Source of the DNA: a bacterium
GTDB lineage: Bacteria; Actinomycetota; Acidimicrobiia; Spongiisociales; ZC4RG35
Reading direction: 5' to 3'
DNA: 34,614 bases
Assembly: GCA_028819345.1 (NCBI GenBank)
Contig: JAPPLW010000029.1
Location: forward strand, 1 to 34,614
Positions 1 to 34,614 of this stretch are shown here, one piece after another. The stretch's first letter is position 1. Every line of letters starts with the position of its first letter. Under the pieces are notes generated by a model. It saw nothing but the letters and a program-made list of their open reading frames with translations, searched no databases and was not told the origin of the DNA. A program made the position numbers and the translations under genes.

Positions 1-456
1 TCTCGCTCGTCTCCGCCCACCTCAAACCCGACTGGGCCAACACCGAGAGCGCCTCACTGCCGGCCAGCCCCGCCACATCGGGCACCACCAACAACTCCGG
101 GCCCTCGGAGATCACCACCACCACCTGCTCGGTGGCGGTAATCCCTCCACCGGCTCCCGGCTCGGTCCGGATCACCTGACCCGCAGGCACGTCATCGGAG
201 ATCTCGCTCGTCTCCGCCCACCTCAAACCCGACTGGGCCAACACCGAGAGCGCCTCACTGCCGGCCAGCCCCGCCACATCGGGCACCACCAACAACTCCG
301 GGCCCTCGGAGATCACCACCACCACCTGCTCGGTGGCGGTAATCCCTCCACCGGCTCCCGGCTCGGTCCGGATCACCTGACCCGCAGGCACGTCATCGGA
401 GATCTCGCTCGTCTCCGCCCACCTCAAACCCGACTGGGCCAACACCGAGAGCGCCT
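1..456 (-). repeat. Tandem 201-bp repeat encoding PASTA domains of PknB
   Basis: Bases 1-201 and 202-402 read as identical, and a third unit starting at 403 stays nearly identical to about 456 before diverging. The period is exactly 67 codons, one PASTA domain, so the repeat keeps the kinase frame. The array may continue beyond the left edge of the window. Confidence 0.9.
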
Positions 457-2002
457 CGCTGCCGGGCAGTCCCGCCACATCGGGCACCACCAACAAACCG
501 GGCCCGGTCGCAACCATCAGATCGATCGGGGTTCCCGATGGCAGCAGGGGGCCGGGCAGGGGATCCTGATCGAAGACCGTCCCAACCTGCCAACCGCTGT
601 CCTCGACGAATTCGATCTGACCCACGGTGAATCCCTGCGCCAGGATGAGGCTCTCGGCCGTGCCCTGGGTCTGGCCGATGACCAGGGGGATTGCGAACCT
701 CTCCAGACCGCTGGAGACCACCACCTCCACCTCGGTGCGAGACTCGACCCGCTCCCCCGCCGCCGGATCGGTGGCGATCACCCTTCCCTCCGGCATCTCC
801 TGGCTGTTCCGGCGCACGACCCGAACCAGGAGCCCCGACTCCTGGATGGAGGAGAAGGCATCCGTCTCCCATCTGCCAACCACGTCGGGGATTGCGACCA
901 TTACCACACCGGGTTCCGGCTCCGGGGCCTGCAGCAGCGACCAGACCACCCAGCTCAGGCCGGCCAGGGCCGCCACCAACACGAAGACTCCCACGACGAA
1001 CGGCAGAGGCACGGGTCGTCGCTCCTCCATGGGGGGGTAGTAAGGCTGAGGAAGCACTCTTCCCGCGCTCCGACCCGATCCCCCCGAGCCTCTAGACACC
1101 GCGACAGGCTGGCGTACCACCACCTGTTCGGGAACGATTACCGGAGCGGGTCGAACCGGTGCGTCGCTGGCTATCCGCTCCCCTCTCAACCACGCCTCCA
1201 GATCGTGAAGGAACGGGTCGGTGTCCTGGTATCGGCTGTCCGGGTCCTTGGCAAGGGCGCGAAGCACTATGGCGTCCAACTCCGGGGGGATCTCGGGATT
1301 GTGGGAGGAGGGGGGAGGAACCTCGGTGGAAACATGCTGATATGCCACGGCCATGGGGGTCTCTCCCTGAAAGGGAGGACGACCTACCAGCATCTCGTAC
1401 AGGACCACCCCCAGCGAATAGATGTCGGATCGTCGGTCGGCAGAGCGGCCCTGAGCCTGCTCCGGACTGAAGTAGGTGGCAGTGCCGATTATGGAACCGG
1501 TTCGGGTCAAGTCCGTTGAGTGATTCCATGCCCGGGCGATTCCGAAGTCGGCCACCTTCACCGTCCCGTCGTTGGTGAGCATGATGTTGCCCGGCTTCAC
1601 ATCCCGGTGGATGACACCCAAGCGATGAGCTGTGGCCAGAGCCAGGACCACCTGGCGCGTCACCTCCACCGCCCTCCGGGGCCTGAGAGGCCTTCCCTCG
1701 GTGATGAGGTCCCGCAGACAGTCTCCTTCCACCAACTCCATCACCATGAAATACGAGCCTTCCGCTTCTCCCCAGTCATAAATGCCCACGATGTTGGGAT
1801 GGTTCAAATTGGCCGCGGATTGTGCTTCGCGGCGAAATCGCAGCACGAAGGACTCGTCCTCTGAGTGCGACTTGGGAAGGAGTTTGACCGCCACCCGCCT
1901 GCCGAGGGCAACGTCCACCGCCAGATACACATCCGACATGCCCCCCTTGGCCAGGTGGCTCACCAAGCGGTAACGATCAGCCAGGGTGTAGGGGAGTTCC
2001 AT
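1..2002 (-). CDS. pknB: PASTA-domain Ser/Thr protein kinase PknB (3' end beyond window)
   Basis: Transmembrane eukaryotic-like kinase that senses peptidoglycan fragments or lipid II and phosphorylates division and wall-synthesis proteins. From the ATG at 2002 the frame is open to the window edge (667 codons). Visible motifs are a glycine-rich loop around residues 18-26, the ATP lysine K40, HRD at 132-134 and DFG at 152-154. A proline- and glycine-rich juxtamembrane linker follows, then one hydrophobic membrane helix (minus-strand bases about 1010-930), then at least five extracellular PASTA repeats. The start is fixed by an in-frame TAG two codons upstream; AGGAG directly abuts the ATG, so the ribosome site is unusually tight. 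It is the last gene of the fhaB-pstP-ftsW-pbpA-pknB cluster, 74 bases after pbpA. The family identity is certain; the C-terminus is not seen. Confidence 0.95.
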   Translation of the reverse strand, partial: MELPYTLADRYRLVSHLAKGGMSDVYLAVDVALGRRVAVKLLPKSHSEDESFVLRFRREAQSAANLNHPNIVGIYDWGEAEGSYFMVMELVEGDCLRDLITEGRPLRPRRAVEVTRQVVLALATAHRLGVIHRDVKPGNIMLTNDGTVKVADFGIARAWNHSTDLTRTGSIIGTATYFSPEQAQGRSADRRSDIYSLGVVLYEMLVGRPPFQGETPMAVAYQHVSTEVPPPSSHNPEIPPELDAIVLRALAKDPDSRYQDTDPFLHDLEAWLRGERIASDAPVRPAPVIVPEQVVVRQPVAVSRGSGGSGRSAGRVLPQPYYPPMEERRPVPLPFVVGVFVLVAALAGLSWVVWSLLQAPEPEPGVVMVAIPDVVGRWETDAFSSIQESGLLVRVVRRNSQEMPEGRVIATDPAAGERVESRTEVEVVVSSGLERFAIPLVIGQTQGTAESLILAQGFTVGQIEFVEDSGWQVGTVFDQDPLPGPLLPSGTPIDLMVATGPGLLVVPDVAGLPGSEALSVLAQSGLRWAETSEISDDVPAGQVIRTEPGAGGGITATEQVVVVISEGPELLVVPDVAGLAGSEALSVLAQSGLRWAETSEISDDVPAGQVIRTEPGAGGGITATEQVVVVISEGPELLVVPDVAGLAGSEALSVLAQSGLRWAETSE

Positions 2003-2076
2003 CTCCTAGGCGATGATAGAAACCGCCCTGTCCCATCGGGTGTCGTTTCCCCCGTCCCTGCCGGCGAAAGGGGGGA

Positions 2077-3447
2077 TTAGCTTCGCTGCAACCAGTAGGA
2101 GAGCAACTCCGAGGCGACAGGCGCCGCCGCCGTCCCTCCGGTCACCGACTCTCCGAATTCTCCTCCCGGTTCGATCATTACCGCTATGGCGATGGTGGGC
2201 GAATCGACCGGAGCGAATCCCACAAACCACGCGTGATTGCGCCCATCCGCGTCCTGTCCCGTGCCGGTCTTCCCGGCCACCCGGTGGCCCGCCACCGTGG
2301 CTTCCTGGCCGGTGCCTTCCGTGATCACACGCTCCATCATGCGGGCCACCGAAGCCGCCGTCTCCGGGGTTATCACCCGGCTCGCCTGGGGGGTTCCGGG
2401 CCTCTCGATCACTTCCCCGTCCGCGTCCGTCCAACTCGCAACCAGGTAGGGCGGCGCCATCATCCCTCCGTTGGCCACCACAGCCGCAACCGTAGCCATG
2501 TGGAGGGGCGAGGAGAGGGCCAGCCGGCCGGTCCCCGCGGAAGCCAGCAGACCGGGATCGGACGATCGCTCCCCCCCGAAGGACGGCGCCGGCGTTTGCA
2601 GGGGCAACCCCGTCCCCGTCCCGAACCCGAAGGCGGCGGCGTAGACGTCCATGACCTCGGAGCCCACTTCCAGGGCCAGTTCGGCGAAGGCCAGGTTGCA
2701 GGAGAGCACGAAGGAGGTGAGCAGGCTGACCTGCGAGGAGTCTCCGCATGGAACGTTCCCGGGATTGGCGACGACCAGAGAGGCCCCCGGGACCTGCCAC
2801 ACCGCGCGGTCCTCGAACAAGCTATCGATGCCGGCAGTCTCAGTGTCCAGGGCGGCGGCGGCGGTGACGATCTTGAACGCCGATCCAAGGGGATACAAGG
2901 CGTTGGCGGCCCGTTCTGTCACGGGAATACCCGGTGAGGAGACCAGCGCCAGTACCTCCCCTGTGTCGGGACGGATCGCAGCCACCGCTCCTCTGCGGCG
3001 GGTCAGGATCTCGTGGGCTCTCTGCTGCAGGTCGGCGTCCAGGGTTATCTGCAGTCCCCGCGGACGGAGATCCTCTCCGAACATGGCTGCCATCAGGTCG
3101 GAGACGCTCAGGTCGCGGCGGGAACGTAACTCGTCGGCGTAAATCCCCTCCAAACCACCCTGCGAGGCCTCCGTTCCCACCACCGAGGCGAAAGCGTCCC
3201 CCGCGGGGTATCTCCTGTCGTATGACCGGAAGCTCTCGGGGTCCTGCTCGGAGAAGGCCAGGACCCTTCCCCCGACGGTGCTGATCATCCCCCGCTCCTT
3301 TCCAGCCTGAAGGAGAGCCGTCCGGCGGTTGTCGGGATGGTCCCGGTAGCGATCGGCGGCCAGCAACTGATGCCACGTGGCCCCCGCAACCAAGACAACC
3401 ATCCCAACCATCAGGAACAGGGCAATCCGCCGGATAGGCCGATTCAC
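2077..3447 (-). CDS. pbpA: Penicillin-binding protein 2-type D,D-transpeptidase (PbpA)
   Basis: Class B penicillin-binding protein that cross-links peptidoglycan outside the membrane, partnering the SEDS glycosyltransferase encoded just upstream. The 456-residue product has one N-terminal membrane anchor (residues about 7-24), a short PBP dimerisation region and a transpeptidase domain. All three active-site motifs are present: SAFK at 189-192 (catalytic serine and lysine), SCN at 249-251 and KTG at 393-395. The ATG at 3447 overlaps the ftsW/rodA stop by four bases, indicating translational coupling. Length and order match mycobacterial PbpA. The choice between PbpA and FtsI rests on the short N-terminal region and on the operon, and is an inference. 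Confidence 0.92.
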   Translation of the reverse strand: MNRPIRRIALFLMVGMVVLVAGATWHQLLAADRYRDHPDNRRTALLQAGKERGMISTVGGRVLAFSEQDPESFRSYDRRYPAGDAFASVVGTEASQGGLEGIYADELRSRRDLSVSDLMAAMFGEDLRPRGLQITLDADLQQRAHEILTRRRGAVAAIRPDTGEVLALVSSPGIPVTERAANALYPLGSAFKIVTAAAALDTETAGIDSLFEDRAVWQVPGASLVVANPGNVPCGDSSQVSLLTSFVLSCNLAFAELALEVGSEVMDVYAAAFGFGTGTGLPLQTPAPSFGGERSSDPGLLASAGTGRLALSSPLHMATVAAVVANGGMMAPPYLVASWTDADGEVIERPGTPQASRVITPETAASVARMMERVITEGTGQEATVAGHRVAGKTGTGQDADGRNHAWFVGFAPVDSPTIAIAVMIEPGGEFGESVTGGTAAAPVASELLSYWLQRS

Positions 3448-4715
3448 AGTGGCCCCTGCTCCTCATGGCTGATCCTCACCAGCAGCGCCATAGCCAGCCA
3501 TCCCGCCAGTAGGGGGATGCCCCCGTAAGCCAGGAACGGCAGGCCCAGATCGGTTGGAGGCAGCAGACGCTGGAGGCCCCCGGCGGCCGACAGGAACATC
3601 AGACACAACAGGAAGGAAAGCGCGGCGGCGGCCACCTTGCTGAATAGGTCACGGGAACCGATCGAGACTCCCACCCCTGCCGCAGTCACCAGCCCGTACA
3701 GCACTATCACCGCTACCGTTCCCGCCAAGCCGAGTTCCTCCCCCAGAGCGGCCAGTATCCAATCGCTGGTGGCCCGGGGCACCAACTCCGGTTCGCCCAT
3801 CCCCAATCCCGAACCCGAGAGGTGGCCGCTGCCCAATGCCAGCAGGCTCTCCTTCAACCCGGCGCCGGCGTCACCGGCCGAAAAGGGATCCAACCAGACC
3901 TGCAGGGTCTCCCTCATCCGGGAGGATGTCAGCCCGATGACAAAGCCGATCCCCAGAAGGGACAGCCCTGTCCAGACCGCTCGGCTGTCGCCGGTAGCGG
4001 CGTAGGCGATGGTGGCTGAGAGGACCACCAGCACCGCCCAGGCAGTGAGATCGCCAGTGGCCCAGAGGAGCGGCAGCGTTGTCACCCAGACCGCCCCAAC
4101 CACCAGGAGATCCCTGTTCGCGACCAGCCGGCCGGCGCCCCTGTTGGACACCGACTCAAGAGCCCATCGGGAATGGATGCCGGCCAGACCAACCGCCAAC
4201 AGGACCGCTCCCAGGCCGAATGGCTGCACCATGAAGTTGACGTTGCCCCACCCGACGGTCAACCACAACCCATGGGGGCTCTCCGACTCACCCCCCAGCA
4301 GGCGGGGAACAAAGGGCAGGACGATCAGGCCCAGGCCACCGGCGGCAAGCCAATAACCGACCGGCATGAGTCTCTCCACTCCCCAGCGGAGCGTCAGGAG
4401 AATCCCGATGGCGGCCACGACTCCCGCCACAATCCACCACACCTGGATGGGAGCCTCCATGGGATTGATCCGATAGATCAACACCAACCCGAGTGCAACC
4501 AGCAGAGCAGTGGGCCACAACAGGAAGGAACTGGCGCCGGGCGCCCAGCGCCGCACCGCCGCCACAAGGCCCGCCAGACAGCACCCGAAGGCCAGGAAGA
4601 CCACCGCAACCGCCCATGTGACCTGCCCGGTCTTCCCCACGTCGACCAGGGCCACGCCCAGGCCGGCAACCACCGCCGAACCGGCCACCCAGGCCGCTTC
4701 GGTCAACAGTCTCAT
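3444..4715 (-). CDS. SEDS-family peptidoglycan glycosyltransferase (FtsW/RodA)
   Basis: Polytopic membrane enzyme that polymerises lipid II into glycan strands. The 423-residue protein is almost entirely hydrophobic segments, with a large polar loop in the second half (around residues 255-315) and a conserved C-terminal stretch containing a GLQ..LPPTDLGLPF segment and a YGG motif, both typical of FtsW/RodA/SpoVE. It overlaps pstP upstream and pbpA downstream by four bases each, so it is probably made in fixed ratio with the transpeptidase. In Mycobacterium the gene at this position is named rodA; sequence alone does not separate FtsW from RodA, so no symbol is given. Confidence 0.92.
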   Translation of the reverse strand: MRLLTEAAWVAGSAVVAGLGVALVDVGKTGQVTWAVAVVFLAFGCCLAGLVAAVRRWAPGASSFLLWPTALLVALGLVLIYRINPMEAPIQVWWIVAGVVAAIGILLTLRWGVERLMPVGYWLAAGGLGLIVLPFVPRLLGGESESPHGLWLTVGWGNVNFMVQPFGLGAVLLAVGLAGIHSRWALESVSNRGAGRLVANRDLLVVGAVWVTTLPLLWATGDLTAWAVLVVLSATIAYAATGDSRAVWTGLSLLGIGFVIGLTSSRMRETLQVWLDPFSAGDAGAGLKESLLALGSGHLSGSGLGMGEPELVPRATSDWILAALGEELGLAGTVAVIVLYGLVTAAGVGVSIGSRDLFSKVAAAALSFLLCLMFLSAAGGLQRLLPPTDLGLPFLAYGGIPLLAGWLAMALLVRISHEEQGPL

Positions 4716-5413
4716 GACGAGATGTCAGCCAGCACTACCGTGACGTTGTCCGAGGCGCCCCTGCTCAGTGCCTTCTCCAGCAAACCCCAGACGCATTCCT
4801 CGGCGTCTCCGCTTTCCAGCACTCCCCTCATGTCTCGGTCCGAGAGCATCCTGTATAACCCGTCGGAACAAATCAGCCACCGGTCGCCGTCCTTGAGCGA
4901 CATCTTCGTCTCCTCCACCTCCAGTTCTTCCCCGTAACCGAGCACCCTGACCAGGCTTCCCGAGTTGGGCAGACTCTGCGCCGCAACCGGGTCCATCCCC
5001 CGCTGTACCCACTGCCACGCCACGGTATGGTCGTTGGTCAACTCCATGATCCTGCCTTGGCGGTACAAGTAGGCCCTGGTATCCCCCACATGTGCGACTC
5101 GGGCCATCCCTTCGGAGAACTCCACCAGCGTAAGGGTGGTGTAGGTCCCTTTCCATCGGGGTTCCCGCCGCACCAAATCCAGAATGGCCTGATTGGCTAC
5201 CCTCACCCGGTCAGCTGGAGAGCCGGCCGCGGCCTGAGCCGTGGTGACGGCCAACTCCGCGGAGACGTGCCCGAACTTCTCTCCCCCCAACCCGTCGGCC
5301 ACCATCATCACCACCGGTTCCGGAGATCTGCCCGACCCCTCCGGATACATGCGATCCTGGTTGATTTCGGGGCCGTAACCCAGGTGGGTGGCGGCCCCCC
5401 ACGTGCAGATCAT
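4712..5413 (-). CDS. pstP: PP2C-family Ser/Thr protein phosphatase (PstP)
   Basis: Metal-dependent phosphatase that reverses PknB phosphorylation. The 233-residue product has the PP2C acidic metal ligands in order: NQD (D20), ADG followed by LGG (D40), GDTR (D111), SDG (D184) and DN at 222-223. It is shorter than mycobacterial PstP because the transmembrane and extracellular tail are absent, so this enzyme should be cytosolic. It overlaps fhaB and the SEDS gene by four bases each. The lack of a membrane anchor is the only deviation from the usual gene. Confidence 0.93.
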   Translation of the reverse strand: MICTWGAATHLGYGPEINQDRMYPEGSGRSPEPVVMMVADGLGGEKFGHVSAELAVTTAQAAAGSPADRVRVANQAILDLVRREPRWKGTYTTLTLVEFSEGMARVAHVGDTRAYLYRQGRIMELTNDHTVAWQWVQRGMDPVAAQSLPNSGSLVRVLGYGEELEVEETKMSLKDGDRWLICSDGLYRMLSDRDMRGVLESGDAEECVWGLLEKALSRGASDNVTVVLADISS

Positions 5414-5823
5414 CGAACCTCCAGGACCGTCCGACCCACCTGCAGGGCGTCGCCCCGAGCCAGGTCAACCGGAGTTCGCAGCCTGCGGCCGTTGAGATAG
5501 GTGCCGTTGTCGCTGCCCAGATCGCTGGCCGACAGCTTTCCCTGGCGACGGCTGATGCGAAGGTGAAACTCCGACGCATACGGGTCGTCTATGGGGACAT
5601 CGGCGTCGGGACTCTTCCCCAACACCACGGAATCAGCCACGGTGAAGTGCATGCCTGACTGGGACTCGGAACGGATGAACACCAGCCGGGACCCGAGCCG
5701 GGTGGTGCGGAGAGAGGTCCCCAGGCCCAGATAGTTGGCGATCCCCTTGGCTACATACCACACGAACAGGTAGATCAGGGCGAGGAAGATCAACCGGAGG
5801 GCAGTGAACACGAAGTCGGTCAC
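5410..5823 (-). CDS. fhaB: FHA-domain protein with N-terminal membrane anchor (FhaB/FipA type)
   Basis: Phosphothreonine-reading adaptor, expected to bind phosphorylated PknB partners or wall-synthesis proteins. The 137 residues comprise a hydrophobic anchor (about 7-26), a short linker, and one FHA domain (about 60-137) with the usual GKSPDAD turn, SEFH segment and the SDNGTYLNG signature. It is first in the five-gene operon and overlaps pstP by four bases. In Mycobacterium a second FHA gene (fhaA) precedes it; here the upstream neighbour is instead a divergent tRNA-Leu. Confidence 0.93.
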   Translation of the reverse strand: MTDFVFTALRLIFLALIYLFVWYVAKGIANYLGLGTSLRTTRLGSRLVFIRSESQSGMHFTVADSVVLGKSPDADVPIDDPYASEFHLRISRRQGKLSASDLGSDNGTYLNGRRLRTPVDLARGDALQVGRTVLEVR

Positions 5824-5908
5824 CGAACGTCCCTTACCGTGGGGTGTTCAAACATGCGGCTAAGTGTATGTAACCCGACGCTGCGCACCGACAAGAAATC
5901 GAACCCCT

Positions 5909-5937
5909 TTCTTACTCTTTTCAGGGCGGGGTAGAAT
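5909..5937 (+). promoter_or_regulatory. Probable promoter of tRNA-Leu
   Basis: TTCTTA at 5909-5914 and TAGAAT at 5932-5937 are separated by 17 bases and lie 15 bases before the tRNA 5' end. The -10 box is good and the -35 box weak. Confidence 0.4.
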
Positions 5938-5952
5938 ACACACCTCGGCGGA

Positions 5953-6041
5953 GGGCGAGTGGCGAAATTGGCAGACGCGCAGGATTCAGGATCCTGTGGG
6001 CTTTAAAACCCGTGGGGGTTCAAGTCCCCCCTCGCCCACCA
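5953..6041 (+). tRNA. tRNA-Leu (anticodon CAG)
   Basis: Acceptor GGGCGAG (5953-5959) pairs with CTCGCCC (6031-6037), followed by A and an encoded CCA. The anticodon arm is CAGGA, loop TTCAGGA, TCCTG, giving anticodon CAG, which reads CUG. A long variable arm marks a class II tRNA, and the T arm is GGGGG TTCAAGT CCCCC. All arms are intact. Confidence 0.95.
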
Positions 6042-6047
6042 AGGTCA

Positions 6048-6093
6048 GTTAGTGACTTATCGCCATACGCGTTAGTGATTTAGCGGCAAACGC
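6048..6093 (+). repeat. Two 23-bp imperfect direct repeats after tRNA-Leu
   Basis: Two adjacent units at 6048-6070 and 6071-6093, both starting GTTAGTGA and ending ACGC, match at 19 of 23 positions. They begin six bases after the tRNA and lie between it and the transposase gene. They could be protein-binding iterons or part of the end of the mobile element. No matching inverted copy was seen at 9000-9270. Confidence 0.6.
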
Positions 6094-6267
6094 GTCGGTT
6101 TTGCCGGTTTTCGGTGGTTTCGAGGGGTTTGGCCCCGTTTGAGGGGGTGGTTTCGGCTGGCCAGCGGGGTGTTTCCAGCGGCCGGGTGTCAGGGTTTGGT
6201 TGTTCGGGCGCGGCGAAGCCGACAGTGGGGGGTTTACTGTCGGCGCGAGGGAACGGCGTGGTTGGGG

Positions 6268-8043
6268 TTAGGGTGGCCCTCGGGGTGTCTCGGCCGGTGT
6301 GGAGGGCGCTTCGCTGGGGGGAGTGTCCGATGGTTCGGTATCGGTGATGGGTTCTTCATGTTGTGTTCGGTCTCTGCGGTAGCGGGCGGCTATTGAGAGG
6401 TTGTGTGCTATGACTTTGGCGAGGGCGCCGAGGGTGATAGCTACTTTGTTGAAGACGCGGCACCACCCGATCGCGAAGTTGCCTTTGTCGCCGACCGTCG
6501 AGTTTTTGGTTTCGCTGTTGTTGCGCCGGTCCTTGTAACTCTTTCTCCACGCACGCGTGTTTGGGGGGATTCGTTGGTAGCTGTCGAGTTTGTCGACCGG
6601 GACGGTTACCAGTCCTTCGCAGCAGTATTCGTCGTCGATGGCAAGAACTGGTCCCTTGGCGGGGGCTTTTTTGGGGTTGCGGGTCTTGGCGGAGGTTTTG
6701 ACTCTTCCGGCGCATTGGGGGCAGATGAGTTGCACGGCGCCGCCTTCGAGATATCTGTGTACGGTCCACCGCCAGCGGGCCCGGTTGGCGTACCACTCTT
6801 CGAGTTCCTTGCCGGTCAGTTCCGCGGGTGGCACTAGGAGTTCTTCGGGTAGCCATGCCGAGAAGAACGACCCCAGGTGGCGCATGAGCTGCTGTTTGTT
6901 GTTCCTTCCGACTGTTACGGGGACAGGCCTGTCGATTTCGCCGGAGTTGTATTCCATAACCACCTCGATGCCTTGCTCGTGGAGTTTTCGGCAGAAGGTC
7001 TTGCGTTTGTTGGTGTAGGCCCGGTCGGCGATTACTTCTTTGATCCGGGGAGCGATTTCCATTGCTCTGGCCACGAGATCCAGTGCGACAAGTCCGGGGT
7101 TCGTGGCCCCTGGGACCACGGCCATGGCGAGGATGAACTTGGGCGGGGCCTTGTTGAGACCGAGGTCGCGGGGGTCGCCTCTCCAGTTCGCACCGGGAAC
7201 GGCTGTGACGAAATGCAGGTCGTAGCCGAGCACAATCTTGGCTTTTTCTCTGGTTGTGGCGCTCTTGTATGTGAGACGAGCATCACGATCGTGGCCACGG
7301 ATCACCCGCCCGTCGGGACCGGGAGTGTCTATTTCGTAGGTGAATGGACCGGTCACTTCCGGGAGTGTGGGCTCGGCGAGGTCGGCCTCTTCGCGTGCTG
7401 CAAGTTCGTGCTCGGCCAGAGCGTCTTCTTCCTTTTTGAAGTTCTTGGACACTGCCCAGGATTCGATGACTTTGGAATCTATGGAAACGGCGCTGATCAT
7501 TTTCCGTACTCTCCTGGGAACGGCCACGTTCACGAAGGTGTGGCAGATCCAGTCCAGATCGAAGATGGCTTCTAACTTTTCGGTCCATTTGGCTCCGAGA
7601 ACCGCTTCGAGGCGTTGGATCTGGTCACATACGGAGTGGTAACTAACCGGAGGGGGGTTGTCCATGTCCCAGAGTCCCAGTTGGTATGCAACCTGGGAAG
7701 GGAAACCGTTCAACACGGCGCACAGGTCGGTGCGGCGATAAGACCCCAGGATTTTCGCAGCGAGGACCGCGGCTAGGAATAGGGCTTCCACGCTGATCCG
7801 AGATTCTTTCCCCGGGTGGTTGCGGAGGCGCTGTTCCAACGACTGGACGTCTTGGTTTCTTCTGATCAGCGCGAGGATTGGCTCGACTTGTTCCGGTTCG
7901 GTCCAGATAGGAAACTCGGTGTCGTCGAAAGTCACCGGGAAGTTCGGCAGGCGCCGCATCTTGTCGAGGGTCTGGGCGTCTTCTGTGCAGAGACGATCCT
8001 TGCTGGCTGCTCGTTCGCGGCGACGGCGCAGTCCCCGGGTCAT
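6268..8043 (-). CDS. DDE transposase with inserted zinc ribbon
   Basis: Cut-and-paste type transposase of 591 residues. D189 (in SIDSK) and D340 (in IADRAY) fit the first two catalytic aspartates of IS4/IS1182-like DDE enzymes. E511 (in NSETKNS) is the best candidate for the glutamate, just before the conserved C-terminal helices. Between D340 and E511 sits an insertion with CPQC at 441-444 and CC at 474-475, likely a zinc ribbon. A longer reading frame exists upstream, but its extra residues are only the other frame of the neighbouring gene; the ATG at 8043 overlaps that gene's TGA by four bases, fixing this start. The last 35 residues are a Pro/Thr/Glu-rich tail. The exact IS family is not recognised. 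Confidence 0.85.
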   Translation of the reverse strand: MTRGLRRRRERAASKDRLCTEDAQTLDKMRRLPNFPVTFDDTEFPIWTEPEQVEPILALIRRNQDVQSLEQRLRNHPGKESRISVEALFLAAVLAAKILGSYRRTDLCAVLNGFPSQVAYQLGLWDMDNPPPVSYHSVCDQIQRLEAVLGAKWTEKLEAIFDLDWICHTFVNVAVPRRVRKMISAVSIDSKVIESWAVSKNFKKEEDALAEHELAAREEADLAEPTLPEVTGPFTYEIDTPGPDGRVIRGHDRDARLTYKSATTREKAKIVLGYDLHFVTAVPGANWRGDPRDLGLNKAPPKFILAMAVVPGATNPGLVALDLVARAMEIAPRIKEVIADRAYTNKRKTFCRKLHEQGIEVVMEYNSGEIDRPVPVTVGRNNKQQLMRHLGSFFSAWLPEELLVPPAELTGKELEEWYANRARWRWTVHRYLEGGAVQLICPQCAGRVKTSAKTRNPKKAPAKGPVLAIDDEYCCEGLVTVPVDKLDSYQRIPPNTRAWRKSYKDRRNNSETKNSTVGDKGNFAIGWCRVFNKVAITLGALAKVIAHNLSIAARYRRDRTQHEEPITDTEPSDTPPSEAPSTPAETPRGPP

Positions 8044-8966
8044 GCGCGCAGCGCCTCTCTGGCCGTTTCGGTGTCGTCGAGGGTGTTCTCGATGTGGCCG
8101 AGCAGCCCGTCCAGGGTGTTCATCGACAGCCGACCCGCTACCTGTTTCAGGACGGGCAACGGTGTGCCGGCCTGGAGGTGCGCGACGATCCATGTGGACC
8201 GCGCGCGGCGGAGAACCAACCCCTCGCCTCCGCCCGGGTCGAGCCTGGCGCAAATGTTGTACACCAGGTTGCGTCCACCGGCTGGGATGAACCGGCCCTC
8301 TCCGGTGCGTTGCAAAGCCTGATGTGCGATGTCTGTGTATTGGTGGCGGATCGGCGTCAAGCGGGGGTTCTTTCCTCTCACCCGCACCGCCAGTCGGCCG
8401 GTGTCCACTTCGAACAGGTCGTCGATGTGTGCTATGGTGATCTCTTTGCCGTTCAGTCCCCCTCCGAGAGCGGCGGCGAGTATCCACAGGCGCTCTGGGC
8501 GGTTTTGGCGGCCGGGTAGCTTGGCTGCTCGCCGGAAGGCCAGTTCTTCTTTGGCGGTGTAGGGCGTCGCGATGCCGGTCCTGCCGACCTGCCGCGACGG
8601 CGATGGCCACTCCTTGGGGTTGGCGGCTCGTCCCACGGCCCTTAGGGCTGATCGGGCGTTGTCGCGCCATGTCCCGCTCCGATGGGAGTTCACCTCCATC
8701 GTCCAGTGCTCCACATTGGCGGGATGCAAAACGGTGCGGACATCACAGGTGCCCAAATGGCGATAGACCCAGACCACCAGACTCGCCGTGCAGCGAAGCT
8801 GCCACCGTGCCCGTTCCGCGTTTTCGGGACCGGCGGCCGAGACCCAACCGCGCACGGTGTCCATCAGCGGCTCCAACAGGCGCCGGTCGGTTTCGGCCCA
8901 CCCGTGAGGTTGCCATGTCTCCAGGACCCTCTCCACTTCAGGCGCCAGGGTTCGCTGTCGGCTCAC
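8040..8966 (-). CDS. Tyrosine-recombinase-like protein lacking catalytic residues
   Basis: A 308-residue protein whose C-terminal two thirds follow the tyrosine recombinase plan: an ALGGGLNGKEI helix where integrases have TGLR, a VRGKNPR beta-hairpin lysine, and RRARST..AHLQAG followed by LLGHI. However, the first catalytic Arg is Asn (GLN), the His of HxxR is Arg, and no Tyr follows the GH motif, so strand cleavage is not expected. It is probably a DNA-binding partner of the transposase, with which it shares an ATGA overlap. The GTG at 8966 follows GGGGGAG by four bases and is preferred over the GTG at 8990. It could alternatively be a decayed integrase, though the open frame and overlap argue for function. 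Confidence 0.65.
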   Translation of the reverse strand: MSRQRTLAPEVERVLETWQPHGWAETDRRLLEPLMDTVRGWVSAAGPENAERARWQLRCTASLVVWVYRHLGTCDVRTVLHPANVEHWTMEVNSHRSGTWRDNARSALRAVGRAANPKEWPSPSRQVGRTGIATPYTAKEELAFRRAAKLPGRQNRPERLWILAAALGGGLNGKEITIAHIDDLFEVDTGRLAVRVRGKNPRLTPIRHQYTDIAHQALQRTGEGRFIPAGGRNLVYNICARLDPGGGEGLVLRRARSTWIVAHLQAGTPLPVLKQVAGRLSMNTLDGLLGHIENTLDDTETAREALRA

Positions 8967-9239
8967 GAGACTCCCCCTTCCTCGTGGCACGCCCGACTGG
9001 TTTGACGCCGGGACAGGCGGTTCTCGGCGCGTTGGGATTCGGGCAACGACGAGGCCCGTTCTGCTGTCTCGGGCGACCTTCTGTGGTCGGGTCGTACAAC
9101 GGCGCAGGTACGCATACCCGAGAAGCTCAACATGACACTTCCAGATTGCCTAAACCTGTTTTTTGGAAATTTTTGCCGTAGGCCCTGGATAGCGTCGTCA
9201 AAATGTCCACTGCGCCCGACGCTACCTGGGGGACGTGAC

Positions 9240-9251
9240 GCCTTTTAAGGC
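9240..9251. promoter_or_regulatory. 12-bp palindrome upstream of the XRE-type gene
   Basis: GCCTTTTAAGGC is a perfect palindrome 20 bases before the ATG at 9272. It lies between a GTGACG at 9234-9239 and a TACGCT close to the start codon, so it could be an operator for autoregulation of a near-leaderless transcript. Both promoter boxes are weak. Confidence 0.3.
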
Positions 9252-9271
9252 ACTCGGCTACGCTTAGTCCG

Positions 9272-9751
9272 ATGGCGATCGCCAGAGAACACCCGGTCAC
9301 CTATGTCGTGCCAGGAGGCGCGTTTCCGCAAGGCCCATACAAGAAAACCACACCGTCGGAGGTCTACCTGGCCGCCGGTCTCGCCCGTCGGCTGAGACAG
9401 AGAATGAAGGGCGACTCAGTTCGATATTGGGCCAGCAAAGCAGAACTCAGCCCCCAAACGCTCATCAACATCCTCAACGGCAAAGCCTGGCCGGACATCC
9501 TCACCATCGCCCGGCTCGAAAAAACCCTCGGAGGTCGCTCGCTATGGGGAAGCGAACACCGCAAAACACCGAACTGGACCGATGGCAATTTTTGCACGCC
9601 ACCGGGTTTCAGAATTCCATCTGCCAGAGAGATCCACAAAATGCTCCGGGGAACCGACCCTGAGAAGGCCAGAAAACTGGCCAGCGAGTACGCTCGTGCG
9701 AAAGCGGTGCAACGCCAGCAAGCAGCGAAACCCTCCACACCCACACCCTGA
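9272..9751 (+). CDS. XRE-type helix-turn-helix protein
   Basis: A 159-residue protein with a central XRE/Cro-like DNA-binding fold at about residues 33-90. The segment AELSPQTLINILNGKAWPD has the recognition-helix shape (S/T-x-x-x-I-x-x-I/L-x-x-G), and a following helix contains IARLEKTLG. The N-terminal 30 residues are Pro/Gly-rich and the C-terminal tail is basic. No Shine-Dalgarno is visible, so leaderless initiation is possible. It lies divergent from the transposon core and convergent with the kinase/phosphoesterase pair, so it may regulate either. A repressor is more likely than an activator, but no ligand domain is seen. Confidence 0.7.
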   Translation: MAIAREHPVTYVVPGGAFPQGPYKKTTPSEVYLAAGLARRLRQRMKGDSVRYWASKAELSPQTLINILNGKAWPDILTIARLEKTLGGRSLWGSEHRKTPNWTDGNFCTPPGFRIPSAREIHKMLRGTDPEKARKLASEYARAKAVQRQQAAKPSTPTP

Positions 9752-9925
9752 CACAGACGCTCCCCCGCGCCCCGAAACTCATCCACAGCAACACGGCACC
9801 GACTCAAGCGGACCCGGCAGTGCCGGAATCATCTCATCTGTCCAGGCGATGGGCACCCTATCTGATCCGACACCACACAGGAATCACCCTCCGAGCACTA
9901 CTCATCCCCCGCCCGTCGCCTAGCG

Positions 9926-9950
9926 AACCGGCCCCTCCGCTGGCCGGGTT
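9926..9950. terminator. Possible bidirectional terminator hairpin
   Basis: AACCGGCC and GGCCGGGTT can pair around an 8-base loop with one bulged G. The hairpin lies between the convergent XRE and kinase genes. There is no clear T-tract, so the role is inferred from position. Confidence 0.3.
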
Positions 9951-9981
9951 AACCGTCCAACGAACCCTCCGGTCGATAGTC

Positions 9982-10665
9982 CTATGAAGCGAGGATCGTA
10001 ACTGGTATTCGGCTGTGTTTGATGATCGAATCGGCGACATCGGCAGGAAGGACATTGGTGGTGTCCACAGTCAACAGATCCTCGTCATTAGGGATGTCTT
10101 CGGGAGACCACGACCACTGGCCGGGACTACGTTCCCGTAGCCGATCCATACGCGCGGTAGGGTCGGTCACAAGCCGCACACCGAACATCCTGTGCGGTGC
10201 CACCAAGCGAGCCACGACCTCTTCCCAATCGTGAAAGGACCGAAGCCACGCATTCTGCAACCCGGCTATCACCGCGTCACACCCTTGGTCCATGGCTTCG
10301 GCAGCCAACAGCACAGCGGACAGAGACGCCGAAGCAGCCGCGCCTCTCCACCCGTACTTGAAGTAGCTGTCGATTTCAACCAGCCACTGTTTGTCGGGTT
10401 CCATTTCCGTGTGTTCAAACAACTGGTCGTGGGTGATGCCCATTCCCCGCTTGATAGCGTTGGTGTCGATGCTGGCTAACCCGTACCGGCGGGCAAGGCA
10501 TCTCGCCACCGTGGTCTTCCCAACAGCAGACGAACCCTGCAGGACGACCAAGGTCCGAGGGCCCTGATGAACCCTGTCCCTTCGGTCTCTTACGAGGTCG
10601 AATATCCAATCAGACCACACAGTTCTGCTCATGGCCCCAGAAAGGGTAAAGGCAGGCTGTGACAT
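9982..10665 (-). CDS. P-loop kinase (AAA_33-like nucleotide/polynucleotide kinase fold)
   Basis: A 227-residue protein with a Walker A motif GSSAVGKTT, a downstream IDTNAIKRGM segment resembling the substrate-binding DxD/N-x-I/L-R stretch of small P-loop kinases, and a lid-like Arg-rich stretch (TARMDRLRERSPG). These fit the AAA_33 group, which includes polynucleotide kinase and antibiotic phosphotransferases; the phosphate acceptor cannot be told. The frame is open upstream, but those residues are a shadow of the neighbouring phosphoesterase. I chose the ATG at 10665; the ATG at 10632 is equally possible, and neither has a good Shine-Dalgarno. It lies 79 bases after the metallophosphoesterase on the same strand, suggesting a joint nucleic-acid end-processing role. 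Confidence 0.65.
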   Translation of the reverse strand: MSQPAFTLSGAMSRTVWSDWIFDLVRDRRDRVHQGPRTLVVLQGSSAVGKTTVARCLARRYGLASIDTNAIKRGMGITHDQLFEHTEMEPDKQWLVEIDSYFKYGWRGAAASASLSAVLLAAEAMDQGCDAVIAGLQNAWLRSFHDWEEVVARLVAPHRMFGVRLVTDPTARMDRLRERSPGQWSWSPEDIPNDEDLLTVDTTNVLPADVADSIIKHSRIPVTILAS

Positions 10666-10744
10666 TTCACGGCCCCAAAGCGAAGCAGGCAACTGAATTA
10701 CCGGCGGGACCAGCCCAACCAAAGCCGGCAGCATTGTCGGCAAG

Positions 10745-11509
10745 TCAGGCGAGGATGCGCAGGTTGCCCCGGCGGTCGCGTTCGGCCACGACCACCCCAT
10801 GCAGACGGTCGGGGGTGTTGCGCGGTTTGGCGAGGCAAACAACCTGGGTGGGGCCGATCCTGACCTGTTGGTCGTAGTGCATGTGGCCACAGGCGTGAAC
10901 CTTGGGCCGCAGGTTCAGGGCGAGTTGCCGAAGGTACGGATCCCCGACCGGTATGCCTGCCTTGTTGGTTCCCACATCCGACGGCCAGTCGTGGGTCACC
11001 AACACATCGACGCCTCCGTGGTAGCGGCGGGCCGTGCGGGTGAGCTGTTCCAACTCGGACCGGTGCCAGTAGGTGCGTTGTTTGGCGTTGTTGCGTTCCG
11101 GCTCGGGGGTGTCGCTGTACTTGGGTGAGTAGATACCCGACAGGAACCCGACATTCACTTTGTGGATTGTGGTGATGCCCCACCGACCGAGCCACCACAC
11201 TCCCGGCGCCCACTCTCCTGCTCCGGCCCGGTCCAACGCCGGATAGGGGTCGTGGTTTCCCGCGATGAAGTACAGGGGCGCACCCAACACGATTTCACCG
11301 GCGGCTACGCGGGGGAAGTCGCCCACTTTGCGGTAGCGGGACGGGCCTACCACCCCAAGGTGATCGTCATGGCCCCGGTTGGGTTCCACATCTCCCGCGG
11401 CCAGTACGAATTCGAACGCGCCCCACCGACCACGAGCCGCATCGAGGGCCTCTGCCAGCACCTCGAAATTGCCGTGGATGTCACCCACCAACGCGAACTT
11501 GGTTCCCAT
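10745..11509 (-). CDS. Dbr1-like calcineurin-type metallophosphoesterase
   Basis: A 254-residue protein with the full set of metallophosphoesterase motifs: GDIHG (9-13), GD (39-40), GNHD (84-87), THDWP (172-176) and GHMH (208-211). The order WWLGRWG, GFLSGIYS, TYWHRSELE, then VTHDWPSD and LRPKVHACGHMH closely follows the lariat-debranching enzyme (Dbr1) family, where the HDWP and SGIY segments are characteristic. Eukaryotic Dbr1 opens 2'-5' RNA branches; the substrate of this bacterial relative is unknown. The ATG at 11509 has GGAGG two bases upstream and gives the normal N-terminus; a longer frame to 11566 adds unlikely residues. It is followed by the P-loop kinase. It may act on RNA or DNA ends, nucleotides or tailored oligonucleotides; only phosphoesterase chemistry is secure. 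Confidence 0.8.
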   Translation of the reverse strand: MGTKFALVGDIHGNFEVLAEALDAARGRWGAFEFVLAAGDVEPNRGHDDHLGVVGPSRYRKVGDFPRVAAGEIVLGAPLYFIAGNHDPYPALDRAGAGEWAPGVWWLGRWGITTIHKVNVGFLSGIYSPKYSDTPEPERNNAKQRTYWHRSELEQLTRTARRYHGGVDVLVTHDWPSDVGTNKAGIPVGDPYLRQLALNLRPKVHACGHMHYDQQVRIGPTQVVCLAKPRNTPDRLHGVVVAERDRRGNLRILA

Positions 11510-11818
11510 AGCCTCCGTCAGACTAAAAAGGCCGCCCCTCTGGCAGCCACCCAGTTTCAGAGGCATCCGATGCGCGGAAGCGGACTAGACCTCTGTCGGG
11601 TCTAGGAACAATGAAACCGGCTCCGCGCCTCTTGGGGGCCGAATGCACCAGTGGGTTGTCACAGGGTCCCGTTACATTAAACACGGGTGTTGACTGACCT
11701 CCACAACCCCACCCCTCCGGCATTTTCCCGGGAGTAAATGTGGCAACTCCGAAAGCCCACGGGGCTGCGGTCACCGCGGAAAGGTTTCTCTCCCTTTAGG
11801 AAAGGTCGCTGCTGCTAA

Positions 11819-11956
11819 GTGAAACTAGGAACCAAGATTGCATGGGTTGTGCTTTTGCTGGCCATAGTTCTGTGGATCTACGAGACTCATGTGAGATTCC
11901 CCTGTTACGACAGGACTCTCACCTATGAGCAGTGTCAGGAGGTTCTCAGATCGTAG
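11819..11956 (+). CDS. Small single-pass membrane protein (45 residues)
   Basis: Reading from a GTG directly after an in-frame TAA, the frame encodes a basic N-terminus, one hydrophobic helix (about residues 8-20, rich in V, L, I, W) and a polar C-terminal tail with two cysteines (CYD and EQCQE). AGGAAAGG lies about 13 bases upstream, a rather long spacing. The composition (helix, charge before it, paired cysteines) is unlike a random frame. No family is recognised. It sits alone between the phosphoesterase and the first palindrome-headed repeat. Confidence 0.45.
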   Translation: MKLGTKIAWVVLLLAIVLWIYETHVRFPCYDRTLTYEQCQEVLRS

Positions 11957-12532
11957 AACCCGACCCTTCCCCCCTACCCTCCACAGCACGGTGGTTGGCA
12001 CCCTCCATGAACCACCAAGTTGGTGGCAGCCCCCCGGCCCATTCCAACCCAAACTCACCCACTACCGATAGGTGACGACCGAGCTCTCGGCTTGCCGATT
12101 AGTGGCTGCTCCTGCACAGCCCGCTGAGCCGCGGGCAGTGCGCAAATGACAAGCCGCGAGAGTCTGTCTGCAATCGCGAATTCTTCGAGGCCAGTGTGGT
12201 GGGAGGGGAAGTCAAAAACAGCTACGAGAAGAACTTCCCCCCAATGTCCACCGTGTGCCGGGGCGGCTGACTGATCGCGCCTGTCCTACCGGCACGGCCC
12301 GGGACGATAGCCAGGCCCCAAGGTACCTGGTGAACATTCCTGCCGCACCTGGCAAACGGTTACAGAGAAGGCGGCGTAGCCTGTAGACGCTGACCAGAAG
12401 ACACCGAACGGTTTCAGGGTTTTGGTTGCCGAAGGCCTTCGGCATGACGGGGCAGTCGGGGTAAACGCCTTCAGGGCCTTAGTAGGCCCTCGATCCGCCT
12501 CGTGCCGTGAGAGATCGCCGATCCTCTCCCAG
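11957..12532. other. Non-genic stretch with one possible coding relic
   Basis: No convincing gene. On the plus strand the frame 12103-12270 is open and protein-like (it contains FFEASVVGGEVKN and SYEKNF), but it begins after a TAG and has no usable start before the GTG at 12196. It may be the tail of a lost gene. Confidence 0.3.
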
Positions 12533-12800
12533 GAGTTGCTACACGCGCGTAGCAACTCGGCTTGAGGACCGACTCGGCCTAACCGTGCGCCGAAACGGGC
12601 CCGGATGGTCCCGAAACCGGGGCGTTTTGTACCCGAAACGGGCCCGGGGCCGCTCCGACACACCCCTGTTCTGTGCCCGGGGAGGCCGTTTTCGTGCCCG
12701 GGGAGGCCGTTTTTGTACACAAAACCCCTCTCACGCCCCGAAATGGGAGAATCCGGGCAGAAAGCGGAGAATCTTCGGGTTCGTTCCGTTTGGAACGAAC
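12533..12800. repeat. Palindrome-headed ~240-bp element, copy 1, with terminal hairpin
   Basis: It opens with a 10-bp inverted repeat GAGTTGCTAC-ACGCGC-GTAGCAACTC (12533-12558). The body contains GC-rich reiterations (CCGAAACGGGCCCGG; GTGCCCGGGGAGGCCGTTTT twice) and then CACAAAAC, GAATCCGGGC and CGGAGA-TTC-like blocks. These blocks recur in the same order at the same distance from the palindrome in the copy at 14333. A perfect 9-bp stem with a GTTT loop follows at 12779-12800. Frames through it are open on several strands but look like shadows. Confidence 0.65.
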
Positions 12801-13429
12801 ACCCCCCCGCACGACCCGTCCCAACGGCCGGGACAGCAAAGCTCCCCAAAACCCAGCGGGTCAGGCCATATTCCCAGGCCCGTATGGCATGGGAATGGAA
12901 TCACGACTGCCCGCAGCTACGCCGACCACCACTCCGAGAACCACACCTGGTGCGAGACTGCGCCTGACACATGGAGATCAGCGCTCCCTCGCTACCCAAC
13001 ACCCCACCTGGGCCTGGTGCCTGTCGGTGGTGGCGAAAGCCGCGACACGGGCCTCCGCCAGGAGTGCACCGATCTGGTGGAGCACATAGTCGAACACTGC
13101 CAACGTCTTGGTAACCATCGGATGGACAACCCGCCCGGGTCCGAACATCATCACGAACCGGCCGATGAACATACCCGGTCTAGCCCATCGAGGTCTCTTG
13201 CCAGGGTTAGCTGTAAGTAAACGCGGCGTCGACGGGTTGCTATAGAACGATCGCACATGTGAACGCATAAAGCACCGGCAAGGGCAGCATTCAACCACCG
13301 CTGTTGATCTGCGACAGGGCCGCCGCCTCGCGCCTTCTAGTAGTGGCAAAATGCCGCAAACAAGTACCCTTCGGGGCCGTGCCCTGCTACGTTGATGCGA
13401 CCCCCACAACTCACGTGGAGGTGCCTCAT
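12801..13429. other. Stretch without a secure gene
   Basis: A minus-strand frame at 12978-13172 (starting MFIGRF, with a hydrophobic LAVFDYVLHQIGALL segment) is the only protein-like reading. It lacks a ribosome site and resembles no family I know. The plus strand at 13414 carries the GGAGG that serves the next gene. Confidence 0.3.
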
Positions 13430-13840
13430 GTGGACAGTCGAGGCATTCCCCACATAGTCCAACTATTCTGGCCGGGCACTGAGGGCATCTCCATCTATGT
13501 CCCTAAATGGGTGCTTCGGCGTGGAGATGTGACCCTGGCCGACATATGGTGGGTAATGGGCCGCGACCCGGACGAACTATTTGCCTTGAGATTGAACAGA
13601 GAAGACCGAGACGCAGACAGCGACTTCGGCAACACCCTGGCCACTTACGCATCGATCTTGGACCCGAGCGTCAACCGAGAGTACGGAATCGAGATAGTTT
13701 TGAGGCAGAACCTCAGCGAAGAGCGGAGGCAAGAGTGTTGGCGGCGGCGGTCCCTGCTCCACGAATGTCTCGTCTTTCATGCCATGCGCCTACATCGGAC
13801 CGAACTGGCGCGTCGAAAGAGGGCTTGGGATCAGAACTGA
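13430..13840 (+). CDS. Hypothetical protein (136 residues)
   Basis: Not recognised. The GTG at 13430 has GGAGG eight bases upstream, the best ribosome site in the region; the frame is open further upstream, but that part has poor composition. The product begins with beta-like hydrophobic segments (IPHIVQLFWPG, ISIYVPKWVL), has an acidic middle (REDRDADSDFG) and ends in a strongly basic, helix-forming tail rich in Arg. It is convergent with the small minus-strand gene that ends 20 bases away. No signal peptide or membrane helix is seen. Confidence 0.55.
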   Translation: MDSRGIPHIVQLFWPGTEGISIYVPKWVLRRGDVTLADIWWVMGRDPDELFALRLNREDRDADSDFGNTLATYASILDPSVNREYGIEIVLRQNLSEERRQECWRRRSLLHECLVFHAMRLHRTELARRKRAWDQN

Positions 13841-13860
13841 CACCCGATGTCTCTATTGGG

Positions 13861-14070
13861 CTAAGAAACGGGATCCCTGTTTCCATAGTGCTTCCAAAGA
13901 AGAGCATCAACATGCTCCGCGTGGGTGTCAAGTTCTTGGAGTTCGTCCTCGGTCAGTTCGACCCCTTCGGGGAAAAGGGTGACTCCTCCATTGGCATGCC
14001 TAACCAGCACCCCATCATCAGTGTGGGCAACCCGCTCGCTTCCCGAGAGCGCTGGGCGTCCTCTCTCCAT
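13861..14070 (-). CDS. Small acidic hypothetical protein (69 residues)
   Basis: Not recognised. From the ATG at 14070 the product has a polar N-terminus with a VLVRHANGGVTLFPEG beta-hairpin-like segment, then an acidic amphipathic helix beginning ELTEDELQELDTHAEHV. The size and charge resemble antitoxins or small phage proteins, but no partner is evident. The frame is open upstream to 14256, though those residues look like untranslated sequence. There is no clear Shine-Dalgarno. It lies convergent with the 136-residue gene. Confidence 0.45.
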   Translation of the reverse strand: MERGRPALSGSERVAHTDDGVLVRHANGGVTLFPEGVELTEDELQELDTHAEHVDALLWKHYGNRDPVS

Positions 14071-14332
14071 GCCGCACCATTGTAACACCGCGCCCGTCTG
14101 ATGGCCGAGAGCTATTCGAATCTCGCCCCCGCCGTTGTTCAGGCGGTGGTTTCGGTGCCACATCAAGGCGGCACAGAACAGCGGCCATGCCAAATACGTG
14201 GAGTGTCCTGAGCACACCGGCCGCCCGGCCAGAGGCATCCCAACCCGAGCACTCACGCGGGGATCCGCCGATCACTACAAGTCCACACTCCTGCCGATGC
14301 CAACTGGTCCATAGAGATTGGGGACCGCCGAA

Positions 14333-14576
14333 GGGTTACTACACGCGTGTAGCAACTCCTGCTGGGCGGCGGAAGGGCCGGATCGCGCGCTGAAATGGGC
14401 CGGATCGCGCTCGGGAACGCCAGTTTTGGGCGCCGAAACACTCCCCCAAGCGCGTCGGGAACCCCAAATAACGACGCCGAGGCGGGCCATTCCGCGCTCG
14501 AGACAGCCAGTTTTTACACAAAACGGCTTCGGACCCCCAGAATGGGCGGATCCGGGCGGCAAAGTCGGAGATTCTC
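14333..14576. repeat. Palindrome-headed ~240-bp element, copy 2
   Basis: The head GTTACTACACG-CGTGTAGCAAC (14335-14356) matches the copy 1 head with compensating changes inside the palindrome. CACAAAAC occurs 182 bases after the head (183 in copy 1), followed by GAATGGGCGGATCCGGGC and CGGAGATTCTC. The interior has diverged more than the ends. Confidence 0.65.
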
Positions 14577-14593
14577 TTGATGGTCGGATATCC

Positions 14594-14646
14594 CCCCCAA
14601 GGTGCAAGGTGCAGGAGGGAATCTGCACCTTGGTGCACCTTGGGGG
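14594..14646. terminator. Long hairpin built from AAGGTGCA repeats
   Basis: CCCCCAAGGTGCA-AGGTGCAG pairs with CTGCACCTT-GGTGCACCTTGGGGG around an 8-base loop, with a two-base bulge. The arms are about 21 and 24 bases, and each holds two copies of the (A)AGGTGCA word. It lies 80 bases downstream of the minus-strand nucleotidyltransferase frame and may end that transcript, although no T-tract follows. It also directly follows repeat copy 2, where copy 1 has its own hairpin. Confidence 0.5.
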
Positions 14647-14726
14647 CGAACGTGCTCAAATCGGTAGTGGTTCACTTTGAGGGGTTGTGCCGCAGGTCAG
14701 GGAGTCAAACCAAACTACTACCCGTC

Positions 14727-15050
14727 CTAGGTGGGGTCGGTGCCGTCGGTCGCCTGGACAAGGCGGTCCACCATCAGGTCGTTCGGAGATATGACCCGCA
14801 GAGGGTATCCGCTTACCACCACGATATTCGGGGGGTCGATGCCGTACGACGTTTCGGAAGGTATTTCCACCAGCACCCCGCCTTTATGCTCCCACCCGTA
14901 GTACCAGTGGCGGCCTTTTTTCTGGAACACTGCGGCTGCCAGGGCTTCCATGTCCCAGGACGCGATCCGACCTACCATGTCAAGGTCGGTGGGTCGGGAC
15001 TGCTGTGTGTAATGCACCTGCGCGCCGCCGCCGATCAGGGTCTGGGATGC
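14727..15050 (-). pseudogene. Nucleotidyltransferase-like protein, out of frame with its 5' part
   Basis: The open frame (107 codons) begins TLIGGGAQVHYT and continues RPTDLDMVG, the GG...D-x-D signature of small nucleotidyltransferases such as the DUF6036/AbiEii-like group. Near the end, LRVISPNDLMVDRL matches the usual C-terminal motif. The conserved N-terminus lies upstream of the first ATG, and a TGA at 15051-15053 blocks extension. In the preceding frame the sequence FDSVVEHPR leads straight into it, so a one-base insertion (or two-base deletion) near 15040 has probably split one gene. Alternatively, a non-AUG start just after the TGA could make a shortened product. Such enzymes are often toxins of toxin-antitoxin or phage-defence modules. 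Confidence 0.5.
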
Positions 15051-15409
15051 TCAACGACGCTGTCGAAAGCCGCCGCCGCGTACAGTATCCACTGGGGAGT
15101 GCCGAGTTCTGACCGTAGCACTTCCCTCTGGAAGAAACTGGTGAAATCGGAGTCCACCGGAACGTCCCCTCCGCTGGACCGGGTTAGATGGGTTTCTTTG
15201 GGTCGGAGACCGCAGGCCTGTTCCTCAGCGGTGGTGTCTATCCCCCGGGAGCGTTTCCACGCCAGCCGCCGTTCGATGTTACGAGTCGGCGACCCACCAC
15301 GAGCAAGCAAACGCTCATAGTTCTCCCGTCCTCGTTCCAGCGCCTCTTCCATGGTCAGGATCGTCGGAGGTGGCGAAGAATAAGGATCGATGACGGTTGG
15401 TTCGGACAT
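15035..15409 (-). CDS. Duplicated hypothetical protein A, fused to 5' part of nucleotidyltransferase
   Basis: A 124-residue frame. Residues 1-80 (IDPYSSPPP, then a charged helical region ending GIDTTAEEQACGLRPKE) are nearly identical to the frame at 15355-15777. After VPVDSD it continues as FTSFFQREVLRSEL..WILYAAAAFDSVVEHP, which looks like the N-terminal helices of the downstream nucleotidyltransferase. An internal GTG (VDSDF) could be the true start of that enzyme. The start at 15409 is chosen by alignment with the second copy (ATGTCCGA versus ATGGCCGA); no strong Shine-Dalgarno is seen. The conserved part is basic and polar, possibly an antitoxin-like or DNA-binding protein; its function is unknown. 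Confidence 0.5.
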   Translation of the reverse strand: MSEPTVIDPYSSPPPTILTMEEALERGRENYERLLARGGSPTRNIERRLAWKRSRGIDTTAEEQACGLRPKETHLTRSSGGDVPVDSDFTSFFQREVLRSELGTPQWILYAAAAFDSVVEHPRP

Positions 15410-15651
15410 GACCCGGAACATAGGAGGCCTTGCGGATCATGGGCAGAACAGTTACGCCGGAGAGCCTCGAACAAACAAGACCGAGCGGAATCGCTGGTTC
15501 GGCTGTCCTGGTGGTCGGAGCCCACCGGAACGTCCCCTCTGCTGGGCCGGGTTAGATGGGTTTCTTTGGGTCGGAGACCGCAGGCTTGTTCCTCAGCGGT
15601 GGTGTCTATCCCCCGGGAGCGTTTCCACGCCAACCGCTTTTCGACGTTGCG
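15151..15651 (-). repeat. 368-bp tandem duplication
   Basis: The near-identical cores 15151-15283 and 15519-15651 (for example both contain GGTTAGATGGGTTTCTTTGG) differ at only a few positions, many of them synonymous in the minus-strand frame. The flanks have diverged. Confidence 0.75.
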
Positions 15652-15777
15652 GACCGGTGACCCACCGGCGGCCACGAGACGCTTGTGGTTTTCCCGCCCC
15701 CGGGCCTGCGCCCCTTCCATCGTCAGAATCACCGGCGGAGGCGAAGCGTGAGGATCGATCATGGTTTGCTCGGCCAT
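15355..15777 (-). CDS. Duplicated hypothetical protein B (tandem paralogue, truncated)
   Basis: A 140-residue frame starting at the ATG at 15777, which has GAGGAT four to five bases upstream. The first ~80 residues (SPPPVILTMEG, then GRENHKRL, GIDTTAEEQACG) repeat those of the gene at 15035-15409. Beyond VPVGSD the sequence diverges into an unrelated, probably non-native tail that overlaps the start of the other copy. The nucleotide match is strongest between 15151-15283 and 15519-15651, an offset of 368 bp, showing a recent tandem duplication that lost the nucleotidyltransferase part. Confidence 0.5.
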   Translation of the reverse strand: MAEQTMIDPHASPPPVILTMEGAQARGRENHKRLVAAGGSPVRNVEKRLAWKRSRGIDTTAEEQACGLRPKETHLTRPSRGDVPVGSDHQDSRTSDSARSCLFEALRRNCSAHDPQGLLCSGSCPNQPSSILILRHLRRS

Positions 15778-16103
15778 GATCCTCACAATGGCACTGGAGT
15801 GTCCGAGCAACCAGCGACAGTTTGCAGCGATTGCGTGCTGTTCACAACGCGTTTTGCTTCCCGTGCAGTTGTGTTCTTCTCCGCTGCTCCCGCAGGGACC
15901 TGGCTGGCGTTATTCAGCTTTAGGGGGGCGACCGGCGCACGCCAACTAACTACGACAGTGGTGCCGTCAATACCACTACGTCGACATGCCGCGGATTGTG
16001 AATTCGAAAAACGATTACGAGAAGAAGATAGTTGAATTAGTAGCTGTAATTCTTGTAGGCCCGGCGTGCCATCCACAGACCCCGCGTCGGAAAGAGGAGA
16101 ACG

Positions 16104-16814
16104 ATGTTCGCTAAGAGAAAAGCCCAGAAAGCCCGCAAAGAAGCCCATCAGGCGAAACTCCGAGCAAGGGACGCCGCAAGAGAGCGGTACGAATCCACCA
16201 GGGACATCCTTGATCAGTTGGCCGACTACAAGAGCATTCATGATGAGCGCAGCGGGAACCTCCCCATAGTCCCCAAACGAGGCGAAGAGGTTATCTCCGT
16301 GATCAGCGGAACCGAACTGGTGGAGATGCGCTCTCGGAAACGAACCTACAAAGGATCGTCGCACGGGCTGAGTATCAAAGTGATGAAGGGTGTCTACTAT
16401 CGTCCGTCCGTCCACCAAGGAGCCATTCAGGAAACCGTAGAGGAGTGGCATCCCCTTGACTCCGGCGGCGACGCGGTGATCACCGACCGGCGCCTCGTTT
16501 ATGCCGGCGAGAATCACACCAGGGAGTTCTACTGGTCGAAGCTCGTAGCCACACAGACGGCCGACTGGCGGGGCTACCGCCTGATAGTTCTGCCCGTGTC
16601 CAACCGGGTGCGTTCGTCAGCGATAGTGGCCGACTCGGAATCAGCGGAACTGGTGATGATGCTCATCCAATGCGCTGTCGCTATCTACCAGGAGGACCAC
16701 GGGGCGTTCATAGAACAACTCGCGGAGGACACCGAGACGCTTCGTCGAGACGCTGACGAAGCGGACCGGGAAGCCCGGGTGGCCGAAGACGTTGTTCTAG
16801 CGCTCGGGGGCTGA
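16104..16814 (+). CDS. Coiled-coil protein with PH-like domain
   Basis: A 236-residue cytosolic protein. Residues 1-45 are a highly charged helix (MFAKRKAQKARKEA and similar) suitable for a coiled coil. Residues about 55-165 contain the pattern of small bacterial PH-like domains: a beta segment EEVISVISGTEL, then GGDAVITDRRLVYAG, EFYWSKLVA and RLIVLPVSNR. The C-terminal 50 residues form an acidic helix. GAGGAG lies five bases before the ATG, a strong start. The ITDRRLVYAG block is typical of proteins that place a regulatory or membrane/protein-binding PH fold after a helical stalk. It stands alone at the right side of the accessory region. The function is unknown. Confidence 0.7.
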   Translation: MFAKRKAQKARKEAHQAKLRARDAARERYESTRDILDQLADYKSIHDERSGNLPIVPKRGEEVISVISGTELVEMRSRKRTYKGSSHGLSIKVMKGVYYRPSVHQGAIQETVEEWHPLDSGGDAVITDRRLVYAGENHTREFYWSKLVATQTADWRGYRLIVLPVSNRVRSSAIVADSESAELVMMLIQCAVAIYQEDHGAFIEQLAEDTETLRRDADEADREARVAEDVVLALGG

Positions 16815-17322
16815 CCGGTGACCACCCCCCGCCGAAAGGGAGGTATTGGCTCAGTTTGACTCTCTGGCCCGCAGCTCTACCCCTCAAAGTGCGCCACCGC
16901 CCGACCATCTAGCAGACACACCACTAGCAGTGTTCGTGTCCACTAAGCCCCACGTCAGGTGCGGTGGTCAACATTCCCCCATGCCATTAGCGGTTTCACA
17001 ATTGAGCAAATGCGGTTTCGGAATTCGTCGAAAGTGGTTTCACCGGCCTGTCCGCGCGGGGCTGTGACCTGGGCGTTTTCAGTTTCGCGCCAGCGCCTTT
17101 CAGGAGGCATTTGCAGGGCCATTGAGCCAGTGTTTCTTCCTGTTGACTTCCACCCACACTGCGCCTTGCCTGTCCTTGCTTAAGTGGGGGCCTGAACCCC
17201 CGATGAGATATCGCGAACCCGGAGTAGCCTGGCGGAAGGCGGCATAGCTTGAGTTTGTGACTGCCATGTTGAAACTCTAGGTGCAGATGTCGAGCAGGAT
17301 CGCCAGCTGGATGTGGTGTGGG
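16815..17322. other. Intergenic stretch without a recognisable gene
   Basis: No protein-like frame with a start was found. A GGGGG-CCTGAA-CCCCC hairpin lies at 17186-17201. The stretch marks the boundary between the accessory region and the sugar locus. Confidence 0.5.
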
Positions 17323-18618
17323 TCACTGTTGCCAATGTGCGCCAGCCGGGTACGCGAAGGAGTCTGCGGTAGTGGGATGGAAGGCGGTGCCGGCGCCGGG
17401 CTGGGTGGGAATCCGGTAGCGGCCGGCGGTGACCTTCACCGGCTGGGCCATGTGCTCATGCAGGTGCTCTACGTATTCAAGGCTCAGTCGTGAAGGGTCG
17501 GCGGCGACGCTGGCGGCGTTGAAGAAAGCGAAGTGCTGGACGGCTTCGCACAGGCCGACACCACCGGCGTGGGGAATCACGTCGGCTCCTGCGTGGGCGG
17601 CCAGCAGGATCATGGCGACCAGGTCGTGAACGCCGGCGACTCTGGTGGCGTCGATCTGCAGGATCTGGGCGCCCCGAAGTTGCAGTAGCTGTTTGGCCAT
17701 CGTGGGGTTGGCGAGGTGCTCGCCGGTGGCGATCGGTACCGGGTGCACGGCCTTGGCGATGGTGGCGTGCCCGACGATATCGTCGGGATGGGTGGGCTCC
17801 TCGACCCAGCGCAGATCGAAACGGGCGAGCTGTTCGATCGCGTTGATAGCTTGGGGGACGCCCCAGCGCTGGTTGGCGTCTATGGCGAGAGCGGTGTCAG
17901 GTCCGATGGCCCTGCGGGCGATGCCGAGCCTCCTCCGGTCATCGGCGAGGTCGGCACCGACCTTGAGCTTGATGGTGCTGAATCCGTCGTCGAGGGCTCT
18001 GCGGCACAGCCGGTCGAGCTTGTTGTCGTCGTATCCCAGCCAGCCTGGCGAGGTGGTGTACGCGGCCAGCCCGTCACGGCGCAGCAGAGCGACGCGGCTG
18101 TCGCGCTCGCTGCGGCGCTCCTCAAGCAGCTCCCGGGCCCGTGCTGGGTCCAGGAAGTCCGCCAGGTAGGTCCAATCAACTAAAGCAACCACCTCGGCCG
18201 GCTCCAGATGGACCAGAGTCGACCACAGCGGACGTCCCTCCCGCCTGGAGCGCAGGTCCCACACGGCGTTCATGACCGCGCCCACTGCCATATGCATCAC
18301 GCCCTTGTCGGGACCGAGCCACCGCAGTTGGCTGTCCCAGGTGAGTTCCCGATTGAGGGCACTGGGATCCTCCAGCAGCCCGTCCAGATTTCTGCCCACC
18401 AAGCGGTCAGCCACGGCGGTCACCGCGGCGGCCTGGATGTCGTTGCCGCGCCCGATCGTGAACACGAACCCGCAACCGGTCAAATCGGGATCCGATGTCG
18501 ACAACTCCAAGTACGCGGCGGAGTAGTCCGGATCGGGGTTCATGGCATCAGAGCCAGCCAGGGTCCGGTTGGTTGGGAACCTAAGGTCGGTCACCGAAGC
18601 GGCTGTGATTGACACCAT
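17323..18618 (-). CDS. L-fuconate dehydratase (enolase superfamily)
   Basis: Dehydrates L-fuconate to 2-keto-3-deoxy-L-fuconate (EC 4.2.1.68), the third step of the oxidative L-fucose route, in the cytosol. The 431 residues match the FucD/ENOSF1 subgroup closely: WLGYDDNKLDRLCRRAL, catalytic IKLKVGA, metal-ligand DANQRWGVP, EEPTHPDDI, ATGEH, and the distal PHAGGVGLCE and EYVEHLHEH segments. The N-terminal capping domain has the VDWTYLADF stretch typical of this subgroup and not of other mandelate racemase-like enzymes. It is divergent from the fucose dehydrogenase gene with only 45 bases between them, so the two may share a control region. Confidence 0.93.
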   Translation of the reverse strand: MVSITAASVTDLRFPTNRTLAGSDAMNPDPDYSAAYLELSTSDPDLTGCGFVFTIGRGNDIQAAAVTAVADRLVGRNLDGLLEDPSALNRELTWDSQLRWLGPDKGVMHMAVGAVMNAVWDLRSRREGRPLWSTLVHLEPAEVVALVDWTYLADFLDPARARELLEERRSERDSRVALLRRDGLAAYTTSPGWLGYDDNKLDRLCRRALDDGFSTIKLKVGADLADDRRRLGIARRAIGPDTALAIDANQRWGVPQAINAIEQLARFDLRWVEEPTHPDDIVGHATIAKAVHPVPIATGEHLANPTMAKQLLQLRGAQILQIDATRVAGVHDLVAMILLAAHAGADVIPHAGGVGLCEAVQHFAFFNAASVAADPSRLSLEYVEHLHEHMAQPVKVTAGRYRIPTQPGAGTAFHPTTADSFAYPAGAHWQQ

Positions 18619-18663
18619 CGCTTGAACCTAAGGGCAGGGACGGGGCTATAGCATAGTGTCCCT

Positions 18664-19605
18664 ATGGTCGGAATCCCGCTGCTGCCTGCTGTCGGTCTCG
18701 GTACTGCACCGTTGGGTGGGCTTTACAAAAACGTGTCCCCCATTGATGCCGCAGCCGCCGTTGCGGAGGCGGTGGGGATCGGCTACCGGTACTTCGACAC
18801 GGCTCCGCTATATGGGTACGGCGCGGCCGAGCGGGCACTCGGCCGCGGATTGGAGGGTTGTGACGCCGCCGTTGCGGTGTCCACCAAGGTTGGCCGCCTC
18901 GTTGATGAAGGAGCACCGAGACCTCCAGGCGACATGTTTGCCGGTGACAGCGGCGCGGCGACATGGGACTTCTCCGCCGACGGAGTGCACCGATCCCTCG
19001 ACGCGAGCCTCCAGCGGCTGGGCCGCTCCTACGTCGACATCGCTTTCATCCACGATCCCGACAACCACGCCCGTCAGGCCTTAGACGAGGCATACCCAGC
19101 CTTGGAACGCCTGCGCGATGAGGGTGTGATCGGCGCAATCGGCGTGGGCATGAACGAGCCGGGTCTTCCAACCCGGTTCGTGACCGACACCGACATCGAT
19201 GCGGTGCTGATCGCGGGCCGCTACACGCTGCTGGATAGATCTGCTGAACAGGCGCTCTTCAGCGCCGCCATGGCCCGGGGGGTCCATGTGATCGCCGCAG
19301 GCGCGTACAACTCCGGGATTCTCGCCGCCGTCGAGACCAACCCCCACTTCAACTACGAAGCCGCCCCAGCGGAGGTCGTGGCTCGGGTCCAGCGGCTCCA
19401 AGCGGTGTGCAACGGCTTCGGCCTGCCGCTTCCTGCGGCCGCTGTCCAGTTCGTCGTCCGCCACCGAGCCGTGGGCACTGTGCTGCTAGGGGCTCGGAAC
19501 GGAGTTGAGGCTGCCGAGAACTGGGCCCACGCCCACACCAGTCTGCCGGAAGAGCTGTGGGCAGACCTCGACGAGATCATCAACGATGCAGACGATGTGG
19601 ATTGA
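18664..19605 (+). CDS. L-fucose dehydrogenase (aldo/keto reductase family)
   Basis: NAD(P)-dependent oxidation of L-fucose to L-fucono-lactone (D-threo-aldose 1-dehydrogenase type). The 313-residue TIM barrel has the aldo/keto reductase tetrad: FDTAPLYGYG (Asp and Tyr), STKVGR (Lys) and FIHDPD (His). The DAAAAVAEAVGIGYRYFDTAPLYG opening and the LYKNVS insert near the N-terminus fit the fucose/pyridoxal 4-dehydrogenase branch. A TATAGCAT box ends about ten bases before the ATG, so the message may be leaderless. It overlaps the lactonase gene downstream. The substrate is assigned from the neighbouring fuconate genes, since the family also oxidises D-arabinose and L-galactose. Confidence 0.85.
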   Translation: MVGIPLLPAVGLGTAPLGGLYKNVSPIDAAAAVAEAVGIGYRYFDTAPLYGYGAAERALGRGLEGCDAAVAVSTKVGRLVDEGAPRPPGDMFAGDSGAATWDFSADGVHRSLDASLQRLGRSYVDIAFIHDPDNHARQALDEAYPALERLRDEGVIGAIGVGMNEPGLPTRFVTDTDIDAVLIAGRYTLLDRSAEQALFSAAMARGVHVIAAGAYNSGILAAVETNPHFNYEAAPAEVVARVQRLQAVCNGFGLPLPAAAVQFVVRHRAVGTVLLGARNGVEAAENWAHAHTSLPEELWADLDEIINDADDVD

Positions 19606-20428
19606 CGCCCACCACCATCTGTGGGATCCTTCGGTGCGGGCCCAGACCTGGATGGACTCGACATGGCCCATCAACCGCCCCTTTGACACCGCAGACTTGC
19701 GCGCCGCCATCGAAGGCACTCCGGTGCAAGCCACCATTGTGGTTCAGACCGAGCCCAGCCTCTACGAGACCGCCGAGATGCTGGAAGTAGCTGCCGCCGA
19801 CCCGGTGATCAACGGCGTGGTGGGCTGGATCGACCTCCACGACGACATAAACCATCAACTCGACGACCTTGCAACCTCCCACGGCGACGAACTCCTTGTC
19901 GGAGTCCGCCACCAAGCCGAGGCCGAGCCAGATCCACGATGGCTAAGCGCCGATGCCGTGGTTCAGTCCGTGCGATCACTCGGCCGCCGGGGTCTCGCCT
20001 ATGACCTGCTGGTCAAACCCCACCAGCTCCCTTCCGCCATTGACTTGGCAGAGGCCACACAGGACACCACCCGCCTCGTGCTGAACCATTGCGCCAAGCC
20101 ACTCATCGGTTCAGACCTCACCGGCTGGGCCCGATCCATCCGAGCGCTCGCCAGCTTCGACAACGTCGCCTGCAAACTCTCCGGCCTGGTGACAGAAGCC
20201 AACTGGACGACTTGGACCTCAGCGGATCTCATGCCCATCGCCGATGTAATACTGGAGTGCTTCGGCCCCAATAGGACCATGTTCGGATCAGACTGGCCCG
20301 TCTGCCTGCTCGCAGCCACCTATCGAGAGGTTGCAGACGCCGCGGCCACGATCACGAACGGACTCAGCTCCACCGAGCGAAGCCAGGTGTTCGCCGGCAC
20401 CGCCCGCGGGTGGTACAGCCTGATCTAA
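19586..20428 (+). CDS. L-fuconolactonase (amidohydrolase 2 family)
   Basis: Hydrolyses L-fuconolactone to L-fuconate, the second step of the pathway. The 280-residue protein opens with IDAHHHLWDP (metal-binding His pair), followed by an NHCAKP segment, KLSGL and a FGSDWPVC block with the catalytic Asp, as in COG3618 lactonases. The ATG at 19586 lies within the end of the dehydrogenase gene (20-base overlap); the ATG at 19595 is an alternative. The frame is open upstream, but that part is the neighbour in another frame. Translation is probably coupled to the dehydrogenase. Confidence 0.9.
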   Translation: MQTMWIDAHHHLWDPSVRAQTWMDSTWPINRPFDTADLRAAIEGTPVQATIVVQTEPSLYETAEMLEVAAADPVINGVVGWIDLHDDINHQLDDLATSHGDELLVGVRHQAEAEPDPRWLSADAVVQSVRSLGRRGLAYDLLVKPHQLPSAIDLAEATQDTTRLVLNHCAKPLIGSDLTGWARSIRALASFDNVACKLSGLVTEANWTTWTSADLMPIADVILECFGPNRTMFGSDWPVCLLAATYREVADAAATITNGLSSTERSQVFAGTARGWYSLI

Positions 20429-20678
20429 ATCGAACGAACCGACTTCTGGTTGGGACCCACCTGGCGGATCCTGTGGCAACAACAATGCAGCGATTCTCTA
20501 GGTGGGTCAACACGACAGATTAGGGGTCCAAGAGTTCGACTTTCGCTTCACGGACGGCGGCAGGGCCAGCGGCGGGGGCTGGTCCAGTCCTGTCCTGCCT
20601 CTCAGTACTCTGCCCAACTTCGTGCTGTCGAACCCGGCCGCTTTGAAGGCGGTACCGCCTGTCGACGGCAATGGCGGC

Positions 20679-21878
20679 CTATGAGAGCGTCTCGGATTCC
20701 GGCTTCCTGTTCGGCGGTGGGGATCGGGGAACGCTGATGCGCTCGGTCCGGCGGTATGCGATCGTTCCTTGCAGCATGGTGGCTACCGGCCGCAGATGCG
20801 CGTCCACGATGATGATGTCAGCCCGTCGGCCGGGTGCTAGCCGTCCCCGGTCGGTGTCACCGAGTAGAGCGGCCGGGTTTGTCGAAGAGATCGCGACCAG
20901 TTCGTCCCATGTTGCGCCGGTGACTCTCTGCACCTGCCGGACCGCCTCTGGCATTGTAAGCAACGAGCCGGCGAGGCTTCCATCGCCGGTGCGGGCCGCT
21001 TCACCGCACTCGACGATCTCGCTTCCGAGGCGGTAGGTGCCGGCCGGTGCGCCCATGCCGGCCATCGCGTCGGTCACCAGACAGAGGCGGCCGGGACCGG
21101 CCAGGCCCCAAGCGATCCGGATAGCCTCTTTGCTGAGGTGATGGTCATCGGCAATGAACGAGACATAGGCGTTGGGGTGCAGGAGCCCGGCACCAGCCGC
21201 GCCGACCTCACGATGATGGAGCGGCGCCATACCGTTGAAGATATGGGTTAATGCCGACGCGCCTGCGTCAAAAGCGGCGGACGCCTGTGCCGCAGTTGCG
21301 GCGGTGTGTCCGAGGGAGACTGCAATCCCCGCTTGAACCAGATGCTCAATCGAGTTTGATGCGCTTTCCACCTCGGGGGCGATGGTCACAAGAGCAACTA
21401 CTTCCGCCTCGCGGAGGAACTCGACTGAGAGTCCTTCAGGGCCGTTTACCAGTTCGGTGCGCGGATGGACCCCCGCGTAGTCGGGTGCCAGTTCGGGTCC
21501 CTCGATGTGCAGGCCGAGGGGCATTGCGCCCTGATACCCGTCCGGCTCGGATCTGATCGCGTCATAGGCGGCTTGCCGCTGCTGGGGGGGCGAACTAATG
21601 ACCGTGGGCAGAAATGCGGTCACGCCGTGGCTCAGGAGCCGCTGGCCGATCGACCACATCTTCGAAGGGTCGGTGGTGATGTCGTGGCCGTAGGCGCCGT
21701 TGAGTTGCAAATCGATGAATCCGGGCAGGGCCACGTGCGGTCTGAAGTCCAGATCCGTGTCGCGATCCGGACTGTTGTCGGCCAGTGGGCCCACGTCGAC
21801 GATGCGGCCGGAGGCGACCGTGATTCTGCCACAGTAGAGCCCACCCTGTCCGTTCGGCAACATGGCGGCTAGGCGCAT
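20679..21878 (-). CDS. nagA: N-acetylglucosamine-6-phosphate deacetylase (NagA/AgaA family)
   Basis: Removes acetate from GlcNAc-6-P (or GalNAc-6-P) in the cytosol. The 399-residue amidohydrolase has PGFIDLQLNGAYGHD near the N-terminus, HIEGPEL, SLGHTAATAAQA (metal His), THIFNGMAPLHHR, and VTDAMAGMG with the catalytic Asp. The start at 21878 is chosen because the frame further upstream is the tail of the broken DUF2090 gene running into it. No good Shine-Dalgarno is visible, so its expression may have depended on that lost gene. It is last in the importer operon. GlcNAc and GalNAc specificity cannot be separated by eye. Confidence 0.88.
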   Translation of the reverse strand: MRLAAMLPNGQGGLYCGRITVASGRIVDVGPLADNSPDRDTDLDFRPHVALPGFIDLQLNGAYGHDITTDPSKMWSIGQRLLSHGVTAFLPTVISSPPQQRQAAYDAIRSEPDGYQGAMPLGLHIEGPELAPDYAGVHPRTELVNGPEGLSVEFLREAEVVALVTIAPEVESASNSIEHLVQAGIAVSLGHTAATAAQASAAFDAGASALTHIFNGMAPLHHREVGAAGAGLLHPNAYVSFIADDHHLSKEAIRIAWGLAGPGRLCLVTDAMAGMGAPAGTYRLGSEIVECGEAARTGDGSLAGSLLTMPEAVRQVQRVTGATWDELVAISSTNPAALLGDTDRGRLAPGRRADIIIVDAHLRPVATMLQGTIAYRRTERISVPRSPPPNRKPESETLS

Positions 21879-21879
21879 G

Positions 21880-22436
21880 TGGCTCGATGCTCGGTTCGTG
21901 GTCCAACTCGGCGTGGCCAGTTGTGCGGCCTGGGGTGAAGCCCTACCAGGAGTTCTGTGCCGGAGTGCGAGATGATGTCCTTTATCTGGCGCAGGGCAAC
22001 CAGTTGCCGTCGTTTCCTGGTGTCGGGATCGTCGGGATGCCATCGCATCACCACCTTCCCGCACCCCCTTCGGAGCGTGCGCTGCTCCCGAAGTAGGACG
22101 GCGGCTGCCGCGTAGAGGTGAAGCGTCTCACGTCCCGACTCATCTAGCGAGGGCGACCCAGTCGACTTCCTGCCCGATTCGCTCGTTGTCGCGGTTGATG
22201 AGTGCGCCAACATCGGCGTCCTCGGTAATGTGTGGCCGCGCCGTCTTCAGGGCCTGCCACACGATCAGGTTCAGCTCACTGATGTGTGCTGGCCCGAGAT
22301 CGGCTCCGATCGCGTTCGGAGTACGCCGGAGGCTGCGGCGATGGTCTAACGGTGCCATGTACATCCGACGGATTGGTGGACGACTCTGATCATCTCTGCA
22401 CGCATCTGTCTGCACGATATTCGGATCCCGGCGCAT
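21880..22436 (-). pseudogene. DUF2090 aldolase-like gene, frameshifted and truncated
   Basis: Begins at an ATG one base after the SIS gene stop. RMYMAPLDHRRSLRRT matches the opening of DUF2090 domains (the part of IolC/KdgK-like proteins with a class I aldolase-like TIM barrel). HISELNLIVWQALKTA and GALINRDNE follow the family pattern. At about 22140 the frame meets TGA, but DESGRETLHLY, VVMRWHPDDPD and SGTELLVGL continue in the next frame. A second shift near 21935 gives PQAAQLA and then the sequence joins the nagA frame. The C-terminal third is missing. It was presumably the sugar-phosphate or keto-acid aldolase of the operon. Sequencing indels could explain the shifts but not the missing end. 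Confidence 0.6.
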
Positions 22437-22437
22437 G

Positions 22438-23502
22438 TTATCGACGATGGGCGGTGTGTCCTGTCCCGGGGTTCAGTTCCACATGGGCTTGCACCCCGAG
22501 TGGAGCGTCCGGGTTCAGTCCCTTGGCCAGGCCGCGGCGCAGACCGGCGAGTTGGGCCACGACCAAGCAGGCCACCGCGGTCGAGGCTTCCGAGGCGCCG
22601 TGAAGGGTTTCTATGGTGCAGCGGGGGTCCGGTCCCACCGTGAACACATGGGCTCCGCAGGCCTCGATGTCCGCCGCGACGGCGAGTTCATGGGCAAGGC
22701 TGGAGCCGCACAGAAGGAGAGCGGCGGTGCGCTGGTACGCGAGCGAGATCGGTCCGTGGCGGAAGTCCAGGACCGGGAACCCTTCGGCGAACGTTGCCGA
22801 CATCTCCTTGATCTTGAGCGCGGCTTCGGGAGCCAGTTGCGCGCTGAGGCCGCTGCCGAGCACGAACACCGACTCAAGCGACAAGTCCGCAAGTTGCTCG
22901 GTTACGGGCGGCGCCGCGTTAATGACTTCCGCACCCGTCTCGCCGATCCCCGCGAAGACGGCCGCAGCGTCCATGTCGGCCGCGGTGAGCTGCCCGGCCA
23001 AAGCGGCCAACAGCATGCTGGTGAACGACCTTGTCTGCACGACCGACTCCTCCGCTGCGAAGTCGACAACAACGGATTCGGTGCACACCTCGCTAAGGGG
23101 ACTGTTGGGGCTCGCTGTCACCTCTATCAGCGTCGAGCCCAACCCGCGGGCCCGCCGGGCCGCTTCGATCGTCTCGGTGGTCTCGCCCGACCTTGAGATA
23201 GCGACCACCGTATGGGCGCGGGGTGATTGCGGGTCCGGTGCGAGCCAGACTTCTGAGGCCGCCTCGGCCCATGCGAACGTGGGCAACCTCTGGCGGTGGG
23301 CGTAGGCCAGTGTCCGGGCGAGGTGGGCCGACGATCCGCACCCGATGTACAGGGTCGGCCCACGAGTCAGCTCGTGTTGCAAGGCAGTTGCCGACATCCC
23401 GGCCTCGACGGCTTGAGGCCAAAGGCTCGGCTGGGAGGCGATCTCCGCGGAGGTGGAGGACCCGGGGCCGTGGCTCCCGGCGTGGGTCTGCGGCTCTGTC
23501 AC
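22438..23502 (-). CDS. SIS-domain sugar isomerase (AgaS/GlmS isomerase-like)
   Basis: A 354-residue cytosolic protein with two SIS domains that bind phosphosugars. Visible motifs are LYIGCGSSAHLA, VVAISRSGETTETIEA in the first domain and VFVLGSGLSAQLAPEAALKIKEMSATFAEG, then FRHGPISL in the second. The Glu/His-Gly-Pro block is the hallmark of GlmS-isomerase and AgaS proteins. With nagA in the same operon it most likely deaminates and isomerises the hexosamine-6-phosphate. The GTG at 23502 overlaps the preceding stop by four bases, so the longer open frame upstream is rejected. No glutaminase domain is present. Confidence 0.88.
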   Translation of the reverse strand: MTEPQTHAGSHGPGSSTSAEIASQPSLWPQAVEAGMSATALQHELTRGPTLYIGCGSSAHLARTLAYAHRQRLPTFAWAEAASEVWLAPDPQSPRAHTVVAISRSGETTETIEAARRARGLGSTLIEVTASPNSPLSEVCTESVVVDFAAEESVVQTRSFTSMLLAALAGQLTAADMDAAAVFAGIGETGAEVINAAPPVTEQLADLSLESVFVLGSGLSAQLAPEAALKIKEMSATFAEGFPVLDFRHGPISLAYQRTAALLLCGSSLAHELAVAADIEACGAHVFTVGPDPRCTIETLHGASEASTAVACLVVAQLAGLRRGLAKGLNPDAPLGVQAHVELNPGTGHTAHRR

Positions 23503-23699
23503 GCCGCGCCCGATGGTGTGGTCGGGTGCGCGACCGCTACGCTGGCGGCCGCGGATCGTGCCATGTCCTCCGAGCTGGGGTCGGTGTCGGTGATTAGCAG
23601 GCCGGCCGCGGTCGCCGGGTCCAGGGCGATGGGCTGTCCCGCCATCGAGCCGTCCTTTCGCAGCAGATCCTGAATCGCTCCTTGACGGGCGCCGTTCAC
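23499..23699 (-). CDS. Small hypothetical protein (66 residues) in sugar operon
   Basis: Not recognised. The GTG at 23699 has GGAGG six bases upstream and overlaps the oxidoreductase stop by four bases, and its own stop overlaps the SIS start by four bases, so translation is very likely. The N-terminus RQGAIQDLLRKDGS resembles the first helix of DeoR-type regulators, but no helix-turn-helix follows. The rest is Ala/Thr/Pro-rich. It may be a truncated gene, for instance a sugar kinase or regulator reduced to a translational bridge. Confidence 0.5.
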   Translation of the reverse strand: MNGARQGAIQDLLRKDGSMAGQPIALDPATAAGLLITDTDPSSEDMARSAAASVAVAHPTTPSGAA

Positions 23700-25021
23700 T
23701 TGAGGCCTCCCGTACGTTCCGAGCCTGAAGAACCACGTGGGGACGAGACTTCGGCCGGGTCGTCCGGCATGTCCCGGGGATTGATCACTGTGCTGTGGCG
23801 ACGGGCCTCCTCGATGGCGAAGGCCACACGGTGGGTGCGCAGCGCCTCACCGAATGCTTGCCGTCCTTCCGAGGTGGGCTCATCGATCTCGTCCAGGTAT
23901 CGACGGATAAGAGCGCGGTCGCCGCCGCCGTGGCTGGCGTTCAGGCCTGAACTCTTGGACCCATCGGCTGCCCAGAACCGGCGGCGCTGATCGGCGAACG
24001 AATAGAGCTCTACTCCCGCGGCGGTCACGGTGGCCTCCGCTCGGGTGCCGGAGATGATCGTTTGCCTGCTGCGCAGTTCGGTGAACGCGCTGAGGGTGAT
24101 AGTGGCGGTCTGGCCGCCTGCGAACAGCATTGACGCCACCTGGGCATCGGGCACGTCATTGTCGCCGAGGTAGACGCACCGCCCGTAGCGGGTGTTGTCC
24201 AATGCGTCCTTGACAGATGCCACGGTCGGTTCGGCCACGACCGCCTCGACGGGCCAGGAGAAGTCGCCGGCGAGGGCCGCGTCCAGGTAGATCCTCCGAG
24301 CGTCGTAAACACAGTCCACCGTGCAGTCGACGCAGCGGTCGGCGGCTCCGGTTGGTCGCGATTCGGTCCGGAAGTGGGTGAGGCTGGCGAACGACGATAC
24401 CGCCACGCACTCGGAGTCGATCAGGTGCATGATCCAGTCCACATCATGGCACGCCTTGGCCACCATGAAATCAGCGGCCGTGGCGGTGGTGTGCCAGTTC
24501 CCCCGAACGAAAGAGTGGGCGAAGTGCCAGAACCCGACCGGTTCTAGATGCAAGACGTTCACTATGTCTCCGATGGCGTCATCGGCGATCAGCGATCGCA
24601 ACAGCGCTGTGTAGGGCGCATACCGCAGCACGTGGGCCACCAGGATGGGCGGCGCGGAGTCGCCGAGTCCGGCCCGGAGCCGGCAGCAGCCCTGCCATGA
24701 CCGGGCGATCGGTTTCTCGAGCAGCATCGGCACGCCGAGTCGGGCGAATCGCAGGGTCGGGTCGACGTGCATGTCGTCCATCGTCGCGACGATCACGCCG
24801 TCGACCTCGCCGGTGTCCAGCTTGAGGGTGTTCCAGCTTGTCGCTTGCCGGGCTCCGGTCGACCCGAACGAACTGAGGAGACGCCGCCGTTTGCGGTCGT
24901 CGGGCTCGGCGACGGCCACAACCTCCGCTCCGCGCTCGGCGGCCAGACGGGCGTAGGCATAGCCCCTGGTGCCAGCCCCGATCACAGCCAGCCTCGGGCC
25001 GCGGCGCCCGGTGGTACTCAT
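23696..25021 (-). CDS. Gfo/Idh/MocA-family oxidoreductase
   Basis: A 441-residue NAD(P)-dependent enzyme. The Rossmann motif is AVIGAGTRGYAYARLA, and the family signature LLEKPIA comes after VIVATMDDMHVDP. The C-terminal domain includes RYAPYTALLRS, FVRGNWH and KACHDVDW, as in inositol/amino-sugar dehydrogenases and the GH109 glycosidases of the same fold. Two cysteine pairs (CVDCTVDC) occur around residue 230. A ribosome site AAGGGA is six bases before the ATG. In this operon it could oxidise the imported sugar or, GH109-like, cleave an N-acetyl-hexosaminide by NAD-assisted hydrolysis. The substrate is not predictable from sequence. Confidence 0.85.
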   Translation of the reverse strand: MSTTGRRGPRLAVIGAGTRGYAYARLAAERGAEVVAVAEPDDRKRRRLLSSFGSTGARQATSWNTLKLDTGEVDGVIVATMDDMHVDPTLRFARLGVPMLLEKPIARSWQGCCRLRAGLGDSAPPILVAHVLRYAPYTALLRSLIADDAIGDIVNVLHLEPVGFWHFAHSFVRGNWHTTATAADFMVAKACHDVDWIMHLIDSECVAVSSFASLTHFRTESRPTGAADRCVDCTVDCVYDARRIYLDAALAGDFSWPVEAVVAEPTVASVKDALDNTRYGRCVYLGDNDVPDAQVASMLFAGGQTATITLSAFTELRSRQTIISGTRAEATVTAAGVELYSFADQRRRFWAADGSKSSGLNASHGGGDRALIRRYLDEIDEPTSEGRQAFGEALRTHRVAFAIEEARRHSTVINPRDMPDDPAEVSSPRGSSGSERTGGLK

Positions 25022-25157
25022 GGGCGCATCCCTTCATTCTCGTAAGAGCGATGCCGCCGATGAGGTGCTACTGCACCAGCGCCAAACAGGCACAACCAGC
25101 AGCACGGTCGACCGGGTGGCTGCGGCCATGGTTCAGGGCCCATTGTCATGCTATTGG

Positions 25158-26003
25158 TCATCCCTTCGAACTGCCGGATAGCAGGCCGCTTGTGAACTGT
25201 TTTTGCAACAACAGGTAGTAGATGAGAATCGGTATAGAGGCCAAGAACATGATCCCGAACATCTGCCCGTAGTCGTTGTTGTACTGGCCGAGAGCCACAA
25301 AGATCCCTGAGGTTATTGTTATGCCCTGGCTGGGTCCCAGGATGAACAGCGGTGTTACTAGATCGTTCCAGGTCCACAAACCGATAAAGATCGCGACTGT
25401 CGCAGTGGCCGGGCGCAGCAACGGAAAGACGACGTACATTAGCATCTGCATCCGAGTAGCGCCGTCAACTAGAGCGGCCTCATCGAGATTCTTGGGGAGT
25501 GTCAACATAAAGCCGACGTAGACGAACACGGCGAATGACAGGAAGCCTCCACCGACGTTGAAGAGCACCAGGCCGGGAAATGTCCGAGCGATACCAAGAA
25601 ATTCCAGCACCTCGACTGCGGGTATGAAAACAACGTGGGGAGGGATCATCATGCCTGACATCAGCACCATGAGAGCGATCTTTGTGATTCTGTTCCGGCG
25701 CCGCACTACCCAGTAGGCGACCGTGGCCGCGACCGGGACGATCAGCACAACGGTGGCTATCGAAATGATCGTGCTGTTCCGCAACCCGATCCACAACAGA
25801 TTGTCAGAGCGAGTCAGGCCATCGACCAAGTTCTGCGTGGTGACGGGACTCGGCAACGCCAAGGGTTGGCGCGTGATCTGCGTGTTGAACTTGAAGACAT
25901 TCACCGCGGCGATGTAGAGCGGAAGCGAGAACGCTGCTACTGAGATGGCAGCGAGCAGCAACCGCGTCCGACGCGACAGCGTTGTCTCGCGGGTCCTGCT
26001 CAC
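25158..26003 (-). CDS. ABC sugar transporter permease (MalG-type, CUT1)
   Basis: Inner-membrane channel subunit of 281 residues with six hydrophobic segments. The EAA loop, which docks the ATPase, is EAALVDGATRMQMLMYVVFPLL. The GTG start overlaps the upstream permease stop by four bases. It belongs to the carbohydrate uptake 1 family. The ATPase is absent here, so a shared MsmK/UgpC-type ATPase encoded elsewhere must energise the importer. The following 136 bases to the oxidoreductase contain no gene. Confidence 0.92.
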   Translation of the reverse strand: MSRTRETTLSRRTRLLLAAISVAAFSLPLYIAAVNVFKFNTQITRQPLALPSPVTTQNLVDGLTRSDNLLWIGLRNSTIISIATVVLIVPVAATVAYWVVRRRNRITKIALMVLMSGMMIPPHVVFIPAVEVLEFLGIARTFPGLVLFNVGGGFLSFAVFVYVGFMLTLPKNLDEAALVDGATRMQMLMYVVFPLLRPATATVAIFIGLWTWNDLVTPLFILGPSQGITITSGIFVALGQYNNDYGQMFGIMFLASIPILIYYLLLQKQFTSGLLSGSSKG

Positions 26004-26899
26004 AGCTGGACCTCACGACGCCGCATCAGACTGACCAGGATTGCTGATACAGAACCGATGATCAACAAGAGCACAAACGCGATAGATGACGCGTAGCCGA
26101 TCCGGTTGTTCGTGAACCCCATGCGCAGGAGGTAGAACACTGCGGTTTCCGTTCGGAAACCTGGACCCCCACTGGTCAACACGGCTACATGGTCATAGAG
26201 CCGGAGTGTGGTAATCAGTACGATTGTCACTGCGATGGTGAGGCCTTGCCCCATGAGCGGAAACGAGATCTTGGAGAAGCGCTTCCAGGCTCCTGCGCCG
26301 TCGATCCGAGCCGCCTCCAAAAGATCATCCGGTACCGACTGCAAAGCAGCTAGGTAGACCACGGTAGTGAAGCCGATCATCTGCCACGTGACCACCGTTG
26401 CAATCGACCAGAGCGCCAAATCCGGTTTGCCCAACCATGGCTCGGCCAGGCTCTCCAATCCAATGGACCCAAGCACGGAGTTCAGGATCCCACGGTTGGA
26501 CAGGATCGTGACGAAGATGAAGCTCACCACGACGGCACTCAATACCTGAGGCACAAACACCATCGTACGAAGAACACGGTAATAGCGCGATGTCCCATCC
26601 AACACGACAGCCAGGACCAATCCACCCAGATTTGCGCCGATTGTTGCGGCGATTGTCAGCTTCGCCGTGTTCTTGAGAGCCCGGTGCAACGACTCGTCGC
26701 CGATCAGTTCGCGATAGTTGTCGAGTCCGACGAAGTTGGCGTCTTTCAGCAGCGGATTCTGGTCGGTGAACCCGACATAGAAGCTCATTGCCAAAGGAAT
26801 GAGAACGAACGTCGTGAACAGCAGCAACCCGCCAGAGGCCGCCACGTCCAGCATCGTGATTCGGCGACCTCCGCCCCGACGAGGGCTCAATCGTTGCAA
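26000..26899 (-). CDS. ABC sugar transporter permease (MalF-type, CUT1)
   Basis: A 299-residue membrane subunit with six hydrophobic segments and the EAA loop EAARIDGAGAWKRFSKISFPLM. The start is a TTG at 26899, accepted because AAGGGAGG lies six bases upstream and no better start fits. It partners the MalG-type permease (four-base overlap). A strong hairpin separates it from the binding-protein gene upstream. Together they import a sugar or oligosaccharide, probably fucose-related given the regulon. Confidence 0.92.
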   Translation of the reverse strand: MQRLSPRRGGGRRITMLDVAASGGLLLFTTFVLIPLAMSFYVGFTDQNPLLKDANFVGLDNYRELIGDESLHRALKNTAKLTIAATIGANLGGLVLAVVLDGTSRYYRVLRTMVFVPQVLSAVVVSFIFVTILSNRGILNSVLGSIGLESLAEPWLGKPDLALWSIATVVTWQMIGFTTVVYLAALQSVPDDLLEAARIDGAGAWKRFSKISFPLMGQGLTIAVTIVLITTLRLYDHVAVLTSGGPGFRTETAVFYLLRMGFTNNRIGYASSIAFVLLLIIGSVSAILVSLMRRREVQL

Positions 26900-26923
26900 G
26901 GACGACCTCCCTTAAGAGAAACT

Positions 26924-26958
26924 CTTCGGCCTGCGGTGCGAGATGCCGCAGGCCGAAG
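26924..26958 (-). terminator. Intercistronic hairpin after the binding-protein gene
   Basis: A 13-bp perfect stem, CTTCGGCCTGCGG with CCGCAGGCCGAAG, around a 9-base loop between the binding-protein stop and the permease ribosome site. No T-tract follows, so it more likely stabilises the upstream message or partly attenuates, giving more binding protein than permease, as seen in other maltose-type operons. Confidence 0.7.
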
Positions 26959-26984
26959 ATTATTCAATTTAGGCGAAGCCTGCT

Positions 26985-28458
26985 CTAGTTTGCGATGTCG
27001 AAGGCCTCGTCGAGTCGGGCCATCTCGTCGACGACGTCGTCGCCGAGGAAGATGTTCTGCGCCGCCGCGTAGAACTCATCGTTGAAGCCCGGGGGCATGA
27101 GCATCCGGTCATTGACGGTCCAGGCGAACGGGGGCACGACGGTGTTGCTCGGGTCCGTGGTCCAGGCGAATGCTTCGTTGTAGATAGGCAGCACTTCAGC
27201 ACCGAGATCCGGCGCTCCCTGGCCTTTCACGTAAACGAACAAGCCGTCGGACTCGATCAAGAAACGCGACACCTCAGGGTCGGTGTGCCAGTTCTCCGCG
27301 AATTGCATCGCTCTTTCGATATCTTCGGCCAGGGCAGAGACCGACAAGTTGCCGCCGACATGGAGCGGGATAACCACATCCCCGCTGTCGGTGGGGAACG
27401 GGAACACACCGACCGGGAAGTCGGCTTGTCCGGCCGCGCCCAGCCACCATGAACCCATCATGTACATGGCTGCCTCCCCGTCGAGGAAGGCGTTGGTGGC
27501 GCCGTCGTAGTTGACGCCGAGCGCTCCGGCATCAACTAGACCCTCGTCGACGAAATGCTTCCACTTGTTGGCCGCGGCCACAACATTGTCATCGGAGAAC
27601 GACACCTCACCCGCAGTGCGCCTGATGACCCAATCGGGGTCCTGGCCCAGCACGTCGACTGCCATGAGCGTGGAGAGCGTCAGCGAAGCAGACCAAGGCT
27701 CGGCTCCGGCGTAGGAGATAGGCACGAACCCTGCATCCCTGACTGCCTGCGCAACCCCGACGAACTCGGCGTAGGTGGTCGGGACGTCTAAACTAAGATC
27801 AGCGAAGACGGTCTCGTTGTAGAAGACCATAGTGATGATCTGGCCACCCGTCGGCGTTTGCCAGGCATTGCCGTCGATCTTCGTGGCATCGGGGAACAGG
27901 TAGTGCTCGTTGAGGTAGTCGTCCCGGTACGGGACCAGCAGGTCGGCTTCCACGAAGTCATTGACATTCAGTGCGGCCAAAATATCAGGGAGTTGGCCCG
28001 CGGCTTGGAGTTGCTTTGCGTAGGCTGTCCTGTCGAGATCCGGGGTCACGAGCTTAACGACGTTCACCCCGTCAATAGGTGCTGCAGCAGCGGCCAATGT
28101 GGCGTCCCAGAACTCGGGAGTAAGCGCCGGCGTCTCAAAGACAAGCACCTCCAGATCGAACTCTTCCACAGGTTCGGCCCCCTCATCGGCGGCCGGTTCA
28201 GGAGCCTCGTCAGCGGCCGGTTCAGGAGCCTCGTCAGCGGCCGGTTCAGCAGCCTCGTCAGCGGCCGGTTCAGCAGGCCTCGTCAGCGGCCGGTTCAGCA
28301 GCCTCGTCAGCGGCCGGTTCAGGAGCGTCGTCAGCGGCCGCGGATTCAGTAGCCTCGTCAGCGGCCGGTTCAGCAGCCTCGTCGCCACACGCCCCGGCGA
28401 TCAAGACCAACACAAGAAACACACTAAAGAGTCGCAAGATGGTATTGGACCTAGACAT
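26985..28458 (-). CDS. Sugar ABC transporter substrate-binding lipoprotein, frame broken in linker repeats
   Basis: Extracellular solute-binding protein family 1, about 490 residues if the frame is restored. The ATG at 28458 has AAGGAGGA six bases upstream. A lipoprotein signal peptide with lipobox AGAC (Cys24) is followed by an EPAADEA-type linker and then the binding domain (EVLVFETPALTPEFW, DILAALNVNDFV, FYNETVFADL, AMYMMGSWWL). At 28276-28277 one extra G in a repeat unit shifts the frame: the signal half ends at 28270 and the binding domain continues in another frame. Either the gene is off, the length varies among cells, or this is a base-call error. It is first in the importer operon, under a LacI-type operator. 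Confidence 0.85.
28173..28388 (-). repeat. 24-bp tandem repeats encoding an EPAADEA(A/P) linker
   Basis: About nine units of the type GGTTCAGNAGCCTCGTCAGCGGCC, each eight codons, lie just after the lipobox cysteine. One unit at 28265-28289 has 25 bases (an extra G), breaking the frame. Another carries an in-frame three-base insertion. Confidence 0.9.
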
Positions 28459-28473
28459 CAAGAATCCTCCTTG

Positions 28474-28520
28474 AGTAAACGATTACTTCAATCCTACAAC
28501 CCAGCTAGGCGATGTGTCAA
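28474..28520 (-). promoter_or_regulatory. Promoter and LacI-type operator of the importer operon
   Basis: On the minus strand, TTGACA (28515-28520) and TAGGAT (28491-28496) are separated by 18 bases. Immediately after the -10 box is AGTAATCGTTTACT (28474-28487 on the plus strand AGTAAACGATTACT), a near-perfect palindrome with the central CG typical of LacI-family operators. It covers the expected transcription start, fitting repression. Confidence 0.8.
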
Positions 28521-28547
28521 GTAGCGGTTATGACGTGGGTACTTGAC

Positions 28548-28561
28548 CCCAAACGATTACT
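28548..28561. promoter_or_regulatory. Partial second operator
   Basis: AAACGATTACT at 28551-28561 repeats 11 of 14 bases of the operator, with the left half arm lost. It lies upstream of the importer promoter and 172 bases before the repressor gene. It may be an auxiliary site for looping or autoregulation. Confidence 0.45.
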
Positions 28562-28732
28562 CCGCATCTGGCGCGACGAACGCCATCATCGGCCTAGTCG
28601 GAGCAACCCCAGCCGCCGCCTGTCAGAGAGCCCGCCGCACGGCTGCGCGCTCAGGCTCCCAACGATGAGCACCGGGACTCACTAACGGATTCCCCTCAAT
28701 TGCCGATTGACCATCGGCTATTGTTCAGGACC

Positions 28733-29746
28733 ATGGCGACGATCCGTGACGTGGCGACTGAGGCTGGATTATCGACGGCCACCGTGTCCCGAGTGCTGAA
28801 CAACAACGGCCGCGTGAATGGGGCATTGGTAGCTCGCGTGAACGAGGCCGTTAGCCGGCTCGGCTATCGGGCGAACCCGCTCGGCCGCGCGCTGCGACGC
28901 CAAAGGACGCCTATCTGGGGCTTCCTGGCATCTGACATCGAGGCTCCCTTTTTCGCGTCGATCCTGCACGGGCTTGAAGGACAAGCACTGACAAACGGCA
29001 AGCTGCTCATGCTATGCAACACAGGCGAGGATCTCGAACGAGAGCGTCAATATATCCAGACAGCGCTCGATTACCAGTTCGGTGGCATTGTCATCGCGGC
29101 GGCGTCGATGACCGCGACCGAGTTAGACGTGCTCAAAGACGAGATGCCAGTCGTGCTGGTTGACCGCGTCTCGGCTAGCTATCCCGACATCGATGCAGTG
29201 CTGGTCAACAACCACCTCGGGGCCCACGCGGCGGTGACGCACCTGTTGGAAAATGACTACCGGCGTATCGGACTCATAGCCGGTCCTTCTTACATCAGCA
29301 CAGCTCATCAACGTCGTGCGGGCTACTGCTCAGCACTCGGCGACTATGGGATCGGCGTGGCTGATGACCTCATCGCGACCGGCGATTTCTTCGCCCCCAG
29401 CGGCTACGCAGCAGCAACGGCACTTGTCACGGCGGATCAACCTGCGGACGCGTTGTTCGTTGCAAACGGACAGATGGCCGTGGGAGCTTACGCTGCGGTA
29501 CGCGACCTCGGCCTTTCCATCCCAGATCAGTTGGGGTTCGCCACATTCGATGACGATCTGTGGATGAAGCTGGTCGATCCATCTATTACCGTTGTGCGGC
29601 AACCTGCCTACCAACTCGGCGAGGCTGCAGCCCATATTCTGCTGCGTAAAGAAGCCGCTGAGGACCCAAAAGCGGGCGAGGTCGTACGCCACATCTTGGA
29701 ACCCGAACTAATCGTGCGAGCCAGCAGTTCCCGAGGTGGCCCCTGA
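28733..29746 (+). CDS. LacI-family transcriptional repressor
   Basis: A 337-residue regulator. Residues 3-25 form the LacI helix-turn-helix (TIRDVATEAGLSTATVSRVLN) with hinge helix near residue 50. The rest is a periplasmic-binding-like sugar domain (WGFLASDIEAPFFASIL, HLLENDYRRIGLIAG, CSALGDYGI, GFATFDDDLWM). The ATG at 28733 is chosen over an ATG 33 bases upstream because it gives the standard N-terminus; AGGA lies just before it. The operators at 28474 and 30362 flank this gene on both sides, so it most likely controls the importer operon and fucU, probably released by L-fucose or a derivative. Confidence 0.92.
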   Translation: MATIRDVATEAGLSTATVSRVLNNNGRVNGALVARVNEAVSRLGYRANPLGRALRRQRTPIWGFLASDIEAPFFASILHGLEGQALTNGKLLMLCNTGEDLERERQYIQTALDYQFGGIVIAAASMTATELDVLKDEMPVVLVDRVSASYPDIDAVLVNNHLGAHAAVTHLLENDYRRIGLIAGPSYISTAHQRRAGYCSALGDYGIGVADDLIATGDFFAPSGYAAATALVTADQPADALFVANGQMAVGAYAAVRDLGLSIPDQLGFATFDDDLWMKLVDPSITVVRQPAYQLGEAAAHILLRKEAAEDPKAGEVVRHILEPELIVRASSSRGGP

Positions 29747-30109
29747 CTTGAATTCCGCGGGTTGTGAGTCGGAGACCCCCAACGATGGGACGATCACCAC
29801 AACCAAGAGGACACGTCACGCTCCGGGCAGGCGGTCCGCAAAATCCGTGAGGTTATTGGACGCTGGGTTCGGGCAGTGATCTCAAAAAGGGCTCTAGGCG
29901 CCGGGCCTATCGGGTTTGAGCGCGTCCGACCGCGAAGCCGCTCAGGGAGGTGAAGTCGTAGAACACCGGATCGAAGAAGCTATTGGCGGCAACGGAGCTG
30001 GACAAGGCATCCTCAACGAGCCAGCCGAGGGAAATGGTGACCCGGACCGCCGCCCTTGGCATCACTAGCGCATCGGCCCGCTACCCACATCACCTGGCAG
30101 CGCGACGGG
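29747..30109. other. Intergenic stretch without a recognisable gene
   Basis: A few short open frames occur, none with a ribosome site and protein-like composition. The stretch continues into the IS3 relic. Confidence 0.4.
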
Positions 30110-30275
30110 GACACCGTCCGAGGTTCTGAGAATGGCAGCGGCGGTGATGGGACGCCGAGACGACGGCTGTCCCCGCTGCCCGTAGAAGCCCTGGCGGGTC
30201 AAAAACACCGCTCGCACACGAACTTGATCTAGAAGTTGGCCTTCTCCGTCTCGATGCAGGCGAACACCCTCACCG
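30110..30275 (-). pseudogene. Relic of IS3-family transposase OrfB
   Basis: On the minus strand, VRVFACIETEKANF, a stop, then IKFVCER reproduces the N-terminus of IS3-type OrfB transposases (usually ...IKFVCELLGVSRSGFY). After a further frameshift, TRQGFYGQRGQPSSRR continues the family pattern. Two stops and one frame change in under 60 codons show it is dead. Confidence 0.55.
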
Positions 30276-30328
30276 CGTCGGGGTGTTCTTCACCGCGAAG
30301 GCCGCGCCAGTGAGCGACACCGAGTGGT

Positions 30329-30375
30329 TTGCGGCTCCTGTGCGACATGTTCTATAGTACGAGTAATCGTTTACT
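30329..30375 (+). promoter_or_regulatory. Promoter and LacI-type operator of the fucose mutarotase gene
   Basis: TTGCGG (30329-30334) and TATAGT (30353-30358) with 18-base spacing are followed at once by AGTAATCGTTTACT (30362-30375). This is the same 14 bases, in the same place relative to the -10 box, as at the importer promoter. Confidence 0.8.
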
Positions 30376-30385
30376 AAGGAGACAC

Positions 30386-30802
30386 ATGATCTTCGGTGTT
30401 GACCCTCGGCTGTCCCCGGAATTGCTCATGGCCTTGGCCGGGATGGGGCACGGGGACGTGGCAGCCATTGTGGATCGCAACTTCCCCGCGGGCTCCTTGG
30501 GTCCGCCGGTGGTCCGGCTTGTGGGATGTTCTACGCCGGAAGCGCTTGAGGCCGTAGTCTCGGCAATTCCGGTGGATACCGACGATTTGCCCAGCGCCAT
30601 GTTGATGGTCGAACCACGCGGCGAGGTCGAAGTTCATACTGAGTGCAGAGCCGTTCTCAGGCGAGCCGGGGTAGCCGATGAACATGTTGCGAGACTCAAG
30701 CGGCACGACTTCTACGATTACGCCAGTTCCGCCGTTGTTATCGTGCAAACAGGTGAGTCGCGTCCTTATGGGAACGCGACGGTTCGCAAGGGTGTCCTCT
30801 GA
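30386..30802 (+). CDS. fucU: L-fucose mutarotase (RbsD/FucU family)
   Basis: Interconverts alpha and beta L-fucose, supplying the anomer used by the dehydrogenase. The 138-residue protein matches FucU: GVDPRLSPELLMALAGMGHGD with catalytic-position His22, DRNFPA, VVRLVGCSTPEALEAV, and the C-terminal FYDYASS..VVIVQTGE.RPYGN..VRKGVL. The ATG at 30386 has AAGGAGA five bases upstream; the longer open frame upstream runs through the operator and is rejected. It has its own promoter with the LacI operator, so it is likely co-induced with the importer operon. Confidence 0.9.
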   Translation: MIFGVDPRLSPELLMALAGMGHGDVAAIVDRNFPAGSLGPPVVRLVGCSTPEALEAVVSAIPVDTDDLPSAMLMVEPRGEVEVHTECRAVLRRAGVADEHVARLKRHDFYDYASSAVVIVQTGESRPYGNATVRKGVL

Positions 30803-30939
30803 ACCGATCACGGCGAACCCTGCTCAATTGCCGCGCGTTGATGAAGGTTTTCCCGGTTCATTTGAAACGGGTTGTGGCCGGGGCCACTACCCGAATCAGA
30901 CACAACAGCACCACCGAGGAACGCAAAACCGGCAAGCAA

Positions 30940-31114
30940 CGCACCCGAGCACTCCGAAGTCATCCCCGAAGACACCGAATCGACGGGACCCCGCAACCGC
31001 AGACTCGCCAACGGAGCCGGACAGTACGGCTGCTCCCAGTGCGCCGGAAGGGTCACCACCAACGCCAAAACCCGCAACACAAGCCAAAACCGCTCCCTAC
31101 CCCCGATTACATAA
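30940..31114 (+). pseudogene. Relic related to the zinc-ribbon part of the DDE transposase
   Basis: The plus-strand frame contains GQYGCSQCAGRVTTNAKTRN, which aligns with the CPQCAGRVKTSAKTRN segment (residues 441-456) of the transposase at 6268-8043. No catalytic region is preserved around it. It suggests a second, older copy of the same element next to fucU. The match is short, so a shared zinc-ribbon family is an alternative. Confidence 0.45.
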
Positions 31115-31178
31115 CCCGACGCCTCCTGCGGGGACACCTTGGGGGCGGTCCGAACAGAAAAGGTTCACGCCCTTCGCC

Positions 31179-31239
31179 TAGTGGTGTTGGTCAAGTGAGC
31201 GGGTGGGTTACCCGAGCTGGACTCTCTAACCAGCCCAGC
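31179..31239 (+). repeat. TAGTGGTG-type repeat, copy A
   Basis: It shares TAGTRGTG, CAAGTGAG, GGTTACCC and a final CTCTAAC..GCCCAGC, in order, with the copy at 31456-31529. Confidence 0.5.
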
Positions 31240-31332
31240 GCTGCTCCTTAACAGACCGTACGCTTAACGGGGTGGCCCCATGTTTTTCTGGGATAGCACC
31301 ACCCCACCACATTGGAAGGAGGTGAAGAAGGT

Positions 31333-31458
31333 TTGGGCAAGGAAAAGGAAGTCCGGATCGTCCGTCGAAGAAAAAACGGCCAATTCGCTCCAAGTGATGA
31401 CCGCAGGAGCCCTGCTCGCAAAGAGAAGTGGCACAAGAGGCACAAGAAGGCAACCTAG
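31333..31458 (+). CDS. Possible small basic protein (41 residues, TTG start)
   Basis: A perfect AAGGAGGTG ends nine bases before a TTG that opens a frame encoding a Lys/Arg-rich peptide: GKEKEVRIVRRRKNGQFAPS, then DDRRSPARKEKWHKRHKK, ending with two stops in a row (TAGTAG). The composition resembles small nucleic-acid-binding or ribosomal-like proteins. The competing GTG frame in the same place looks random. The gene lies between two similar non-coding repeats, and its stop codons are the first bases of the second. No family is recognised. Confidence 0.4.
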   Translation: MGKEKEVRIVRRRKNGQFAPSDDRRSPARKEKWHKRHKKAT

Positions 31459-31529
31459 TAGTGTCTGCCAAGTGAGGGGGTTACCCAAGACGGGTTCCTT
31501 GTGTTCTGGCCCCCTCTAACCTGCCCAGC
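31456..31529 (+). repeat. TAGTAGTG-type repeat, copy B
   Basis: Diverged partner of copy A, 277 bases away, with the same ordered blocks and a longer middle. The first twelve bases also resemble 34179-34190 downstream of the DUF4377 gene. Confidence 0.5.
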
Positions 31530-31783
31530 CACCATAGCTGACAGCATGTCGTGGAGCAGTGACTGCCTCGGGCACCGTCGGCATCACCGATAATCCCTAA
31601 TGGCCTGTCGGGCCACTACTCCTTCTGATCGACGGTCCCGCGGTGGCAGCTTGGGAAGGACTCCGCATTTCGAACCTGTGGGCTAATCCAGAGGCTCGGT
31701 ACGTGGTGGTGAGGGCTAAGTCATCATCAAACCCACATTACCGGGCTCGGGATCAGTCGGGTCCGTGATCAAGACCTAGCCAT

Positions 31784-32848
31784 TTATGGATTTTCCTCAA
31801 GGCTTTGTCCTGTCGGACACCTGGTGAGGATAGAGCGCTGCTGGAAGATTTGCCGGCCGACGGGGTCGATTGACAGTTGGTCGTTGACTTGGTTTATCTG
31901 AGTAACTCCTGTGAATGCGGACCCCGGCAGCGGATTTTTGGCGTTGGGATTGTGCATAATGACCATGCCCTCCTCCCAAGGTTCTCCACCGGCTTGGACT
32001 CTCTCGAAGAATCGTGCTGGCTCCGTAGCTCCGGGATGAGGATCAAGCTCGGTCCCGAATCGATGGATCTCCCATCCCGGTGGACCAAGACCCAGACCAG
32101 CGGCCATGCGACTGAACTTGGCGACCGTTCCGGTGTTCGACCACATGACCGCTGAGATGAACGCGGCGTCTTCATTTCCGAACCAGCCAGATTCGATGGT
32201 TTTGGTATCCCCAACGTGATAACCGACATCCGCGTCCGTGATCGAAACGGTACCCGTACTGTCAACCTCGGTCAGGGCCTTGTCGTAGAGGTAGCGGACA
32301 AGCGGGTGTACATTGTGAAGTAGCGCTCCGGGTCCGAAGAACGCCTGGAGCGCTATCACGATTGGCTTGCCAACGACATGAGGTAGTTCGTGGTATCGCT
32401 TCTGGGCCTTGCTCCGGAGCACAGAACCGAACCTGACCGCTACCTCATCCCGATTGGCGGTTGATTGAGCGAACAGAGCATAGTACTCCTCTTTAGAGGC
32501 TGGCGGCCGTGGATTACCGGGAGAGTTGGCCGTAGCGGCTTCCACGTAGAACTCGAGACCAGGGTCCCGGCAGCGATAGTCCGGGCGTCCGCCTTCGCCT
32601 CCGATACTCCAGCCGAGGCTCCTTAGCGTGGCCGCGAGGTAGAGCTCAAATACCCGTGCATCAAATCCCGCCGTTTGGAAGTCCCTAACGAATTGGGGAT
32701 CTGCACTGTTCCACTGCTCAAAGGTCTGCTGCATCAACATTCGAGTCCCAGAACATCCAGGATGGGTTGCTATCTCCCGAAACAACGGATGCTGTGCTTC
32801 TTCACCGACAACGACCTCGAACAATTTGCCGGTTGATCTTGCTGTCAT
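31784..32848 (-). CDS. Uncharacterised protein with PD-(D/E)xK nuclease-like core
   Basis: A 354-residue cytosolic protein. FELYLAATLRSLGW (67-80), PDY (89-91) and LEFYVEAATAN (98-108) have the order Glu, Pro-Asp, (E)-x-x of the PD-(D/E)xK superfamily (E68, D90, E103), but the usual lysine two residues after the Glu is replaced by Ala/Thr. The rest (GKPIVIALQAFFGPG, HRFGTELDPHPGA) is unfamiliar. The ATG at 32848 has AAAGGG about seven bases upstream and gives a sensible N-terminus; an extension to 32893 is possible. There is no partner methylase or helicase nearby, so a solitary nuclease-like or defence protein is only one option. Confidence 0.6.
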   Translation of the reverse strand: MTARSTGKLFEVVVGEEAQHPLFREIATHPGCSGTRMLMQQTFEQWNSADPQFVRDFQTAGFDARVFELYLAATLRSLGWSIGGEGGRPDYRCRDPGLEFYVEAATANSPGNPRPPASKEEYYALFAQSTANRDEVAVRFGSVLRSKAQKRYHELPHVVGKPIVIALQAFFGPGALLHNVHPLVRYLYDKALTEVDSTGTVSITDADVGYHVGDTKTIESGWFGNEDAAFISAVMWSNTGTVAKFSRMAAGLGLGPPGWEIHRFGTELDPHPGATEPARFFERVQAGGEPWEEGMVIMHNPNAKNPLPGSAFTGVTQINQVNDQLSIDPVGRQIFQQRSILTRCPTGQSLEENP

Positions 32849-33305
32849 GAATGGCCCTTTGCACTTTTCGGCTGTCCTAAAGGAAGGGATCACCGTTCTG
32901 TGGGCAGCGTTGACTCTACCGATGGGTGCCCCACCACCGAAAAGAACTTAAACCAAACGAGGACGATTGTAACTTGTTCTCATAAAGGTCGGGGCAGGTG
33001 AAGTGGACATGGGGAGAGGCTCCCCGCGGATGAGCCCATGCCCGCATTGTTCGTATTGCAAATTGGATGGTGAGCCGGCTCCGGCTTGGGAAAGTGATTG
33101 GTGTGGATCAGATACCTGCCCGTTGGTGGCAACCTGTGGGAGGTCGGGGGTGGGATTGTGAGACAACCCTCAGACCGGACAGTTACCGGCCCCTGTCACA
33201 GACCGGTGTCTATGCGGAGGTGTGCCCGCCGGAGGGAACACGCCTTGCTGTTTTCGGGCAACAACCCGGTTGGAACGGTATAGATTGAAGAAGCGAAACA
33301 GCCAG
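32849..33305. other. Intergenic stretch without a recognisable gene
   Basis: Divergent promoter space between the nuclease-like gene and the lipoprotein gene. No clear -35/-10 pair or protein-like frame with a start is seen. Confidence 0.4.
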
Positions 33306-34157
33306 ATGTTCATGTACATGTCGAAGCGCGCCACTATTCGGGTCCTAGCGGTGGCCGTGGCTCTGCTAACCGCGGCCTGCGGCGGGGACGAACCCGCCGA
33401 TACGACCCTCCCTCCGGTCCTTGCCGGCGAGACGCTGGAGGTATCCGTCGGCCCAGCACGCCAGGAGTGTTATGGGCCGTTCCAACGCATGTGTCTAGTG
33501 GTGGACGGCGGGTTGTTCTACAGCGAGATCGACGGGTTCACCCATGAACCCGGCCATGAATACCGGCTTCGGATCGAACGTTACGACGCTTTCCCGGGAC
33601 AGGCGGAACCCCCTCAAGATGCTGGTCGTTACGGTTACCGGCTAATAGAGGTAATCTCCAAAGCCCGGTCGGCTGGGGAAGCAATCGAAGCGACGGTGGC
33701 TCCTGCCCGAATCACTTGTCCCGGAACAGACGAACTTTGCCTGCTGGTCAACGGGGATCCTCAGCGGGGCGCCATTTCCGGGTTCGAGTTCCGAGGGGGT
33801 TTCGACTACCGGATCCGCTACGAACAATACGGGGACGGTTCCCGACGCTTACTCGAAGTCCTGTCTCAAACCCCTGCCCGAGGTTCCGTGGTCGATATAA
33901 CCGTCGGTCCTTGGAGGGTCCAATGCCGCGAGAACGCCCCCATCACCGCAGCATGCATTGTCGTAGACGACCAACCCTATTACGGCAACATCGAAGACTT
34001 CGCCCGGAGACACGGCTACGAATATAGATTGCGGGTCGAGAGGTACGACCTCATGCCCGGTGTTTCCACTCCGCCACCCGAGACTTCGAAGTTCGGGTAC
34101 CGCCTTCTGGACATACTGTCCGAACAACCGGCATCACACCCGCCGGACTCCAACTGA
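33306..34157 (+). CDS. Lipoprotein with three DUF4377-like domains
   Basis: A 283-residue secreted lipoprotein. The N-terminus has basic residues, a hydrophobic helix and a lipobox ending TAAC followed by GGDE. Three successive domains of about 75 residues each carry the DUF4377 pattern: a beta strand with a conserved Cys, a second Cys before LVV/LLV, a GF segment, YRLRIERYD (or close variants), and YRLIEVIS-type ends. Domain 2 lacks the PP-rich loop and is shortest. The ATG at 33306 or the one at 33318 could start it; neither has a clear ribosome site. DUF4377 proteins are surface lipoproteins of unknown role; the Cys pairs suggest disulphides. Confidence 0.75.
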   Translation: MFMYMSKRATIRVLAVAVALLTAACGGDEPADTTLPPVLAGETLEVSVGPARQECYGPFQRMCLVVDGGLFYSEIDGFTHEPGHEYRLRIERYDAFPGQAEPPQDAGRYGYRLIEVISKARSAGEAIEATVAPARITCPGTDELCLLVNGDPQRGAISGFEFRGGFDYRIRYEQYGDGSRRLLEVLSQTPARGSVVDITVGPWRVQCRENAPITAACIVVDDQPYYGNIEDFARRHGYEYRLRVERYDLMPGVSTPPPETSKFGYRLLDILSEQPASHPPDSN

Positions 34158-34576
34158 CACCGAACACAGCACCCGCCCTAGTGGTGGTTGAGCGAGAAAC
34201 ATGGCGCGGGTTGGGCGCACCGTCGCGATCAAAGGAAACAAAGCTACGGCCGGCGCAACAGCATGAACCGCCCGGACTTTTTTTGGAGTGCTGGTCACGT
34301 CCACCATGTTGATTGAGAGCTACCGCTAAAGACGGAGAGACCCCGGTGGCTACCGAAGCGAAACTCGGGTCTTCAAGCGCCAGCATCAGCCCCTCTCTGT
34401 TCACCGATCCAAGTTTCACCTGACGAGAGAGAATCGGTGAAGAGTGATTGCTGAAGGGGGGTGTCACAACAACCCCTTCTGCCCCATGCCCAAAGTGGTT
34501 GGGGGCCGTTGCGCCGTGACCGCCGTGGTTATGATCGGACCGGAGGACACCGGGATTGACGAAGGGGCCGAGAACA
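34158..34576. other. Intergenic stretch without a recognisable gene
   Basis: It contains the TAGTGGTGGTTG word at 34179-34190 also seen near 31179. Minus-strand frames are open but appear to be shadows. No promoter stands out. Confidence 0.4.
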
Positions 34577-34614
34577 ATGACTCTGGACGAGGGAGAGCGC
34601 CTGGTAGGTGCCCG
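34577..34614 (+). CDS. 5' end of a gene running off the window
   Basis: The ATG at 34577 opens MTLDEGERLVGA and continues past the edge. GAAGGGG lies about ten bases upstream. The twelve residues are too few to name a family. An overlapping frame from an upstream GTG is a competitor. Confidence 0.35.
   Translation, partial: MTLDEGERLVGA

Follow-up and report, generated by a model that had tools for sequence, protein, structure and literature searches.

What a tyrosine recombinase that has lost its catalytic residues might do when it is encoded directly in front of a DDE transposase is the question raised by a locus in the actinobacterial contig JAPPLW010000029.1, of which a stretch of 34,614 nucleotides (the window) was analysed. 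A preliminary description of this locus had regarded the upstream protein as an inactive integrase fold kept as an accessory subunit of the transposase, and had considered the arrangement to be without precedent. Here, we describe the gene pair, its relatives, and the ends of the elements that carry it. These elements are probably DDE transposons whose homing sites are the 3′ ends of tRNA and tmRNA genes, with the dead recombinase acting as the target selector that brings in the transposase. The whole analysis rests on sequence and predicted structure.

The gene pair and its proteins

Three genes of the locus are considered here:
8040..8966, minus strand: catalytically dead tyrosine-recombinase-fold protein, the proposed target selector, with a 4-nt overlap with the transposase gene
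6268..8043, minus strand: DDE transposase of 591 aa, IS1182/Tn5-like, with D189, D340, and E511 and a Cys-rich insertion
9272..9751, plus strand: divergent HTH_3 protein, a probable regulator and the third gene conserved in many copies

The likeliest start of the upstream gene is the GTG at 8966, preceded by AGGGGGAG, and its stop lies at 8040 (its residue numbers below run from a GTG at 8990). Searched on its own, the upstream protein contains no Pfam domain. Its AlphaFold2 model, built with 41 homologues, reaches a pLDDT of 93.7 and comprises the core-binding and catalytic domains of the tyrosine recombinase fold; the top 50 Foldseek matches in the PDB are tyrosine recombinases without exception, including Cre, XerA, XerH, and Tn1549 Int, which bears out the integrase fold that the preliminary description had read from the sequence. 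The highest VIA score is that to XerA (Z 15.8), with MrpR/YopR (Z about 11) and SroF also among the structural matches, and a search of the PDB with a profile of the upstream-protein family retrieves an archaeal Xer (1.8e-11).

The catalytic losses named in the preliminary description are likewise present: the Arg I position is occupied by Asn180 (GLNGKE), the His of HxxR by Arg261, and the Tyr position by Leu296. With the H/W position also substituted, Arg II (Arg264) alone survives of the catalytic set R-K-H-R-H/W-Y, and this Arg II is invariant across the full-length members of the family. That description had allowed that homologues with intact R-K-H-R-H-Y residues would mark this copy as simply decayed; none of the roughly 45 homologues aligned is catalytically complete. 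Since about 40 homologous pairs across Actinomycetota share the catalytic loss, and dN/dS is 0.12–0.25 for close pairs of homologues, the upstream gene, as judged by comparison, is intact and under purifying selection in many lineages, and its product is a conserved dead tyrosine recombinase and not a decayed copy.

The transposase start codon (ATG, 8043) overlaps the upstream stop in the sequence ATGA at 8040–8043, as had been described. The catalytic triad consists of D189, D340, and E511, the SYxRRxxxE motif conserves the Y-R-E-K type signature of the Tn5/IS4-type DDE fold, and Foldseek assigns a Tn5 fold with a probability of 0.99; by these features the protein is an intact Tn5/IS1182-type DDE enzyme. 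Between D340 and E511 lies a Cys-rich insertion with four conserved cysteines (C441, C444, C474, and C475). The DDE transposase and the insertion of the earlier account thus stand, and the zinc ribbon it assigned there is a putative one, in that the cysteines suggest zinc binding. By profile, the nearest named transposase family is IS1182 (NCBIfam NF033551), which is matched by 24 of 34 members of the transposase family (best 4.8e-16); the window transposase itself scores 30.5 bits and so falls below the curated cut-off of 270.

Distribution of the gene pair

The preliminary description had proposed a search of actinobacterial genomes for the same gene pair. To date, about 40 loci from many families of the class and of the phylum Actinomycetota have been found in which the gene for the dead recombinase immediately precedes that for the transposase in the same orientation, and many of these keep the identical 4-nt overlap. 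The trees of the two proteins are congruent in their main groups; together with the pairing, the overlap, and the purifying selection, this supports the earlier view that an inactive recombinase fold is maintained beside a DDE transposase. A second, diverged pair is present in the window's own genome (48% and 65% identity), and a sister genome holds several more. Profile searches matched 26 of 395 genomes of the class for the dead recombinase and 21 of 396 genomes of the phylum for the transposase. Many genomes in the survey are metagenome-assembled, and the nine loci obtained by scanning with A5, a close clade, all come from metagenome-assembled genomes. A plasmid search with the window transposase returned no match, nor did pattern scans of genome contigs (single protein) and of viral contigs (A2); plasmid copies were recovered with a Streptomyces-type transposase as the query. 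For example, a Streptomyces plasmid carries the pair with a short overlap and with both genes annotated as hypothetical proteins, so the pair seems to have been overlooked.

Two further observations concern individual loci. At four of them (L122, L123, L124, and L132), two genes of the dead-recombinase type stand in tandem ahead of the transposase, perhaps encoding a heteromeric selector. Another locus, a contig of 5525 bases (L025, G058:C23), is 98.4% identical to window positions 5992–11521 in a genome placed in another family, reflecting either recent transfer or binning contamination.

Target genes and element ends

The features on the transposase side of the pair are as follows:
5953..6041, plus strand: tRNA-Leu(CAG), the occupied target, with its 3′ end towards the transposase (ARAGORN; Rfam RF00005, 56 bits)
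6038..6042, plus strand: ACCAA, the tRNA-side copy of a 5-bp target duplication, from comparison of empty and occupied sites at the same tRNA in genomes G001, G003, and G004
6043..6056, plus strand: transposase-side terminal inverted repeat GGTCAGTTAGTGAC, forming the outer end of the element, as judged by alignment with GGTCCGTTAGCGAT of the G003 element
6048..6082, plus strand: direct repeats GTTAGTGACTTA (6048–6059) and GTTAGTGATTTA (6071–6082), 23 bp apart
6217..6246, minus strand: conserved, terminator-like hairpin CCGACAGT..ACTGTCGG just beyond the transposase stop (alignment; fold z-score −4.3)

The interval 6268–8966 given in the preliminary description therefore contains both genes and is too short, with the transposase-side end at 6043 and the divergent HTH gene at 9272–9751 lying outside it.

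The position of the window copy beside a tRNA gene recurs across much of the family. Among loci picked by protein similarity and not by gene neighbourhood, a convergent tRNA or tmRNA 3′ end lies 128–349 bp from the transposase end in 33 of 47 (mostly at 200–270 bp); ARAGORN accounts for 32 of 46 within that range (median 223), and L102 is the thirty-third. The genes used are those for Leu, Ser, Lys, Val, Gly, Arg, Glu, Ile, Met, and Tyr tRNAs and tmRNA. Loci without an adjacent tRNA are mostly at contig ends, are tandem copies (L033, L034, and L029), or are interrupted by an IS (L028); no recognisable adjacent tRNA was found at pairs L106, L126, and L132 or at the Streptomyces plasmid copies L212 and L213. 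Specificity for one isoacceptor was considered and rejected: the target tRNA does not track either protein tree (17 and 18 changes, 28 rows), and sister elements occupy different tRNAs, so the target is not strictly isoacceptor-specific.

Alignment of element ends, which had also been suggested, revealed terminal inverted repeats, with 5 bp of the target duplicated. Within the same genus, empty tRNA-Leu(CAG) sites in the sister genomes G001 and G004 read CTCGCCC-ACCAA-AACC (CTCGCCCACCAAAACC), and the occupied site in G003 reads CTCGCCC-ACCAA-GGTCCGTTAGCGA...TCGCTAACGGACC-ACCAA. The G003 element is a 5 kb derivative without the transposase in which both ends are known, and it served as the reference for the transposase-side end in the window: CTCGCCC-ACCAA is followed by GGTCCGTTAGCGAT at one end, and GTCGCTAACGGACC is followed by ACCAA-ACAACC at the other, giving a terminal inverted repeat and a 5-bp duplication from discriminator base 73. 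In the window, the ACCAA duplication begins at discriminator base A73 and takes in the CCA end.

Nine more elements from other genera, 5.5–18 kb in size, were found by searching for the inverted end with the same 5-mer directly behind it. Each has a terminal inverted repeat (at most 4 mismatches in 16) and a 5-bp duplication, at Ile, Met, Ser (two), Val, and Leu tRNAs and at tmRNA (three). With shuffled repeats as controls, no hit in 1400 was obtained at up to 3 mismatches and 1.1% at up to 4; 5 or 6 mismatches amount to noise. The duplication starts at N73 in every resolved element except L125, which is ambiguous by one base; for the initiator tRNA-Met, N73 was read by eye, after unpaired base 72, because the first pair of this tRNA is open. 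The transposase end always points towards the tRNA, and the tRNA gene is left whole. In addition, a 25 kb element in G004 is bounded by CGGGT on both sides, and several elements are stacked in tandem in G002.

The two ends of an element differ internally. Paired repeats 22–23 bp apart are near-universal at the tRNA-side end across the family. At the far ends, only the outer 10–14 bp are shared; behind them lies a different motif, which in the window's genus is CCACCACCTCTGACCTG, and the end motif was not found there in inverted orientation. For the window copy, no convincing match to a far end was found in 28.5 kb of contig.

Taken together, these junctions establish, at the level of sequence, two-ended products of DDE transposition that are base-exact at tRNA and tmRNA 3′ ends and inserted in a single orientation. 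The terminal inverted repeats and the 5-bp duplication from base 73 indicate that transposition of the element is the work of the DDE transposase and that its target is defined to the exact base; the end geometry, as read from the junctions, is characteristic of a DDE transposase and unlike that of a tyrosine integrase.

Role of the upstream protein

The 3′ ends of tRNA genes are common sites for tyrosine integrases, with the T-arm and acceptor end as the classic target; to our knowledge, this target is typical of the tyrosine-integrase fold and not of the Tn5/IS1182 fold. We infer a target-selecting role for the dead recombinase. It would recognise the tRNA gene at its conserved T-arm/acceptor end, bind there, and recruit the transposase by direct contact, aided by coupled translation. 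Such recruitment would fix the place and orientation of two strand-transfer events, 5 bp apart across bases 73–77, while the transposase would cut and join the element ends, perhaps while seated on the paired 22–23 bp repeats at the tRNA-side end, which are a likely docking site for one or other protein. Repression of the operon is probably the task of the divergent HTH protein. The preliminary description was thus right in that the inactive fold is kept with the transposase, and its accessory role missed the likely function, namely target selection at tRNA and tmRNA 3′ ends.

A different division of labour, in which the transposase itself recognises tRNA ends and the dead recombinase is an architectural subunit that binds the paired 22–23 bp repeats and helps to assemble the transpososome, appears unlikely, even though those repeats are near-universal at the tRNA-side end and locus L125 would agree with it. 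This element has an intact transposase, a terminal inverted repeat, and a target duplication at tRNA-Leu, but the upstream gene could not be detected in it; it may have moved in trans, it may have lost the gene, or its transposase may find the site alone. Against this division of labour, canonical IS1182 copies, none of which (0 of 11) has a dead recombinase, lie mostly away from tRNA genes, the exception being one of the 11 (L168, 118 bp from a tRNA), and tRNA 3′ ends are, as noted, a target that fits the integrase fold. Loci L125 and L168 and the few pairs with no recognisable tRNA beside them nevertheless count against a target-selecting role of the dead recombinase, as does the far end of the window's own copy, for which the contig gave no match.

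It is quite improbable that the upstream protein is a regulator only, acting outside transposition in the manner of MrpR. Dead recombinases can act as repressors (PMC10516654), and MrpR/YopR and SroF are among the structural matches; however, many copies already have a dedicated divergent HTH gene, and a partnership with the transposase is indicated by the translational coupling and by the agreement between the two trees.

We give very little credence to the reading of these loci as ordinary tyrosine-integrase islands with the transposase as a passenger. A position at the tRNA 3′ end is typical of such islands, but just 5 bp are duplicated and terminal inverted repeats are present; the far flank in G003 repeats only ACCAA, with no proximal tRNA sequence, the 5-bp geometry is identical in all resolved elements, and no catalytically complete recombinase occurs among the homologues. 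Hardly credible at all is the idea that the upstream gene is what decay has left of an active recombinase: the Arg I or Tyr position is still filled in a few distant homologues, but the full catalytic set is found in none, and the gene is intact at a dN/dS of 0.12–0.25 in many lineages.

Cargo and other features of the contig

The elements carry cargo. For example, in the complete 6.6 kb element L117 (with L211) at a tRNA-Ser, the only genes found besides the pair are three cargo genes, all from other Pfam families; their products are an EcoRI-type methylase, a GmrSD-like nuclease, and an Abi_2 protein, and the cargo is anti-phage. No Tns or TniQ protein was found among the Pfam-scanned cargo of this element.

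In the window, a kinase-like P-loop gene stands beside a metallophosphoesterase gene (9982–11566), and these genes adjoining the pair may be cargo. The phosphoesterase region (10739–11562) is 88% identical to its counterpart inside the G004 element (L030, 293–1117), which suggests shared cargo. A short, degraded piece of a related transposase at 30893–31171, matching residues about 427–488, indicates that another element was formerly in this contig. Two copies of a repeat of about 230–285 bp lie at 15183–15413 and 15551–15836; copies 74–87% identical occur near related elements (G000:C30, G004:C2, G002:C33, and G002:C69), and the repeat has no match in Rfam. The contig end (1–505) is a tandem repeat with a period of about 200 bp, which may have stopped the assembly.

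Significance

If the proposed role is true, the pair would add an independent second example of a dead integrase co-opted for the targeting of a transposon, and in far simpler machinery than that of Tn7. It would explain DDE elements at tRNA sites that are usually credited to integrases, and why Actinomycetota islands at tRNA and tmRNA genes may be without a working integrase. Because many tRNAs and tmRNA serve as targets and the tRNA gene stays intact, the arrangement would amount to a safe-site strategy and could become a two-protein insertion tool.

Comparison with known systems

The claim that the arrangement lacks precedent did not hold. In the Tn7-like element Tn6022, comM is selected by TnsF, a zinc-finger protein with the fold of a tyrosine recombinase that has been inactivated (Faure et al., 2023; PMC10293859); it works with TniQ and TnsABC, its target selection was shown by experiment, and the Tsy element uses an active relative (PMC10293859). 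For a DDE element that targets tRNA genes with a dead recombinase, the literature searched, which covered few subscription papers, yielded only the work on TnsF/Tsy and Tn7/CAST systems. The likeness to TnsF is that an inactivated tyrosine-recombinase fold is encoded beside the transposition genes of a DDE transposon, and Tn7-like elements share the 5-bp target duplication and the one fixed orientation at the target. Whereas TnsF has N-terminal zinc fingers, TniQ and TnsABC as partners, and comM as its target, the window family has a single IS1182-like transposase, no zinc-finger N-terminus, and tRNA and tmRNA 3′ ends as targets.

Cargo-carrying DDE transposons that home beside tRNA genes are also known among Tn7-like elements and CASTs with TnsD, such as CyCAST, which inserts 30–33 nt past tRNA-Leu through TnsD (PMC10293859). 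The window family instead duplicates tRNA bases 73–77, and no TnsD-type protein was found. MrpR/YopR of phage SPbeta is a dead tyrosine recombinase serving as a repressor (PMC10516654), which likewise puts the fold to a DNA-binding use without recombinase activity; unlike the window protein, it is a phage repressor without transposase coupling, and MrpR retains the Tyr and Lys. We lean towards assigning the window's element to a new transposon family that has no relation to Tn7. In this family, independent recruitment would have made a dead tyrosine recombinase the universal selector of tRNA/tmRNA 3′ ends for a single-protein IS1182-like transposase, giving a base-exact, orientation-fixed, cargo-carrying system of two proteins. 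Thus, in its mode of working the family resembles the target-selector transposons of the Tn7/TnsF type, yet is to be classed neither as Tn7-like nor as IS1182.
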